NCBI RefSeq assembly: GCF_000750005.1
Contig: NZ_JPYA01000073.1
Location: 1 to 64,000, forward strand
Length of the DNA: 64,000 bases
Source of the DNA: Geobacillus icigianus
Lineage (GTDB): Bacteria; Bacillota; Bacilli; Bacillales; Anoxybacillaceae
Direction of reading: 5' to 3'
In this document: positions 1-64,000 of the stretch, one piece after another
How positions within the stretch are numbered: the stretch's first letter is position 1
How the letters are laid out: every line of letters starts with the position of its first letter
Program-made: the position numbers and the translations under genes
The notes under the pieces: model-generated
Databases searched by the model: none
What the model saw: only the letters and a program-made list of their open reading frames with translations
Told to the model about the DNA's origin: nothing

Positions 1-116
1 AGGGGAGCGAGAATCAACCAGAGTTCGTAAACTTTTTCTATGTAACGGCTGAATAGTTACAAAAAAAGTTACTATACCCTATTATTATAAATTTTTCTTA
101 AAAAGTAGGCTTTAAG

Positions 117-505
117 ATGTTTAGGAAAATATTATCTTTCATTTTTTAGCTGTTGTTTTATTCTCCTCGGTATTAACAGCTTTTGCAGCAAGCGGTACGT
201 ACGAATCGACGTACAGTTTGACCGGAGGGCTTAACAGCCGCACGTTTGATGCAAGTGCGACACCAAAGTTTGTTGTGACAACATATCCATCAAAAGGATT
301 AAAGGGAACAAACATGACTTTATATCTGAAGAAAGAAGGATTTTTTGGAGATTCTGATATTGATAGCGGCACGGTTTCATCAACAGAAGTGGATAGCGTC
401 ACCCTTTATCAATCGGGCTCAGGTTCCGGTAAATATTATATCAGATTCAGAAACTTCACCGGGAGCTTATTTGAGGGAAAAGTAAAAATTGATTACAGTT
501 GGTAA
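117..505 (+). pseudogene. small secreted protein, frame broken at a T6 run
   Basis: Reading from ATG 117 gives MFRKILSFIF and then a stop at 147. The next frame continues as LAVVLFSSVLTAFAAS and runs to 505. Joined by one extra T in the T6 run at 142-147, the product is a 129-residue protein with a classic signal peptide (cleavage expected after AFA) and a Gly/Ser/Thr-rich, probably beta-rich mature part of about 105 residues. The second frame has no ATG, GTG or TTG in the signal-peptide region, so it cannot start there on its own. The ribosome site (AAGTAGG) is weak. I do not recognise the family. The A+T-rich base composition differs from most of the window. Confidence 0.55.
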
Positions 506-532
506 ATTCATAAACTGGGATTGGTGACATGC

Positions 533-1141
533 ATGAAAACGATTGGATTCTCAGTTGACTTACATCCCCCGCTATTTATGATCGTTTTTGTCATATTATG
601 TGGTATCACTTGCTTCATTTTGAAAAAAAGGAAAGCGAATATCACCGTGAAACAACTCTTTTTTGTCGCAGCTACGATATTTTATTCTTTGTCTGTTGTC
701 AAATTAACCTTACTCCCAATCACGATCAGCTTTGATCAAACAAGCGATCCGGACATGCCTTGGAAATACTATTATCAGTTGATCCCGTTTCAAACCATTA
801 TCTCTACGTGGAAGCATGGCAACTTTTTGCAAGTGGTGGGGAATATTGTTCTCCTTCTCCCGTTGCCGATTTTAATAGGACTATTGAAAAAACGCAGCAC
901 AGGCTTTTTTCGAACGTTGACTGTTGTCATTTCCGTAAGTTTAGGCATTGAATTGACCCAATTACTCATTAATTGTTTAACTGGAGTTCCAAACAAAGTA
1001 GCGGACGTAGACGATTTTATATTAAATTCCATTGGTGGTTTGGTTGGATGGGCAACCATAAAACTATATTTTGTTTTGATAAGGGAGAAGAACGATCCAT
1101 CTTTTCACCTTCCCAATTCAGCAGACAACTCGACTCACTAA
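533..1141 (+). CDS. VanZ-like membrane protein
   Basis: A 202-residue protein with about five membrane segments. It shows the VanZ pattern: a LIPFQTI segment near residue 87, the loop ending NIVLLLPLP, and a late segment with SLGIELTQL followed by ADVDDFILNSIGG. VanZ-type proteins are named after a teicoplanin-resistance gene, but most members have no known role. TTG 521 and GTG 524 are possible starts. I prefer ATG 533, which follows GGTGAC at a good distance. It lies 27 bases after the frameshifted secreted-protein gene on the same strand, so the two may form one accessory unit. Confidence 0.8.
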   Translation: MKTIGFSVDLHPPLFMIVFVILCGITCFILKKRKANITVKQLFFVAATIFYSLSVVKLTLLPITISFDQTSDPDMPWKYYYQLIPFQTIISTWKHGNFLQVVGNIVLLLPLPILIGLLKKRSTGFFRTLTVVISVSLGIELTQLLINCLTGVPNKVADVDDFILNSIGGLVGWATIKLYFVLIREKNDPSFHLPNSADNSTH

Positions 1142-1471
1142 TATGAGTCGTTCATCGTGACAACAAAATAGGGTGCGCCTGATGACCGGTTTCAAGAAGT
1201 AAAGCGCCACCCCAACATCATGAAAAATGGGTGGATTCCTTGATGATGTGCTCATCGATTTATGAGACATGAACCTCCTTGTGGGCAGTTGGTAGCACAG
1301 CGATTCTAACCAAGGAATCGGGTTCATGTCTCCCTTTTTTAGTTGTCAATTTATGTTAGCGAATTTGCTCATCTACAGTAAAGCAAGTTCTTATTTAGAA
1401 GGATTCATGATTTTGAAACGTTTGTCAATGAAATTTTTTAATTGCCCCCACATGGATTTTCACACACAAAA
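1142..1471. other. gene-poor A+T-rich stretch
   Basis: No credible gene is seen. The only short reading frames have no ribosome site and do not look like proteins. The stretch holds one long hairpin (listed separately). It may be the worn remnant of an insertion, but I see no transposase fragment. Confidence 0.4.
1264..1339 (+). terminator. long imperfect hairpin with T-run
   Basis: GAGACATGAACC at 1264-1275 pairs with GGTTCATGTCTC at 1321-1332, and TCCTTG at 1276-1281 pairs with CAAGGA at 1311-1316. The right arm is followed by CCCTTTTTT. It could end VanZ transcription, although it is 120 bases away, or be the end of a degraded mobile element. Confidence 0.5.
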
Positions 1472-1519
1472 AAAAGCTGCCATAAAAACCGATTCATCAC
1501 AGTTTTTATGGCAGCTTTT
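1472..1519. terminator. bidirectional terminator
   Basis: A perfect 18 bp stem (AAAAGCTGCCATAAAAAC with its complement at 1502-1519) around a 12-base loop. The A-run on one side and T-run on the other allow use in both directions. It most likely ends the minus-strand amidotransferase transcript. Confidence 0.8.
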
Positions 1520-1621
1520 ACTTTACCGATGACCAACGACCGGATGCGGCACATAAAGAGAGGCAGCGACTTTCCAATCGACGGCCGTCCTTGCTCGTTC
1601 AACTGTCTGTCATTCGCTTCC

Positions 1622-2287
1622 TCATGCTCGTTCTTCGAGCGCCGCGACGACTTTTTCCGCCGTGCTCCGGCTCGATTGCGGGTTTTGCCCGGTGATCAAG
1701 TTGCCGTCGCGCACCGAGAAATCGGTCCATTTCTCGCCGCGGACGAAATTCGCCCCGCGCAGGCGCAAGGTCGACTCAAGCAAAAACGGCATATGCACAT
1801 CAAGTTCGACCTCGCGTTCTTCCTCATCGGTAAACGACGTGACCGTTTTCCCTTTCACGATCGGCGTCCCGTCTTTGTATGTCGCGTTCACCAACCCTGA
1901 CGGCCCATGGCAGACAGCGGCGATGATCCGGCCGTCTTCGGCGAATTGCTGCAACACGTATTGCAGCGTTTCGTTGTCCGGGAAATCAAACATCGTCCCG
2001 TGTCCCCCGGGGAGAAAAATGGCGTCAAATCCGTTCGCGTCATCTTTGCTTAAACGTGCCGTGTTTTTCAGCGCCGCTTCCGCCTCGGCCCAAGACGAGT
2101 CTTTCACATTGATGCTGCGCGGATCCAACGGCACGTCGCCGCCTTTGATGCTCGCCACTTTCACGTCATACCCTTTTTCTTTAAACACCAAATACGGCAC
2201 GGCAAACTCTTCAAGCCAAAGCCCGGTTTTGTGGTCGTCCGTGATCGTCGTATGGTTCGTCACCACCATAAGCACTCGTTTCGTCAT
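1622..2287 (-). CDS. DJ-1/PfpI family protein, Hsp31-like type 1 glutamine amidotransferase domain
   Basis: A 221-residue protein of the DJ-1/ThiJ/PfpI superfamily. The nucleophile elbow AAVCHGPSG places the reactive Cys near residue 125, and FLPGGHGT precedes it with the usual Glu/Gly environment. Members close to Hsp31 act as glyoxalase III (glyoxal or methylglyoxal to hydroxy acid) or as stress chaperones; which applies here cannot be told. An upstream ATG exists at 2335, but ATG 2287 has the strong site AAAGGGGGAAGG and gives the normal N-terminus MTKRVLMVV. It stands alone between two terminators. Confidence 0.85.
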   Translation of the reverse strand: MTKRVLMVVTNHTTITDDHKTGLWLEEFAVPYLVFKEKGYDVKVASIKGGDVPLDPRSINVKDSSWAEAEAALKNTARLSKDDANGFDAIFLPGGHGTMFDFPDNETLQYVLQQFAEDGRIIAAVCHGPSGLVNATYKDGTPIVKGKTVTSFTDEEEREVELDVHMPFLLESTLRLRGANFVRGEKWTDFSVRDGNLITGQNPQSSRSTAEKVVAALEERA

Positions 2288-2530
2288 GCCCGCCTTCCCC
2301 CTTTCCAGTCTGGAATGTTCTCTGCTTCTCATCATACTTTACATTGAGCGAAAACGAAAAAAATATGCTTATGAAATAGAAATGTCGTCATGATGGCGCA
2401 AACCATGTGCCTAAGAGCGCAGCGATGGCAAGGAACATGCCGTTTCACCGCATCCTGTGTCCAATCGAAAAACCGTGTCGTTTCGCTCGTTCGCTCACGG
2501 CGAGGAAAAACCGCTGCTGTTCCGCCCGCG

Positions 2531-2568
2531 AAAAAAGAAAGCCGCTCCCCGAATCATTTGGGAGCGGC
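2531..2568 (-). terminator. terminator of the MMPL transporter gene
   Basis: GCCGCTCCC at 2541-2549 pairs with GGGAGCGGC at 2560-2568; on the minus strand the stem is followed by TTTCTTTTTT. It begins 15 bases after the stop codon. Confidence 0.85.
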
Positions 2569-2582
2569 AGCAGCCGGTCATT

Positions 2583-5500
2583 TTAACTAATTTTCTGCTG
2601 TTCAAGCCCATCCGCCTCGCTCATCGGCTGTCCAAACGGCCACCAGTTGGCGCGGCCGAACGTGCGGACCATGACCGGGACAAACAGCGGGAGGACGACA
2701 AGAGCGTAAAGCAAAAGCCCTGTCAATACAATCGTCGCGATTTGCAAGAGCGACAGAACGCCGGACGGATACATCGCGGCAAACGTCCCGCCCAAAATGA
2801 CGGCGGCCGAGATGATGACCGTCCCCATATGGCCCATCGCTGACAGCATCGCTTCTCTCACCGGCCGGTCGCGGTATTCGTTGAACCGGTCCATCAGGAA
2901 GATGCTGTAGTCGATGCCGAGCGCCATAAGCAGGACGAAGGCGAAAAACGACACCGCCCAGTTCAAACCGGCGTAGCCAAGGCCGTTGACGAAGATGAGC
3001 TCGGTGACGGCCATCGACGTGTAATACGTCAACACAAGCGACAAAATTAAGTAGAGCGGCATGATCAACGACCGGAGCAGGGCAGCCAGCACGATGGCGA
3101 TCCCCGCCAGCATGAGCACCGCTGTGTGCCGATAGTCGGCGTTCGAAATCGCCCGCAAATCGGCATACGTGCTTGTGACGCCGCCGACGGCGATGCGCAC
3201 CCCGTCCAGTTTTGCTTCTTTCACTGCCCGTTCGGCAGCAGCGCGAATGTCATCGATGCGGCCGAGCGCCGATATAGAATACGGATTTTCTTTGAAAATG
3301 ACATCAAATGTGACGATGCGCCGATCTTTTGACATATACGCGTCTTTCGCCTGCGCAAATTCTTTGCTTTCAAGCGCCGCTTTCGGCATATGCCAGCCGG
3401 CCATGTCCTTCGCCGGCGCCGATGACAAATCGGTCAAATACGTTTCCGCCGTTCCCAGACCGCTAGCCACCTTCTGCAAACCGGACGCGCTTTGGTCCAA
3501 GCCGTTGACAAGCTGGCCGAGCTGGCCGCCAAGGGCCGAGAAGTGCTCAAGCAGCTGCCGCTGGCCGCCGTTGACTTGCTCGAGGCCGGACGCGAAGCGC
3601 GGCAGTTGATCAACGGCTTGTTGTTGACCGTTGGCCGCTTTCGTCAAGCCGGCTTCAAGCTCGCCAAGCCCGGCGATGATTCGATCCAAACCGCCGTTAA
3701 TCGCGGCTTGCCCGGCCGTCAGTTGGGCAAACGACTCATTCGCTTTCGCTAGGCCGGTGCGCGTTTGGTCAAGAACCCCGTTCAACTTCGCCAAACCTTT
3801 AGCCATTTCGTTCGTCTGGCCGACTAAGGAGGCGACGGTCATTTTCGCTTGTTGATATTGTGCGTCTTCACCGAGCTCCGGGTGCGACTGCTCGACTTGC
3901 GCAAGCAGCGTTTGCACGGCGGCGAGCTGATCAGCGACCGCCTTTAAGCCTGTTTCAATTTGCTTGTATTGGCTGCTGATCGCCGCCAAGCCTTGTTCGG
4001 CTTGTTTGTAGCCGCTAAGCAGCTGCGTGGCGCCGTCTTGCAGTTTTTTCGCATTGGCGCGCAAAGTCGCCAAGCCGTTTTTCAACTCGCCGGCCCCGAT
4101 CGCTCCGCGGCGCACGCCTTGTTCAATTTGGCTCAAGCCGCTTTGCAGCTGGCGCAGGCCGTTCTCAAGCCGCTCCGTTCCCGAGACGAGCTGGCCGATG
4201 CCGGATGACGCTTGCTTCAGCTGCGGCGCGGAAGCGGAGAGCCGATCGCTTGCCGTCTCGAGCCCGGCACCGATTTTCTCGATGCCGTCTTTGCCGGCGC
4301 CAAGGCCGTTTTTCAGCTGTTTCGCCTGCTCGGTGACAAATAGCTCTTTGATCGGTTCGCCTGTGGGCCGCGTCACCGAGCGGACGCTCGCCACGCCGTC
4401 GACGGTTTCGACTTCGCGGCTGATTTTTTCGATGAGCGCCATCCCTTCTTCGGAATCAAGCGGCTCTTTGCTTTTCAACACAATTTGTGTCGGCATGGCG
4501 TCTCCGGGATGAAAGTGGTCGGCAATAATGTCAAACGCTTTGACCGAGCGATAATGGTCGCCGATCTCTTCCATTGAATCAAACGACAGTTTGCCATCGT
4601 ACGTCACGAGCACCGGCACCGTTACCGCTGCGACGATAGCGAGCGCGAGCAGCGGACGGGCGAACGCAAACCGTCCAGCCGCCAGCCAAAGCCGGCTTTG
4701 TCCGTGCTCAAGCTTTCCGCGAACCGGCCAAAACAGCTTCTCGCCAAGCACCGCCATGAAAAACGGCACGAGCGTCATAAGCGCCATAAGCAGCACCGCC
4801 ACCCCGACGGCGACGGCGGCTGCCGATTGGTACAACTGAAATGTCGACAGTCCGATCGCGGCAAAACCGATCATGACCGCCAATCCGCTCGCCGCCACTG
4901 TTTTTCCCGCCGTCCGGTACGTGGCGATGACCGCTTCCGTGCGGTCACCGTGTTTCGCTAGTTCTTCCTTAAATCGGCTTAAAAGCAAAATGCAGTAATC
5001 CGTTCCGATTCCGAACAACACGGCCACCAAAAATGTTTGCGTAAACGTCGACAGCGGAAAGTTGACCTCATCGACCAAAAACGCGACGATCGACTGAGAA
5101 ACGACGTACGTCGCTCCGACCGTCAACAACGGAATCAACGACGCGACCGGCGAACGGAATACGGCCAACAGCACGATCAAAATAAAGACAACGGTAATTC
5201 CTTCCGTCTTCTTCACGCCTTCAAGCGAGCTGGTCACCACATCTTCATCGATCATCCACCCACCGGTGAAATAGTGCTCGACCTTGACGCCGTCCACAGC
5301 CTGATAGAGCGCGTCCGTTAACTGTTTCGCCGTCCGCCCGGCCGGGTCGATGCTGATCGAAATGAGCATCGTCGTCCCGTCTTTGGACACGAGCTTTTTT
5401 TCCAGCTCCTTGTTGGCCAGCGGCGAAACGATTTCGGTAATATGCAGCTCGCTTTTTTTCTTTTCCAGCGCTTGAACCGCCTGTTCGATTTCCCGTTTGT

Positions 5501-5747
5501 CTTGTGCCGTCAATCCGTCTTTCTGATAAAAGACGAGCACGGCGGAGCGCTCATGTTCTTTGTTTTCCTGTTCGTTCGCCTCTTTGATCCATTTCGCCGC
5601 CAATGACGACGAATAGCCGTCCGGCACGCTCAGCTGCCCTTTCTCCCGAACAAGCTCGCCCATGTTCGGCGCGGTCATCATGAGCACCGCCGCGATGATG
5701 ATCCAGCCGATGAACACGAACCATTTTCCTTTGATGATCGCTCTCAT
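2583..5747 (-). CDS. ydgH: MMPL/RND family membrane transporter
   Basis: A 1054-residue protein with two RND-type membrane bundles of about six segments each: one segment at residues 9-28 and five near 180-340, then a second set near 860-1030. The bundles carry GIGTDYCILLLSRF and the matching GIDYSIFLMDRFNEY, typical of MMPL proteins. Between them, residues about 480-770 form a long Gly/Gln/Leu repeat region (LxxGLxQLxxG pattern) predicted to be coiled coil or helical. The layout matches B. subtilis YdgH. MMPL proteins export lipids or hydrophobic toxic compounds using the proton gradient; the substrate here is unknown. Its ATG overlaps the stop of the MarR-type gene by four bases (ATGA), so translation is likely coupled. 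Confidence 0.9.
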   Translation of the reverse strand: MRAIIKGKWFVFIGWIIIAAVLMMTAPNMGELVREKGQLSVPDGYSSSLAAKWIKEANEQENKEHERSAVLVFYQKDGLTAQDKREIEQAVQALEKKKSELHITEIVSPLANKELEKKLVSKDGTTMLISISIDPAGRTAKQLTDALYQAVDGVKVEHYFTGGWMIDEDVVTSSLEGVKKTEGITVVFILIVLLAVFRSPVASLIPLLTVGATYVVSQSIVAFLVDEVNFPLSTFTQTFLVAVLFGIGTDYCILLLSRFKEELAKHGDRTEAVIATYRTAGKTVAASGLAVMIGFAAIGLSTFQLYQSAAAVAVGVAVLLMALMTLVPFFMAVLGEKLFWPVRGKLEHGQSRLWLAAGRFAFARPLLALAIVAAVTVPVLVTYDGKLSFDSMEEIGDHYRSVKAFDIIADHFHPGDAMPTQIVLKSKEPLDSEEGMALIEKISREVETVDGVASVRSVTRPTGEPIKELFVTEQAKQLKNGLGAGKDGIEKIGAGLETASDRLSASAPQLKQASSGIGQLVSGTERLENGLRQLQSGLSQIEQGVRRGAIGAGELKNGLATLRANAKKLQDGATQLLSGYKQAEQGLAAISSQYKQIETGLKAVADQLAAVQTLLAQVEQSHPELGEDAQYQQAKMTVASLVGQTNEMAKGLAKLNGVLDQTRTGLAKANESFAQLTAGQAAINGGLDRIIAGLGELEAGLTKAANGQQQAVDQLPRFASGLEQVNGGQRQLLEHFSALGGQLGQLVNGLDQSASGLQKVASGLGTAETYLTDLSSAPAKDMAGWHMPKAALESKEFAQAKDAYMSKDRRIVTFDVIFKENPYSISALGRIDDIRAAAERAVKEAKLDGVRIAVGGVTSTYADLRAISNADYRHTAVLMLAGIAIVLAALLRSLIMPLYLILSLVLTYYTSMAVTELIFVNGLGYAGLNWAVSFFAFVLLMALGIDYSIFLMDRFNEYRDRPVREAMLSAMGHMGTVIISAAVILGGTFAAMYPSGVLSLLQIATIVLTGLLLYALVVLPLFVPVMVRTFGRANWWPFGQPMSEADGLEQQKIS

Positions 5748-6196
5748 TTCGCTTCTTCCACCTCCTGCAGCACGCGGGCCAGTTTTTCATACGTGCGGAT
5801 GAACGTTTCAATTTCTTCTTCCGGGAAGCGGGCGATCACTTCTTCCACGAGCCGATAGACGCCGCGGTCCATCTCCGCCACCCATTCCTCTCCTTGCGGC
5901 GTCAACGATAAGGCCACAACACGTCGGTCGCTTTCATCACGATCACGGCGCAGCCAGCCTTTGTCGACGAGGCGGTTCGTCATCGCCGTCACCGCGCTTT
6001 TGTTCACGCCGAACATCGCCGCCAGCTCGGTTGACGTGCACGTCCCCCGCCGGCGAATATAGCGAAGCAAATAATATTGGTCGTGCGTCATCTCTTCGCA
6101 AAGGCTGTCTTTGACGAGCGCCGCTCCGCGCTTCATCACGAGAAACGAGACGGACAAATAACGGTCGATCCACTCGTCGATGTTTCGCCTTGCCAC
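5744..6196 (-). CDS. ydgG: MarR family transcriptional regulator
   Basis: A 150-residue winged-helix protein: CTSTELAAMFGVNKSAVTAMTNRL is the helix-turn-helix region near residue 60, followed by the wing DRDESDRRVVALSLT and a C-terminal dimer helix. The GTG start at 6196 follows GGGGGTGAAGAA, while the upstream ATG at 6223 has no proper ribosome site, so I chose GTG. It precedes the MMPL transporter in one operon, as in the ydgG-ydgH pair of B. subtilis. A palindrome over its own promoter suggests that it represses the operon until a ligand binds. Confidence 0.9.
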   Translation of the reverse strand: MARRNIDEWIDRYLSVSFLVMKRGAALVKDSLCEEMTHDQYYLLRYIRRRGTCTSTELAAMFGVNKSAVTAMTNRLVDKGWLRRDRDESDRRVVALSLTPQGEEWVAEMDRGVYRLVEEVIARFPEEEIETFIRTYEKLARVLQEVEEAK

Positions 6197-6240
6197 TTCT
6201 TCACCCCCAGTCGTTGTATCCATCTCGGATCGTCCATTTG

Positions 6241-6255
6241 GTTCAACAATTGAAC
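6241..6255. promoter_or_regulatory. MarR-type operator
   Basis: GTTCAACAATTGAAC is a perfect dyad (six bases each side of a three-base centre). It sits just downstream of the -10 box of the regulator operon, over the likely transcription start, as expected for autorepression. Confidence 0.7.
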
Positions 6256-6263
6256 TATTAATT

Positions 6264-6292
6264 AATGTATCAGGCTAAAGAAAAAAAGTCAA
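6264..6292 (-). promoter_or_regulatory. promoter of the MarR-MMPL operon
   Basis: On the minus strand TTGACT (6287-6292) is followed after 17 bases by TACATT (6264-6269), a SigA-type promoter. Confidence 0.65.
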
Positions 6293-6298
6293 TGAAAG

Positions 6299-6428
6299 AG
6301 GGCGATAAAAACCGCTGATTCCCTTCACTAATGGGAAAATGAGTGAAAAACAGCACCGATGCAACAAGGTTTTTCTACTTGAGAAATAAGATGGTAAAGC
6401 CATATCGACGATTCACTCCACAGCCTCA
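6299..6428 (-). repeat. degenerate copy of the ~140 bp inverted-repeat element
   Basis: Read on the minus strand it holds TTTCTCAAGTAGAAAAACC and TTGCATCGG, the internal signature of the copies near 9.1, 10.1-10.5 and 27.6 kb, followed by GCGGTTTTTATCGCC. The terminal CTAG arms are worn. Confidence 0.55.
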
Positions 6429-6456
6429 AAGAGAAGGGGAACGTTGGGAACCATTC

Positions 6457-6510
6457 TTTACAAAACCGTTACATGGAATTCATCCCCATTTCATATGCCG
6501 CTTGTACAAT
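6457..6510 (+). promoter_or_regulatory. possible PhoP-controlled promoter of the alkaline phosphatase gene
   Basis: TTTACA (6457-6462) and GTTACA (6468-6473) are spaced 11 bases start to start, like PhoP half-boxes. A -10-like TACAAT lies at 6505-6510, putting the boxes at about -45 to -60. No good -35 is seen, as in Pho-activated promoters. Only two half-sites are clear. Confidence 0.35.
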
Positions 6511-6548
6511 CAAACTGACAAAATCATCTGAAAAGGGAGAGGAGAACG

Positions 6549-7838
6549 ATGTTCCGAATGAAACGCCGCACGGCTTTGCTTATGGCCGGACTGAGCGCCG
6601 GGCTGACGCTGTATGCCGCCGGACAACAAACATGGGCGGCACCGGATCAGCTGGACAAGCCAGCCGGGTCACCGACAGTGAAAAATGTCATCCTTTTTGT
6701 CGGCGACGGCATGGGCACCGCCCATCGCGACGCAATCCGCTTGGCCACGAAAGGGATCACAGGAGAATTGGAAATGGACAACATGCCGTACAGCGGGCTC
6801 ATCCATACGAACTCCGCCGATCCGAAATCGTTCATCACCGATTCCGCCGCGGCAGCGACAGCGATAGCGACGGGCGTCAAAACGTACAACGGCGCCATCG
6901 CGGTTGATTTGCAAGGAAAACCGGTGGAAACGATTCTCGAACAAGCGAAAAAAGCCGGAAAAGCGACCGGGCTCGTCACGACCTCCCAAGTGACAGACGC
7001 CACCCCAGCGGCGTTCGGCGCCCATACCGCCAAGCGCTCGGCGCAAAGCGATATTGCCAAACAGTACATCGAACAAACGAAAGTGGACGTCATATTGGGC
7101 GGCGGCGAAGACTACTGGTATCCGGCCGGACAGCCCGGTTATTATCCCGACCATCCCGCTGAAGATCCCGAAGAAGAAAGCAAAGGGACGCAAGGAAACT
7201 TAGTGGAGCGCGCCAAGCAGCTCGGCTATACGTACGTCCGCACCGCCGATGAGCTGAAACAGGCAGCGGGCCACAAGCTGCTTGGGCTGTTTGCCAACGA
7301 GGAGATGTTCCAACAACGCCCCGAAGGAGAAGGGGATGTGTACAATCCTGCCGTGCCGCTGCCCGATATGACAAAAAAAGCGCTTGACGTGCTGTCGCAA
7401 AATAAAAAAGGCTTTTTCCTCGTTGTTGAAGAAGAAGCCATTGATGAAATGAGCCATGAAAACAACGGACCGCTCATGATCAAAGCCGGCCAGCAGCTTG
7501 ACGAAGCGGTCGCCGTGGCGAAACAGTACGCCAAGCGCCATCGGGATACGCTCGTCCTCGTGCTCGCCGACCATGAATGCGGCGGCTTGACGGTGGAAAC
7601 GCCAGGCGGCACCGATGAGTCAGGAGACGGCAAAACGATTTCTGGCGAAGACGGTCCCTTTTCCATCGCTCATTCTTCACAAACGTTCGCCTTGGACTGG
7701 ACGACCACCGGCCACACCGCCGCCGATGTGCCGCTGACTGCCATGGGGCCGGGAGCGGAACGGTTTGTCGGCGTTTATGAAAATACGCGTATTCATGACA
7801 TTCTCGAACAAGTATTGTTTGCGAAAACTAGAAGATAA
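6549..7838 (+). CDS. secreted alkaline phosphatase
   Basis: A 429-residue phosphomonoesterase of the PhoA superfamily. A signal peptide ends near TWA (residue 30). VGDGMG holds the metal-binding Asp53, TDSAAAATA carries the phosphorylated Ser99, ADHECGG supplies Asp/His ligands, and TTGHTAADVPL gives the last His. It releases phosphate from organic esters outside the membrane and uses two Zn and one Mg ion in characterised relatives. Start: ATG after GGGAGAGGAG. The phoP-phoR pair lies in the same window at 37-40 kb, and PhoP-like half-boxes precede this gene, so phosphate control is likely but not proven. Confidence 0.93.
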   Translation: MFRMKRRTALLMAGLSAGLTLYAAGQQTWAAPDQLDKPAGSPTVKNVILFVGDGMGTAHRDAIRLATKGITGELEMDNMPYSGLIHTNSADPKSFITDSAAAATAIATGVKTYNGAIAVDLQGKPVETILEQAKKAGKATGLVTTSQVTDATPAAFGAHTAKRSAQSDIAKQYIEQTKVDVILGGGEDYWYPAGQPGYYPDHPAEDPEEESKGTQGNLVERAKQLGYTYVRTADELKQAAGHKLLGLFANEEMFQQRPEGEGDVYNPAVPLPDMTKKALDVLSQNKKGFFLVVEEEAIDEMSHENNGPLMIKAGQQLDEAVAVAKQYAKRHRDTLVLVLADHECGGLTVETPGGTDESGDGKTISGEDGPFSIAHSSQTFALDWTTTGHTAADVPLTAMGPGAERFVGVYENTRIHDILEQVLFAKTRR

Positions 7839-7859
7839 CGCCGTCTCCCTTTCGCTCGT

Positions 7860-7905
7860 TTCCCCGCTCGTTCCTTGCTTGTGAACCGGGCGGGGAAGAT
7901 TTTTG
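7860..7905 (+). terminator. terminator after the alkaline phosphatase gene
   Basis: TTCCCCGC (7860-7867) pairs with GCGGGGAA (7890-7897), followed by GATTTTT. Confidence 0.65.
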
Positions 7906-8029
7906 GATCCACCCAACCGCGCTTCTTCACCCATGCGCCGTTGCGTTTGCCCCTATCTTCCGCGCCGGCCCGAACCGAAGAACAAGACCGCGCCGCTTTT
8001 CCTCTGGTGGCTCATCGATCGACAGGGCT

Positions 8030-8163
8030 GCCTCATTCGCCCTAGTGCCAGCCAAACGGCAAGCGCGGCGGAAAAAGGCTTCAAGCTGACGTTCCTGTCT
8101 CATTGTCCTTGCTACCAATCAAACGGTAAGCAATGGAAAAAAGCTTTAAGCTGATGTTTCTGC
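8030..8163. repeat. two degenerate ~66 bp tandem repeats next to the crcB 3' end
   Basis: Units begin near 8030 (GCCTCATTCGCCCTAG) and 8097 (GTCTCATTGTCCTTGC), and a third start near 8162 runs into the last codons of crcB. Shared blocks are GCCAGCCAAACGGCAAGC-like and GGAAAAAGGCTTCAAGCTGA-like. The rest of 7906-8164 shows no gene. Confidence 0.6.
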
Positions 8164-8164
8164 C

Positions 8165-8515
8165 TTATCGCCCTAGCTGCCAGCCAACCCATGCCAGCAG
8201 GATCCCGCACGAGTAAGTGACCGCCACATAACCGATCACCTTCGCCCATTGGCGTTGCTGCATCATTTGCACGCTTTCCCATTTGAACGTGGAAAACGTC
8301 GTGAACGCGCCCATAAAACCGGTGCCGATCAGTAGCTTTTCAGCATCGGCGGCGCCGCTTCCAGCCAGCCAGCCGAGCAAAAACGAGCCAAGCAAGTTCA
8401 CAATGAGCGTGCCGAGCGGGAAGCGCGGCGAGCGCCGGGCGCCCCAGCGGCTGACGGCGTAACGGCAGATGGCGCCAAAAAAACCGCCGATCATCACCCA
8501 TAGCGGTGCCATCAT
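8165..8515 (-). CDS. crcB: fluoride channel subunit CrcB/Fluc (second copy)
   Basis: A 116-residue, four-helix membrane protein of the Fluc/CrcB family, which exports fluoride as dimers of antiparallel subunits. Family marks: GGFFGAICRY near the N-terminus, VNLLGSFLLG, and FTTFSTF in the third helix that lines the pore. I start it at ATG 8515, whose ATGATGA sequence overlaps the stop of the upstream crcB copy; AAAGGGGG lies upstream. Two different adjacent crcB genes usually encode a heterodimer with fixed opposite orientations. Both genes are under the fluoride riboswitch. Confidence 0.9.
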   Translation of the reverse strand: MMAPLWVMIGGFFGAICRYAVSRWGARRSPRFPLGTLIVNLLGSFLLGWLAGSGAADAEKLLIGTGFMGAFTTFSTFKWESVQMMQQRQWAKVIGYVAVTYSCGILLAWVGWQLGR

Positions 8516-8898
8516 CGGGCCATTTCCCCCTTTCGCTTTGGCTGGGCGGCAGCGGAGCCCGCCCATGCCGCGGTTAGACCGCCGAACAAACTGGCGGCGA
8601 TATAACCAGCGGCCATGCCCCATCGCCCTTGTTCCAGCAATTCGATACACTCGACGCTAAGGGTAGAAAACGTCGTATACGAGCCGACAAAACCGCTCGT
8701 CACCGCCGTTTGCAGCCATGGTGGCCACGCCGGGCGGCGGGTGAATGTGACCGTGAGCCAGCTGAGCAAAAACGAGCCTGTCCAGTTGATGAAAAGCGTC
8801 GCAAACGGAAAGCCATGGGCGGCGGGAACAAGCAAACCGAGCCCATAACGGACAAGCGCGCCGATCATGCCGGCGATGCCGACGGCGAGATAGACCAA
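8512..8898 (-). CDS. crcB: fluoride channel subunit CrcB/Fluc (first copy)
   Basis: A 128-residue four-helix Fluc/CrcB protein: GMIGALVRYG at the N-terminus, INWTGSFLLS in helix 2 and YTTFSTLS in helix 3, with a basic tail KRKGEMAR. It differs from the second copy over most of its length, consistent with an asymmetric antiparallel heterodimer. The start is TTG 8898 after GGAAGGAGGGGG. It is the first gene downstream of a fluoride riboswitch, so its expression should rise with intracellular fluoride. Confidence 0.9.
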   Translation of the reverse strand: MVYLAVGIAGMIGALVRYGLGLLVPAAHGFPFATLFINWTGSFLLSWLTVTFTRRPAWPPWLQTAVTSGFVGSYTTFSTLSVECIELLEQGRWGMAAGYIAASLFGGLTAAWAGSAAAQPKRKGEMAR

Positions 8899-8915
8899 TC
8901 AGACCCCCTCCTTCC

Positions 8916-8959
8916 GAAAAATGAACAGACTCCTGCCGCTTCCATTCGCAGCAGGAGTC
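8916..8959 (-). terminator. riboswitch-controlled terminator
   Basis: A nine-base-pair stem GACTCCTGC/GCAGGAGTC followed on the minus strand by TGTTCATTTTT. One arm is shared with the fluoride aptamer pseudoknot. Confidence 0.85.
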
Positions 8960-9012
8960 ATCAGCCGGAAACCGGCGGTTATGGCGAACTCCATCGCCTA
9001 TGAAGTTCAGTT
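8928..9012 (-). ncRNA. fluoride riboswitch (crcB motif) with terminator
   Basis: The minus strand carries GGCGATGGAGTTCGCC, then ATAACCGCC, then GGCTGATGACTCCTGC (core 8951-8998), the hallmark of the crcB RNA. The GGAGT loop can pair with ACTCC to form the pseudoknot. The same 3' strand, GCAGGAGTC on the plus strand at 8951-8959, also pairs with 8928-8936 to form a terminator stem followed by a U-run (plus-strand A-run 8917-8921). Fluoride should stabilise the aptamer and allow crcB transcription. Confidence 0.95.
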
Positions 9013-9019
9013 TTTCTTC

Positions 9020-9049
9020 ATTGTACCATATGTCTTGGTTCGCTGTGAA
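9020..9049 (-). promoter_or_regulatory. promoter of the crcB operon
   Basis: TTCACA (9044-9049) and TACAAT (9020-9025) on the minus strand, spacer 18; transcription would begin just before the riboswitch. Confidence 0.6.
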
Positions 9050-9056
9050 GACCGAC

Positions 9057-9194
9057 CTAGAAGGCTGGTGATTTACTCGCGCAACCGCTTCTTCGGATCG
9101 TTTCTCAAGTAGAAAAAATTTGCTGCATCAGCCTCTATGCTCACGCGTTCCATCGCCGATTAAGGCAAACAGCAGTTTTTCACCAACCTTCTAG
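9057..9194 (+). repeat. ~140 bp inverted-repeat element, copy 1
   Basis: Starts CTAGAAGGCTGGTGATTT and ends TTTTTCACCAACCTTCTAG, so the ends are near-perfect inverted repeats. Internal signature TTTCTCAAGTAGAAAAA then GCTGCATCAG. No open frame of note. Confidence 0.85.
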
Positions 9195-9321
9195 AAAGAT
9201 GAGGAGGAAAGCCAGCATGTTGCTTCCCCGCATCATTTCTCACATAGACCCTTGTAGCGTCGGTGCTGCTTTTCCCACCTTCCCGATCGATGGAGGGAAA
9301 CAGTAGGCTTTCCCGCGCTTT
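9191..9321 (+). repeat. degenerate element copy joined to copy 1
   Basis: Shares the CTAGAA junction with copy 1 and keeps ATTTCTCACATAGACCCTTG and a GTCGGTGCTGC block, but its right end is lost against the modA stop. Confidence 0.5.
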
Positions 9322-10113
9322 CTACCGGGCGCGGCGGAACCCGTGTTGTTCGAAAGTGTGGAGCGCCTGTTCACTCGTCAAATAAGAGTAAAACTCCCGT
9401 GCCTCCTTGAGATGTTTGCTCGTTTTGACCACACCGAGCGGGTAGACGATCGGACCGTGCATACGGCTTGGCACCGCGGCGGCGATGTTGACGTTGTCGG
9501 ACACGAGCGCATCCGTCCGATACACAAAGCCGGCGTCGACGTTGCCGGTTTCCACGTAGGTCAGCACTTGGCGCACGTCTTTCGCGTAGACGAGCTTCGG
9601 TTTGACTTGCTTCCACAGCCCAGCCTGCTCTAGCGTTTGTTTCGCGTACATGCCGGCCGGCACCGACTCCGGAATGCCAATCGCCACCCGTTTGGCGCGG
9701 ATCAGGTCACCGAGCGACCGAATCGCTTCTTCTCCTTGTTTTGGAACGATGAGCACCAGCTCGTTGGCGAGCACCGTTTTTTCGTGCTCGGAATCGATCA
9801 GCCCTTCTTGTTTCAGCTTCACAAACGGCTCGACCGCGGCGGAAAAAAAGAGATCGACCGGCGCCCCTTCAGAAATTTGTTTTTGCAAAGCGCCCGATGC
9901 GCCAAAATTATAGTGAATGCGGATGTTCGGGTGCTTTCGTTCAAACGCCGTTTTCGCTTCTCCCAGCGCTTCTTGCAGACTGGCCGCGGCCGAAACAATC
10001 AGCTCTGTTTGGTCCGCTGATTCCATTCGCTCGGCGCGTTCTTTTCGATCGCCGCCGCAGCCATACAAACCGAACAACAAAAACACCGCCATGAGCCATG
10101 CCATGTTTCGCAT
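9322..10113 (-). CDS. modA: molybdate ABC transporter substrate-binding lipoprotein ModA
   Basis: A 263-residue periplasmic-type binding protein. A lipobox (GLYGC) near residue 20 would anchor it to the membrane outer face. VSAAASLQEALGE, FGASGALQKQI and DVDLFFSAA-like segments form the oxyanion site typical of ModA/AlgQ-type proteins. ATG 10113 is chosen because AAGGGGG lies six bases upstream; ATG 10119 abuts it. Normally modB and modC follow; here only repeats and crcB follow, so its membrane partner must be encoded elsewhere or be lost. The divergent gene at 10659 is a matching regulator. Confidence 0.88.
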   Translation of the reverse strand: MRNMAWLMAVFLLFGLYGCGGDRKERAERMESADQTELIVSAAASLQEALGEAKTAFERKHPNIRIHYNFGASGALQKQISEGAPVDLFFSAAVEPFVKLKQEGLIDSEHEKTVLANELVLIVPKQGEEAIRSLGDLIRAKRVAIGIPESVPAGMYAKQTLEQAGLWKQVKPKLVYAKDVRQVLTYVETGNVDAGFVYRTDALVSDNVNIAAAVPSRMHGPIVYPLGVVKTSKHLKEAREFYSYLTSEQALHTFEQHGFRRAR

Positions 10114-10134
10114 TTGCATCCCCCTTATCTTCGC

Positions 10135-10274
10135 CTAGAAGGTTGGTGATGGAAGGAAACAGACCGCCTATCAGCCTTGTTTCTCAAATAGAAAAGCTCT
10201 GTCGCATCGGGAGCATCTTTCGCAAGCTCCCCCCATCGTCCAAATGGAACAACCGTTTTTCACCAGTCTTCTAG
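10135..10274 (+). repeat. ~140 bp inverted-repeat element, copy 2
   Basis: CTAGAAGGTTGGTGAT at the left, TTTTTCACCAGTCTTCTAG at the right, internal TTTCTCAAATAGAAAAGC and TGTCGCATCGGGAGC. Confidence 0.85.
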
Positions 10275-10409
10275 GAGGCTGGTGATTTAAGGGAGCAAGC
10301 CGCTTGTCAGGTCCATTCTTCCAATAGAAAAGCCTCGTCGCATCAGGAGCGCCTTTCAAACGATCCCCCATTGCTCAACAGAAACAACCGTTTTTTACCA
10401 GCCTTCTAG
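10271..10409 (+). repeat. ~140 bp inverted-repeat element, copy 3
   Basis: Shares its left CTAG with copy 2. Left end CTAGGAGGCTGGTGATTTA, right end TTTTACCAGCCTTCTAG, internal CCAATAGAAAAGCC and CGTCGCATCAGGAGC. Confidence 0.85.
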
Positions 10410-10548
10410 AAAGATCAGTGATTTCAGCAAAAAATCAGCGTAAACCTGGCCTTTCGCCAAAATTGAGAAACCTTGCAAAATCCACTTTATTTTCCTTACT
10501 AGAACGGCTGTTGGTTTCATCCCCCTCATCTTTCATCAACCTTCCAGA
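10406..10548 (+). repeat. ~140 bp inverted-repeat element, copy 4 (diverged)
   Basis: Shares CTAG with copy 3, begins CTAGAAAGATCAGTGATTT and ends TTTCATCAACCTTCCAG; the middle keeps GAGAAACCTTGCAAAATCC. Confidence 0.65.
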
Positions 10549-10658
10549 ACTATTATATCTAATTATATCTAATTATTATTAATGATAACTAGTTATAAAA
10601 GAAAACTTTTTTCACTTCCCTCTCTTTACGCTACAATAAAAGAAAGGGGGATTGTCGA

Positions 10659-11583
10659 ATGACGGAACCGCGGTCCTACACGATTGAAGAAATCGCTTCC
10701 TTACTAAAGGTGTCCAAACTAACGGTGTACGACTTAGTAAAAAAAAGGGAAATTGCCTGCCTTTCGTGTCGGGCGGCAAATGCGGGTCACCGCGGACGAT
10801 CTCGAGCGGTACATCGCCGGGCAAAAAGGGGAGGTAGCCGCCACTCCCCCTGCCGTCTTGCGTCCGACCGAAACCGCTCTTCGCCCTGTCATTATCAGCG
10901 GCCAAGATGTAGCGCTCGATTTGCTTGGGGCTCATCTCGACAAAAGCGGCCGTTATCGATCGCTTCGCACCTATACGAGCAGCCTCAACGGGTTAATCGC
11001 GCTGTACAAAGGGCAAGGGGACATCGTCAGCGTGCATTTATTTGACGGGGAAACAGGCGAGTACAACCGCCCGTATGTCGAAAAACTGCTGACTGGGCAT
11101 GCGTACATCATGGTGAACGTAATGCGCCGGCTCATTGGATTTTACGTGCAAAGAGGAAATCCGCGCGGCATTCAAACGTGGAGCGACTTGGGAAGGAACG
11201 ATGTCACGATCGTCAACCGAGAAAAAGGAGCGGGGGCGCGTGTGCTTCTAGATGAACAGCTGCGCCGGCATGGGCTATCTCCTTCCGCTGTCCACGGGTA
11301 TGAACGGGAAGAAACGAGCCACGTAAGCGTGGCTTCCGCAGTGGCGGCGGGCTTGGCGGATGTTGGCATCGGCACGGAAAAAGTGGCACGGATGGGCGGC
11401 GTTGAGTTTATTCCGCTCGTGAATGAGCAATATGATGTTGTCATGCTGCGGACCGCCGAGAACGAGCCGCTCATCGCCGCTGTCTTGAACGTGCTTCGCT
11501 CCGATTCGTTCCGCACCGAACTCGAGGCGCTTGGCGGATACGATGTGTCGCAAACCGGGCGCATCATCGCCGAGCGCAGCTGA
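10659..11583 (+). pseudogene. yvgK: excisionase-type HTH plus molybdate-type binding domain regulator, frame broken at A8
   Basis: The first frame from ATG 10659 encodes a MerR/excisionase helix-turn-helix (YTIEEIASLLKVSKLTVYDL). After an A8 run at 10739-10746 the sense frame shifts. With seven A the text reads VKKGKLPAFRVGRQMRV, exactly the usual motif, and continues as a periplasmic-binding-like domain (GRYRSLRTYTSS near the start, NREKGAGARVLLD, LADVGIGTEKVA) to 11583, 307 residues in total. B. subtilis YvgK has this layout beside modA and is thought to sense molybdate. It is divergent from modA here. The gene is either a pseudogene, read by slippage on A8, or a base-call error. Confidence 0.75.
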
Positions 11584-11773
11584 CCGAACGGCCGCCCCGT
11601 GTCGTCGATTTAGCCCTTTTTTGACCGATACGCTGTTTTTTGACTATCCAAAGCTCGTCTTCCCAATGTCCAGATGCGATGAAGAACGGCAACATGAACA
11701 GCGGCGTTGGATTCGCTAGGTGATGAGCCTCCCCTCTCTTTTCCTGACGTTTGCTGGCATACACGTCAAAACA

Positions 11774-11816
11774 AAACTGGCCCGAAAAGCAAATTCGCTT
11801 TTTGGGCCAGTTTTTC
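11774..11816. terminator. bidirectional terminator after pheT
   Basis: ACTGGCCCGAAAAGC (11776-11790) pairs with GCTTTTTGGGCCAGT (11797-11811) with one G-T wobble; T-runs on both outer sides. It ends the pheST operon and could also stop the regulator transcript coming from the left. Confidence 0.9.
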
Positions 11817-11819
11817 CTA

Positions 11820-14234
11820 TCACCCGCGCAACACCGCGCCAAACTGCTCTTCGACCGCGGCAAGCACTCGCTCATGAACGGTCGTGACTTCTTCATCGGT
11901 GAGCGTCCGCTCCGGATCATAGTAGCGGAGCGAGAAGGCGAGCGATTTTTTCCCGGCCGGCAGACGGTCACCTTGGTAGACGTCAAAGAGGGCGACGTCT
12001 TTCAGCAGCGGCTTCCCGGCTTCTTCGATCGCTTGTTTGAGGGCGCCGGCTTCGATGTTGTCATCGACAACTAAAGCGATGTCGCGCACAACCGACGGGA
12101 AGCGCGGAATCAGCTCGTAGCGGATCGCTTCGCTTTCCGCGTTCAACAGCTCGGACAAGGCGAGTTCAAAGACGTACGTTTCTTTCAAATCGTACTCTTT
12201 TTGCACCGCCGGATGGAGCTGGCCGACAAAGCCGATCACCGTTCCGTCAAGCGCGATCTCGGCCGTCCGCCCCGGATGCAAATCGGCGCGCTTCGCCGGG
12301 CGGTAGCTGATGCGATCAGACAGCCCAAGCAGGTCGAACAAGCCGTCAAGCACGCCTTTTGTAACATAGAAATCGGCCGCTTTTTTCTCCCCTTGCCAAA
12401 GGTGAGCATGCCATAAGCCGGTGATGACGCCGGCGAGCCGCTCGTTTTCCGCTGGCTGAACGTTTTCCCCGCGCGACAAATAGACAGAGCCGATTTCGTA
12501 CAAGGCGACGTTCTCGACTTGGCGGGCGCGGTTGTAGCTCACCGCTTCAAGCAGATGCGGAATCAAGCTTTGCCGCAAAACGCTCCGCTCCTCGCTCATC
12601 GGCAGCGCCAAGCGGATTGGTTCGGCCGTCTCCAAAGCAAAACGCGCCGCTTTGTCCGGGCTCGTCAATGAATACGTGATCGCTTGGAACAAGCCGGCTC
12701 CTTCCAAATAGCGACGGACGCGGCGGCGCTTCGCCTGGTACGGCGTGAGCCCGCCCGGTTTCGCCTCGGCCACCGGCAACGTCGCCGGCAAATGGTCGTA
12801 GCCGTACAAGCGGGCGACTTCCTCGATGATATCTTCTTCGATGGCAATGTCACGGCGGCGCGATGGGACATGAACGGTGAACGTTCCGTTGTCTTCGGTG
12901 AACGGAAATTGCAAGTTCGCCAAAATCGCGGCCACTTCCTCTTTCGACATCGCCGTGCCGAGGACGCCGTTGATCCGTTCAAGCGTGACCGTCACGACCA
13001 CCGGCTCTTCTTTCCATGTGCTGGCTTCGACGATGCCGCCGACGACCTCACCGCCGGCGTATTCGGCCATCAACGCCGCGGCGCGTTCAAGCGCTTCTTT
13101 CGTCCGCGCCGGATCGATCCCTTTTTCAAAGCGGGTGCTCGCCTCGCTACGCAGCCCGTGGTCTTTCACCGCCTGGCGGATGACCGGGCTCGCAAAATAC
13201 GCCGCCTCAATGAACACCGTTTTCGTGTCGTCACGCACTTCCGAATTGGCCCCGCCCATTACGCCGGCTAAGGCGACCGGCTCGCGGCCGTTCGTGATGA
13301 CGAGATGATTGTCGGTCAGCTTCCGTTCGACATCGTCAAGCGTCACGATCGTTTCGCCTTCGTTCGCACGGCGGACGACAATCTCCTTCGAACCGAGGCG
13401 GTCGTAGTCAAACGCGTGCAGCGGCTGGCCGTACTCAAGCAAAATATAGTTCGTAATGTCGACGACGTTGTTGTGCGGGCGAATGCCGGCGGCCATCAAG
13501 CGCGCCTGCATCCAAAGCGGCGACGGGCCGATCCGGACGTTTTTCACGATCCGCCCGGCGTACAGCGGATTGTCTTCCGGCGCCTCGACGCGGACGGAAA
13601 TGTAGTCACGGATCATTTCATCGTTTTCTTTGACCACCGCTTCCGGCAGCTTCACCGCGCGGCCGAGAATGGCGGCCACTTCATAGGCGACGCCGATCAT
13701 GCTTAAGCAGTCAGCGCGGTTGGGCGTTAACGAGAGTTCGAGCACTTCATCGTGCAAGCCGAGCCATTCCAGCGCATCGGCGCCGACCGGCGCGTCGCTC
13801 GGGAAGACGAAAATGCCGTCGGCGTATGCTTTCGGCACGACTTTCGTTTCGATACCGAGCTCTTGGAGCGAACAAATCATGCCGTTTGACTCTTCGCCGC
13901 GCAGCTTCGCCCGTTTGATTTTAAAATGGCCCGGCAGCACCGCCCCGACTTTGGCGACAGCGACGTTTTGCCCTTTGGCGACGTTCGGGGCGCCGCAAAT
14001 GATTTGCACCGGCTCTCCTTCGCCAAAATCGACAAGACACTTTCGCAGTTTGTCGGCGTTCGGATGCGGCTCACATTCGAGCACGTGACCGATGACGATT
14101 CCTTTCATTCCCCGGTCAAGCGCTTCGACCCGCTCGACTTCGATGCCGCTTTTGGTGATGCGCTCCGCGAGCTCTTTGGCAGTGATGCCGGTCAAATCGA
14201 CATACTCGCTTAGCCAACGGTAAGACACGAGCAT
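11820..14234 (-). CDS. pheT: phenylalanine-tRNA ligase beta subunit
   Basis: An 804-residue protein of the normal bacterial length. An N-terminal OB-fold tRNA-binding domain (about 40-150: [18 protein letters not shown]) is followed by the B3/B4 editing region (about 210-400: [26 protein letters not shown]), the B5 domain, the catalytic-like core and a C-terminal anticodon-binding FDX-ACB domain (about 710-804: [14 protein letters not shown]). It joins PheS as an alpha2beta2 enzyme that loads phenylalanine on tRNA-Phe and hydrolyses mischarged Tyr-tRNA. The gene begins 21 bases after pheS with AAGGAGGGG and is controlled through the pheS T-box. Confidence 0.98.
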
Positions 14235-14255
14235 TTAGAACCCCTCCTTTTTCTG

Positions 14256-15290
14256 CTATACACGCAAAAATTGCCGCAAGAAACGTAGATCGTTTTGATA
14301 AAAATGACGGATGTCATCAATGCCATACTTCAGCATCGCGATCCGCTCCGGCCCCATGCCGAACGCAAAGCCGGTGTACGTTTTCGAATCAAAGCCAGCC
14401 ATCTCAAGCACGTTCGGATGCACCATGCCGGCGCCTAAAATTTCGATCCAGCCCGTGCCTTTGCAGACGCTGCAGCCGTGCCCTTCGCAGCGGAAGCAGG
14501 ACACATCGACTTCGACCGACGGCTCCGTAAACGGGAAAAAGCTCGGCCGGAAGCGGATGTCGCGCCCTTCCCCGAACAGCTTGCGGGCGAATTCGCGCAG
14601 CGTCCCTTTCAAGTCGCTCATCCGGATGTGGCGGTCCACCACCAAACCTTCAATTTGTGTAAACTGGTGCGAATGGGTCGCATCGTCGGTGTCGCGGCGG
14701 TACACTTTGCCCGGGCAAATGATTTTCACCGGGCCGCGCCCGCGGTGCTTCTCCATCGTCCGCGCTTGCATCGGCGATGTATGGGTGCGAAGCAAAATCT
14801 CTTCGGTGATGTAAAACGAATCTTGCATGTCACGGGCCGGGTGGCCTTTTGGCAAATTGAGGGCTTCAAAGTTGTAGTAGTCGGTCTCGACTTCCGGCCC
14901 TTCAGCGATCGTGTAGCCCATGCCGATAAACAAGTCTTCGATTTCCTCGATCACACGCGTCAGCGGATGCGCATTGCCAAGCCGCACCGGCCGGCCCGGC
15001 AGCGTCACATCGATCGCTTCGGCCGCCAGTTTTCGTTCGATTTCTTCTTCTTCCAGTTTCGTTTGTTTCGCCTCAAGCGCCTGTTGAATCGCCTCTCTCA
15101 CTTCGTTGGCCAGCGCGCCGAGTTTCGGGCGTTCCTCCGGCGGCAGCGCCCCCATGCCGCGCAGCACTTCGGTAATCGGCCCTTTTTTGCCTAAGTAGGC
15201 GACGCGCACCTCATTGAGCGCTTTTAAATCGCCAGCTTGGTCAATTTTGGCAAGCGCTTCTCGCTCGAGTTCATGCAACCGTTCTTTCAC
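14256..15290 (-). CDS. pheS: phenylalanine-tRNA ligase alpha subunit
   Basis: A 344-residue class II catalytic subunit, equal in length to the B. subtilis protein. A coiled-coil N-terminal arm (1-85) is followed by the catalytic domain with motif 2 ([20 protein letters not shown]) and motif 3 ([14 protein letters not shown]). [21 protein letters not shown] zinc-ribbon-like insertion is visible. I chose GTG 15290, which follows AGGAGGGATAGGC; the ATG at 15311 lies inside that ribosome site. First gene of pheST, downstream of the T-box leader. Confidence 0.98.
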
Positions 15291-15312
15291 GCCTATCCCT
15301 CCTCGTTTCAAA

Positions 15313-15588
15313 TAAAAAAACCCGCCCCAGTAAGGGACGAGTTGTTGCTCGCGGTACCACCCTTGTTAACAGCACCAATGAAGACGCGCTGTTCGCTTCC
15401 TTGCCATAACGGCCAAAAGCCGGACCACCTTTACATCCCGCGTTGGGATGGTCCCGGTGTCAACTCGGGAGGTGAACTTCACTTGCGTCGGCCATAAAAA
15501 CGCTCCCAGTCTATGGCGTTTTCTCCCTGGATGGCGAGCAGCAAGCTACTTTTCTCCGTCATCGTTGTTATCGGTATGGGAAATGTCG
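15313..15588 (-). ncRNA. T-box leader of pheST
   Basis: The minus strand has the T-box sequence GGGTGGTACCGCG (15349-15361 region) followed by a terminator (ACTCGTCCC paired with GGGGCGGGT, then TTTTTTT near 15313-15320). Further upstream are several stem-loops and a possible UUC specifier at 15474-15476. Uncharged tRNA-Phe would be sensed and would prevent termination. Confidence 0.93.
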
Positions 15589-15594
15589 CTATTC

Positions 15595-15623
15595 ATTATA
15601 CGCAAATGGGCAGGCAAAGGCAA
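15595..15623 (-). promoter_or_regulatory. promoter of the pheST T-box transcript
   Basis: TTGCCT (15618-15623) and TATAAT (15595-15600), spacer 17, directly after the stop codon of the coiled-coil gene. Confidence 0.7.
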
Positions 15624-15625
15624 GG

Positions 15626-16060
15626 TCAGGCCGAGATTTCTTTGCGCAGCTCATCGATTTCCGCTTCCTGTTCAATCGAGCGGATCGCAAGGCGCTCCAT
15701 AATTTTTTCCTGCCGCACTTGCCCTTCCTTGAGCGCGGCAACATCTTTTTTAACCCCTACCATGTCTTTTTTCATGGCATCCATGTCTTTTTTCATGGCG
15801 TCCATGTCTTTTTTCATGGCATCCATGTCTTTTTTCATGGCGTCCATGTCTTTTTTCATGGCGTCCATGTCTTTTTTCATGGCGTCCATGTCTTTTTTCA
15901 TGGCGTCCACATCACGTTGCAGGCGATCGACTTTGTCTTCAAGTTGCTTCACGCTTCCTTGCAGCTTGACGATATCGATGCGCATTTGTTCGATGTAGGC
16001 CCCTTGAACGTCAAGGCGCTCAAGCACCGCGTTCAACAGCGCCCGAAGTTCGTCATCCAT
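15626..16060 (-). CDS. coiled-coil protein with seven perfect MDAMKKD heptads
   Basis: A 144-residue, wholly helical, hydrophilic protein with no signal peptide or membrane segment. Residues 1-50 are heptad-like (ALLNAVLERLD, VKLQGSVKQLEDKVDRL). Residues 52-100 are seven identical DAMKKDM units, which place Met at both a and d positions, Lys at e and Asp at g. The last third is again heptad-like (AALKEGQVRQEKIMERL). Start ATG 16060 follows GGGAGCGGAGG; the ATG at 16093 lacks a site. I do not recognise a family. It lies between ysgA and the pheS leader. Confidence 0.8.
   Translation of the reverse strand: MDDELRALLNAVLERLDVQGAYIEQMRIDIVKLQGSVKQLEDKVDRLQRDVDAMKKDMDAMKKDMDAMKKDMDAMKKDMDAMKKDMDAMKKDMDAMKKDMVGVKKDVAALKEGQVRQEKIMERLAIRSIEQEAEIDELRKEISA
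15761..15907 (-). repeat. seven 21 bp tandem repeats inside the coiled-coil gene
   Basis: Plus-strand unit CATGTCTTTTTTCATGGC plus GTC or ATC; only the third base of the Ala codon varies (GCC/GCA-type changes written as g or a). In frame, 147 bp. Confidence 0.95.
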
Positions 16061-16101
16061 ACGCCTCCGCTCCCTTTTCCGATTGATTTTCAAATTTTAT
16101 T

Positions 16102-16857
16102 TTACCGCACCGCCCGCAAAGAATAAAGCAAAATTCCGGCCGCCACCGCGACGTTGAGCGACTCCGCCTGGCCGTAAAGCGGGATGCAGACGTTTTCTGT
16201 CGTCATCTCGAGCAGCTCGCGCCGGACGCCGCTTCCTTCGTTGCCGACAAGCAAGGCGAACGAAGACGACGGACGAACGGTGCGGTAATCGGCGGCGTTC
16301 TCCAAGGCGGTGCCGTATACCGAAATGCCTTGCTTTTGGAAACGCGCGATCCACTGCGCCAGATCGCCTTTGACAACCGGAAGGTGAAACAGCGATCCTT
16401 GCGTCGCACGGACGACTTTCGGGTTGTACAAATCGGCGCATCCTTCCCCTAAAATGACCGCATCAATGCCGGCCGCATCAGCCGTGCGAATCATCGTGCC
16501 GAGATTGCCGGGGTCTTGCACGGCGTCAATGAGCAGCGCCGTGTTCACATCGCCAAGCTCGGCCGCGGCTTGCCGGCAGACAGCCATGATCCCTTGCGGT
16601 GTTTCCGTGCTGCTGATCGCCTTCATCACCGCTTCCGTTACGATCACCACCGGCACATCGCTGACGTTCCATCCCGGCGGAATGGCGGCCCGCTCGTCCA
16701 CAATCAGCTCAACAAGCGGCGCTTGGCTTTTTAGCGCCTCTTCGATGAGATGGAATCCTTCGAGCAAAAACCACCCGGTTTCGTCGCGCCCTTTTTTCGT
16801 CAGCAACTTTTTCCATTGCTTCACGCGCGCGTTTTTTGGCGATTCGATCCGCTTCAC
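16102..16857 (-). CDS. ysgA: TrmH/SpoU family RNA 2'-O-methyltransferase
   Basis: A 251-residue SPOUT enzyme. The N-terminal substrate-binding part (about 1-95, RVKQWKKLLTKKGRDETGWF) is followed by the knotted methyltransferase domain with motif 1 QDPGNLGTMIRTA, motif 2 LLVGNEGSG and motif 3 IPLYGQAESLNVAVA. It transfers methyl from SAM to a ribose in rRNA or tRNA; the site is unknown. GTG 16857 overlaps the msrA stop as GTGA and has a GGGGGG site. In B. subtilis ysgA also lies next to pheS, which supports the name. Confidence 0.9.
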   Translation of the reverse strand: MKRIESPKNARVKQWKKLLTKKGRDETGWFLLEGFHLIEEALKSQAPLVELIVDERAAIPPGWNVSDVPVVIVTEAVMKAISSTETPQGIMAVCRQAAAELGDVNTALLIDAVQDPGNLGTMIRTADAAGIDAVILGEGCADLYNPKVVRATQGSLFHLPVVKGDLAQWIARFQKQGISVYGTALENAADYRTVRPSSSFALLVGNEGSGVRRELLEMTTENVCIPLYGQAESLNVAVAAGILLYSLRAVR

Positions 16858-17378
16858 CGCTTCGCCCCCCAATGTTTGGCGATAAATTCGTCGCGGCCGG
16901 AAGCGGCCCGGTCTTGCTTGTAATGGTCCGGATTTTTCTTATGGTAGTTTTGATGGTACTCTTCCGCCGGATAAAACGTCGTGGCCGGCAAAATTTTCGT
17001 CACGATCGGCTTCGAGAACCGCCCGCTTTCTTCCAACGCCCGCTTCGACTGCTCAGCGAGCTGGCGCTGTCTTTCGTTATGGTAAAAAATCGCCGTCCGG
17101 TATTGCGGGCCGCGGTCGTGAAACTGGCCGCCGTCATCGGTCGGATCGATTTGGCACCAATACAGCTCCAAAAGCCGCTCATATGGGAACACGTCCGGGT
17201 CAAACGTGATTTGCACCGCCTCGTAATGGCCGGTCGTCCCCGTTTTCACTTGCTCATACGTCGGATTCTCGACATGCCCGCCCGTATAGCCGGAGACGAT
17301 GCCGTAAATGCCGTCGAGTTCTTCAAACGGCGTCACCATGCACCAAAAGCAGCCGCCGGCGAATGTCGCTTTTTCCAT
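16854..17378 (-). CDS. msrA: peptide methionine (S)-S-oxide reductase
   Basis: A 174-residue MsrA. ATFAGGCFWC near residue 5 carries the catalytic Cys; GYTGGHVENPTYEQV and YWCQIDPTDDGGQFHDRG are typical MsrA segments, and AEEYHQNY lies near the end. It reduces methionine S-sulfoxide in proteins using thioredoxin. The long upstream extension from 17462 is rejected because ATG 17378 follows GAGGTGA and fits the family start. No MsrB partner is seen nearby. Its stop overlaps the GTG of ysgA, so the two are cotranslated. Confidence 0.95.
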   Translation of the reverse strand: MEKATFAGGCFWCMVTPFEELDGIYGIVSGYTGGHVENPTYEQVKTGTTGHYEAVQITFDPDVFPYERLLELYWCQIDPTDDGGQFHDRGPQYRTAIFYHNERQRQLAEQSKRALEESGRFSKPIVTKILPATTFYPAEEYHQNYHKKNPDHYKQDRAASGRDEFIAKHWGAKR

Positions 17379-17507
17379 TTCGGTCGTCACCTCATGCGTC
17401 AAGTTTCTTCTTTTGATTATAGCAAACGGTGTACGGTTGTCATCTTTCACGCCCAAAGCCAAGTTCCTTCACAAAGCCAGACGCGTTCCGTTCCGCACGC
17501 CAGCCGC

Positions 17508-18251
17508 TCATGTCTCCGAGTCAAGCCGTTGTTTCATTTCGGCAAGCAAGCGGTCAAACAGCGGGATATAGTCGGTGCGAATGCGTTCATAAATATCCAT
17601 CGCCGTTTCTTCATCATACGTATGGGACGTCCGGTTGCGGTCTTCCAGCATGCGCAGCCATGTCTCTCCGTCTTCAATCAACCCTTCCCGAAACGCCTCG
17701 CGAATCGTTTTTCTTGGGCTCGTCACTTCGGAGTATCCTTGGTACTCCAAATAAAGTTTCATCCATTTCCACGCCAGTTCGTATGTGAATTCAAACCGTT
17801 GAATGGTCGCATCGACAACAAGGTCATCTGTTTGCGCGTCTCTTGCGGCGCTTTGCCGGAGTTTGGCGAGCGCCCGTTCGAAATCGTAACATCGATCCAT
17901 CAGCCGGCTCATTGTAACCATCACCTTTCCCCGCTCATTCGTTTGGAAAATCGTCTTCCCTTCCTTGTCAATCGCTGTTTTTAACCGCTCGTTGCCGATC
18001 TCATCATAATCAATCAGATCGATTCGATAAATGATGGGCAATTCATCCAAATCTGATTGCAAGCGGTGCAACAACTCGTTTGATTTTCTAAATTTGATGG
18101 CTATATCAATATCCGATGTTTTCTTATCATCGCCTCTCGCCCTTGAACCAAACAAAATCACTTCTTCAACGGCATCGGCGTAGCGCTGAAACAGATGAAT
18201 CAGCTGGCGAAACACCGCTCGCTCGAATCCGTATCTCGTTTGAGCCGCCAT
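17508..18251 (-). CDS. fused MntA-like nucleotidyltransferase and HepT-like HEPN protein
   Basis: A 247-residue single chain. Residues 25-105 are a minimal nucleotidyltransferase with GS at 35-36 and DID at 47-49, exactly the GSX10DXD motif of MntA antitoxins. Residues 114-247 match the HI0074/HepT helical family and carry RNRTSHTY (205-212), exactly the RX4HXY motif of HepT RNase toxins, whose Tyr is AMPylated by MntA. These proteins are normally separate, as in HI0073/HI0074 or MntA/HepT of type VII toxin-antitoxin systems. ATG 17912 (Met114) has AAAGGTGA nine bases upstream, so a free HepT part might also be made. Start ATG 18251 follows GGGAAGAGAGG. Confidence 0.85.
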   Translation of the reverse strand: MAAQTRYGFERAVFRQLIHLFQRYADAVEEVILFGSRARGDDKKTSDIDIAIKFRKSNELLHRLQSDLDELPIIYRIDLIDYDEIGNERLKTAIDKEGKTIFQTNERGKVMVTMSRLMDRCYDFERALAKLRQSAARDAQTDDLVVDATIQRFEFTYELAWKWMKLYLEYQGYSEVTSPRKTIREAFREGLIEDGETWLRMLEDRNRTSHTYDEETAMDIYERIRTDYIPLFDRLLAEMKQRLDSET

Positions 18252-18285
18252 CCTCTCTTCCCTCGTTTCCAAGATCGTTGCCTTC

Positions 18286-18294
18286 ATTATACCA
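18286..18294 (-). promoter_or_regulatory. extended -10 promoter of the MntA-HepT gene
   Basis: TGGTATAAT on the minus strand (TATAAT at 18286-18291), 35 bases before the chosen start. No clear -35 box is seen. Confidence 0.5.
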
Positions 18295-18391
18295 TAGTCT
18301 GGCAAGCGCAACGACTTCGACCGCCGATGCATAAATCCGCCGCCAGTGGCAAACGATAACGATGTACTATACGAATAACGAGGTGAGACAG

Positions 18392-18601
18392 ATGGATTTG
18401 AACTTGCGGAAAGCCATTATGCACAATGTCGCCAACAATTCCAAAGACCAACTTGAAAACACGATTGAAGACGCGATCCAACGCGGTGAGGAAAAATATT
18501 TGCCCGGCCTCGGCGTCCTGTTTGAAGCCATTTGGACGCACGCCACCGAGCAGCAAAAAGACATGATGCTCACGACACTCGAGCAGGCGGTGAAACAATA
18601 A
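18392..18601 (+). CDS. sspI: small acid-soluble spore protein SspI
   Basis: A 69-residue protein closely matching the minor spore core protein Ssp[20 protein letters not shown] near the start, then [12 protein letters not shown] and [12 protein letters not shown] in the middle, and a TLEQAVKQ end. ATG 18392 follows GAGGTGA; the upstream ATG at 18362 is unsupported. Such proteins are made in the forespore under SigG and packed in the spore. In B. subtilis sspI adjoins ysgA, as here apart from the inserted msrA and MntA-HepT genes. Confidence 0.95.
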
Positions 18602-18616
18602 CCGCCTGCTTTTTTC
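18583..18616 (+). terminator. terminator overlapping the sspI stop codon
   Basis: GCAGGCGGT (18583-18591) pairs perfectly with ACCGCCTGC (18601-18609) and TTTTTT follows. The left arm is coding sequence and the stop codon lies in the loop and right arm. Confidence 0.9.
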
Positions 18617-18722
18617 ATGACGGAACGTCTCAGACATCAAGTTCCTCATGAATGATGACAGAAATCGTTTCCTCCCCCTATTTACCAACTAAATAAATAA
18701 CTGGAATGACGACAAGAAGTTA

Positions 18723-18731
18723 TGATAAAAT
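18723..18731 (+). promoter_or_regulatory. extended -10 promoter
   Basis: TGATAAAAT, 31 bases before the TTG start of the following gene; no strong -35. Confidence 0.4.
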
Positions 18732-18762
18732 AGACAAGAGAATACAGAAAGGGGAGATTATT

Positions 18763-19290
18763 TTGAAAAGGTGGACAACCATTGTTCTTTTCATGCTTTT
18801 GCTTTTCGTTCCGCTTCGCGTATCCGGTGCCGGTTCATCCGCTCTGACGGAAGCGGTAAACAAGCAGTTTCAAGACACGCTGACTTACTACAAAAATGGT
18901 TCTGTCCAAATCCTCGACAGCATGACCACATCAACGGAAGTAACCGAAAACGACACGAAAACGACGAAAACCGTGAAAGTCGTGCTCGCTCAAGGGAGCG
19001 AGATCCGAGACAACCTGTTCGTTTTTGATACCAAACAAATTTTCTATTACGACGCTGATAGCCAAAAGCTGCTGGATTCCGCTTCCCTTTCCAAAAATGA
19101 GGACATCAAGCAATTTGAGAAAAAGCATAAAGGGGAACTAGGCAAAAAGCTAAGCCCGCTCTCCTTTACCGTTCTGCTCGTTGCTTTGCTGCTGACCATC
19201 ACGTTTCCGCCGCTTGTGGCCATTTGGTTCTACGGCGATGCTTCGGTCTCGCATCGCTATACATCCAAAGCGGTGAGCATGAAAGTTTGA
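18763..19290 (+). CDS. secreted or membrane-anchored protein of unknown function
   Basis: A 175-residue protein. A signal peptide (KRWTTIVLFMLLLFVPLRVSG) is followed by a hydrophilic, Thr/Lys/Asp-rich domain of about 110 residues, then one membrane segment (SFTVLLVALLLTITFPPLVA) and a short tail. The topology suggests an extracytoplasmic domain with a C-terminal anchor. TTG 18763 is chosen because AAAGGGGAG stands at the right distance. I do not recognise the family. It stands alone between sspI and an A+T-rich islet. Confidence 0.75.
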   Translation: MKRWTTIVLFMLLLFVPLRVSGAGSSALTEAVNKQFQDTLTYYKNGSVQILDSMTTSTEVTENDTKTTKTVKVVLAQGSEIRDNLFVFDTKQIFYYDADSQKLLDSASLSKNEDIKQFEKKHKGELGKKLSPLSFTVLLVALLLTITFPPLVAIWFYGDASVSHRYTSKAVSMKV

Positions 19291-19340
19291 TCTTGGCAGC
19301 AGTAATGGATACCGTCAACCCTTTTGTGTGATGTAATGGA

Positions 19341-19492
19341 GTAGGGGTTCTCGGAAATGGATTTGGAATGAATAGGGAGGGAACGAGTTTCCTCCACACA
19401 GGGGACTGAACGTTCAGTCTTCTGCGTGGAAAGAGACATAGGCAAGGTTCTTCTTTCTCTACGATTTTTGGTCCAATCAGAGAATCCCCTAC
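19341..19492. repeat. nested inverted-repeat element
   Basis: The ends are GTAGGGGTTCTC (19341-19352) and GAGAATCCCCTAC (19480-19492), inverted with one extra base. The centre is the perfect 16 bp palindrome GACTGAACGTTCAGTC (19404-19419), flanked by further pairing CCACACAG/CTGCGTGG. No gene inside. Confidence 0.65.
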
Positions 19493-19512
19493 CTTTTTCT
19501 TTTGGGCTAGCA

Positions 19513-19580
19513 AAATGCTTTACACAAAATTTTATACATCATCGCCAAATGCTTGACAAAAAATGTTATACATCATCTCC
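19513..19580. repeat. two 34 bp direct repeats
   Basis: AAATGCTTTACACAAAAT... and AAATGCTTGACAAAAAAT... repeat head to tail with period 34, both ending TTATACATCATC plus a variable base and CC. About four differences in 34. Confidence 0.8.
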
Positions 19581-19639
19581 TATTGTGCTTTCACTGATAT
19601 ATGACAACATATGCACAAGAATTTATTAGAAAATTACCC

Positions 19640-19678
19640 AAAAATAATAAACGCGAACAGCGCGAGGCATTGTTCGCA
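19640..19678 (-). terminator. terminator of the two-gene minus-strand cassette
   Basis: GCGAACA (19654-19660) pairs with TGTTCGC (19672-19678); the minus strand continues GTTTATTATTTTT. A second hairpin, GCTAGTCGA/TCGACTAGC (19701-19728), lies between it and the gene. Confidence 0.6.
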
Positions 19679-19736
19679 AAAATCTATTAGTCCTCATCAT
19701 GCTAGTCGAGTGCTAGGGTTCGACTAGCAGGACAAG

Positions 19737-20021
19737 TTACGTATCATTTTTTCCAAATTTTATTTCGATCTCATCTTTCATTTTCCTCTTTGTATTTCTA
19801 AAACCAACTAAAATAAGCAACATGTATACAATAACAACAATCCCAATACGTAGATAAGGATGAATAAATTCAAAAAGAGTTGTGTAAATAAAGATAAACA
19901 TTAGTAATATAGGAGCAACTACATAAATAATACGGCTAGTATCCTTTTTCTTAACAGCATAAAATAGTTGCCAATAGATTAAGATCACGAGGAAAATTCC
20001 GTTTATTTCGTAAGCCTCCAT
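19737..20021 (-). CDS. small three-helix membrane protein, possible immunity protein
   Basis: A 94-residue protein with three membrane segments (about 8-24, 30-53 and 57-75) and a charged, Lys-rich cytoplasmic tail. Size and layout resemble bacteriocin immunity proteins, but I see no family motif. It starts at ATG 20021 after AGGGGGA and lies 11 bases after the 115-residue gene, so the two share a transcript. The base composition is much more A+T-rich than the surrounding core genes. Confidence 0.6.
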   Translation of the reverse strand: MEAYEINGIFLVILIYWQLFYAVKKKDTSRIIYVVAPILLMFIFIYTTLFEFIHPYLRIGIVVIVYMLLILVGFRNTKRKMKDEIEIKFGKNDT

Positions 20022-20032
20022 TATAAATCCCC

Positions 20033-20380
20033 CTAGTTGCCTGCAACTGAGTACCCTTTTCTAAAACCATTGGCAAAGATAACGATATCAGGTATGAATC
20101 CCCATATCCCTATCGCTTTGATAGCCCCTTTAGCTGCACCTTTGATCATCATTTGCGTTGCTGCCTTTTCAATTCTCCCAGCTGCTAATCGCGTTTCAGC
20201 CTTGGATATCTTAGTTTTCACCTCTTCTTCTGTTTCTCTCCAACCATTACGGGCACCTACTGTAGCCGGACCTACCTTACTAGCAGTATTAGCAGCACCA
20301 CTCCAATTAATTCCATACAAAGCCGCTACATCCTTTAATCCTTGTTTAATTCCTGATTCGATTCTGCTCCATGTAGACAT
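20033..20380 (-). CDS. unknown small protein, toxin or bacteriocin candidate
   Basis: A 115-residue protein. The N-terminal 45 residues are Ser/Gly/Ala-rich, the middle (46-75) is highly charged helix (ETEEEVKTKISKAETRL), and the last 40 are Gly/Ala/Ile-rich and amphipathic to hydrophobic (KGAAKGAIKAIGIWGF). No signal peptide, processing enzyme or transporter is seen. ATG 20380 follows AAAGGA; the longer frame from 20491 is not needed. Pairing with a small membrane protein in a foreign-looking islet suggests a toxin with immunity function, but this is inference only. Confidence 0.5.
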   Translation of the reverse strand: MSTWSRIESGIKQGLKDVAALYGINWSGAANTASKVGPATVGARNGWRETEEEVKTKISKAETRLAAGRIEKAATQMMIKGAAKGAIKAIGIWGFIPDIVIFANGFRKGYSVAGN

Positions 20381-20505
20381 GTCTAACCATCCTTTCCACC
20401 CAGTCGACTTGATACAACAAAAATTCTCCTTGAATTTCACCTCAATCTCGCGTAAAAAGGGTAAATATAATTTCACAACAAACAAGTTCAATCGTCATAA
20501 TATTC

Positions 20506-20532
20506 ATAATAGAAATTTATGTTTTTTGTCAA
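20506..20532 (-). promoter_or_regulatory. possible promoter of the two-gene cassette
   Basis: TTGACA (20527-20532) with TATTAT (20506-20511), spacer only 15; TTATGA two bases on would give 17. A leader of about 120 bases precedes the gene. Confidence 0.45.
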
Positions 20533-20670
20533 TATGTTACGATGGAACAAGGTAAAAAAGCGGGGGATTGATGATGTTTTTCCGACATGAGGGAACTATA
20601 CCCTATTTATTCACCGGCCTTCTGGGGCCGGCTGCGTCCATCAGCGCCCTCCCGTCTGCCCCGCCGCAAT

Positions 20671-20703
20671 ATCAAAAAACACCGGCCCAAGCGGCCGGTG
20701 TTT
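20671..20703 (-). terminator. terminator of the M42 peptidase gene
   Basis: AAACACCGGCC (20677-20687) pairs perfectly with GGCCGGTGTTT (20693-20703); TTTTTTGAT follows on the minus strand. It starts four bases from the stop codon. Confidence 0.9.
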
Positions 20704-20706
20704 CCA

Positions 20707-21792
20707 TTAGTCAAACGTCAGTTGCTTCACTTTGTCGGCATCAAGCCGTTTGATCACTTCGACAAGCAGCTTGACCGTGTTTTCGTAGTCGTCGCGGTGC
20801 AAAATGGCGGCGTGTGAATGGATGTAGCGCGTCGGGATGGCGATCGTCAGCGACGGAACACCGCTGCCGGTTAAGTGGATCGCCCCCGCGTCCGTGCCGC
20901 CGCCCGGCATGGCGTCAAAATGATACGGAATGTCGAGCTCTTCGGCCACCTCGATGACAAATTCGCGCAACCCGCGGTGCGACACCATCGTCGCATCGTA
21001 CAAGACGATGTGCGGACCGGCGCCGAGTTTGCCCATCGCTTCTTTTTCCGACACCCCCGGCGTGTCGCCAGCCACGCCGACGTCAACCGCAAAGGCGATG
21101 TCCGGCTGAATGAATTGGGCCGCCGTGCGCGCGCCGCGCAAGCCGACTTCTTCCTGCACCGTGCCAACGCCGTATACCGTGTTCGGATGGTCGACGCCCT
21201 TCAGCTGTTTGAGCACATCGATGGCGACCGCACAGCCGATCCGGTTATCCCACGCTTTGGCCAGCAGCATTTTTTCATTGTTCAATACCGTGAATTCAAA
21301 ATACGGCACGATCATATCGCCCGGGCGGACGCCCCATTCCATGGCTTCCTCGCGGCTCGTCGCGCCGATGTCGATGAACATGTCTTTGATGTCGACCGGT
21401 TTTTTGCGCGCTTCCGGCGGCAAAATGTGCGGCGGCTTCGAACCGATGACGCCGGTGATGTCGCCTTTTTTCGTCACAATCGTCACGCGTTGGGCGAGCA
21501 TCACTTGGCTCCACCAGCCGCCGAGCGTCTGAAAGCGGATGAACCCTTTGTCATCGATTTGCGTCACCATGAAGCCGACTTCGTCCAAATGGCCGGCGAT
21601 CATCACTTTCGGTCCGCCGGATTTCCCTTCTTTTTTAGCGATCAAGCTGCCGAGCCCATCGGTGGTCACGTCATCGGCATAAGGAGCTATGTACGTTTTC
21701 ATCACCTCGCGCGCTTCCCGTTCGTTGCCGGGCACGCCTTTGGCATCGGTCAGCGCTTTCAACATCGTCAACGTTTCGTCCAATTTCGCCAT
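20707..21792 (-). CDS. ysdC: M42 family metallopeptidase
   Basis: A 361-residue aminopeptidase of the M42 (TET/PepA-like glutamyl aminopeptidase) family. Metal ligands are visible in [11 protein letters not shown] (His, Asp), [11 protein letters not shown] (Asp), [10 protein letters not shown] (catalytic and metal Glu), AVDVGVAGD (Asp) and [10 protein letters not shown] (His). Such enzymes form large cytoplasmic shells that trim peptides from the N-terminus using two Zn or Co ions. ATG 21792 follows AAAGGGGTG; the frame extends further upstream without support. B. subtilis ysdC lies at the same place next to ysdA-rplT. Confidence 0.93.
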
Positions 21793-21880
21793 CTTGGCAC
21801 CCCTTTCCGGTTTTGTCCACTTTTTTATTATACTTCTAACGGTTGGCAATGTTCAATCATTCGCCCTTCGAAAAAATCAA

Positions 21881-22366
21881 TTAATATCGTTCATTTTGCC
21901 GTTGGTGATTCACTTCGTTTTTCCGGCGATACGCGGCGGCCACCGCCTCGGACGAAAAACCGAGCGTCACGCCGAGACGCCAATATTCCGTGAACAGCAC
22001 ATCATAATCTTCCGGCGCTTTCGTCTCCCCAAACCGATCAGCGTGGCGAAACACGGTGAGAAACTGTTCGACAGGCAGCCGCTCAGCCGCCGGGATCTCT
22101 CTCTTTTCATAGAAAAATCCGCATTCCAGTCCGAGCGATAATAGAAAATGCAAACCATCCACATACTCCTCGAGCACCCGCTCCATCGGCGCTGGCGGCT
22201 TCACGCTCCAAAACTTAAAACAGCGCGTCTCGTTCGCCAGCTCGCCGAGTTCAACGAGAAAGGCGAGCATCTTTCGGCTGAACAAGTTTTCCTGCACGAG
22301 ACCGTGCTCCGCTTCAATCCGTTCATCCAACGTCCGCTGCATGTCGTAAAGCAAGGTCCAGTTCAT
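21881..22366 (-). CDS. dimeric all-alpha dUTPase-like (MazG superfamily) protein
   Basis: A 161-residue helical protein. FLVELGELANETRCFKFW carries the EXXE metal motif near residue 40 and LEEYVDGLHFLLSLG the EXXD motif near residue 67, the pattern of dimeric dUTP/dCTP pyrophosphatases. It would hydrolyse dUTP to dUMP and so keep uracil out of DNA. Start ATG 22366 follows AAAGGGGAGGAG. It sits between ysdA and ysdC on the same strand, 15 bases after ysdA. Confidence 0.8.
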   Translation of the reverse strand: MNWTLLYDMQRTLDERIEAEHGLVQENLFSRKMLAFLVELGELANETRCFKFWSVKPPAPMERVLEEYVDGLHFLLSLGLECGFFYEKREIPAAERLPVEQFLTVFRHADRFGETKAPEDYDVLFTEYWRLGVTLGFSSEAVAAAYRRKNEVNHQRQNERY

Positions 22367-22381
22367 TCTCTCCTCCCCTTT

Positions 22382-22634
22382 CTATTCGATCCACTGCCAA
22401 TACACTATCAATTCTGCCGCCGCCAACAGCGGCAAGCCGTATCGAAATCGGCGATGGCGCGTTTTGTGGCGAAACGTATACATGCCCATCATGGCTCCGA
22501 AAGCGCCGCCCACCCACGCCAGCAGCCAAAGCGTCTGCTCAGCGATGCGGAACCGATGGCGTCTCGCCTTATATTTGTCAAGCCCCATGGCAAAAAAAAG
22601 CGAGAAGATTGACGGCTATGGCATATTGTATCAT
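22382..22634 (-). pseudogene. ysdA: DUF1294 membrane protein YsdA, frame broken at a T8 run
   Basis: The conserved part MGLDKYKARRHRFRIAE...GGAFGAMMGMYTFRHKTRH is read from 22588. The expected first helix lies in another frame: ATG 22634, after AAAGGAGGGACC, encodes MIQYAIAVNLLAFF. The two join if the coding-strand T8 (plus-strand A8 at 22592-22599) had seven T, giving NLLAFFAMGLDKYKA and 83 residues, the usual size. DUF1294 proteins are small membrane proteins of unknown function. As in B. subtilis it follows rplT. Base-call error, slippage or true mutation cannot be told apart here. Confidence 0.75.
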
Positions 22635-22698
22635 ATGGTCCCTCCTTTACTCCATTTTCAATAAAAACGGCCATCCTAGTCGAGGATGGCCATCGTTG

Positions 22699-23058
22699 TT
22701 ACTTATTCAAATTTGCCTTCGCCAAGTCAGCGAGCTGGGCAAACGCCGCTTGGTCATTGACTGCCAAGTCGGCGAGCATTTTCCGGTTGACTTCAACGCC
22801 AGCCAGTTTCAAGCCGTGCATGAGACGGCTGTAAGACAAGCCGTTTTGGCGGGCGGCCGCGTTGATGCGGGCGATCCACAATTTGCGGAAGTCGCGCTTC
22901 CGTTGACGGCGGTCGCGATACGCATACATGAGCGATTTCATCACTTGCTGGTTCGCGACTCGATATAACGCGTGTTTCGCGCCGAAATATCCTTTGGCAA
23001 GCTTTAATACTTTTTTGCGACGTCTGCGCGTCACTGGTCCACCTTTTACGCGTGGCAT
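22699..23058 (-). CDS. rplT: 50S ribosomal protein L20
   Basis: 119 residues, full length and nearly invariant: [20 protein letters not shown] at the start, [20 protein letters not shown] in the middle. It binds 23S rRNA early in 50S assembly and also acts as repressor of its own operon by binding the leader upstream of infC. It is the third gene of infC-rpmI-rplT. Confidence 0.99.
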
Positions 23059-23083
23059 AATCGTTCCCTCCTATAGTCGGTCA

Positions 23084-23284
23084 TTATTTCAAGTTGTCGA
23101 GCATTTGGCGGATGCGCTTGAAGTCGCCAGGCGAGACGAGCGTCGCTTTGCGCAGCTGGCGTTTTTGTTTTTTCGTTTTATTGGCAAACAAGTGGCTCGT
23201 ATACGCATGACCGCGTTTTAATTTGCCGCTCGCCGTTTTTTTGAACCGTTTCGCCGAGCCGCGGTGAGTTTTCATTTTTGGCAT
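23084..23284 (-). CDS. rpmI: 50S ribosomal protein L35
   Basis: 66 residues with the L35 signature [20 protein letters not shown] and a basic middle ([12 protein letters not shown]). A component of the large subunit, second gene of the infC operon, 12 bases after infC and 25 before rplT. Confidence 0.99.
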
Positions 23285-23296
23285 CGTAGTTCCTCC

Positions 23297-23815
23297 TTAC
23301 TTGTTGTCGTTTTTCGGTGCCAGCACTAAAAACATGTTGCGCCCGTCCATTTTCGGCGCCGTTTCGACGACCGCAATGTCGGCGCACGCTTCGGAGAAGC
23401 GGTCAAGGACGCGCTGCCCGATTTCTTTATGGGTGATGGCCCGCCCTTTGAAGCGGATCGTCGCCTTCACCTTATCGCCTTTTTCGAGAAACTTGCGCGC
23501 GTTGCGCAGCTTTGTGTTGAAATCGTGCTCCTCGATCGTCGGGCTGAGGCGCACTTCTTTCACATTGATGACTTTTTGCTTTTTGCGCGCTTCTTTTTCT
23601 TTCTTTTGCTGCTCGAAGCGGAATTTGCCGTAATCCATGATCCGGCAAACGGGCGGTTTGGCGTTTGGCGCGACAAGCACCAAGTCCAAGTTGCGTCTTG
23701 CCGCGATCTCAAGCGCTTCCTGCTTCGACTTGATGCCGAGCTGTTCGCCGTTTTGGTCGATCAAGCGCACTTCCCGGGCACGAATTTGTTCGTTGATGAT
23801 AAAATCTTTGCTAAT
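23297..23815 (-). CDS. infC: translation initiation factor IF-3, AUU start
   Basis: IF-3 of 172 residues. The first ATG-like codon in frame (23770) would cut off the conserved N-terminus. The true start is the AUU at 23815 ([20 protein letters not shown], read with Met first), seven bases after GGAGGTG, the same arrangement known for Geobacillus stearothermophilus. An N-terminal domain, a lysine-rich linker ([13 protein letters not shown]) and a C-terminal domain ([12 protein letters not shown]) are clear. IF-3 keeps 30S free and checks the start codon; a rare AUU start lets IF-3 limit its own synthesis. Confidence 0.97.
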
Positions 23816-23820
23816 AATGA

Positions 23821-24024
23821 GCCACCTCCAAGGTTTTTTCCGACTGGCTTGTTTGCCGGCAGAATCCCGCTCCTAACGAAAAAGCGCGGATGCATAAAGC
23901 ACCCGCGCACGACGTTCGAAGAAACCATTGGCGAACCGTAACAACCTGCCAACAGCCGCCCAGGCGCCGGTCAGGTGAGAAGCGGGCGCTTCTGCTTTCG
24001 TTACAAACAAGCAATCATTCCACT
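23821..24024 (-). ncRNA. L20 leader of the infC-rpmI-rplT operon
   Basis: A ~200 base leader between a strong promoter and infC. The minus strand folds into long helices (GAAGCGCCCGCTTCTCACCTG and later GGCGCCTGGGCGGCTG areas) and ends with a terminator, CGCGGGTG/CATCCGCG followed by CTTTTTCG (23878-23912). This matches the L20-binding attenuator of Bacillales: excess L20 favours termination. Confidence 0.85.
23876..23912 (-). terminator. attenuator hairpin in the L20 leader
   Basis: GCGCGGGTGC pairs with GCATCCGCGC around CTTTAT, followed on the minus strand by TTTTTC. Confidence 0.85.
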
Positions 24025-24030
24025 TTATAC

Positions 24031-24059
24031 ACTATACCACCTTGGCGATGGCATGTCAA
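24031..24059 (-). promoter_or_regulatory. strong SigA promoter of the infC operon
   Basis: TTGACA (24054-24059), 17-base spacer, TATAGT (24031-24036). Confidence 0.85.
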
Positions 24060-24326
24060 GGAGCGGTTCTTGATAAACACAACGTCCTTCATTATAACCG
24101 AACATCTTTTTGTTGACAAGAGAAAAATGATAATTTTTTATAAAAACGTTTTGCTGTCCTTTTCTTCCTTGTTTTCGATGCAACGGGGCCGTCTTTCCGT
24201 GAAAATGCCGGCCTGACGCGGATGTTCATCCCCCGGTTGGAGGGCAGATCACGCTGTCCATGGACCTTTTCTATGAAACAAACGCGGCCCGACAAGCGGG
24301 CAGGCCGCCTGCGGGCCATTGTTGGC
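24060..24326. other. intergenic stretch between the infC promoter and thrS
   Basis: No gene seen. It holds a GGGCAG/CTGTCC hairpin-like block at 24239-24270 that is also found after dnaE, and a GCGGCC/GGCCGC hairpin (24284-24308) that probably ends thrS transcription. Confidence 0.5.
24284..24309 (-). terminator. weak terminator of thrS
   Basis: GCGGCC pairs with GGCCGC; the minus strand continues GTTTGTTTC. The U-run is poor. Confidence 0.4.
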
Positions 24327-26276
24327 TCATCGTTCTTTCGCTCGTTTTTGCCGCACTTCTTCTTCTAGGCTAGCGATAAATTCATCTAGCGCGACCGTCC
24401 GGCTTTCTTTTTCGCCGTAGCGGCGGACGTTAACCGCCCGCTCGGCCGCTTCTTTGTCGCCGACGACGAGCATGTATGGGATTTTTTGCATTTGCGCTTC
24501 GCGGATTTTATAGCCGATTTTTTCGTCGCGCTCGTCGACTTCGACGCGGAAGCCGTTCGCCTGCAGCGCTTGTTTTACTTCATATGCATAATCGAGATGG
24601 GCTTCCGGCGACACCGGAATCACTTTCACCTGCACCGGGGCGAGCCACGTCGGGAACGCGCCTTTGTATTCTTCGATCAAGAAGGCGACAAACCGCTCCA
24701 TCGTCGAAACGACGCCGCGGTGAATGACGACCGGGCGATGCGGCTTGCCGTCTTCGCCGATGTACGTCAAATCAAAGCGCTCCGGCAAGAGGAAGTCAAG
24801 CTGTACCGTTGAGAGCGTTTCGTCTTTGCCGAGCGCCGTGCGCACTTGCACATCGAGCTTCGGCCCGTAAAACGCCGCTTCCCCCTCGGCCTCATAGTAG
24901 TCGAGCCCAAGCTCGTCCATCGCCTCGCGCAACATGCGCTGCGCCTTTTCCCACATTTCATCGTCGTCGTAATATTTTTCCTTGTCATGCGGATCGCGGT
25001 ATGACAAACGGAGCGAATATTCGTCGAGCCCAAAGTCTTTGTATACTTCCAAAATCAAGTTGACGACGCGCTTAAACTCGTCTTTGATTTGATCCGGGCG
25101 CACGAAAATGTGGGCGTCATTGAGCGTCATGCCGCGGACGCGCTGCAGCCCGGTGAGCGCTCCGGACATTTCGTAGCGGTGCATCGTGCCGAGCTCAGCG
25201 ATGCGGATCGGCAGCTCGCGATAGCTGTGCAGCTTGCTTTTGTAAATCATCATGTGATGCGGGCAGTTCATCGGCCGCAGCACAAGCTGTTCGTTATCCA
25301 TTTCCATCGGCGGGAACATGTTTTCTTTGTAATGGTCCCAATGGCCTGATGTTTTGTACAGCTCGACGCTGCCAAGCACCGGCGTGTAGACATGGTCGTA
25401 CCCGAGCGCCACTTCTTTATCGACGATGTACCGTTCAATGATGCGGCGGATCGTCGCCCCTTTCGGCAGCCAAAGCGGCAGCCCTTGTCCGACTTTTTGC
25501 GATGTCGTAAACAGCTCGAGCTCTTTGCCGAGTTTGCGATGGTCGCGCTCTTTCGCCTCTTCAAGCAAGTGCAAATAATGATCCAACTCTTCTTTTTTGA
25601 AAAAGGCCGTGCCATAGATGCGCTGCAGCATTTTGTTGCTGCTGTCGCCGCGCCAATAGGCGCCCGAGATGCTAAGCAGCTTAAACTCTTTGATTTTGCC
25701 GGTCGACGGCACGTGCACCCCGCGGCAAAGGTCGAAAAACTCGCCTTGCTCGTAAATGGAAATCGTCTCGCCTTCCGGAATGTCGCGGATCAACTCGAGC
25801 TTCAAGTCGTCGCCGATTTCCTCATACAGGCGAATGGCCTCATCGCGGCTCACTTCTTTGCGGACGATGTCGAGATTTTCTTTGACAATGTTGCGCATTT
25901 CGGCTTCGATTTTTGGAAGGTCATCTGGCGTCAACTTATGCTCCATATCGATATCGTAGTAAAAGCCGTTTTCAATGACCGGGCCGACGCCGAGCTTAAC
26001 GTTGTCGTACAGCCGCTTGATGGCCTGCGCCATTAAATGGGCGGTGCTATGGCGCAAAATGTCAAGCGCCTCCGGCATGTCTTGGGTAATAATGACGAGC
26101 TCGCCGTCTTCGTGAAGCGGCGTGCGCAAATCGACGAATCGGCCGTTCCATTTTCCGGCGATCGCTTTTTTCTTCAGCCCCGGGCTGATCGAGGCGGCGA
26201 TGTCTTCGGTTGACGTTCCGCTTGGAAACTCCTTTTGCGCTCCGTCGGGGAACGTAATGCGAATGACGTCTGGCAT
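24327..26276 (-). CDS. thrS: threonine-tRNA ligase
   Basis: A 649-residue class II synthetase. Domains in order: TGS (about 1-65), editing domain with [10 protein letters not shown] and [10 protein letters not shown], catalytic core with [12 protein letters not shown] (zinc Cys), motif 2 around [17 protein letters not shown], motif 3 with [18 protein letters not shown], and the anticodon domain ([11 protein letters not shown] onward). ATG 26276 is chosen ([12 protein letters not shown]) because AAAGGAGTG precedes it. It charges tRNA-Thr and clears Ser-tRNA-Thr. Expression is under a Thr T-box. Confidence 0.98.
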
Positions 26277-26302
26277 GAAGTTCACTCCTTTGCATTGGTA
26301 TC

Positions 26303-26565
26303 AAAATAAAAAAACTCCTCCCTCAAAAAGGGACGAGTTTTCGTCGTGGTTCCACCCTTCTTCCCATGGCAAACCAACGCCATGGCTCAACACCGATAAC
26401 GGCCGTCCGCCGGCGGCAACTACTGGGCGTAGCGTTCGCTGCCGCAGCTCTGAGGGGGTAAGCGCACTTTTCGTGTTAGGAAGGTTCCAGCCGCTGCCTT
26501 CCCTCTCTGGAAACCGTAAAAATGCGCCCATGTCCTCGTCATCGCTTTGTTTTCCTCTTATCTAT
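26303..26565 (-). ncRNA. T-box leader of thrS
   Basis: The minus strand has GGGTGGAACCACG (about 26343-26355), followed by a terminator formed by ACTCGTCCC and GGGAGGAGT with TTTTTTT. A likely ACC threonine specifier lies at 26483-26485 in the first stem region. Uncharged tRNA-Thr would favour read-through. Confidence 0.93.
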
Positions 26566-26571
26566 GACGAC

Positions 26572-26600
26572 ATTATAGCGAAAACGGTCGAGAAAATCAA
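26572..26600 (-). promoter_or_regulatory. promoter of the thrS leader
   Basis: TTGATT (26595-26600), 17 bases, TATAAT (26572-26577). The -35 box overlaps the ytxC stop codon. Confidence 0.7.
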
Positions 26601-27472
26601 CATTCTCCCCCATGCCCGGCATTGGCGGCAAACAACCGGGAAAAGTCGGCGCGGCTGTGGAGACGAAGCCGCTCTTCAAACACGTTTTGGATCGTCTGCA
26701 CCATGCCGTCATCGGGGTCATCCGTGTACAGTTCAATTTTCGACGGGGCGAGCGAAACGAGCGGCGCCAGCACCGATGAATCGATGTACATCGGCTGGCT
26801 GACGACAAGATGGCGGTCGATCATTTGCCTCACTTCTTCCGCGGACAGCTCCCGCCGCTCGCTGTCATAGAACAAAAAGCGAGGCGGATCATGCAGCAAA
26901 TACAGCCGCGGCCATGCCGGTTTCCTTGCAGCGACGCAATCGCGCAACGTCTGCACAAAGGTTTGGTATTCTTGTTCAAGCTTATATTCATCGATCGCCA
27001 GTTCGACATAATGCTGCAACCGCTCCATATACGGTTTCAACCGAAACATCGCAAACGAGGAAAACGAAAACGACAGCTCGTCGCGCAAAAAGGCGCGGAA
27101 CGCTTCAACCAAAAGCGCCGTTCGCGAAGCGGCAAACGCCGGCCCTCTTCGGTAATCGCGCCGCTCGCCGTCCAAAAACGAATGGGCGAGCGCCAAAATT
27201 TGCTGCTGTTCTTCCGGGTCGCGAAAATAAAACCAATCGGAAATCATCGCTAGCATGAACCGATCTTCCATATGTTCGCGCACAAACGCCGTCATCGCGG
27301 GGATGATTTGCGTGTCCAGCGCACGCGCTTCCTCGCCTTGTATGTAAACCGCCACCGTTTTCTTTCCGTCATACGCGGCATGAAACAGCGGAGCATCGGC
27401 CGGTTTTCGTTCGTTCAGCAGCCAAAACAGTTTTTCCGCCTCGCTTGCCTCGTCAAAATGGATTTCGATCAC
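26597..27472 (-). CDS. ytxC: sporulation-associated protein YtxC
   Basis: A 291-residue protein without signal peptide or membrane segments, matching the YtxC family by position (between dnaI and thrS, as in B. subtilis) and by features such as FLRDELSFSFSSFAMFRLKPY and DSSVLAPLVSLAPSKIELYT. The biochemical role is unknown; the B. subtilis gene is linked to sporulation. The start is GTG 27472 after GAGGGGGGACAG. An inverted-repeat element separates it from dnaI. Confidence 0.85.
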   Translation of the reverse strand: MIEIHFDEASEAEKLFWLLNERKPADAPLFHAAYDGKKTVAVYIQGEEARALDTQIIPAMTAFVREHMEDRFMLAMISDWFYFRDPEEQQQILALAHSFLDGERRDYRRGPAFAASRTALLVEAFRAFLRDELSFSFSSFAMFRLKPYMERLQHYVELAIDEYKLEQEYQTFVQTLRDCVAARKPAWPRLYLLHDPPRFLFYDSERRELSAEEVRQMIDRHLVVSQPMYIDSSVLAPLVSLAPSKIELYTDDPDDGMVQTIQNVFEERLRLHSRADFSRLFAANAGHGGEC

Positions 27473-27540
27473 CCGCTGTCCCCCCTCAGCCTAAAGGAAT
27501 GCTTGGTTTATATATATGGGGACAACCGGACGTTTAGACT

Positions 27541-27567
27541 AAAAAAACGCAAAGCGTAGCGGCGTTT
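27541..27567 (-). terminator. hairpin upstream of ytxC
   Basis: AAACGC pairs with GCGTTT and the minus strand continues TTTTTTTAG. It would stop transcripts entering from the inverted-repeat element. Confidence 0.5.
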
Positions 27568-27570
27568 CGC

Positions 27571-27710
27571 CTAGGGGGCGGGTGATTTAGTGCAAAAACG
27601 ACGGATTCCACTCATTTCTCAATTAGAAAAACCTTGCAGAATCCGCTTTCTCTTCTGAATGAAAATGCCGCCGATCGGGAGTTGACAGTGGTTTTTCACC
27701 AGCCTTCTAG
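27571..27710 (+). repeat. ~140 bp inverted-repeat element, copy 5
   Basis: Begins CTAGGGGGCGGGTGATTTA and ends TTTTTCACCAGCCTTCTAG; internal TTTCTCAATTAGAAAAACC then TTGCAGAATCCGC. Same length as copies near 9-10 kb. Confidence 0.85.
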
Positions 27711-27720
27711 GCGCGGCCAG

Positions 27721-27755
27721 ACAAAACATCGGCGTCCTGTTTTCAGGAGCCGATG
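27721..27755 (-). terminator. terminator of dnaI
   Basis: CATCGGC plus TCCTG pairs with CAGGA plus GCCGATG with one mismatch around TTTT; the minus strand continues TTTTGTC. Confidence 0.7.
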
Positions 27756-27795
27756 GCAAAGAGCGGGCAAGGGGCGCGAGAATGCGGTGCGTGCG

Positions 27796-28737
27796 TTAGC
27801 CGTTTTGCTCGCGACGGTTTGGTCCGGTCAGTTCAATCGGGTACGCCAAGTAGCGAATTCGTTCCATGATGCGCGCCGCCTTCACCTTTTCCTCTTCACC
27901 GCGCTGGGAATAAGTCAAATGATGGGCCAGCTGCTGCAAATTAAAATTCGACGTAAAAAAGGTCGGCAAGTTTTCAAACATCCGGTATTGCAAAATCGGC
28001 CCGAGCACGTCATCGCGCACCCAGCTCGACATCGCCTCAGCGCCAAGGTCATCGAGCATCAAAATCGGCACTTTTTTCACGTAATCGAGCTTTTCGTTCA
28101 TCGTCTGGTCTTGCAGCGAATGCTTCATCTCGCGAAACAGCTCCGGCACATAGACGATGAGCGACGCGATGTTTCGTTTGGCAAGCTCATTGGCGATCGC
28201 CGCAAGCAAGTACGTTTTGCCGACGCCGAACGACCCATGTAAATACAGACCTTTCATTTTTTTTCCCGGCTCGTATTCGGCCACAAACCGCTCGGCAAAT
28301 CCAATCGCTTTGATCCGGCCGTCATCGCTGAGGTCGACATCGGAGAGCGACGCGCGCAAAATTTCACGCGGCATAAACATGCTTTGGATAAGCGACTCTT
28401 GGCGCTTCCGTTCATCATGCTGCACCTTTTTCGGGCAGCGGTCATACTCAATCTCTATTCGGCCGCTGCTGATCACCAAATTCGGCTGATACCCTGGCAA
28501 CATGTTTGGACATCGCTCCAACCCCGGGCATTGGCGGCAATGCCCGTTCTGCTCGATAAACTCGTACAGCTTCATGAGGCTGCGGTCGACCGCTTCCGCA
28601 GACAGCTGCGGTTCGTGCGCCTGCAAAAACGGCTGCACGTCCGGATGCGACAAAATATAGCGCTTCATTTGTTCGTAGCGCTGCTTAAAGCGTTGATTGC
28701 CAAGCAGCCGCTGCAATAATTGATTGACTCGTTCCAT
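27796..28737 (-). CDS. dnaI: primosomal helicase loader DnaI
   Basis: A 313-residue AAA+ protein. The N-terminal domain (1-135) has the zinc-binding cysteines HCRQCPGLERCPNM and DRCPKK. The AAA+ domain has Walker A GSFGVGKTY near residue 172, Walker B ILMLDDLGAEAMS and a sensor FTSNFN. It loads the replicative helicase DnaC onto DNA together with DnaB and DnaD. It follows dnaB by 11 bases in one operon. Confidence 0.97.
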   Translation of the reverse strand: MERVNQLLQRLLGNQRFKQRYEQMKRYILSHPDVQPFLQAHEPQLSAEAVDRSLMKLYEFIEQNGHCRQCPGLERCPNMLPGYQPNLVISSGRIEIEYDRCPKKVQHDERKRQESLIQSMFMPREILRASLSDVDLSDDGRIKAIGFAERFVAEYEPGKKMKGLYLHGSFGVGKTYLLAAIANELAKRNIASLIVYVPELFREMKHSLQDQTMNEKLDYVKKVPILMLDDLGAEAMSSWVRDDVLGPILQYRMFENLPTFFTSNFNLQQLAHHLTYSQRGEEEKVKAARIMERIRYLAYPIELTGPNRREQNG

Positions 28738-28748
28738 CGCCTTTCCAC

Positions 28749-30134
28749 CTACGATCCGTCCCGATATTTTTTCAGCCGCTCCTCAATCTCCTTGCGCGCC
28801 TGTTCGACATCGAAATCATCGTCTTCCGGCTCGCTGTAATCCATCTTCAGCCAGTCCGGAACCATTTCGGTGCGCACCACTTTCCGCACCGTTTTCGTCC
28901 CTTTTTCTTTTTCATTCGCCCAGCTTTGATACGTTTTCGCTTCCTCTTTCGCCAGCTCCATCGCTTCTTTCACCGTCTTCACCTTTTTGCGCGCCCAATG
29001 GCTGGCGATCTTTTCTACGTATTTTTTTGACAATTTCATATTCGTCCGCAACATGACATAATAAATGAGCACATTGACGACGCCGGGAAGCAGCTGCTGT
29101 TGGAACATAATGTCTTCGATCAGCTGCAAATCGGCCAGCGACGGCTCGGCGCCGCCGGCGATTTCTTTCAGCAGCTGGCGCGGGGAAATCGTTTCGAGCT
29201 GTTTCATCAGCTGTTCTTCTTTCGTGCGCGGGTTGGCGTTTTCCATCGTTCGATAAGCAAGCGGCTGCACCCGTTCCACCAGGCGCGGGGAAACGCCGCC
29301 ATGCTCCAGCTCATACCATTCGCGCGCCGCCTGCCGCAAGGCGTCGATGTCAATATGATACGACGGATCAATGACGCCAAGAACAAGCTTTTGCATCTCA
29401 AGCGGCGGAATGCCATACAAAAACGCCAGCTTTTTAATCGCCTCTTTCACTTTTGCTGTCATCGCGCGGCGCGGTACGAGCTGTTTCGACAACCCGGCGA
29501 AAAACAACTCAAAATCAAACACCTCGTCATCGAGGGCGTACGATGCCTCCTCGCGCCCGACATGCGCCTTTCCTTCATTCAGTGGCCGCTGTTCTTCGCT
29601 GAAACGAGACACCATCCGCTCGGCAGGAACGGCGGCAAACACGTCGGAAAATGAGCGCGTTACCGGGGTGAACCGAGCGACATCCGCCATCGGCCGGGCG
29701 AAAAAGTCGCTCAACTGGGCGAACAAATGGCGGCCAACTTGACGCTGCAAAAAGGTGCTCAACATCTCATCGCGAAAAAACTGTTCCGGTGTCATCGGCG
29801 GGCGCAGCTCGTAAAGAAACAGCTTCGGCTCATCGTCACCGAAAGTGCGGACATACGTATTCAGCAACCCGATTCCCTCCAGCTTCAACCGTTCGCCGTA
29901 GATGTCCGGAAGGCTGCATTGCATAAGCTCCATGAGGCGGCGATGGGTCGCCTCCTGCCCGCCAAGCAGCTCCCAGTCCCCCCAAAGCGTCATATACAAA
30001 GCTAGCGCGCGATGGCCGATGAGCGGCTGGTACAACAGCGTCAACACTTGGCGGTCCAGCTCGTGCAGCGCTCCGCGGCTTTGCACGACATACCGGTCAA
30101 CTGCAATCAGTTCTTTCCAATGATGCCGCATCAT
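28749..30134 (-). CDS. dnaB: replication initiation and membrane attachment protein DnaB
   Basis: A 461-residue protein of the Gram-positive DnaB/DnaD family, not the E. coli helicase. The N-terminal winged-helix part (about 1-110, ALYMTLWGDWELLGG) and the C-terminal DnaD-like domains (MLRTNMKLSKKYVEKIASHW, then a YQSWANEKEK-type end) fit the family. It acts with DnaD and DnaI in helicase loading at oriC and at restarted forks. The start at ATG 30134 is one of two adjacent ATGs. Confidence 0.93.
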   Translation of the reverse strand: MMRHHWKELIAVDRYVVQSRGALHELDRQVLTLLYQPLIGHRALALYMTLWGDWELLGGQEATHRRLMELMQCSLPDIYGERLKLEGIGLLNTYVRTFGDDEPKLFLYELRPPMTPEQFFRDEMLSTFLQRQVGRHLFAQLSDFFARPMADVARFTPVTRSFSDVFAAVPAERMVSRFSEEQRPLNEGKAHVGREEASYALDDEVFDFELFFAGLSKQLVPRRAMTAKVKEAIKKLAFLYGIPPLEMQKLVLGVIDPSYHIDIDALRQAAREWYELEHGGVSPRLVERVQPLAYRTMENANPRTKEEQLMKQLETISPRQLLKEIAGGAEPSLADLQLIEDIMFQQQLLPGVVNVLIYYVMLRTNMKLSKKYVEKIASHWARKKVKTVKEAMELAKEEAKTYQSWANEKEKGTKTVRKVVRTEMVPDWLKMDYSEPEDDDFDVEQARKEIEERLKKYRDGS

Positions 30135-30202
30135 CTCAACCTTCCATCTTGCGTGATTCGTTTCAACCCGTCCTCCCCCTTTCGGCAGGGAAAAGGCGTT
30201 GA

Positions 30203-30238
30203 AAAAAGGGCTTGCCGTCCAACGCCAAAGCCCTTTTT
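30203..30238 (-). terminator. terminator overlapping the nrdR stop codon
   Basis: AAAAAGGGCTT (30203-30213) pairs with AAGCCCTTTTT (30228-30238); the stop TAA occupies 30237-30239 and the minus strand runs into a T-run. Confidence 0.85.
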
Positions 30239-30698
30239 ACCGCTGTTCTTTTTTGATCAGCTCTTTCAGTTCTTCGATAAACACGTTAATATCCTTGAAC
30301 TGCCGATAGACGGAAGCGAAGCGGACATAGGCGACCTCATCGATGCGCGACAGCCGCTCCATCACCATTTCCCCGATTGTTTCGCTTTTGACTTCCGACA
30401 CTCCTTGTTGGCGCAGCTCGCGCTCGATTTCCTGCGTCACCTTTTCCAGCTCCTCGAGCGCCACCGGCCGCTTTTCGCACGCTTTGATCAAGCCGCGCAA
30501 AATTTTCTCGCGGCTGAACTCTTCGCGCGTTCCGCCTTTTTTGACGACAATTAGCGGCGGCTCTTCAATTCGTTCAAACGTTGTAAACCGGTAATGACAC
30601 TGTTCGCATTCGCGCCGGCGCCGGATCGAACGCCCTTCCTCGGCCGGGCGCGAGTCGAGCACGCGCGTACCTTGATGATGGCATGACGGACATCGCAT
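30237..30698 (-). CDS. nrdR: transcriptional repressor NrdR
   Basis: A 153-residue protein. A zinc ribbon has Cys3, Cys6, Cys31 and Cys34 (MRCPSC, RECEQC). It is followed by an ATP-cone domain from residue about 49 ([19 protein letters not shown]). NrdR senses ATP/dATP and represses ribonucleotide reductase genes. ATG 30698 follows CGGAGTG; longer versions are not supported. It precedes dnaB, as in B. subtilis where the gene was called ytcG. Confidence 0.97.
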
Positions 30699-30765
30699 AA
30701 CATTCACTCCGTTGCTTTTCTTATTATCTATCATACCGGAATGGCGGCAAGCAGACAAGCCATAG

Positions 30766-31158
30766 TTAGCCGTTCAATCCCGATCCGATATACGGCAAGC
30801 GCGCATCGAGCTTCCGGTATAGCTCAAGAATCACCGATCGGCTGCGGCCAAAGTCAAACGGCAATAGGCGCGTGTCTGTTGTCACGGAAAAGTCGACCGC
30901 CGTTTCAAACGGGCGCACCGAGATGACTGTCGCGACGATAAACAGCTTTTTTCCGCGCTTCGTTTGCGCACAAATTTCGCCGCGCTCTTCGGAAACGGAA
31001 AGAAGTTCAGCCCCGGGCAGCGAGGCGAGCAGCTCTTTGACGGCGGCCATGACAGCGCGGTTCGCCGCTTTGTAATAATGGCTTCTTAGCTCGACGTCTT
31101 CATGATTCTCCCTCGTTTCGCAATGGTTCGTCAAGGCGTATTTCCATTTGTTCCACAT
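30766..31158 (-). CDS. conserved protein of unknown function
   Basis: A 130-residue soluble protein, mixed alpha/beta, without signal peptide. The C-terminal half reads [22 protein letters not shown] and [21 protein letters not shown] do not recognise a named domain; it may be the small cytosolic protein found near nrdR and speD in related bacilli. ATG 31158 has only a distant GGGAG. It is monocistronic between the speD terminator and nrdR. Confidence 0.65.
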
Positions 31159-31238
31159 GCTTATCTGCCACGCTCCCTAGTCCTTAATTTGCTTTCATCA
31201 TACCATGTTTTTCGCTGCCGCAGCACGGTGAAAAATAG

Positions 31239-31268
31239 AAAAAGGAGCGTTCTGTGTACGCTCCTTTT
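31239..31268. terminator. terminator of speD
   Basis: AAAAGGAGCGT pairs with ACGCTCCTTTT around TCTGTGT; U-runs on both sides. It starts 20 bases after the speD stop. Confidence 0.9.
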
Positions 31269-31287
31269 CTGCCGTTCGTGCTGTCCG

Positions 31288-31662
31288 TTACAGCGCTTGC
31301 GCTTTTTTCACTTCAATCGGGCGCATGCCGCGCGGAAGTTCGATCGTCTCCCGCGTTTGCGCACCGAGCTTTTCAGCGATATAGTCGGCGGCAATCGTCG
31401 GATCGAGATGGCCGCATGTATACACATCAATGCTCGCATAGCCGTGTTCGGGAAACGTATGAATCGTCAAATGCGATTCCGAGATAATGACGACTCCACT
31501 TACCCCTTGTGGAGCGAATTTGTGGAACGCTACTTCGCGAATTTCCGCTCCCGATTTCAACGCGGCGTCAACGAACGTTTTCTCGATAAAGTCCATATCA
31601 TTCAGTTTGTCAAAGTCGCATCCCCAAAGTTCCGAGATAACGTGACGACCCATCGTGTCCAT
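31288..31662 (-). CDS. speD: S-adenosylmethionine decarboxylase proenzyme
   Basis: A 124-residue prokaryotic-type proenzyme. [20 protein letters not shown] contains the Glu-Ser self-cleavage site that creates the pyruvoyl group, plus the catalytic His and, further on, Cys (VYTCGH). It makes decarboxylated SAM, the aminopropyl donor for spermidine. The site AAAAGGGGG lies seven bases before the ATG. In B. subtilis gapB and speD form an operon; here gapB has its own terminator and speD its own promoter and a structured leader. Confidence 0.97.
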
Positions 31663-31813
31663 GCAAAAATCCCCCTTTTAACCAATTTTCTCAAAGAAAA
31701 AAATAGAAGAACAGCTGCAAAATGGCATGTATAACTACCACGGGGGAAAGTTAGTCCTAAGAGGTCCTAACCCTTTAAGTAGTCACATTACCTTTGCCGT
31801 TAAGAAGTTCACG
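31663..31813 (-). promoter_or_regulatory. structured ~150 base leader of speD
   Basis: The minus strand holds a hairpin at 31750-31773 (GTTAGGACC...GGACTAAC area with repeated TTAGGAC) and a TCCCCC block (plus-strand 31742-31747) that is complementary to GGGGGA in the speD ribosome site (plus-strand 31670-31675). This could mask translation. No known riboswitch class is recognised. Confidence 0.45.
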
Positions 31814-31819
31814 AGACAT

Positions 31820-31848
31820 AGTATACTTTGTTTAGGGGGGTTTTGCAA
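31820..31848 (-). promoter_or_regulatory. promoter of speD
   Basis: TTGCAA (31843-31848), 17 bases, TATACT (31820-31825). Confidence 0.6.
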
Positions 31849-31882
31849 CAGACTTTTTTATTTTTTTTGCCTGCCGAAAAGA

Positions 31883-31950
31883 AAAAGCGCCCGCGCCTGT
31901 TCGGCGCCCTGGTCAATACCGCGCCGCAAAACAGACGGGCGCTTTCCGCC
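31883..31950 (-). terminator. terminator of gapB
   Basis: GCGCCCG near 31890 pairs with CGGGCGC near 31944 across a GC-rich loop with inner pairing; the minus strand continues CTTTTTCTTTTC. Confidence 0.75.
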
Positions 31951-31976
31951 CTTCTTGGCAGCGAGCGAAGACGGTG

Positions 31977-33005
31977 TCACGCGTTGACTTGGAGACTCTC
32001 CTTCATTTTTGCCGCGACAAGTTGAGCAAGATCGACAACGCGGCAGGAATAGCCCCACTCATTGTCATACCAAGCGAGCACTTTCACTTTCCGTCCTTCC
32101 ATCACCATCGTCGATAAGCCATCGATGATCGCCGAATGAGGATTCGTATTGAAATCAATCGAGACAAGCGGCTCCATCGTAAAGTCCAAAATTCCTTTCA
32201 GCGGCCCACGAGCGGCGCGGATGAACGCTTCGTTCACCTCATCGGCGGTCACCTCGCGCTTCACATCGACCACTAAGTCAACGAGGGAAACGTTCGGCGT
32301 CGGAACGCGGAGCGCCATGCCATGGAGCTTCCCTTTTAAATGCGGCAGCACCAGTCCAAGCGCTTTTGCCGCTCCGGTTGTCGTCGGGATGATCGATTGC
32401 GCGCACGAACGAGCGCGGCGCAAGTCTTTGTGCGGATTGTCGATGTTTTTTTGGTCGTTCGTATACGCGTGAACGGTTGTCATCAGCCCGTTTTCAATGC
32501 CAAAGGCTTCATCAAGCACTTTGACGACCGGCGCCAAGCAGTTGGTCGTGCACGATGCGTTAGAAATGATGAAATGGCGGTCAATATCGAGCACGTGTTC
32601 ATTGACACCGACAACGATTGTCACATCTTCGTTTTTCCCAGGCGCTGTTAAAATGACGCGCTTCGCCCCCGCTTCTAGGTGAAGGCTAGCTTTTTCACGA
32701 TCATTGAATTTGCCGGTCGCCTCAATGACGATATCAATATCCATCTCGTTCCATGGCAACCATTTCGGGTCGCGCGAGTTCAACAGCTTTACTTTTTTGC
32801 CATTGACCAACAGCCCGTCTTCCAAAGCGACTACCTCACCTTGGAATTGGCCATGGTTGGAATCGTATTTCACTAAATGGGCTAACGTTTCCGGCGGGTA
32901 GCTGGCGTTCACCGCCACGATATCAAGGTCTGAACAGCCGATGGCGCGGCGGAACACCATCCGTCCGATTCGCCCGAATCCGTTAATCGCCACTTTCGCC
33001 TTCAT
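31977..33005 (-). CDS. gapB: glyceraldehyde-3-phosphate dehydrogenase, gluconeogenic GapB type
   Basis: A 342-residue GAPDH. The Rossmann start is INGFGRIGRMVFR; the catalytic Cys lies in SNASCTTNCLAP and the conserved His in TTVHAYTND. GapB enzymes prefer NADP and run in the gluconeogenic direction. The call as GapB rather than GapA rests on the neighbours (coaE upstream, speD downstream, as in B. subtilis) and on two CcpN-type sites in the promoter. The ATG has the site GAGAGGGGAAC. Confidence 0.93.
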   Translation of the reverse strand: MKAKVAINGFGRIGRMVFRRAIGCSDLDIVAVNASYPPETLAHLVKYDSNHGQFQGEVVALEDGLLVNGKKVKLLNSRDPKWLPWNEMDIDIVIEATGKFNDREKASLHLEAGAKRVILTAPGKNEDVTIVVGVNEHVLDIDRHFIISNASCTTNCLAPVVKVLDEAFGIENGLMTTVHAYTNDQKNIDNPHKDLRRARSCAQSIIPTTTGAAKALGLVLPHLKGKLHGMALRVPTPNVSLVDLVVDVKREVTADEVNEAFIRAARGPLKGILDFTMEPLVSIDFNTNPHSAIIDGLSTMVMEGRKVKVLAWYDNEWGYSCRVVDLAQLVAAKMKESLQVNA

Positions 33006-33026
33006 TCGCTTTGTTCCCCTCTCATA

Positions 33027-33070
33027 TATGTTATACTATTTGTTTAAATTCCTATAAATAGTATATCATA
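33027..33070. promoter_or_regulatory. pair of CcpN-type operators at gapB
   Basis: TATGTTATACT on the plus strand (33027-33037) and TATGATATACT on the minus strand (33060-33070) both match the recalled CcpN consensus TRTGHYATAYW fully and face each other. CcpN represses gapB and pckA during glycolytic growth in B. subtilis. Confidence 0.7.
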
Positions 33071-33121
33071 TTTTTCAAGATCGTGGAGAACAAAATAACA
33101 AAAAAGCAATAAAAAAGACGC

Positions 33122-33727
33122 CTATTTTTCCAAGGCGCCCCATGTTTCCAAAACGGCCAGCAGCTGCCGGCGCGTCTCCTCGATCGTTCCGTTATTGTCC
33201 AGAACCGCATCGGCTCGCTTTACTTTTTCCGCCAGCGGCCATTGGGCGCGAATGCGGGCGAGCGCTTCCTCTTTCGTAAATCCGTTTCGCGCCATCAGCC
33301 GGCGAAGCTGCGTCTCTTCATCAACGAAAACGACCAGCACTTTATCTACCCAATCGGTCAATCCGCTTTCAAATAGCAGCGGAATATCAAGCACGATCGT
33401 TTTCGCCCCGGCGCGAACGAGCTCCTCCTTTTCCGCCAGCATACGGCGGCGCACGGCGGGATGAACGATGGCGTTGAGTTTCGTCCGCTCGGCTTCATCG
33501 CTGAAGACGATCGCCCCCAGTTTCGCGCGATCAATGTCCCCATTTTTTTGCAAAATGCCCGGACCGAAGGCGGCAACGATTTGCCGATAGGCGTCTTCTT
33601 CCGGCCGTACGACCGCACGCGCCGCTTCGTCCGCGTCAATGACCGGAAGCCCGAGTTGGCGCATCATGGCGCTGACCGTGCTTTTGCCGCTGGCGATTCC
33701 CCCAGTCAGCCCGATCGTGAGTACCAT
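33122..33727 (-). CDS. coaE: dephospho-CoA kinase
   Basis: A 201-residue P-loop kinase. GLTGGIASGKST is the ATP loop near residue 8; VIDADEAAR and DIPLLFESG are the CoaE substrate-site segments. It adds the 3' phosphate that completes coenzyme A. ATG 33727 follows AAAGGAGAC; the longer frame to 33775 has no site. It follows mutM by 26 bases; the ytaF gene that separates them in B. subtilis is absent. Confidence 0.97.
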   Translation of the reverse strand: MVLTIGLTGGIASGKSTVSAMMRQLGLPVIDADEAARAVVRPEEDAYRQIVAAFGPGILQKNGDIDRAKLGAIVFSDEAERTKLNAIVHPAVRRRMLAEKEELVRAGAKTIVLDIPLLFESGLTDWVDKVLVVFVDEETQLRRLMARNGFTKEEALARIRAQWPLAEKVKRADAVLDNNGTIEETRRQLLAVLETWGALEK

Positions 33728-33753
33728 CGCTTGTCTCCTTTCCCATCGGTCGC

Positions 33754-34578
33754 CTACCGCTGGCAGCGCGGGCAATAGTGCGTCCCGCGGCCAGCGACGA
33801 CCGTTTTTTCAATCAACGTTCCGCATTGTTTGCACGGCTCCCCTTTGCGCCCATAGACGGACAGATGATGTTGGAAAGTCCCTTCTTTCCCTTGCGTGTT
33901 GACATACGTGCGCACCGTGCTTCCTCCTCTCATCACCGCCTCACCGATGGTCGCGACCATGTGCTCATGGAGCCGGCGAATGTCTTCGTCCGTCAAGGAA
34001 GCGGCCGGGCGGTCCGGAAGAATGCCGGCCCGAAACAGCGCTTCATCGACATAAATGTTGCCAAATCCGGCCACAACCGTTTGATCGAGCAGCAGCGCCT
34101 TGACCGTCCGCTTCGTTTTCGCGGCTTGTTGGGCCAACACCGCCGGGGAAAATGCCGGTGAGAGCGGCTCCGGCCCCAACTGGTCAAGCGGAGGACGGCG
34201 GTCGGCTTCTTCTTTGCGGTAAACGTGCATCGTGCCGAACTTACGCACATCGCGGTAACGGAGTTCGCTGCCATCGGTGAAGGAAAATACGACATGCGTG
34301 TGCGGCGCGAGCGGATCGTGGGCGCTAGCGACCGTATAGCGGCCTTCCATGCGCAAATGGGAGATGAGCACATCCTCATCAAGCAAAAACTTCAAAAACT
34401 TTCCGCGCCGCTCAATGCCGCGCACCGTCTGGCCAGCCAGCCGGTCGGCAAACGCTTGCGGGTCGTGCGGATGGCGAATGATCTTCGGCCAAAACACGCG
34501 CACCGCCGCGATCGTTTTGCCGGAAACGAGCGGCAAGAGCGTGCGCCGGATCGTTTCCACTTCAGGCAGTTCAGGCAT
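33754..34578 (-). CDS. mutM: formamidopyrimidine-DNA glycosylase
   Basis: A 274-residue Fpg. MPELPEVETIRR supplies the catalytic Pro2 and Glu3; the helix-two-turn-helix region contains GFGNIYVDEALF; the C-terminal zinc finger has CKQCG and HYCPRCQR. It removes 8-oxoguanine and ring-opened purines and cuts the strand. SD GGAGGG precedes the ATG. It lies between polA and coaE. Confidence 0.98.
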   Translation of the reverse strand: MPELPEVETIRRTLLPLVSGKTIAAVRVFWPKIIRHPHDPQAFADRLAGQTVRGIERRGKFLKFLLDEDVLISHLRMEGRYTVASAHDPLAPHTHVVFSFTDGSELRYRDVRKFGTMHVYRKEEADRRPPLDQLGPEPLSPAFSPAVLAQQAAKTKRTVKALLLDQTVVAGFGNIYVDEALFRAGILPDRPAASLTDEDIRRLHEHMVATIGEAVMRGGSTVRTYVNTQGKEGTFQHHLSVYGRKGEPCKQCGTLIEKTVVAGRGTHYCPRCQR

Positions 34579-34651
34579 AGGAAATCCCTCCTTTCCTCTG
34601 TTGTCGATCCGCCCGTGCGGCTTCCGGCATCGGCGCCTTTAAGACCGGGCG

Positions 34652-37282
34652 TTATTTCGCATCATACCATGTCGGTCCGTAATGATAATCGACTTTCAGT
34701 GGCACGCGGAGCGTGACGGCTTGCTCCATCACTTCCGGCACGATTCGGCACAGCCGCTCTATTTCGTCACTAGGCGCCTCCAAAATGAGCTCGTCGTGCA
34801 CTTGCAGCAACAGGCGCGCCTGCAGCCGCTCTTCCTTCAGGCGCGCGCTCAAATCGATCATCGCCTTTTTAATGATGTCAGCGGCGCTGCCTTGGATCGG
34901 CGTATTCATCGCCGTCCGCTCGGCAAAGCTGCGGACGTTGAAGTTGCGGCTCGTGATGTCCGGCAAATAGCGGCGCCGATGCAAAAGCGTGGTGACATAT
35001 CCTTTCTGTTTCGCCTCTTGCACGATCGTTTCCATATACCGCTTGACGCCCGGGAAGCTGGCAAAATAGCGTTCGATAAACTCGGCGGCCTCTTTGCGCG
35101 TAATGTTTAAGTTTTGCGCCAATCCGTAATCGCTGATCCCATAGACGATGCCAAAGTTGACGGCCTTCGCTTGCCGGCGCATGTTGGGGGTGACGTCCTC
35201 TTCCTTGACGTGAAAAATGTCCATAGCCGTTTTCGTATGAATGTCCAAATCTTGGCGAAACGCTTCAATTAAATTGTCATCTTCGGCGATATGGGCCAAC
35301 ACGCGCAGTTCGATTTGCGAATAGTCAGCGGCAAACATGAGCCAGCCAGGCTCGGACGGCACGAACGCTTGCCGGATTTTCCGCCCTTCTTCCAGCCGAA
35401 TCGGAATGTTTTGCAAGTTCGGCTCCGTCGAGCTGAGGCGACCGGTTTGCGTCAACGCTTGATTGAAGATCGTATGCACTTTCTTCGTATCCGGGCGCAC
35501 GACCTTCAACAACCCTTCGACATATGTCGACTGCAGCTTGCCTAGTTGGCGGTAGTGCAAAATATTCTCCACAATCTCGTGATGGGGCGCAAGCTTTTCC
35601 AGCACGTCCGCCGATGTCGAATAGCCGGTCTTCGTTTTTTTCAACACAGGCAGTTGCAGCTTTTCAAATAAAATGACACCGAGCTGTTTCGGCGAATTGA
35701 TATTGAATTCTTGGCCGGCCAGTTCGTAAATGCGCCGTTCGGCCGCGCGCAGCTGCTCGGCGAGTTCCTGCCCCATCTGGTTCAGGCGCTCGGTGTCCAC
35801 TTTCACCCCGGTGAATTCCATATCGGCCAAAATCGCCGCTAACGGCTGTTCAAGCGCCATCAACAGCTCGTCCTGCTCGTTGCGGCGCAGGTCATCCATC
35901 ATTGGCCGCTCGAGCGCCCAAATCGCCGCCGCCTTGCGGACGAGATGCTCGGCGAGTGCCGGCTCGTCCGGAACAGACCGTTTCGCCCCTTTGCCGTAGA
36001 CCGCTTCATCGGACCGCACGGCCTCGTATTGTTTCATTTTGGCCACCGCCGCGACATCGCTAGCATCTTGTCCAGGGTTGAGCAAATACGCCGCCAGCAG
36101 CAAATCAAACGAGACGCCGCGCAGGTCGATCCCCTTCCATCGTAAAGCGACCATCGCCCGCTTCGAGTCAAACATGCTTTTTTTCTTCGTCTCATCGGCA
36201 AGCCAAGCGCGAAACTGCGGGTCAGCCAGCGCCGCCTCCGAAGGCAGGAAAAACCGCCCGCGTTCCGAGACAACAGCAATGCCGACGATCGGCGCGTCAT
36301 GATAGTTGTCTTCCACGACTTCAACGACCAAGGCCGCCTTGTCAGCGAGCATCTCTTCCGTCACGCGCTCCGCCATGGTGAAGTCGATGTGGGCAAGCGG
36401 CTCGCTCTCTTCCGCCCTCGGCCCTTCCATCTTCTCAAGGAGCGACTGAAACCCGAGCTCTTTAAACAAAGCGATCACGCTCTCCCAGTCTTCGCCTTCG
36501 TAGGCCGTATCCTCAAGCGACAGGGCGATCGGAGCGTCGCGGCAAATGCCCGCCAGCCGTTTGCTTAGGAGGGCGGTATCGCGATGTTGACGCAGCGTTT
36601 CTTTCAGCTTTTCCCCTTGGATTTCATCAATGGAGTCGAGCACATTTTCGACTGTCCCGAACTGCTTTAACAACTTGACCGCCGTTTTTTCGCCGATGCC
36701 GGGCACGCCAGGGATGTTGTCCGATTTATCCCCCATCAGTCCTTTTAAGTCAACGATTTGCTCGGGAGCGAGCCCGTATTTTTCGCGAATCGTTTCCGGC
36801 GTGTACGATTCCATCTCGGTGATCCCTTTTTTCGTGATTTCCACCGTCACATGGGGGGAGGCGAGTTGGGTCAAATCCCGGTCTCCGGAGATGACTTTCA
36901 CCTCAAACCCGGCCTGCTCAGCGCGGGCGGCGAGCGTTCCGATAATGTCGTCCGCTTCGTAGTTGTCAAGTTCGTAAGCTGGAATGCGATAGGCGTTCAA
37001 CAGCTCGCGCAGCAGCGGAAACTGCTCGGACAATTCCGGGGGCGTCTGCTGGCGCCCGCCTTTATACTCGCGAAACACTTCATGACGAAACGTCGTTTTG
37101 CCCGCATCAAACGCCACTAACAAATGGGTGGGCGCCTCTTCCGCCACGATTTTGCGCAGCATCATGGCAAATCCGTAGACCGCATTCGTATGAACACCTT
37201 TGTCGTTATGCAAAAGCGGCAGCGCAAAAAAAGCGCGATAGGCCACACTGTTGCCGTCAATCAAGACCAGTTTTTTCTTCAA
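34652..37282 (-). CDS. polA: DNA polymerase I (Bst type)
   Basis: An 876-residue family A polymerase. Domains: 5'-3' exonuclease (1-290, LIDGNSVAYRAFFALP, ISGDRDLTQL), a 3'-5' exonuclease-like domain (about 300-470) that lacks the DXE metal motif (ALVVEVVEDNYHDAPIVG), and the polymerase with motif A FAADYSQIELR, motif B MRRQAKAVNFGIVYG and motif C LLQVHDELILE. It fills gaps and removes RNA primers. TTG 37282 is chosen, seven bases after AGGAGG; ATG 37288 lies inside the site. It follows phoR in the same direction. Confidence 0.97.
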   Translation of the reverse strand: MKKKLVLIDGNSVAYRAFFALPLLHNDKGVHTNAVYGFAMMLRKIVAEEAPTHLLVAFDAGKTTFRHEVFREYKGGRQQTPPELSEQFPLLRELLNAYRIPAYELDNYEADDIIGTLAARAEQAGFEVKVISGDRDLTQLASPHVTVEITKKGITEMESYTPETIREKYGLAPEQIVDLKGLMGDKSDNIPGVPGIGEKTAVKLLKQFGTVENVLDSIDEIQGEKLKETLRQHRDTALLSKRLAGICRDAPIALSLEDTAYEGEDWESVIALFKELGFQSLLEKMEGPRAEESEPLAHIDFTMAERVTEEMLADKAALVVEVVEDNYHDAPIVGIAVVSERGRFFLPSEAALADPQFRAWLADETKKKSMFDSKRAMVALRWKGIDLRGVSFDLLLAAYLLNPGQDASDVAAVAKMKQYEAVRSDEAVYGKGAKRSVPDEPALAEHLVRKAAAIWALERPMMDDLRRNEQDELLMALEQPLAAILADMEFTGVKVDTERLNQMGQELAEQLRAAERRIYELAGQEFNINSPKQLGVILFEKLQLPVLKKTKTGYSTSADVLEKLAPHHEIVENILHYRQLGKLQSTYVEGLLKVVRPDTKKVHTIFNQALTQTGRLSSTEPNLQNIPIRLEEGRKIRQAFVPSEPGWLMFAADYSQIELRVLAHIAEDDNLIEAFRQDLDIHTKTAMDIFHVKEEDVTPNMRRQAKAVNFGIVYGISDYGLAQNLNITRKEAAEFIERYFASFPGVKRYMETIVQEAKQKGYVTTLLHRRRYLPDITSRNFNVRSFAERTAMNTPIQGSAADIIKKAMIDLSARLKEERLQARLLLQVHDELILEAPSDEIERLCRIVPEVMEQAVTLRVPLKVDYHYGPTWYDAK

Positions 37283-37433
37283 CCCCATCCCTCCTCGGAT
37301 GCTTCTTGTTTTTATTGTATCATGCGGCGGCGTTCCAGAAACATCGCCTCGCTGCTCCAGCCCCCAAAGCGGTGCTGAAGGGCCGTCTCAGCCCGAATGG
37401 ACTCGCCCTCCCCCAACCCGCCAGCGATGAAAA

Positions 37434-37455
37434 AAGCCGGCTACCGCTCCGGCTT
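37434..37455 (-). terminator. terminator overlapping the phoR stop codon
   Basis: AAGCCGG (37434-37440) pairs with CCGGCTT (37449-37455); the stop TAG is in the loop and TTTTTTC follows on the minus strand. Confidence 0.75.
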
Positions 37456-39189
37456 GGGAAAGTGAATCGTAAACACCGTGCCGCGCCCGACTTCGCTTTC
37501 CACGGTGATGGAGCCGTGATGGGCTTCGACGAGATGCTTGACGATCGAAAGGCCCAGCCCGGTCCCGCCCGAATCGCGGCTGCGCGCTTTATCGACGCGG
37601 TAAAAGCGCTCAAAGATGCGAGGAATCTCCTTTTTCTCAATGCCGATGCCGGTATCTTTGACGCGCAGCCACACTTCCTGCGCCGTCTCCCCGGCGTCGA
37701 CGGTGACTTGCCCTTGTTCGGGCGTATAGGCGATGGCGTTGGCCAACAAGTTAAGCAAAATTTGCTTCAGCCGGTTTCGATCACCGCGAATGACCAGATC
37801 CGGCGGCGCCTTGACTTGCAAAGCGATTCGCTTGGCCGCCGCCCGCTGGCGGAACACCGCTGCCGCTTCCTCCATGATCTCGGCCGCGTTCACTTCCTCC
37901 CACTGAAGCTGAAAGCCTTGCTGCTCGATTTTCGATAAATCAAGAAGCTCTTCGACGAGCGTTTGCAGCCGTTCGCTTTCTTTTAAAATAATGGCCAAAA
38001 AGTGCTCGAGCGCCTGCTCATCTTTCATCGCTCCATCCAACAGCGTTTCGGCAAACCCTTTAATCGATGTCACCGGCGTTTTCAGTTCATGCGAGACGTT
38101 GGCGACAAAATCTTTGCGGATTTGCTCGAGCCGCTTCAGTTCGGTAATGTCATGGAAGACGACGACAATCCCTTTCCACTCAGCGCCTTTTCCGATAATC
38201 GGGGCGCCGTAGACGTCAAAGTGCTTTCGCTCAATCCCGACCGTCAGCCGCATATGGCGGCGCATCGCCGCCTCGGTCATGAAAATCTCGTCGATCAAGC
38301 GGACGATGTCGCGGTGCGGGAGCACATCGGCATACGGGCGATACAAGGCGTCGGACGGATCGATGTGAAATTGGGACTGAAAGGCGCGGTTGATGAGAAA
38401 CACATGGCCGCGGTGATCGATGAACAGAAGGCCGCTGCCGACGTTTTCAATGAGCGTATGAAGGCGATCGGTCTGAATTTCCCGCGCCCGGCTCATTTCT
38501 TGCAAATGGCGAGCGAGCCGGTTGATGGAACGGACCAACATGCCGGCTTCTTTATATTCGCCATCGGGCACCCGGGCGGCGTAATTGCCTTTTTCCAGCT
38601 CAAACGCCACCTTGGTCGCCTCTTCAATCGGTCTCATATATTGATTGGCGATTTTCCAGCCAAGGGCGATGATGACAACGAGCGCCATGCCAAGGCTGCT
38701 GATGAGAACCCCCCAAATCCGCTCGTTCACCGCTTTGAGCGAGCTCGTCGGTGTGCTGACGACGACGTATCCGTCCTGTCCGCTTGGCCCATACGGAACA
38801 AGGCAGTAGTACACATCGTCCGTTTTTTCAATCACCGAAAAGCGCGCGGACGTTGTCGTCGGCAAAATGGAGCGGATGATGCGCGCGTGGTCCTTGTCAC
38901 TGATCGCCGCGATGCGCCCGCTGTCAAACCGCACCCGCCCATCGCGATCGAGCACGGTGATGCGCGAGGACAGCTCGTCCCCCATTTCTTGCAAATCGGT
39001 GCGAATGCGCTCAAGCGGTTCATTTTCCAGCAAAATGGCGAGCGCTTTCGCCTCCTTTTCCATCCGCTTATTGATCGTCTCGGTATAAAACTCTTTCAGC
39101 AGCTGACCAAGCAAAAAGCCGAGGGCGATCAACACGGCCGCAATCAGCGCCACAAGCCAGAAAAGAAGCCGGGAGCGAAGGCTACTCAT
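37441..39189 (-). CDS. phoR: phosphate-sensing histidine kinase PhoR
   Basis: A 582-residue kinase. Two membrane segments (about 8-30 and 155-175) enclose an extracytoplasmic domain. HAMP (residues about 176-230), a PAS domain (SGLLFIDHRGHVFLINR) and the HisKA site VSHELKTPVTSIKGF follow, then HATPase_c with N box LLNLLANAIAYTPE and GGTGLGLSIVKHL. It phosphorylates PhoP when phosphate is low. ATG 39189 overlaps the phoP stop by eight bases and uses a site within phoP; the longer frame is rejected. Confidence 0.95.
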   Translation of the reverse strand: MSSLRSRLLFWLVALIAAVLIALGFLLGQLLKEFYTETINKRMEKEAKALAILLENEPLERIRTDLQEMGDELSSRITVLDRDGRVRFDSGRIAAISDKDHARIIRSILPTTTSARFSVIEKTDDVYYCLVPYGPSGQDGYVVVSTPTSSLKAVNERIWGVLISSLGMALVVIIALGWKIANQYMRPIEEATKVAFELEKGNYAARVPDGEYKEAGMLVRSINRLARHLQEMSRAREIQTDRLHTLIENVGSGLLFIDHRGHVFLINRAFQSQFHIDPSDALYRPYADVLPHRDIVRLIDEIFMTEAAMRRHMRLTVGIERKHFDVYGAPIIGKGAEWKGIVVVFHDITELKRLEQIRKDFVANVSHELKTPVTSIKGFAETLLDGAMKDEQALEHFLAIILKESERLQTLVEELLDLSKIEQQGFQLQWEEVNAAEIMEEAAAVFRQRAAAKRIALQVKAPPDLVIRGDRNRLKQILLNLLANAIAYTPEQGQVTVDAGETAQEVWLRVKDTGIGIEKKEIPRIFERFYRVDKARSRDSGGTGLGLSIVKHLVEAHHGSITVESEVGRGTVFTIHFPKPER

Positions 39190-39889
39190 GCCGTTTGGGC
39201 TCCTCCAGTTTGTATCCGAGGCCGCGCACCGTTTTGATGTACGCCGGCTTTTTCGTATCGTCTTCGATCTTGTCGCGCAAGTGGCTGATATGGACGTCAA
39301 CGATGCGCGTATCACCAGCGAAATCGTAATTCCAAACCGCGCTGAGCAACTGGTCGCGCGTCAGCACCCTTCCTTTATGACGGCCCAAATAAAGAAGCAA
39401 TTCAAACTCTTTCGGCGTCAACTCGAGCGGTCTGCCGCCCACCGTCGCTTCGTAGCGGTCCGGGAAAATTTCCAACTGCCCGATGACAAGCCGTTCGCCT
39501 AACTCAGCCGCCGGTTGAGAAAGCTCGGTGCGGCGCAAAATCGCCTTCACCCGCGCGACGACCTCGCGCGGGCTGAACGGCTTCGTCATATAGTCATCGG
39601 CGCCCAGCTCCAACCCGAGCACTTTATCAAACTCATCATCGCGAGCCGTCAACATTAAAATCGGCGTCATGATTTGCCGCTGGCGAAGCCGCTTGCACAC
39701 TTCAACGCCGTCCAGCTTCGGCAGCATCAAATCGAGGATCATCAGCGCCGGCTGTTCACGCTCCACTTTATCTAGCGCCTCTTCGCCATCATAGGCGGCG
39801 GCCACTTGAAAACCGGCCTTCTCCAAATTGTAGGTCAACAACGTCACAATCGGCTGCTCATCGTCAACAACCAAAATTTTCTTACTCAT
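39182..39889 (-). CDS. phoP: phosphate response regulator PhoP
   Basis: A 235-residue OmpR-type regulator. The receiver domain has DDEQPIV, the phosphorylated Asp in LMILDLMLPKLDG, and Lys in TKPFSPREV; the winged-helix domain ends with TRIVDVHISHLRDKIE and VRGLGYKLEEP. It activates or represses Pho genes, plausibly including the alkaline phosphatase at 6.5 kb. The phoP-phoR-polA order is the one known from B. subtilis. Confidence 0.96.
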   Translation of the reverse strand: MSKKILVVDDEQPIVTLLTYNLEKAGFQVAAAYDGEEALDKVEREQPALMILDLMLPKLDGVEVCKRLRQRQIMTPILMLTARDDEFDKVLGLELGADDYMTKPFSPREVVARVKAILRRTELSQPAAELGERLVIGQLEIFPDRYEATVGGRPLELTPKEFELLLYLGRHKGRVLTRDQLLSAVWNYDFAGDTRIVDVHISHLRDKIEDDTKKPAYIKTVRGLGYKLEEPKRHE

Positions 39890-39954
39890 TCCGCTCCTCC
39901 CATTCGCCAGTCATTCTATTTGTATCATACCATACTTTCCGCTTTCGTTCGGCA

Positions 39955-40002
39955 AAAAAAGAAAGAGGGGGTCGCAAACTGCGGCAAGACCCCCTCTTTT
40001 TC
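39955..40002 (-). terminator. terminator of the MaoC gene
   Basis: GAGGGGGTC (39965-39973) pairs with GACCCCCTC (39988-39996); the minus strand continues TTTCTTTTTTT. The stem is also flanked by T-run on the plus side. Confidence 0.9.
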
Positions 40003-40133
40003 GCTATAAAAACAGACGTTCTCCGTTCATAACCGCCCGGCTGCCCGAAAGCAGCCCCCTTTCGCATCCGTCCCGCGCCCATCTCGCCTCCCCTGTTCCA
40101 TCTTCCCGTCCAAGTGAGCGCTGCTCTTTCAGC

Positions 40134-40601
40134 CTAAAAATTTTCAAGCGCACGGCTGTCCAAACGTGGCAACGTATGCGGCGGACAGGCGGACAGCTCG
40201 CCGGTGAGCACCATTTCCGCCCCGCGCGTCGCCGTCACCGCCAACGTGACGCAATGGCTTTCTTCATCCACGTCAGTCACTTCCAGCAAAAATTCAAGCG
40301 TTTCATAATGATACACTGGCCGGAGAAAGCGAATATCATTCCTTGTAATATAACTGCCCGGGCCTGGCAAATATTTCGACACCGCCGATGTGATCATTCC
40401 CATCAGCATGATCGGCGGAACGACCGGCTTGCCAAACGGCGTTTGCGAAGCGTAATCGTGCTGAATGTAGAGCGGGTTGGCATCGTAGGTCAACCCGAGG
40501 TAAAGCAGCAAATCTTTGTCTTCGATGGCCGCTTGGAACACAAGTTTTTCCCCAACTTGAATTTCTCCGATTCGTCTCCCCAGCTTTCGCTTTTTCAACA
40601 T
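40134..40601 (-). CDS. MaoC-like hot-dog hydratase
   Basis: A 155-residue single hot-dog protein. LTYDANPLYIQHDYA carries the Asp-X4-His type hydratase motif of MaoC/(R)-enoyl-CoA hydratases, followed by PFGKPVVPPIMLMGMI. It may hydrate trans-2-enoyl-CoA, but the substrate is unknown. ATG 40601 follows AAAGGGGTGG. In B. subtilis a related gene also lies between mdh and phoP. A cre-like palindrome stands upstream. Confidence 0.85.
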   Translation of the reverse strand: MLKKRKLGRRIGEIQVGEKLVFQAAIEDKDLLLYLGLTYDANPLYIQHDYASQTPFGKPVVPPIMLMGMITSAVSKYLPGPGSYITRNDIRFLRPVYHYETLEFLLEVTDVDEESHCVTLAVTATRGAEMVLTGELSACPPHTLPRLDSRALENF

Positions 40602-40684
40602 GGTTCCACCCCTTTGTTGCTCCTGATCCTCATGGTCTGCGGTCGTCACTAGCGGCGCCAAGCGCTGTTTTCGCACCCTAAATC

Positions 40685-40698
40685 AGAAAGCGCTTTCA
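40685..40698. promoter_or_regulatory. cre-like palindrome
   Basis: The perfect core GAAAGCGCTTTC (40686-40697) resembles the CcpA site WTGNAARCGNWWWCAW, with mismatches at its outer end. It lies after the mdh terminator, about 85 bases before the MaoC gene. Confidence 0.4.
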
Positions 40699-40709
40699 AA
40701 AAGCGGCGG

Positions 40710-40738
40710 CAAAAATCCGGGCCAAGCCCGAATTTTTG
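40710..40738 (-). terminator. terminator of mdh
   Basis: CAAAAATCCGGGC pairs with GCCCGAATTTTTG around three bases, eight bases after the mdh stop codon. Confidence 0.85.
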
Positions 40739-40745
40739 CATCGTA

Positions 40746-41684
40746 CTATTCGAGCACGCGCATGACGTTTTTCACCGACTCGACCGACTTGGCGAGCGCT
40801 GCTTTTTCCTCTTCCGTCAGCTCGAGCTCGATCACTTTCTCAATGCCGTTGCCGCCCAAGATCGTCGGCACACCCAAATAAATGCCTTCGTATCCGTATT
40901 CGCCTTCGAGGTAGGCGATCGCCGGCAAAATGCGGCGCTGGTCTTTCAAAATCGCCTCGACCATTTCAACAAGCGAAGCGGCCGGCGCGTAGTAGGCGCT
41001 GCCGTTGCCGAGCAAATTGACGATTTCCCCGCCGCCTTTGCGCGTCCGCTCAACGATGGCGTCCAAACGGTCTTTCGGAATCAGCTTTTCGAGCGGGATG
41101 CCGCCGGCGTACGAATAGCGGACGAGCGGCACCATGTCGTCGCCATGGCCGCCGAGCACAAACCCGGTGACATCCTTCACCGAAATGTTCAGCTCCTGGG
41201 CGACGAACGTGCGGAAACGCGCCGTATCGAGGACGCCCGATTGGCCGATGACCCGGTTTTTCGGGAAGCCGGATTCCTTGAAGACGGTGTACGTCATCGC
41301 ATCGACCGGGTTCGTCAAGACAATGATGTAGCAGTTCGGCGAGTATTTGACGACTTCTTTCGTCACTTGCTTCATAATTTTCTGGTTCGTCGTCACCAAA
41401 TCGTCGCGGCTCATGCCCGGCTTGCGAGCGATGCCGGCCGTAATGACGACGATGTCGGAGTCCGCCGTATCGGCGTAGTCCGATGTGCCGACGATGTTGG
41501 CGTCAAACCCGAGCACCGGGCTCGACTCGAGCATGTCGAGCGCCTTTCCTTTCGTCGGGTTTTCGAGCTGCGGAATGTCGACGAGCACGACGTCGCCGAG
41601 CTCTTTTTGCGCCAGCAGGAACGCCGTTGTCGCCCCCGTGAATCCAGCGCCGATCACCGAGATTTTTTTCCGCTTCATCGCCAT
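40746..41684 (-). CDS. mdh: malate dehydrogenase (LDH-like type)
   Basis: A 312-residue enzyme. [18 protein letters not shown] is the NAD loop with Asp in [17 protein letters not shown] the malate-specific mobile loop, TNPVDAMTY and the catalytic His in [11 protein letters not shown]. It oxidises malate to oxaloacetate with NAD. ATG 41684 follows AAAGGGATGG; the upstream frame to 41798 lacks a site. It is the third TCA gene of the citZ-icd-mdh row. Confidence 0.98.
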
Positions 41685-41855
41685 CGTTTGCCATCCCTTT
41701 CTTTTAAGGTTGGTGATTAGATCAAAAGAAACGAGGGAAATGCTAGATTGTTCAAATCGACAAACTTGGATAAAACGTGGTTTTGTATTCCTTCCCACTG
41801 CATCGATTTTCCAACTATACTCTTCTCTCGTCGTTGATCGGCTATTTTTCCAACA

Positions 41856-43127
41856 TTAGTCCATATTGCGGATGAGCGCATCAGCGAATTCCGAACATTT
41901 CACTTCGGTTGCCCCTTCCATCAGGCGGGCAAAGTCATACGTCACGATTTTCGCGGCGATCGTTTTTTCCATCGCTTTGATGATCAATTGCGCCGCTTCG
42001 TTCCAGCCGAGATGCTCAAACATCATGACGCCGGACAAAATGACGGACGACGGATTGACTTTGTCAAGCCCGGCGTATTTCGGCGCCGTGCCGTGCGTCG
42101 CTTCGAAGATGGCGTGACCGGTTTCGTAGTTGATGTTTGCCCCCGGCGCGATGCCGATGCCGCCGACTTGAGCCGCGAGCGCGTCGGAAATGTAGTCGCC
42201 GTTTAAGTTCATCGTCGCGATGACGTCAAACTCGCGCGGGCGCGTTAAGATTTGCTGTAAGAAAATGTCGGCGATCACATCTTTGATGATGACTTTTCCG
42301 GCCGCTTCTGCTTCGGCCAGCGCTTTGTTCGCCGCTTCTTTGCCTTCCGCTTCGACGATGCGGTCGTATTGCGCCCATGTGAACACTTTGTCGGCAAACT
42401 CTTCCTCAGCGAGTTCATAGCCCCAGTTTTTAAACGCGCCTTCAGTGAATTTCATAATGTTTCCTTTATGAACGAGCGTCACCGATTTGCGGCCATGTTC
42501 GATCGCATAGTTGATCGCCGCGCGCACAAGCCGTTTCGTTCCTTGTTCGGAAATCGGCTTAATGCCGATGCCGGACGTTTCCGGGAAGCGGATTTTGCGC
42601 ACGCCCATCTCGTTTTGCAAAAAGTCGATCACTTTTTTCACTTCCGGCGTGCCTTTGGCATATTCAATGCCGGCGTAAATGTCTTCCGTGTTTTCGCGGA
42701 AAATGACCATATCGGTGTCTTCCGGGCGTTTCACCGGCGACGGAACGCCTTGGAAGTAGCGAACCGGCCGCAGGCAGACGAACAAGTCAAGCTCTTGACG
42801 AAGCGCGACGTTCAGCGAGCGGATGCCTCCGCCAACCGGCGTTGTCAGCGGCCCTTTAATGGCGATTATGTATTCGCGGATCGTCTCGAGCGTTTCATCC
42901 GGAAGCCAGCTGCCCGTCAGTTTGTATGCTTTCTCGCCGGCGAGCACTTCCTTCCAGACGATTTTTTTCTCGCCTTTGTACGCTTTTTCCACCGCAGCCT
43001 CGAGCACGCGCGAAGCGGCCGCCCAAATGTCCGGGCCGGTTCCGTCCCCTTCAATGAACGGGATGATCGGATTGTTTGGAACGTTGAGCACACCATTGGT
43101 GACAGTAATTTTTTCCCCTTGCGTCAC
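41856..43127 (-). CDS. icd: isocitrate dehydrogenase (NADP)
   Basis: A 423-residue enzyme. [12 protein letters not shown] opens the chain; [23 protein letters not shown] binds isocitrate with the regulatory Ser; [14 protein letters not shown] and [17 protein letters not shown] (metal Asp) follow, and [12 protein letters not shown] binds NADP. It makes 2-oxoglutarate and NADPH. The start is GTG 43127 after GGGGGTTTGA. It lies between citZ and mdh. Confidence 0.98.
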
Positions 43128-43221
43128 GAGTCAAACCCCCAATGCCATGGTTTTTATTTTGCAAAGGCGTGAAGGCGCGCCTTCCCGCCTTGTCCACCTG
43201 TTTCGCCTTATTCAGCCTTAT

Positions 43222-44340
43222 TCAGCCGCGCTCGTCGATCGGCACGTACGACCGCTTGCCCGGACCCGTGTACTCGGCGCGCGGACGGATGAGCCGGTTG
43301 TTGTCATATTGTTCCAAAATATGGGCGATCCATCCCGACGTGCGGCTGATCGCAAAAATCGGCGTAAACAAATCATGATCGATTCCTAAACAATGGTAAA
43401 CCGAGGCGGAATAAAAGTCAACGTTCGGCGGCAGCGCTTTTTCCGATGTGACGATTTCTTCAATCTTCGTCGACATTTCGTACCAATGCGGCTCGCCGAC
43501 GAGCTTCGTCAGCTTTTCCGACATTTTTTTCAAATGTTTGGCGCGCGGGTCGCCTTTCCGGTACACGCGATGGCCAAAGCCCATGATTTTCTCTTTATTG
43601 GCCAGCTTTCCGCGAATGTACGGCTCAACGTTGTCAACGGTGCCGATTTCCGTCAGCATTTTCATCACCGCTTCGTTTGCCCCACCGTGAAGCGGTCCCT
43701 TTAAGGCGCCGATCGCCGCTGTAATGCCGGAATACATGTCGGAGAGCGTCGCCACGCAAACGCGCGCCGTGAACGTCGATGCGTTCAACTCGTGATCGGC
43801 GTGCAACACGAGCGCCTTGTCGAACGCTTCGGCAGCAACGGCGTCCGGCTCTTGTCCGGTCAGCATGTACAAGAAATTGGCAGCAAAGCTCAAATCTCGG
43901 CGCGGCGCAACCGGTTCCAGCCCTTTGCGCACGCGGGCAAACGCCGCGACGATCGTCGGGATTTTCGCCTGCAGACGGATCGCTTTCCGGTAGTTCGCCT
44001 CTTTCGTCATGTCGTCCGCTTCCTCGTCGTACAGCGCAAGAAGCGAAACCGCCGTGCGCAACGCCGCCATCGGATGCACGTTGGCAATCGGATACAGCTT
44101 GAAGTGCTCAACGATTTCCTTTGGAATGTCCGCGTTTTCCGCCAGCTGCTTCTTCAATTCTTCGAGCTGCGCTTTTGTTGGCAGCTCCCGATGCCAAAGC
44201 AAATAAACGACCTCTTCAAAGGAAGCGTTTTCGGCCAAATCGTCAATATCGTAGCCGACGTACGTCAATGTATCATCGATGATCGAGCTGATGCTTGAGG
44301 TTGTCGCCACAACCCCTTCTAAACCGCGGGTTACCGTCAT
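43222..44340 (-). CDS. citZ: citrate synthase
   Basis: A 372-residue citrate synthase of the short Gram-positive type. Active-site His in LHADHELNAST, His in GFGHRVYRKGDPRAKHLK and Asp in NVDFYSASVY are visible. It condenses oxaloacetate with acetyl-CoA. ATG 44340 follows AAGGGGAG. A strong promoter 180 bases upstream probably drives citZ-icd-mdh; the leader of about 170 bases holds no gene that I recognise. Confidence 0.97.
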   Translation of the reverse strand: MTVTRGLEGVVATTSSISSIIDDTLTYVGYDIDDLAENASFEEVVYLLWHRELPTKAQLEELKKQLAENADIPKEIVEHFKLYPIANVHPMAALRTAVSLLALYDEEADDMTKEANYRKAIRLQAKIPTIVAAFARVRKGLEPVAPRRDLSFAANFLYMLTGQEPDAVAAEAFDKALVLHADHELNASTFTARVCVATLSDMYSGITAAIGALKGPLHGGANEAVMKMLTEIGTVDNVEPYIRGKLANKEKIMGFGHRVYRKGDPRAKHLKKMSEKLTKLVGEPHWYEMSTKIEEIVTSEKALPPNVDFYSASVYHCLGIDHDLFTPIFAISRTSGWIAHILEQYDNNRLIRPRAEYTGPGKRSYVPIDERG

Positions 44341-44517
44341 GTCCAATCTCCCCTTCTTTTTCATAAGTTCCGCCCATCATCGTTGGAAGGACGATGAGCG
44401 CTTGCTCGAAACCGTGGCAAAAACGAAGGCATGGGCGAAAGTGCTTACATCGCCGCGCCACCCGCCTTGCAAAAACGCTGTTCCCCGCTTGGCCCGAAAA
44501 ACGAACTCACGCTTATT

Positions 44518-44546
44518 ATTATAAACAATTATCAGACTTTTGTCAG
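44518..44546 (-). promoter_or_regulatory. promoter of citZ-icd-mdh
   Basis: CTGACA (44541-44546), 17 bases, TATAAT (44518-44523). ATAATTGTTTAT covers the spacer and -10 and could bind a regulator such as CcpC, but its spacing differs from the known boxes. Confidence 0.75.
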
Positions 44547-44630
44547 CTGTCATACGTCGTAAAGAGACAGGCGCCACGAACAAGCGGAACACGCTTCGCC
44601 GACAAACGAACCGGTCGTTTGCCCGAGCGG

Positions 44631-45086
44631 TTAAAAATATTCTACCATTTTGATGACCGCATAGGCAATGCCAGCCCCAATCAGCGGACCGACCGCCACA
44701 CCATGGAAAAGCGCGACGGCGATGATCGTCCCGAACGCCAAAGCGGCCGTCATTTGCGGATCGCTCGCCAACAGTGTCACTCCTCCTTTGGCGATCAAGG
44801 CGACCAAAATGCCAGATAACAAAGCGATCCAAGCCGACAGCGATTGCAGTGAACCAACGAGCTCTTTCCAGCCGATGTGTCCAGCGGCAATCGGAGCGAG
44901 CACCGCGATCGTAATAACGGTCACTCCCCAATGAATCCCCTTCGATTGAAGGGTCGACAAAAGCGGCTCGCTAAAGCCGGACCACTTTACGGCCAGCAGC
45001 ACAGCGACTGCGATCACAAGCGACTCGTTTTTCGACAGCAAGCCAAGCGCCAACAGCGCCAGCAAAAACAACACCGATTCATTCAC
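44631..45086 (-). CDS. ytwI: DUF441 membrane protein
   Basis: A 151-residue protein with four to five membrane segments (about 1-40, 50-72, 80-105, 115-150). LLSKNESLVIAVAVLLAVKW and the Gly-rich end AVGPLIGAGIAYAVIK fit the DUF441/UPF0756 family. Its function is unknown. The position between citZ and ytvI matches B. subtilis ytwI. Divergent from ytvI. Confidence 0.85.
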   Translation of the reverse strand: MNESVLFLLALLALGLLSKNESLVIAVAVLLAVKWSGFSEPLLSTLQSKGIHWGVTVITIAVLAPIAAGHIGWKELVGSLQSLSAWIALLSGILVALIAKGGVTLLASDPQMTAALAFGTIIAVALFHGVAVGPLIGAGIAYAVIKMVEYF

Positions 45087-45192
45087 GGCGGCTCATCCTC
45101 CTTCGAGCGGGATAGGAAACTTGTTTTTTTTTGCTTCTTCGTAAACAAACGTGTAATATTATCCATATGGAGATTCGGTTGGGGGTGAAACA

Positions 45193-46311
45193 TTGTCCCG
45201 AGTGTATGTCGACCGTTTTTTGCGCTTTTTTTTCGTCGTTGCCATCGCCGGCATTAGCGTTTGGGCGCTGTATTACATCGCAACGTTGACGTACCCGTTT
45301 ATCATCGCTTTCCTCATCGCCCTGCTCATTAATCCGCTCGTCGATGGGCTGGAGCGGAAAGCGAAAATGCCGCGCTGGCTGGCGGTCAGTGTCACGCTTA
45401 TCGTCCTGTTCGCCGCCGTCGCTGGGATCGTGACGCTGTTGATCGCCGAAATCGTGTCGGGAACGCAATATTTGGCCGATGTCGTGCCTAGCAAATTTCA
45501 AGCACTAGTTTCGTACATCGAAACGTTCGTTGCCGATCAGCTCATCCCGATCTACAAAGATTTGGCGGGCATGTTCAAAAGTTTAAGCAGCCAGCAGCAA
45601 GATACGATCATGAAAAACATCCAGTCGGTAGGGCAAAAAATCGGCACAACGGTAGGGGAATTTATCCAAACGATTTTGCGAAACATTCCCCAGCTTCTCG
45701 CCTGGCTGCCCAATATCGCGACCGTCTTTATTTTTTCGCTGCTGGCCACGTTTTTCATCAGCAAAGACTGGCATCGGCTCATGCGCATGGCGCAGCGCTG
45801 GCTGCCGGCGAAAGCTCGCACAAGCGGCAAAACGGTGTTCGTCGATTTGAAGCGGGCGCTGTTCGGCTTTATGAAAGCGCAGGCGACGCTCATTTCGATT
45901 ACGACGGTCATCGTGTTAATCGGCCTGTTGATTTTGCGCGTCGATTACGCGATTACCATCGCCTTGATCATCGGGTTCGTCGATCTTTTGCCGTATTTAG
46001 GAACCGGGATCGTATTCGTCCCTTGGATCATTTACGCGGCGGTGAGCGGCGACATCCCGTTTGCGATCGGCCTTGGCGTTTTGTATATCGTCGTGCTCGT
46101 CCAGCGGCAGATTATGGAGCCGAAAGTGCTCTCCTCATCGATCGGCCTTGATCCGCTCGCCACGCTCATCGCTTTGTTCGTCGGCTTCAAGCTGCTTGGC
46201 TTTCTCGGGCTGATCGCCGGGCCGGTTGCGCTCGTCATCATCCGCACCCTTCACAGCGCCAACGTCTTTCGCGACATTTGGCGGTTTATCATCGGCAAGC
46301 CGGCCGCATAA
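45193..46311 (+). CDS. ytvI: sporulation integral membrane protein YtvI, AI-2E transporter family
   Basis: A 372-residue protein with about seven membrane segments: two at 10-50, one at 68-90, a soluble middle (100-165), then 170-192, 235-300 and 315-350. FVDLLPYLGTGIVFVPWI and GPVALVIIRTL are typical of the AI-2E/PerM family. B. subtilis YtvI is a sporulation protein under SigE control. The TTG start at 45193 follows GGGGGTGA. Confidence 0.9.
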   Translation: MSRVYVDRFLRFFFVVAIAGISVWALYYIATLTYPFIIAFLIALLINPLVDGLERKAKMPRWLAVSVTLIVLFAAVAGIVTLLIAEIVSGTQYLADVVPSKFQALVSYIETFVADQLIPIYKDLAGMFKSLSSQQQDTIMKNIQSVGQKIGTTVGEFIQTILRNIPQLLAWLPNIATVFIFSLLATFFISKDWHRLMRMAQRWLPAKARTSGKTVFVDLKRALFGFMKAQATLISITTVIVLIGLLILRVDYAITIALIIGFVDLLPYLGTGIVFVPWIIYAAVSGDIPFAIGLGVLYIVVLVQRQIMEPKVLSSSIGLDPLATLIALFVGFKLLGFLGLIAGPVALVIIRTLHSANVFRDIWRFIIGKPAA

Positions 46312-46422
46312 CTGACAGAGCGCAGCTGCCGTTTGTCGGTTTAGGCGAAAGGGGGCGGCGGAAAAAGCCGTCTTCCGTGAAGACAGGCTCAACATATCGC
46401 GCGGCACAAAAAATAGATGAGG

Positions 46423-46461
46423 AAAGAGGGTGTTCCCATCCATTGGGGACACCCTCTTTTG
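46423..46461. terminator. bidirectional terminator between ytvI and pyk
   Basis: AAAGAGGGTGT and CCC (46423-46437) pair with GGG and ACACCCTCTTT (46445-46459); suitable runs on both sides. Confidence 0.9.
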
Positions 46462-46472
46462 ATGTGAACCGG

Positions 46473-48236
46473 CTACAAGACGCTCGCATGTCCGCGGTAG
46501 ATGGCGCCAAACCCGCCGTCGACCGTGATTTCTTGTCCGTCTTGAAACAGGCGGGTCGCATTCTCGACCCCGACGACGACCGGAATGCCGAGGCTTAACC
46601 CGACGACGGCCGCATGGCTCGTCAGCCCGCCTTCTTCGGTGATGATCGCCGCCGCTTTTTCCAGCGCCGGCATCATATCGGCATCGGTGCTGGTGGTGAC
46701 CAAAATGCCGCCTTCCACCATTTTTCGGCACGCCTCTTCCGCCGTTTTGGCGACGACCGCCTTGCCGAACGCTGACTTGCGGCCGATGCCTTGCCCTTTG
46801 GCGAGCAGATCGCTGATGACGTGCACTTTCATCAAGTTCGTCGAACCGGTTTCGCCGACCGGCACGCCGGCGGTGATCACGACCAAGTCGCCGTGCTTCA
46901 CCAAACCGGAACGCACCGCCGCATCGACGGCCACATCCAACATTTCATCCGTCGTGTTTACATGCGGCGCCTCTTTCGTATAGACGCCCCAGACGAGCGC
47001 CAACCGGCGCGATACCGCTTCGTTTGAGGTAACGGCGATAATCGGCGCTTTCGGACGGTATTTGGCCACCATCTGCGGCGTTTTTCCGCTCACCGTCGGC
47101 GTAACGATCGCCGCGACATCCAAATTCAACGCTGTATGGGCGACCGACTGCCCGATGGCATCAGTAATCGTCGTCGCGCTTTCTTTTGTACGCTGGGACA
47201 AAATATCGTGGTGCTCCAACGCCTGTTCGGTGCGAAGCGCGATTTGGTGCATCGTGCGGACCGCTTCGACCGGGTAGTGGCCGGCCGCTGTTTCCCCGGA
47301 AAGCATGACCGCATCCGTACCGTCAAAAATGGCGTTGGCGACGTCGCTGGCCTCCGCCCGCGTCGGACGCGGGTTCCGCTGCATTGAATCAAGCATTTGC
47401 GTCGCTGTAATGACCGGCTTGCCGAGCATGTTGCATTTTTTAATGAGCATTTTTTGGATGAGGGGGACTTCCTCAGCCGGAATTTCCACACCTAAGTCGC
47501 CGCGCGCCACCATGAGGCCGTCGGCTGCTTCCAAAATTTCATCGATGTTGGCCACGCCTTCTTCGTTTTCAATTTTGGCGATGATTTGGATGCCGAGCGC
47601 ATCGTTCGCTTCAAGCAGCTCGCGGATTTCCAACACATCGGACGCCCGGCGCACGAACGACGCAGCGATGAAGTCGATCCCTTGGCGGATGCCGAACAAA
47701 ATGTCAGCGCGATCTTTGTCGGTGATGCCCGGCAAATTGACGCGCACGCCGGGAACGTTGACCCCTTTTTTGTTTTTCAGAACCCCGCCGTTTAAGACGG
47801 TGGTGGCAATTTCCCCCGCTTCTTTATCAATCGCCGTGACTTCGAGGCCGATCAGCCCATCATCGAGCAAAATGGTCGAGCCGACGGACACGTCATCGAT
47901 CAGTCCCGGATAAGTGATGGAAATTTTGTCTCGGGTCCCGAGCACTTCGTTCATCGAAATGACGAGCCTCGCGCCTTCCTTCAGCTCGATGGCGCCGTTT
48001 TCCATGTTATGCGTGCGAATTTCCGGACCTTTTGTGTCAAGCAAAATCGCCACCGTTTTCCCGGTTTGCTGCGCCGCTGTGCGAATGTTGGCAATGCGCC
48101 TCCCGTGTTCTTCATGATCGCCGTGCGAAAAGTTGAGGCGCGCTACGTTCATGCCTGCCTCGATCAATTGCACAAGCTTGTCCACGCTTTCGCTTGCCGG
48201 CCCAATCGTACAAACAATTTTCGTTTTCCGCTTCAT
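46473..48236 (-). CDS. pyk: pyruvate kinase
   Basis: A 587-residue enzyme. [13 protein letters not shown] opens the barrel; [23 protein letters not shown] and [19 protein letters not shown] hold the substrate and metal site. After the normal C domain comes an extra PEP-utilising-like domain (about 480-587) with [19 protein letters not shown], a feature of Bacillus and Geobacillus enzymes. It makes ATP and pyruvate from PEP. ATG 48236 follows AAAGGAAGAAG. It follows pfkA as in many bacilli. Confidence 0.98.
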
Positions 48237-48489
48237 CGCTTCTTCTTCCTTTCCCCTCGGGAAGTGAACTCCCCGCCGCTTCCGAACAGGCGGGGGCTTC
48301 AAGCGGCTTGGACGTGTTTGCCGAACGGCAAGACACCATCCCGACTACGCTGTCTTTCATTCCGAAATGTCTGCTCTACTCGTAGACTAGCATATTCGTC
48401 AATGATTGCCAACCGCGCTTCCTCTCCCGGCGGGCCCATGGGACCGCCGCTCGCCCTTTCTTGGCGCCGGGAGATGGTTTTCAAAACCG

Positions 48490-49506
<1,017 letters not shown>

Positions 49507-49518
49507 CTAAACATTCCT

Positions 49519-49547
49519 AATGTACCATGAACGCCTGTTGAACACAA
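49519..49547 (-). promoter_or_regulatory. promoter of pfkA
   Basis: TTGTGT (49542-49547), 17 bases, then TACATT (49519-49524) with an upstream TGG extended -10. Confidence 0.55.
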
Positions 49548-49654
49548 CAGGGAACGCACGCTGAAACGGCTTACAAGGGGCGATTTTTTAAACAGAACAA
49601 AGCTGTCCATAGGGAACCGGATCATGTGTTGAGACGCCATTGTTTAGACAGAAC

Positions 49655-49684
49655 AAAGCTGTCCCGCCAGCGGAGGACAGCTTG
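49655..49684 (-). terminator. terminator of accA
   Basis: AAGCTGTCC pairs with GGACAGCTT, five bases after the accA stop. A second partial copy of the left arm (AACAGAACAAAGCTGTCC) lies at about 49591-49610. Confidence 0.75.
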
Positions 49685-49688
49685 TTTC

Positions 49689-50666
49689 TTATCTTGCCCG
49701 AATCGTCTCTTGTAAAAACGAGACGCGGCCCATTTGTTTAAATTTTTCGTAGCGCTGTTCCACGAGCGCCTCGCCGTCGAGCGCCAGCAGCTCTTTCAGC
49801 GAAGCGCGCAGCACGCGGTCGATTTCTTTCGCCTGTTCATCGGCATTGCGGTGGGCGCCGCCTTTCACTTCTGGGATGATTTCATCAATGACGCCAAACG
49901 CTTTTAAGTCGTGGGCGGTGATTTTCATTGTTTCCGCCGCCCGCTGCGCCAATGAGGCGTCTTTCCACAAAATCGCCGCCGCCCCTTCCGGCGAGATGAC
50001 CGAGTACGTGGAGTTTTCGAGCATATGAATATGGTTGCCGACGCCAAGCGCCAGCGCCCCACCGCTTCCGCCTTCGCCGATGACGATGCAGACAACCGGC
50101 ACGGTGAGTCCCGCCATTTCAAACAAGTTGCGGGCGATCGCCTCGCTTTGCCCGCGCTCTTCCGCCGCTTTGCCCGGATAGGCGCCTTTTGTATCAATGA
50201 AGCAAATGATCGGACGGGAAAACTTTTCCGCCTGCTTCATGAGCCGCAGCGCTTTCCGGTAGCCTTCCGGGTGCGGCATGCCGAAATTGCGGCGCAAATT
50301 TTCTTTCGTATCTTTGCCGCGCTGGTGGCCGATCACCGTCACCGGAAGCCCGTCGTACATGGCAATGCCGCCGACGATCGCTTCGTCATCGCCGAAGCAG
50401 CGGTCGCCGTGGCACTCGAGAAAGTTTGTAAACAGCCGCTCGATGTAATCGAGCGTCGTCGGCCGGTGCGGGTGACGGGCGATTTGCACGCGATCCCACG
50501 GCGTCAAGTTCGCGTACACTTCGTTTTCCAATTTCGCTAGGCGCGCCTCCAGCTTTTCGATTTCCGCCGATAAGTCAACGTCTGCCGTTTTCATGAACTC
50601 TTTCAACTCTTGAATTTTGCCGCGCAGCTCAACAAGCGGCTTTTCAAATTCTAATTCCGCCACCAT
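49689..50666 (-). CDS. accA: acetyl-CoA carboxylase carboxyltransferase alpha subunit
   Basis: A 325-residue crotonase-fold protein. An N-terminal helical arm (1-50) is followed by [43 protein letters not shown] and [15 protein letters not shown], which build the biotin/CoA site. With AccD it moves CO2 from carboxybiotin to acetyl-CoA, the first step of fatty acid synthesis. It overlaps the accD end by 16 bases and has AGGAGGGG before its ATG, so the two subunits are made together. Confidence 0.98.
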
Positions 50667-51523
50667 CCCGCTTCCCCTCCTCCGTTATGAATCGCCAGCA
50701 CAACGGCCAGCTTTTCCTTCAGCTCATGACGATGGATGACAGCATCCAGCTGCCCGTGCTTCAGCAAAAACTCCGCCGTCTGGAAGTCTTCCGGCAGCTC
50801 TTCGCGCACCGTCTGCTCGATGACGCGGCGGCCGGCAAAGCCGATGAGCGCCCCCGGTTCGGCAAAGTTATAATCCCCAAGCGAGGCAAAGCTCGCCGAT
50901 ACACCGCCGGTTGTCGGATGGGTCATGACGGAAATGAACAAGCCGCCGCTGTTGCTGAATCGTTTGAGCGCGGCGCTCGTTTTCGCCATTTGCATGAGGC
51001 TTAGCACCCCTTCTTGCATGCGGGCGCCGCCGGACGCGGTGAAAATGAGAAACGGCACGCCTTGCTCCCTCGCCCGTTCAACGGCACGGGCGATTTTTTC
51101 GCCGACAACCGAGCCCATGCTGCCCATGCGGAACGACGAATCCATGACAGCTATGACGAGCGGATGGCCGTCAAGCGTCCCTTCGCCGGTGACGACTGCC
51201 TCGTTCAGTCCGGACTTGCGCCGGTCTTCTTCCAGCTTTTCGCTATAGCCCGGAAAACCGAGCGGATTGACCGAGATCATATCGGCGTCATACTCGCGGA
51301 AGCTGCCGTCATCCAGAAGGCTGGCAATTCGCTCGCGCGCCGGCAGCGGGTGATGGTAGCCGCAGCTTAGGCAGACGCGCAAGTTTTTGACCAATTCTTT
51401 CGTATACATAATTTTTTTGCATTGCGGACATTTCGTCATCACGCCTTCCGGAACTTCATGCTTCAGTTGTTCGGCAGGCAGCGGCGCGTATTTTTTCTTT
51501 TTGCCAAATAAGTCTTTCCACAT
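50651..51523 (-). CDS. accD: acetyl-CoA carboxylase carboxyltransferase beta subunit
   Basis: A 290-residue partner of AccA. A zinc ribbon with [14 protein letters not shown] and CLSCGYH (residues about 31-56) is followed by the crotonase-fold core with [11 protein letters not shown] and [13 protein letters not shown]. The start ATG 51523 has AAAGGAGGGG. It begins 118 bases after dnaE; the dnaE terminator lies between them. Confidence 0.98.
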
Positions 51524-51580
51524 GAGGGAGCCCCTCCTTTATGATCCATTGTATCGGTTTCCTGGTTTATACTGCAACAC

Positions 51581-51615
51581 CGAAAAAGAAAAGTGGAGGG
51601 CAGATCGCGCTGCCC
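51581..51615 (-). terminator. terminator of dnaE
   Basis: GGGCAG pairs with CTGCCC around ATCGCG (51598-51615); the minus strand continues TCCACTTTTCTTTTTC. The same block, without a U-run, lies after thrS. Confidence 0.75.
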
Positions 51616-51641
51616 ATGGAGCTTTTTCCGTAAAGAGCGAT

Positions 51642-54600
51642 TTATTTGACGGCAACGGCGCCAAATCCGAACAAAGCGATCAGTTCATCGACAAAGGGCG
51701 CCGTCAAAGCTACCGCATACCGCTCCGGCAGGCGGAGAAGCGCGCGTTTACGTTCGTCATACAAGTAAACAGGCGTGCGGCCGCTATGCTGTTCAAGCAG
51801 CTGTTTCAGCGCAGCGAGCCGGCCGCTGTCCGCGCCGCTGGCATTGATGTAGAGCGCCGACACCGGCAAGCCCCACGCGCGGCGGATAACGAGCTGGCGC
51901 CGTCCTCCGCGCCTTTCCATCGTCCCGGAAAGCAAAACGAACGCTCCCTCCACGAGCTCAGCAGCAGCGCGGGCATATATCGGTGGAAAAGCGACCGCCT
52001 CCACTTCTCCGCTTTCATCGCCGATGGTCAAAAACGCCATCTCCTCGCCAAACTTCGTCCGCGTTTTCCGCAGCTGCGCGACCGCCCCCCCGACCACCAC
52101 GGACGGGCCGTCCGCCTCAGCGGCGAACACGGCATGCGCCGCCTGAAACAACGGTCGGCATACCGCCGCTGGATGCGGGGTGACGGCAAAACCGAGACAT
52201 TCTCTCTCCCGGCGGCGCCGCTCGCTGGGCGTCCACGGTTTGGCCTCGGCGTATTTCGGCTGGGGTGAAAATCCGATCGCTCTCCCGTACGCGTTCAGCC
52301 ATTCGGCATGTTCGGCGGCGATCTCAATGCTCGCTGAAAGGACGGCGCGCTCGACTCCAAACTCATCGAAGGCACCGGCAGAAATCAGCGCCTCCAGCGC
52401 CGGACGCGCCAATCCTTTCGGCAGCAGGCGAACGGCAAAGTCGAAAAAGTCGGCAAACGCCCCGTGCGCTTTTCGCTCATCGATGATGAGCTTCGCAGCC
52501 GAGCCGACATGCTTCACCGCCGAAAGCCCCGTGCGGATCGCCTCCCCTTCGATCGCAAACCGATAGCCGCTCCGGTTGATCGACGGCGGCAAAACCGGAA
52601 GGCCCTTCCGCTCCGCCTCGCGGCTGTAAAGCGCCATCGTTTCCCGATCGCCGGCCGCATCTGCCAACATGACCGCATAAAAACAGAGCGGATAATGCGC
52701 TTTAATATACGCCATCGCATACGACAGCCGCGCATAGCTGACCGCGTGGCTTCGATTAAAACCATAATGGGCAAAGCGAACGATGTGCCGGTACAGCTCC
52801 TCGGCCACGTCCTCGGCGTAACCGTTCGCAAGGCAGCCGGCGACAAACGCCTCTTTCTGCTCGGCCAACAGCGCCTTTTCCTTTTTCGCCACCGCTCGCC
52901 GGAGCACGTCCGCTTGTCCGAGCGAAAAGCCTGCCAGCCGGGCAGCGATTTGCATAATTTGCTCCTGATAAATCAACACACCGTAAGTCGGCGCCAAAAT
53001 GGGAGCGAGATCCGGGTGCGCATACGACACCGGCTCTTCGCCGCGCTTGCGCCGGATGTAAACAGGGATCATCTCCATCGGGCCGGGGCGGTACAATGCG
53101 TTGACCGCGACCAAATCCTCAAACTCGGACGGCCGCAGTTCAGCAAGCACGCGCTTCATTCCCGCGGATTCGAGCTGAAAAATGCCGTTCGTGTCCCCCG
53201 AACTAAGGAGCGCGTACGTTTTGACATCATCGAGCGGCAGCGCGTCAACCGCAAACGGCCGCCCCGTCTGCCGCTCGACGAGGCGCACCATCCGGCCGAT
53301 CAGCGTCAACGTGCGCAACCCGAGAATATCGATTTTCAACAACCCTAGCGCCTCAAGCGCGCCCATCGCGTATTGCGTGAGCGGCCATGGGCCGTGGCTA
53401 GGCTGCAGCGGCACATGGGCGAGCAGCGGCTCGGGGCTGATGATGACGCCGGCGGCGTGAATCGACGTGTGGCGCGGCAAGCCTTCCAGTTTTTGCGCTA
53501 CAAAAAGCCAACGATCCCCGCCGCGCACGGCGCTAACCGCCCGACGAAAGGCAGCCGATTCGTCATGCCAGCGACGAATCGTGAGTCCTTGCCGGTTGGG
53601 CAGCAGCGCGATCACCCGCTCCGTTTCCTCCCCGGGAAGGCCGAGCGCCTTCGCCGTCTCGCGCAGCGCCGCTTTGGCGCCGAACGTGCCGAACGTAATG
53701 ATTTGCGCGACGTGATCATGACCGTATTTGTCGGCGACGTAACGAATCATTTCCTCGCGTCGATCGTCGGGAAAGTCCAAGTCAATATCCGGCACCGACA
53801 CGCGCTCCGGGTTTAAAAACCGCTCGAACAACAGCCCGTATTCCAGCGGATCAACATCGGTGATCGACAACGCGTAAGCGACAAGCGAGCCGGCAGCCGA
53901 GCCGCGGCCTGGTCCGGTCATGATGCCGCGCCGGCGCGCGTAGGCGAGCACATCGGCGACGATCAAAAAATAGTCGCTGAAACGAAGCGATTCAATGATA
54001 GCCAACTCGTGCTCCAACCGCCGCCAATAGCGCGCATCCGCTGATGGCACGCGGCGAGCGAGTCCTTGTTCGCAAAGGCGGCGCAAATAGCCATCCGCCG
54101 TTTCCCCATCCGGCACCGGGAACTTCGGTAGCCGCCGGCGACCAAACTCGAGGCGGAGCGCGCACTGATTGGCGATCTCGATGCTGTTGGCAAGCGCCTC
54201 CGGCCAATCGGCAAAGCGGCGGGCCATCTCGTCCGGCGCCGCCAAGTGACGCCCGTCCTCTTCAGCAATGTTTGCGAGCGGTACCCCGCGGCTCAGCGCC
54301 TGCAAGCAGCGAAACGCAAGCGCATCCTCGCGCTCCACGTAGCGGACATCGTTCGTCGCAACGGGCGGTATCCCGAGCTCCTCCGCAAGCCGCCGCAGCC
54401 CGTCCTCATACGGCGCGCGCCACCGCTCGCCGCGCTGGATGGCGATATACAGGCGGCCAGCAAACAGCTGGCGGTAGCGGAACAACGTTTCTTTCGCCCG
54501 CGCCACATCCCCAGCGGCGAGCAGCGATTCGACCCGCCCGTTAGGCCCTGGCGTGATGGCCATGATTCCCCCGTTCAAGCGGCGGAGGACGTCCTCGTGA

Positions 54601-54923
54601 ATGCGCTTTTCTTCCCCCATTTGCACCGCTGTGCTGATTTCGATTAAATGGCGGTATCCTTCCTCATTGGCAGCCAGCAGGACGAGCGGAAATGCCGCTT
54701 CATCTCCCTCGAGGATGACATCCGTCATCATGCCGATGATGGGGCGGAGGCCGTGCTGCTCGCACTCCCGGTAAAACGGAATGGCGCCATACAGCACATG
54801 GCGGTCGGTGAGCGCCAACGCCTCATAGCCGAGCTGTTTCGCTTTGGCCGCAAGCGCCTCGACCGTCGCCGCGCTTTGCAGCAAGCTATACGCGCTGACC
54901 ACATGCAAATGAACGAACGACAT
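51642..54923 (-). CDS. dnaE: DNA polymerase III alpha subunit DnaE
   Basis: A 1093-residue C-family polymerase. The PHP domain (VHLHVVSAYSLLQSA, ALTDRHVLYGAIPFY) is at the N-terminus. The catalytic core has GPGRGSAAGSLVAYAL and VPDIDLDFPDDRREE with the metal Asp residues, then FNRSHAVSYARLSYA. A helix-hairpin-helix and an OB domain (VVGGAVAQLRKTRTKFGEEM) end the chain. In low-GC Gram-positives DnaE extends primers before PolC takes over. It heads the dnaE-accD-accA row and is divergent from ytrH. Confidence 0.97.
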   Translation of the reverse strand: MSFVHLHVVSAYSLLQSAATVEALAAKAKQLGYEALALTDRHVLYGAIPFYRECEQHGLRPIIGMMTDVILEGDEAAFPLVLLAANEEGYRHLIEISTAVQMGEEKRIHEDVLRRLNGGIMAITPGPNGRVESLLAAGDVARAKETLFRYRQLFAGRLYIAIQRGERWRAPYEDGLRRLAEELGIPPVATNDVRYVEREDALAFRCLQALSRGVPLANIAEEDGRHLAAPDEMARRFADWPEALANSIEIANQCALRLEFGRRRLPKFPVPDGETADGYLRRLCEQGLARRVPSADARYWRRLEHELAIIESLRFSDYFLIVADVLAYARRRGIMTGPGRGSAAGSLVAYALSITDVDPLEYGLLFERFLNPERVSVPDIDLDFPDDRREEMIRYVADKYGHDHVAQIITFGTFGAKAALRETAKALGLPGEETERVIALLPNRQGLTIRRWHDESAAFRRAVSAVRGGDRWLFVAQKLEGLPRHTSIHAAGVIISPEPLLAHVPLQPSHGPWPLTQYAMGALEALGLLKIDILGLRTLTLIGRMVRLVERQTGRPFAVDALPLDDVKTYALLSSGDTNGIFQLESAGMKRVLAELRPSEFEDLVAVNALYRPGPMEMIPVYIRRKRGEEPVSYAHPDLAPILAPTYGVLIYQEQIMQIAARLAGFSLGQADVLRRAVAKKEKALLAEQKEAFVAGCLANGYAEDVAEELYRHIVRFAHYGFNRSHAVSYARLSYAMAYIKAHYPLCFYAVMLADAAGDRETMALYSREAERKGLPVLPPSINRSGYRFAIEGEAIRTGLSAVKHVGSAAKLIIDERKAHGAFADFFDFAVRLLPKGLARPALEALISAGAFDEFGVERAVLSASIEIAAEHAEWLNAYGRAIGFSPQPKYAEAKPWTPSERRRRERECLGFAVTPHPAAVCRPLFQAAHAVFAAEADGPSVVVGGAVAQLRKTRTKFGEEMAFLTIGDESGEVEAVAFPPIYARAAAELVEGAFVLLSGTMERRGGRRQLVIRRAWGLPVSALYINASGADSGRLAALKQLLEQHSGRTPVYLYDERKRALLRLPERYAVALTAPFVDELIALFGFGAVAVK

Positions 54924-54971
54924 GGTCCTCCCCCTCTCCGTTTCGCGGGCGAAAACTTTCTCTTCCGCTAC

Positions 54972-54999
54972 ATATTGCGTCCGATGGCCTGATATACAT
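54972..54999 (+). promoter_or_regulatory. possible SigE promoter of ytrH-ytrI
   Basis: ATATT (54972-54976) and ATATACAT (54992-54999) with 15 bases between resemble the SigE boxes ATATT and CATACAnT. The B. subtilis genes are SigE-dependent. Confidence 0.35.
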
Positions 55000-55024
55000 A
55001 AATAAAGAAAGGACGGGGAAACCG

Positions 55025-55366
55025 ATGAACGAAAAAGTGGCTTTTTTGCCGGCGTTTATTCAAAGCTATTTTATCGCGGTCGGCGTGCTGCTCGGCGGCG
55101 CCATGATCGGCGCGCTCGGCGCTTTTTTGAGCGGCGGCCAACCGCTGACCGCCATGTATCGGTTCGCCGGCGATTTGCGCATTTGGGCGGTGGTGGCCGC
55201 CATCGGCGGGACGTTTGATACGTTTTATGTCGTCGAACGGGGGCTGTTTCTTGGCGAAACGAAAGATATTGTGCGCCAATTTTTGCTCATTTTGTCTGCC
55301 ATGGGCGGCGCGCAAACAGGGGTAGCCATCGTTACGTGGCTGACGCAGGAGCACATTTCGCCATGA
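55025..55366 (+). CDS. ytrH: sporulation protein YtrH
   Basis: A 113-residue protein with three membrane segments (12-35, about 55-70 and 88-106). SYFIAVGVLLGGAMIGALG and GTFDTFYVVERGLFLGETK fit the YtrH family, needed for full spore resistance in B. subtilis. The ATG follows AAAGGACGGGG. Its stop overlaps the ytrI start as ATGA. Confidence 0.9.
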   Translation: MNEKVAFLPAFIQSYFIAVGVLLGGAMIGALGAFLSGGQPLTAMYRFAGDLRIWAVVAAIGGTFDTFYVVERGLFLGETKDIVRQFLLILSAMGGAQTGVAIVTWLTQEHISP

Positions 55367-55866
55367 GAATTCCTCCGTATTATCAATCCCCATCATGGCA
55401 ACGCTTTTTTGCCGGCGTCGCGATCGGAGCGCTGATCAGTTGGTTCGTCTTTTTATACATTTTCGGCGTTCTGCAAGAAAAACAAGTGCGGCATGTCAAT
55501 GAGCTGAACGAGCAAATCGCCGATCTGCAAAAAGAGATTCGCATCTGGCAGGAAGATTATATTCATTACAACAAAGAAATGAAAAAAAAGCTGACCGTCC
55601 AAGACATCACTGTTCATCTCGCCAACGCTGAGCAGTATAAATTTGATTCGTACACGACATTCCGCATCGAAGACAGCGTCAAAGAAGACTTGTCCCATTT
55701 AATTACAAAGGACATTGAAACAGTGTACAACAGCCGTGAATTGATCAAGCGGGCCGTCGAGAACAAAACGTTCTCAATCCATGAAAAACAATACCGGCTG
55801 CAACTTCACACCCTCACCATTTTCACCGTTTTAGCCGTTGAAGTAAAAGTAACGCCGCTCCCGTAA
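55363..55866 (+). CDS. ytrI: sporulation protein YtrI
   Basis: A 167-residue protein. One N-terminal membrane segment (about 18-36, GVAIGALISWFVFLYIFGV) is followed by a coiled coil (45-75, HVNELNEQIADLQKEI) and a soluble C-terminal domain. It is translated with ytrH and matches B. subtilis YtrI, a SigE-controlled membrane protein of sporulation. The frame upstream of ATG 55363 lies inside ytrH. Confidence 0.9.
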   Translation: MRIPPYYQSPSWQRFFAGVAIGALISWFVFLYIFGVLQEKQVRHVNELNEQIADLQKEIRIWQEDYIHYNKEMKKKLTVQDITVHLANAEQYKFDSYTTFRIEDSVKEDLSHLITKDIETVYNSRELIKRAVENKTFSIHEKQYRLQLHTLTIFTVLAVEVKVTPLP

Positions 55867-56086
55867 TCCGACACGCCTTCGCGCGCCGGCGGCAAAAGAA
55901 GCGGCCCGAAGCGGGCGGAGCCCTTTTCCCGGCGCCACCGCACGGACAACATCCCGGCGCCGGGTGACCGCAATTCTCAAGCACAATCCCTGCTCAGCGT
56001 CGCCACCGCAAGCGCGACGCCCCGCCGCCGGGTGACAGCACTCCAAACGGAATGCCGCAGCAGGCGCTAGAATAATAGCGTTGAGG
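55867..56086. other. intergenic stretch rich in G+C
   Basis: No gene seen. Several short GC-rich dyads such as CCGGCGCCGGG may end ytrI or nrnA transcripts, but no U-run is clear. Confidence 0.3.
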
Positions 56087-57034
56087 CTACCGCTCAGGGC
56101 GGCAGATGGCCTTCACGTCCTCAATAACGCGATCCGCTTCTTCCCATGACGCGATGGACGCGCCGGCCGCAAGCGGGTGTCCGCCGCCGCCGTAGCGTTT
56201 GGCGACTGTGTTGATGATCGGTCCTTTCGAGCGGAAGCGGACGCGGATGTCCTTCTCCTCCTCAATAAAAAACACCCAAGCGATGATGCCGTCGATATTG
56301 CCGAGCAAGCTGACAAGCTGCGACGCCTCGAGCGGGGTGACCCCATATTCCTCAAGCAGCGCCCGCGGCATTTTGACGGCCGCCACTCCTTCTTCGATCG
56401 TAAAGTTCGACAGCACATAGCCGCTTAAGCGGGCAAGCGGCAAGCTCGTTCGATACAATCCGTCGTACAATTTCGCCAGCGAAAAACCGTACGAAATGAG
56501 CTCCCCGGCGTAGCGGAACGTTTTTTCGCTCGTGCGCGGAAACAAAAAGCGGCCCGTATCGCCGACAATGCCGGCGTAAATGAGGCGCGCCGCCTCAGCG
56601 GTCATCGTCAGCCCTTTGTCTTTCCCAGACAAATACAACTCATAAATCATCTCGCTTGTTGAACTGGCGGCGGTGTCGACCCACATGATGTCGCCATACG
56701 GCGTGTCGTTCGGATGATGATCGATTTTAATGAGCTTTCGCCCTAGCCGGTAGCGGCTGTCGCAAATCCGTTCCTCGTTGGCTGTGTCACAGACGATGAC
56801 GAGCGCCTGCTCATAGACCGCATCGTCAATGACATCCATTTGGCGTAAAAAGGACAACGACGGGTCGTCCGTCCCCACCGCATACACCCGCTTGTTTGGA
56901 AACGACGCCCGCAGCAGCGCCGCCAACCCGCCTTGCGATCCGTACGCGTCCGGATCCGGGCGCACGTGGCGATGGATGATGATCGTGTCAAACTCGCGAA
57001 TCGCATCAACAATTTGTTGCTGAACCGGTTTCAT
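56087..57034 (-). CDS. nrnA: bifunctional oligoribonuclease and PAP phosphatase NrnA
   Basis: A 315-residue DHH/DHHA1 phosphoesterase. IIIHRHVRPDPDAYGSQGG, VIVCDT, KLIKIDHHPND (the DHH site) and the C-terminal GGGGHPLAAGA are present. It degrades RNA of two to five residues and dephosphorylates 3'-phosphoadenosine 5'-phosphate. ATG 57034 follows AAAGGGGAAAA. Divergent from ytpI with about 100 bases between. B. subtilis name ytqI. Confidence 0.95.
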   Translation of the reverse strand: MKPVQQQIVDAIREFDTIIIHRHVRPDPDAYGSQGGLAALLRASFPNKRVYAVGTDDPSLSFLRQMDVIDDAVYEQALVIVCDTANEERICDSRYRLGRKLIKIDHHPNDTPYGDIMWVDTAASSTSEMIYELYLSGKDKGLTMTAEAARLIYAGIVGDTGRFLFPRTSEKTFRYAGELISYGFSLAKLYDGLYRTSLPLARLSGYVLSNFTIEEGVAAVKMPRALLEEYGVTPLEASQLVSLLGNIDGIIAWVFFIEEEKDIRVRFRSKGPIINTVAKRYGGGGHPLAAGASIASWEEADRVIEDVKAICRPER

Positions 57035-57135
57035 TCGTTTTTCCCCTTTTTCGTCACCTGTCATAGTCAACCGCTGGCCTTTTTCCCTGCTTCTATGTAC
57101 AATGGAAAACGAAATGGACAACGGAGGGATCCACC

Positions 57136-57441
57136 ATGCCAGCTTTGGTTATTTTCATTATATTTTCCTTTTCGTTTTACGTCTATTATAAAATCCGCTA
57201 CGTCCGTTCGGAACGTCCGATCGAGCGCCGCTTTCTCTCGGCGAAAGCGAGCGTGGCGCTCGGGCTGTTCGTCGCCTTGTTCGGAATCAACCAATTGTTT
57301 TTGTATCAGACAACGGTGACGTATATCATCGCCGCCATTTTTATCATCTTAGGCTTTGCCAGCGCTTGGGCCGGCTACCGCGCCTACCGCTACTACTTGC
57401 CCCAAGCGGTCGAGGAAGCGGAGGCGGCCAAACAAAAGTAA
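57136..57441 (+). CDS. ytpI: YtpI-like small membrane protein
   Basis: A 101-residue protein with three hydrophobic segments (about 3-18, 37-53, 58-78) and a charged C-terminus rich in Glu and Lys. The sequence FSFSFYVYYKIRYVRS and the place between nrnA and ytoI match YtpI. The function is unknown. SD: ACGGAGGGATCC. Confidence 0.85.
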   Translation: MPALVIFIIFSFSFYVYYKIRYVRSERPIERRFLSAKASVALGLFVALFGINQLFLYQTTVTYIIAAIFIILGFASAWAGYRAYRYYLPQAVEEAEAAKQK

Positions 57442-57474
57442 GGCCGTTTGGCGCTGACAACGGGCGGCACAAGG

Positions 57475-57510
57475 AAAAGGATGTCCCGGACAGAAAGCGG
57501 GCATCCTTTT
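57475..57510. terminator. bidirectional terminator between ytpI and ytoI
   Basis: AAAAGGATG and CCCG pair with CGGG and CATCCTTTT (57475-57510). Confidence 0.85.
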
Positions 57511-57592
57511 CGTTTGCCTTGCCGTCCCCTTGCTGTTTGGGCTCGTTGCGATCAAAAACGGGGCCTGGATTGCTGTTGGCTGCCTTGCCCGT

Positions 57593-58900
57593 TCATCGAT
57601 CGATCAGCTGGCACATCATCATCGCCTTGCCGACAAGATCGCCTTCATTGTACACTTCGACATCCACTTTCCCAAACTTGCGCCCGAGCTCTAAAAGCTT
57701 CGCTCGCACGTCGACCGTGCTATCAATCTGCACCGGTTTGATGAAGTAGACGGTAAGGTTTTCCATTACCAAATCGCCGCGCTTGTACGCCCGCAGCATG
57801 CGCGCCGCCGCTTCGGTGACGATCGTCGTAAACACGCCGTACGAGAGCGTGCCTAAATAGTTCGTCATCTGCGGTGTGATCGTGCAGCGGAACAGCGTTT
57901 CTTTGTCGCCGGACTCGCGAAACTGGGCGGTGATGAGGTCATCGATCGTCTCCCCAACTTGCGGCTGGCGCTGCGCCATCTGCAGCGCTTTTAACACATC
58001 TTGGCGGCTGATGATCCCTTGCAACCGATGGTGGTCGTCGACCACTGGAAGCAGCTCAATCCCTTCCCATACCATAATGTGAGACGCAAAGGCGACCGAT
58101 GTTTTTCCACTGACAGTGATCGGCTGCTTCGTCATCACTTTTTCAATCGGCAGCTGTCGATCCATATCGAGCACATCTTTCGCCGTCACGATCCCCTGCA
58201 CTTTCCAATCTTCATCGACGACCGGGAAACGGCTATGGCGTGTTTCCTTGTTTAATGCGTACCAGCGCTCAACCGGATCGTCGACGCGCAAGTACGCGGT
58301 TTTTTCCACTGGAATAATAATATCTTCAACGAGCACGATTTCTTTTTTAATGAGCTGATCGTAAATGGCGCGGTTGATCATCGTCGCGACCGTAAACGTG
58401 TCATAGCTCGTCGAAATGATCGGCAGCTGCCGCTCATCGGCGAGCTTTTTGACATGGTCGGCCGTGTCAAACCCGCCTGTGATGAGCACGGCCGCTCCGG
58501 CTTGCAGCGCCAGCTCGTGCGCCTTCGTCCGGTTGCCGACGATGAGCAGATCGCCCGCCCCGGTATAACGCATCATCGCTTCGAGCTGCATGGCGCCGAT
58601 GACAAAGCGGTTGAGCGTCTTATGAAGCCCTTCACGTCCGCCAAGCACTTGCCCGTCAACGATGTTGACCACCTCAGCGTAAGTGAGCTTCTCGATGTTC
58701 TCCTTGCGCTTTTTCTCAATCCGGATCGTGCCGACACGTTCAATCGTGCTCACATACCCTTTGTTTTCGGCATCTTTGATCGCCCGGTACGCCGTTCCTT
58801 CGCTCACACCCATTTCTTTGGCGATCTGGCGCACGGAAATTTTCTCGCCAATCGGCAGCCGATGGATGTATTCCAAAATTTGTTCGTGTTTTGTCGCCAA
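57593..58900 (-). CDS. ytoI: HTH-DRTGG-CBS-hotdog protein YtoI
   Basis: A 435-residue multidomain protein: a winged helix-turn-helix (about 1-70, ISVRQIAKEMGVSEGTAYRAI), a DRTGG domain (90-185), two CBS domains (about 195-310, with VTAKDVLDMDRQLPIEKVM and ISRQDVLKALQ) and a C-terminal thioesterase-type hot-dog (about 325-435). CBS and DRTGG parts usually bind adenine nucleotides, so it may sense an energy or nucleotide signal. The exact role is unknown. The start ATG 58900 follows AAGGGTGAAG. Confidence 0.9.
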   Translation of the reverse strand: MATKHEQILEYIHRLPIGEKISVRQIAKEMGVSEGTAYRAIKDAENKGYVSTIERVGTIRIEKKRKENIEKLTYAEVVNIVDGQVLGGREGLHKTLNRFVIGAMQLEAMMRYTGAGDLLIVGNRTKAHELALQAGAAVLITGGFDTADHVKKLADERQLPIISTSYDTFTVATMINRAIYDQLIKKEIVLVEDIIIPVEKTAYLRVDDPVERWYALNKETRHSRFPVVDEDWKVQGIVTAKDVLDMDRQLPIEKVMTKQPITVSGKTSVAFASHIMVWEGIELLPVVDDHHRLQGIISRQDVLKALQMAQRQPQVGETIDDLITAQFRESGDKETLFRCTITPQMTNYLGTLSYGVFTTIVTEAAARMLRAYKRGDLVMENLTVYFIKPVQIDSTVDVRAKLLELGRKFGKVDVEVYNEGDLVGKAMMMCQLIDR

Positions 58901-59071
58901 CGGTTCTTCACCCTTTGCCTGTTGTTACTTTCATTATAACGGCCGCAACGGCCGCGATTCAACGGGAGAAAACCCGGCGAACCGCACCGCGGTGGCGGAA
59001 GCTGGTCGTTTTGCGCCACAAAGTCGCCTCTTCGTCCATCGGTCCGACGGAAACGGGAAGATTCACAGGAC

Positions 59072-59108
59072 AAAAAGAGAGGAAAGGCGAATTCCTTTCC
59101 TCTCTTCC
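59072..59108 (-). terminator. terminator of the UPF0173 gene
   Basis: GAGAGGAAAGG (59077-59087) pairs with CCTTTCCTCTC (59094-59104); the minus strand continues TTTTTG. Confidence 0.85.
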
Positions 59109-59161
59109 ACCCCTTTTCGCGCCACCGTCCCCATCAAACCGCTCCGCTCACCAGCGACGCG

Positions 59162-59842
59162 CTACAGCTCGATGCTTTCGCCCGGCTTCAGGGCGCGGCC
59201 AACCCCCGGCGGGAGGAGAGAAACGAACCGTTCCGGGTCTTGGGCGATCGGCGGGAACGTATTGTAATGAATCGGCACGACGAGCTTGGCTCCGAGCCAC
59301 TCGGCGGCCACGGCCGCATCTTCCGGCCCCATCGTGAAGCTGTCCCCGATCGGCAGGAAGGCGACATCGATGGAATGGCGCTCGCCGATCAGTTTCATGT
59401 CGGAAAACAGCCCGGTGTCGCCGGCATGGTAAATCGTTTTGCCTTCGGCGGTGAACAAAATGCCGGTCGGCATGCCTAAATAAATGATCTGCTTGTCATT
59501 CGTCACAAATCCGGAGCTGTGGAACGCCTGCGTCAACTTGACGGTGCCAAAGTCAAATTCGCGCGCCCCGCCGATGTTCATGCCAAACGTCTCAACGCCT
59601 TGCCAACTTAAATACGTCGCCAGCTCAAACGTTGCAACGACTAGGGCGTTGTTCCGCTTGGCGATCTCCACCGTGTCACCGACATGATCCCCATGTCCGT
59701 GCGTCAACAAAATGACATCCGCTTTGACGTCGGCCGCGTTCAAGTCGGTCGTCGCGTTGCCGGTGATGAACGGATCGATCAAAATCGTTTTTCCGTTCGT
59801 CTCAATGCGGACGACCGAATGGCCATGGTAGCTGACTTTCAT
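59162..59842 (-). CDS. ytkL: UPF0173 metal-dependent hydrolase (metallo-beta-lactamase fold)
   Basis: A 226-residue protein. [12 protein letters not shown] gives the HxHxDH zinc motif, [12 protein letters not shown] the Asp ligand and [12 protein letters not shown] the last His. The substrate is unknown. ATG 59842 (MKVSYHGHS) follows AAAGGAGAG; seven more residues upstream are not supported. Matches B. subtilis YtkL. Confidence 0.93.
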
Positions 59843-59980
59843 CCCCACATCTCTCCTTTCCACTCCACATGGTTCGCCGCCGCCCGCTCATTTCCTTCTT
59901 TTCCTGCCTGCCCATTTACAAGCGGCCCGTTTCTTGGTACGCTCAAACTGAATGATCGCAAGAAAGAGAGGCAGGAAACG

Positions 59981-61075
59981 ATGAACGAACGGCTGCAAGC
60001 ATTTTCCTCTTGGCTTCAACAACAACATAGTTCATTCGCCTTGATCACGTCAAGCACCAACGTCTTTTATTTGAGCGGATTTTGGTGCGACCCGCACGAG
60101 CGGTTGCTGGCGCTTTTGGTGTTCCCCGACGGCGAACCGGCGCTCGTCTGCCCGCACATGGAAGTCCGACGCGCCCGCCGAAGCGCTTTGGAATGCACAG
60201 TGATCGGCTATGATGACAGCGCCGACCCGTGGAAAGAAATTGACCGCCACTTGCGACAACGCAACATTCAGGCAACTAGCATCGCCGTCGAAAAGCACCA
60301 TTTGTCGCTCGCCCGCTTCGAACGGCTCGCGGCGTTGTTTCCAAACGCCCACTGGCACGACAGCGAGGAAAAGCTGCGCCAGCTCCGAATGATCAAAGAC
60401 GAGCGGGAAATGAAGGCGTTGCGCCAGGCAGCGAAGTTGGCCGACAAGGCGATCGAAATCGGCGTATCGGCCATCCGTCCCGGCGTGACGGAGCTCGAAC
60501 TTGTCGCCGTCATTGAATATGAACTGAAAAAGCTCGGCGTCGAACGGATGTCGTTCCCGACGACCGTGCTCACGGGCGCGAAAACGGCCGATCCGCACGG
60601 CACGCCGGGAACCGCAGCGGTCGCTCCGGGCGATTTCGTCTTGTTCGACTTAGGCGTCGTCGTCGACGGGTATTGCTCAGACATTACCCGCACCGTCGCC
60701 TGCCGGACGCTCGACGACGAACAACGGTTCATTTACGAAACCGTCCGGCGCGCCCAGCAGGCGGCGATCGATGCTTGCCGCCCGCAAATCGCCATGGGGG
60801 AGATCGACCGCGCCGCCCGCCGCGTCATCGAACAAGCCGGCTACGGTCCGTACTTCACTCACCGCGTCGGCCATGGTTTAGGGATTGACATTCACGAATA
60901 CCCGTCGCTGCACAGCGCCAACCGCGCGCCGCTCGCCGCCGGCATGGTGTTTACGATCGAGCCGGGCATTTACGTTCCGCCGGCCGGCGGCGTGCGCATC
61001 GAAGACGATGTCGCCGTCACCGCCAACGGGATCGAAGTGCTGACCTCCTTCAGCAAAGAACTGATCATCGTGTAG
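59981..61075 (+). CDS. M24 family Xaa-Pro dipeptidase
   Basis: A 364-residue creatinase/prolidase-type protein. The N-terminal creatinase domain (1-130) precedes the pita-bread domain. Metal ligands are Asp/Asp in LFDLGVVVDGYCSDITRTV, His in THRVGHGLGIDIHEYP and Glu/Glu in FTIEPGIYVP and GVRIEDDVAVT. It cuts Xaa-Pro dipeptides or N-terminal residues before proline. The in-frame region upstream of ATG 59981 is not coding; GAGAGGCAGG precedes the ATG. Divergent from ytkL. Confidence 0.93.
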   Translation: MNERLQAFSSWLQQQHSSFALITSSTNVFYLSGFWCDPHERLLALLVFPDGEPALVCPHMEVRRARRSALECTVIGYDDSADPWKEIDRHLRQRNIQATSIAVEKHHLSLARFERLAALFPNAHWHDSEEKLRQLRMIKDEREMKALRQAAKLADKAIEIGVSAIRPGVTELELVAVIEYELKKLGVERMSFPTTVLTGAKTADPHGTPGTAAVAPGDFVLFDLGVVVDGYCSDITRTVACRTLDDEQRFIYETVRRAQQAAIDACRPQIAMGEIDRAARRVIEQAGYGPYFTHRVGHGLGIDIHEYPSLHSANRAPLAAGMVFTIEPGIYVPPAGGVRIEDDVAVTANGIEVLTSFSKELIIV

Positions 61076-61104
61076 CCGGCACCGCTGCGGCTGCCAAGGA
61101 AAAA

Positions 61105-61153
61105 ACAAGCTGTCCGCCGGTGGACTGTTGCTCCGCTCGGACAGCTTGTGTTT
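61105..61153. terminator. terminator after the M24 peptidase gene
   Basis: ACAAGCTGTCC (61105-61115) pairs with GGACAGCTTGT (61139-61149), followed by GTTTCTT. Confidence 0.8.
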
Positions 61154-61316
61154 CTTCCCCATTCCCCCTGCGACAGCGCCAATCGCGTTTTTGAAGCAAA
61201 CAAATCTGGAATCGCGTTCGCTTAGTTTCTTTTGGCTGCGCGCCAAGCAAACGAACCAGCCGCGTTTGACCGACCATTTGGGCCAAGCGGACCCACGGCC
61301 CGCGGGTCTAGCAGCG

Positions 61317-62435
61317 TCAACCTCGCAGCAGCGAATGAACGTCCGTATACGGCATGTTGTGCGCCGCCGCCACCGCTTCATACACGATGTGCCCGTCAAG
61401 CGTATTGATCCCTTTTACCAGCGCCGGATTGTCGAGGCAAGCGGCGCGGTAGCCTTTGTTGGCGATTTGCAAAGCGTAAGGAATCGTGACGTTCGTGAGT
61501 GCGAACGTCGACGTGCGCGGGACGGCGCCCGGCATGTTCGCCACCGCGTAATGAACGACGCCGTGCTTGACATAGGTCGGATCGTCGTGCGTCGTGACGC
61601 GGTCGGTCGTTTCAAAAATGCCGCCTTGGTCAATGGCGACATCGACCAACACCGAGCCTAGCGTCATCGAGCGCACCATTTCTTCTGTGACGAGCTTCGG
61701 CGCTTTCGCCCCTGGGATGAGAACAGCGCCGACAACCAAATCCGACTCGCGCACACATTCAGCGATATGGTACGGGTTGGACATGAGCGTCGTGACTTGA
61801 TCGCCGAACAAATCGTCGAGCTCGCGCAGCCGCTCGGCGTTAATGTCCAAGATCGTCACGTCCGCGCCAAGGCCGACCGCGATTTTGGCCGCGTTCGTCC
61901 CCGCCGTTCCGCCGCCGATGATCGTCACTTTGCCGCGCCGCACTCCAGGCACTCCGCCAAGCAAAACGCCTTTCCCGCCGTGCGGCTTTTCGAGAAACTG
62001 GGCCCCGACTTGCACCGACATGCGGCCCGCCACCTCGCTCATCGGCGTCAACAGCGGCAGCGAGCCGTTGGCAAGCTGCACCGTCTCATAGGCGATGCCG
62101 ACCACCTTTTGCTCGACGAGCGCTTTCGTCAGCGCTTCGGCCGCCGCCAAATGCAAGTACGTAAACAAAATGAGCCCCGGCCGGAAATAACGAAACTCTT
62201 CGGCAAGCGGCTCCTTCACCTTCAACACCATCTCCGCCGCCCAGGCATCCTCGGCGTTTGGCACAATCACCGCCCCGGCTTTTTCATACTCGGAATCGGA
62301 AAATCCCGACCCTGCGCCCGCTTCTGTCTCCACATACACGTCATGCCCGGCTTTGACGAGCGTCATCACGCCAGCTGGGGTGATGGCGACGCGGTTTTCA
62401 TTGTTTTTGATTTCTTTTGGAATGCCGATCTTCAT
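61317..62435 (-). CDS. ald: alanine dehydrogenase
   Basis: A 372-residue enzyme. [18 protein letters not shown] opens the chain, KVKEPL holds the pyruvate-binding Lys, THLHLAAAE-like [10 protein letters not shown] the catalytic His, and [20 protein letters not shown] the NAD loop. It interconverts alanine with pyruvate plus ammonia, important for alanine use in sporulation. ATG 62435 follows AAAAGGAGG; the 79 residues upstream are rejected. Confidence 0.98.
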
Positions 62436-62520
62436 CGTTTTTTCCTCCTTTTTCCTTTCTGTTTCTCCTTTTATTGTGCCCCGTTTCACGCGAAAGCAAA
62501 CGAAAAAGGAGGCGCTGTTC

Positions 62521-63285
62521 TCACCGGAAAAAATGGCGGTAAATGACGTTCGCCCCGCCGGTGATGTCAATGACGGCGCCGGTGATGAAATCAGAATTGT
62601 CCTCGCACAAAAAGGCGATGACGCGGGCGATGTCTTCGCCGGTGCCCGGGCGCCCAATAGGCGTTTCGGCATCGCGCTTGTTACGGGCAGCGGCGATCCC
62701 GGCTTCTTTCATCTCACCGACGATGTTGCCTGGACAGACCATATTGGCGGTGATGCCGTATTCCGCCTCTTCGAGAGCGATCGTTTTCGTCAGCGACACC
62801 AATCCAACTTTCGCCGCACCGAACGCCGAGCGGTGCACCCACCCCGGCGCATCCGCCGCTCCTTGAAACCCATAGGTGATAATGCGGCCAAACCGCTGCT
62901 GGCGCATAATCGGAATCGTCCGTCTTACCAAGTGGAAGACCGCGCTCAAATTGCCTTCTATCATTTCATACCATTCGTCTTCTGTATAATCGGCCAATTT
63001 TTTCCGTTCGAAAATGTACGGTCCCGCGTTGTTAATCAAACAGTCAATGCGGCCGAACCGCTCCATGGCGGCGTCAACGAGCGCTGCCAAATCGTCTTTG
63101 TTTGTCACATCGCCGCGCACAAACTGGAGGCGGTCAGCGGCGCTGCGGTACTTCTCGGCCAGCGAGCGCACCGCCTGCTCATCGCTCCGGTAGTTCACCG
63201 TCACCGAATACCCTTTATCAAGGAGCAGCTCCGTCACTTTTCTCCCCAGCCCTTTCGCTCCGGCCGTAATCAAGGCGTGCCGCAC
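62521..63285 (-). CDS. ytkK: SDR family protein lacking the catalytic Tyr
   Basis: A 254-residue Rossmann protein of the short-chain dehydrogenase family: [11 protein letters not shown] replaces the usual TGxxxGxG, LINNAGPY is the NNAG motif, and [14 protein letters not shown] is where YxxxK normally lies, but Phe stands at the Tyr position. The C-terminus [10 protein letters not shown] is typical of FabG-like members. Without the Tyr the reductase function is doubtful. GTG 63285 is chosen with AAAGGAGGAG upstream. The name ytkK is from position near ytkL and ald and is tentative. Confidence 0.8.
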
Positions 63286-63350
63286 CGTTTCTCCTCCTTT
63301 TCGCCATTCTCTTTCCTCCATTTTACTTTATAAACAGGAGCGAATACAAA

Positions 63351-63381
63351 AAAAGAGCCATAGCTCGCTGGCGCTATGGCT
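63351..63381 (-). terminator. terminator overlapping the 46-residue gene stop
   Basis: AGCCATAG (63356-63363) pairs with CTATGGCT (63374-63381); the stop codon at 63380-63382 lies in the arm and TTTTTTT follows on the minus strand. Confidence 0.85.
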
Positions 63382-63520
63382 ATTCACCGACCTCCCGGCG
63401 CGGATCGTAATACGATTCGTTATCGTCAATCATGCCGCTCTCATATGATTCCGTGATTTGTTCGGTGATCGTCCGCACTTCTTCCTCATCATACAGCCAA
63501 TCGTTATTCCGCTTTTCCAT
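63380..63520 (-). CDS. 46-residue acidic protein
   Basis: A short gene: ATG 63520 after GGGAGGAAATC, then MEKRNNDWLYDEEEVRTITE and an end SYYDPRREVGE, stop at 63380. It is acidic (many Asp and Glu), soluble and Tyr-rich. A terminator at its stop codon and a good ribosome site speak for a real gene. I do not recognise the family. It lies between the SDR gene and the universal stress gene. Confidence 0.75.
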   Translation of the reverse strand: MEKRNNDWLYDEEEVRTITEQITESYESGMIDDNESYYDPRREVGE

Positions 63521-63634
63521 GTCGATTTCCTCCCTTGTTCATCAATCGTTCTATATGGCCTAGTTTATCGCCGGCATCGGGCGGGTATACGATTTATAGA
63601 AATAACATTTTTATCCAAAGGGAGGGAAGAACCG

Positions 63635-64000
63635 TGACGATGACGTATCGCACGATTGTCGTCGCCGTTGACGGCTCAAAAGAAGCGGAGTGGGCGTTAA
63701 AAAAAGCGATTCAAATCGCCAAGCGCAATGGGGCGAAGCTCATTTTGTCCCATGTGATTGATGTGCAAGATTACACCGCCATGGGCTTTTCTGATTACAC
63801 CTTCACGAAACGATCGGAACAATACGCGGTCGAGCTGCTTGAACGATACAAACAAGAAGCCGTCGCCGCGGGGCTCAACGATGTCGAAACGGACATCGAG
63901 TTCGGTTCACCGAAGGTAAAAATCGCCAAGGACGTCGCCCCGAAACACAAAGCCGACCTCATCATTTGCGGTGCGACCGGGTTGAACGCGGTCGAGCGGT
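63635..64000 (+). CDS. universal stress protein (UspA family), truncated by the window end
   Basis: At least 122 residues are in the window. TIVVAVDGSKEAEWALKKA is the N-terminal strand-loop of the Usp fold and CGATGLNAVER begins the ATP-binding G-2X-G-9X-G motif near the end. GTG 63635 is chosen because GGGAGGG lies eight bases upstream; ATG 63641 is too far. Such proteins bind ATP and help survival under stress. The gene continues beyond position 64000. Confidence 0.93.

Follow-up and report, generated by a model that had tools for sequence, protein, structure and literature searches.

The window, a stretch of 64,000 nucleotides from a contig of Geobacillus icigianus, carries between its genes several sequences of about 140 bp that have similar ends and often lie end to end. 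The initial annotation took them for a dispersed family of inverted-repeat elements, either MITEs or transcribed structured repeats, and proposed that their arrays grow by end-to-end insertion or by tandem duplication. The locus raises the question of what these repeats are, what moves them and how the arrays arise.

The repeats in the window and in the genome

A search of the window for the end sequence CTAGAAGGCTGGTGA, with up to three mismatches allowed, gave 11 occurrences where 0.52 would be expected, and no shuffle out of 100 gave as many as 11. All seven copies of the initial annotation were found (Table 1), and the covariance model gave E-values of 1e-16 or better for those at 9057-9194, 10271-10409, 27571-27710 and 6307-6417 (minus strand). 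For the copy at 10135-10274 the model lists the minus strand only (22.8 bits), and the plus-strand score comes from nhmmer. The earlier division into five good and two worn copies held except at 10406-10548, a copy that had been called good and is the most decayed of the seven, with CCAG as its right 4-mer (10544-10547). The copy placed at 6299-6428 is worn, as described, but it is inverted and scores above the other two worn copies. All window copies lie outside the ORFs taken as genes (modA, crcB, dnaI and others), in line with their description as non-coding and intergenic; an ORF called mechanically at 27634-28242 (plus) covers part of the copy at 27571, but is antisense to dnaI (27796-28737, minus). 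The right 4-mer CTAC (9322-9325) of the copy at 9191-9325 overlaps the modA stop codon (9322-9324).

Table 1 Copies of the repeat in the window, with the central block of one of them
Feature	Position	Strand	Score and remarks
Full-length copy, CTAG at both ends	9057..9194	+	covariance model 128.8 bits
Decayed copy, shares CTAG with copy 9057-9194	9191..9325	+	9199-9325, 38.7 bits, E 1.7e-7
Full-length copy, first in three-copy array	10135..10274	+	nhmmer 101.7 bits
Full-length copy, CTAG common with both neighbours	10271..10409	+	covariance model 127 bits
Decayed copy, third of the array	10406..10547	+	10411-10543, 32.8 bits, E 4.5e-6
Solitary full-length copy	27571..27710	+	covariance model 114.7 bits
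Worn copy, inverted orientation, terminal 4-mers lost	6291..6431	-	6307-6417, 76.9 bits
Central conserved block TTTCTCAAGTAGAAAA of copy 9057-9194	9101..9116	+	

The family is real and larger than the window suggested. A search of the whole draft genome (3,456,327 bp in 206 contigs) for the end at up to two mismatches gave 189 + 211 = 400 matches, against 1 + 2 for a reversed-pattern control. A genome scan with the covariance model, which was built on 43 copies, returned at least 150 matches, all 150 scored candidates matching. With nhmmer, the 437,037 bases fetched around copies of the same genome, a sample that gives no basis for density, yielded 249 distinct hits, of which 214 are close to full length. 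The counts below use the 217 copies of this set with usable ends, worn ones such as 6291-6431 of the window included. Only two core sequences recur among them (3 and 2 times), so that at most 3 of the 217 are possibly one place counted twice. Together the copies span 29,886 bp, at least about 0.86% of the genome.

The length is not strictly fixed at 138-143 bp, as had been stated: it ranges from 113 to 148 bp with a mode of 139 bp, 185 of the 217 copies falling within 134-142 bp. The repeats are therefore too short for a transposase gene and carry none; their inverted ends defined the search. Read from the left, a copy consists of CTAG, an inverted repeat, a variable stretch, the central block TTTCTCAAnTAGAAAA, a TTGTTGCATC-like stretch, a second variable stretch, TTTTTCACCAGCCTT and CTAG. 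The 11 inner positions of the two ends pair at 8.2 of 11 on average, and in 173 of the 217 copies the fixed positions of the central block show at most one mismatch. Average-linkage clustering cut at 65% identity yielded six subfamilies of at least 6 copies (64, 56, 46, 22, 10 and 6), with 13 copies left in smaller groups. Compared with one another, the four large groups differ little in the central block (mean difference 0.19) and in both inverted repeats (0.21), but much more in the stretches at 19-45 and at 75-118 (0.48-0.60). Inside the groups, too, the central block is the best conserved part (0.116 vs 0.16-0.26 elsewhere). A relative at 95% identity or more exists for 41 of the 217 copies.

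Five longer forms of 157-265 bp also carry the central block. Three of them (L028:1501-1705, L013:2551-2759 and L031:1635-1899) combine the left part of the GTGCAAAATAC subfamily with one or two extra modules of about 70 bp (ATTTTCATCCCCGGGTGGAGGG...). The same module occurs in L009, L191 and L243 with no MITE ends nearby, and looks like a separate small repeat family. Another form, of 207 bp (L023:1512-1718), has two partial central blocks and is perhaps a fusion of two decayed copies that lost their shared end.

Insertion sites and a transposase-bearing partner

Both flanks read CTAG in 104 of the 217 copies. Among the other 113, identical 4-mers stand on both sides in 35 (15 CTAA, 13 TTAG, 3 ATAG and 4 others), whereas 4.5 were expected on average and 14 was the maximum in 2000 shuffles, which indicates that insertion duplicates 4 bp. 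The two 4-mers differ in the remaining 78 of the 113, and these copies call for later mutation, imprecise end-snapping or recombination. Occupied sites were also compared with empty ones. Seven non-CTAG sites were sought in 13 relatives, and the five with junction-spanning loci were examined: 27 of 28 relative loci lacked the element while spanning its junction, and at four of the five sites the 4-mer stood once, as expected, in at least one relative (TTAG, 1 of 1; CTAA, 2 of 2, 6 of 13 and 1 of 3), the fifth showing it in none of 8 spanning relatives. As for the window itself, the array at 10135-10548 is absent at four of five named Geobacillus loci (L092, L093, L094 and L096; L095 is unaligned there), none of the four having a clean CTAG in its place. 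The pair at 9057-9325 is likewise absent at four of the five (L092-L095), and L096 has a MITE-like sequence of its own at that position. The 4-bp duplications and the empty sites in relatives are those of DNA transposition.

Targeting of stop codons was considered and dropped. YTAR contains TAA or TAG, and duplication would restore the stop; outer ends coincide with the stop of an open frame of at least 100 codons in 18 of 229 scorable cases (7.9%; 233 ends with NTAR less 4 at stretch edges), against a background of 6.5% for CTAG, 3.0% for TTAG and 7.8% for CTAA, with no clear enrichment.

A transposase with the same ends was found through two relatives, in which these ends occur as an inverted pair about 1.55 kb apart. 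The DNA between them encodes a transposase of 493 or 487 amino acids with matches to DDE_Tnp_1, DUF772 and DDE_Tnp_1_6 of Pfam, all above the cut-offs. Its best NCBIfam model is IS1182 (E 6e-68), at 229.9 bits under a curated cut-off of 270. The genome of the window holds an open 493-residue copy (C26), a copy interrupted by a TAG (C200) and fragments (C142, C149); across the genus a tblastn match was present in 13 of 14 genomes, over at least 470 of the 493 residues in seven and in pieces in the others.

The two ends are distinct from each other both in the partner element (GGTGAAAAAGTAC and GGTGAATTAATGGGGCATAG) and in the MITE consensus (GGTGAAAAA and GGTGATTTAATGGAGCATA). In the copy L060 of the partner, the left end of the MITE (29 bp with the target 4-mer) corresponds to the downstream end of the element in 26 of 29 bases, and the right end (19 bp) to the upstream end in 18 of 19; without the target CTAG the figures are 22 of 25 and 14 of 15. 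The corresponding match scores, 46 and 34, exceed the shuffle maxima of 31 and 30, although for the genome's own IS copies the right-end match is within chance (L077, 32 vs a shuffle maximum of 35; L067, 30 vs 31). Inverted repeats, end asymmetry and the type of 4-bp target are thus common to the MITE and the partner (L060, L061, L063, L077), whereas the transposase belongs to the element only and the central block to the MITE only: the central 80 bp matched three element copies no better than the best shuffles did, and the block was absent at up to four mismatches from five copies of the element. Both the MITE and the partner sit mostly at YTAR, above all CTAG. The partner is flanked by TTAG on both sides twice, by CTAT on both sides once and by CTAG on both sides in others; L064 and L065 have CTAG on one side and CTAT on the other, and the open copy in the genome of the window has TTAG and CTAA, with no clean duplication. 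Short target duplication at TA-centred sites is usual in the IS1182 family.

Taken with the duplications and the empty sites, an element that bears a transposase and has the same ends makes it very probable, as far as sequence comparison can tell, that the repeats are non-autonomous DNA transposons (MITEs) mobilised by the IS1182-like DDE transposase of this ~1.55 kb element of the same genus. The transposase would bind the ends of the MITE, cut it out and insert it into a target opened by a staggered cut, whose repair would duplicate 4 bp. Since the target thereby ends up on either side of each inserted copy, any copy already in place would offer two fresh and harmless targets, and new copies would settle end to end, sharing a CTAG. 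The central ~80 bp is foreign to the known autonomous element, and its constrained block may be a second site for protein binding or for the promotion of transposition. An extended form of this model, in which the block is a captured cis-site, recognised by the transposase or by a host factor, that renders the MITE a better substrate than its parent and drove its amplification, with an immunity-like exclusion of alike neighbours and a head-to-tail bias, appears rather unlikely at present.

We see little chance that the MITEs belong to a transposase of another family with TA-centred targets and that the ends of the IS1182-like element are merely similar. CTAG and YTAR targets are not unique to one family, as the IS5, IS630 and IS701 types also use TA-centred sites, and the IS1182 model matched under its cut-off. 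However, the two distinguishable ends of the MITE match those of this very element, the match extending past the inverted repeat on one side, and both duplicate 4 bp at the same type of site.

RNA structure and the growth of arrays

Would the repeats instead be structured RNAs or REP-type sequences, kept for a function as leader, terminator or small RNA and spread by other means? Single copies do fold into a long terminal stem, and the central block is a strongly conserved imperfect inverted repeat. Yet the arms of an element showed no covariation: 8.17 Watson-Crick pairs of 11 were counted, against 8.22 when arms were shuffled within subfamilies, and 90% of 2000 such shuffles reached the observed pairing. 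A first impression of compensatory changes among subfamilies was gone on counting. Across the 217 copies, a scan for internal helices came up with nothing better than short runs of A/T, whose summed excess pairing did not exceed 0.25, and RNAalifold on 43 copies predicted terminal-arm pairs only, with a covariation term of -0.47 and a change on both sides in one of eight pairs. Against Rfam, the copies in the window had no match at E up to 1. The suggestion of a structured repeat is not borne out by these results, and a functional RNA or REP-type repeat, which would also leave the 4-bp duplications and empty sites of DNA transposition to be accounted for, seems very improbable. REP/REPIN sequences with a RAYT were rejected on definition: these are inserted with no target duplication and have a Y1 transposase partner (RAYT), whereas 4-bp duplications are present here.

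The 217 copies form 145 arrays, of which 89 are single, 40 double and 16 triple. The earlier observation that neighbours share the CTAG was confirmed beyond the window, 58 of the 72 neighbour pairs overlapping by exactly the shared 4-mer. Neighbours are mostly head to tail (same orientation in 52 of 72, P 0.0002), even though the target is mostly palindromic. In three relatives, two of them single-contig, at least 17 pairs sharing exactly 4 bases were counted by eye, of which 12 have the same orientation and 5 opposite ones; arrays and orientation bias are therefore not peculiar to one draft assembly.

The common CTAG and the prevailing orientation would also suit arrays formed by tandem duplication of one inserted copy. 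Neighbours, however, resemble each other less than randomly paired copies do (mean identity 0.594 vs 0.622): no pair of the 72 reaches 80% identity, where 6.1 were expected by permutation, and only 5 are of the same subfamily against 13.7 expected (P 0.002). At 75% identity or more there is one pair among the 52 of the same orientation (6.6 expected) and none among the 20 of opposite orientation (3.1 expected). Since neighbours are unlike each other, the arrays grew by separate insertions; end-to-end insertion thus stands, and for the 72 pairs examined tandem duplication is scarcely credible. The avoidance of similar neighbours could have any of several sources: recombination that removes near-identical neighbours, their collapse in the draft assembly, waves of subfamilies that followed one another, or a genuine rule of exclusion.

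A simple model gave 45 end-to-end insertions (95% range 35-56) with 825 free sites and 70 with 450, and 72 were seen; a special preference for end-to-end insertion beyond chance is possible. About 820 CTAG sites outside long ORFs were estimated from 2.1 CTAG per kb in the 11.3% outside ORFs, figures that come from 39 stretches plus the window, which is counted twice.

Distribution, known relatives and gene surroundings

At up to one mismatch the end occurs in 20 of 41 genomes of the family Anoxybacillaceae. All 14 genomes of the genus of the window have it, with 2 to 204 ends each, and 6 of 27 genomes of other genera have 1 to 5 ends. Single matches in other genera may be due to chance, since a reversed control gives single hits in two genomes. 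When the model was applied with stricter filters to 299 genomes drawn from the order, five matched, four of them of the genus; the fifth, of another genus in the same family, has a single copy with ATAG on both sides. With 204 ends, the genome of the window is far ahead of the next one (77), which points to an amplification burst in its lineage. Copy number does not follow the present transposase: one genome (G024) has 6 ends and no transposase match, and in another (G019) an open copy goes with just 2 ends. The copy at 10271-10409 had no match in phage or plasmid collections at E 1e-5.

RUP, the Correia-type MITEs and bcr1 of the Bacillus cereus group are intergenic repeats of roughly 100-160 bp in high copy number, with other partners and targets. 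The Geobacillus MITE resembles them, as they are generally described, in intergenic location, size and copy number.

A closer parallel is found in Methanosarcina acetivorans, where IS1182-family MITEs of 160 and 169 bp tied to ISMac2 are listed in 14 and 7 copies (PMC3852290). Size and an IS1182-family partner are similar, and the last number of one row, 4, is taken here as the direct repeat (PMC3852290). The host there is an archaeon, and at least 217 copies are present here; the word 'tandem' is absent from the text of that paper (PMC3852290). For Geobacillus, IS1182-family transposases are listed in a genome paper (PMC9693769), and a transposition study of G. kaustophilus names other families, its main text containing neither 'MITE' nor 'IS1182' (PMC8024623). 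No prior description of this Geobacillus MITE family was found in the literature searched, whose coverage leaves most subscription papers outside. IS1182-linked MITEs are already known from an archaeon, and so far as these searches reach the very successful Geobacillus family is a new one. It explains an intergenic repeat that takes up a measurable share of the genome, and it offers, in a thermophile, hundreds of probable substrates for a single transposase, a set that falls into subfamilies whose positions are partly fixed and partly variable. Such a thermophilic system would let end recognition, target choice and array growth be tested.

Within the window, the copies of the array at 10135-10547 lie between the modA start (10119; TIGR01256) and a divergent neighbour (10659/10753) that resembles a molybdopterin biosynthesis protein under the cut-off of that model; judged by position, the array may be part of the modA leader. 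The pair at 9057-9325 begins 8 bases from a promoter-like site (9049-9020, minus) that precedes a fluoride riboswitch and crcB. From their place, the copies before modA and beside the riboswitch gene are candidates for regulatory effects. A consensus scan of 8900-10700 found three promoter-like sites (1.0 expected), none within copies, and four terminator-like sites (2.5 expected), one of them inside copy 10135 (10177-10161, minus). An outward promoter in the MITE, proposed from TTGAGA on the minus strand of the central block, was rejected: the second hexamer is not conserved across subfamilies.

The fluoride riboswitch (Rfam RF01734, E 1.6e-15) lies at 8945-9007 (minus), upstream of two crcB-like ORFs. 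Also on the minus strand of the window are a T-box leader at 15330-15571, upstream of pheT on the same strand, a second one at 26326-26551, just upstream of thrS and 0.6 bits under the gathering score, and an L20 leader at 23872-24003.
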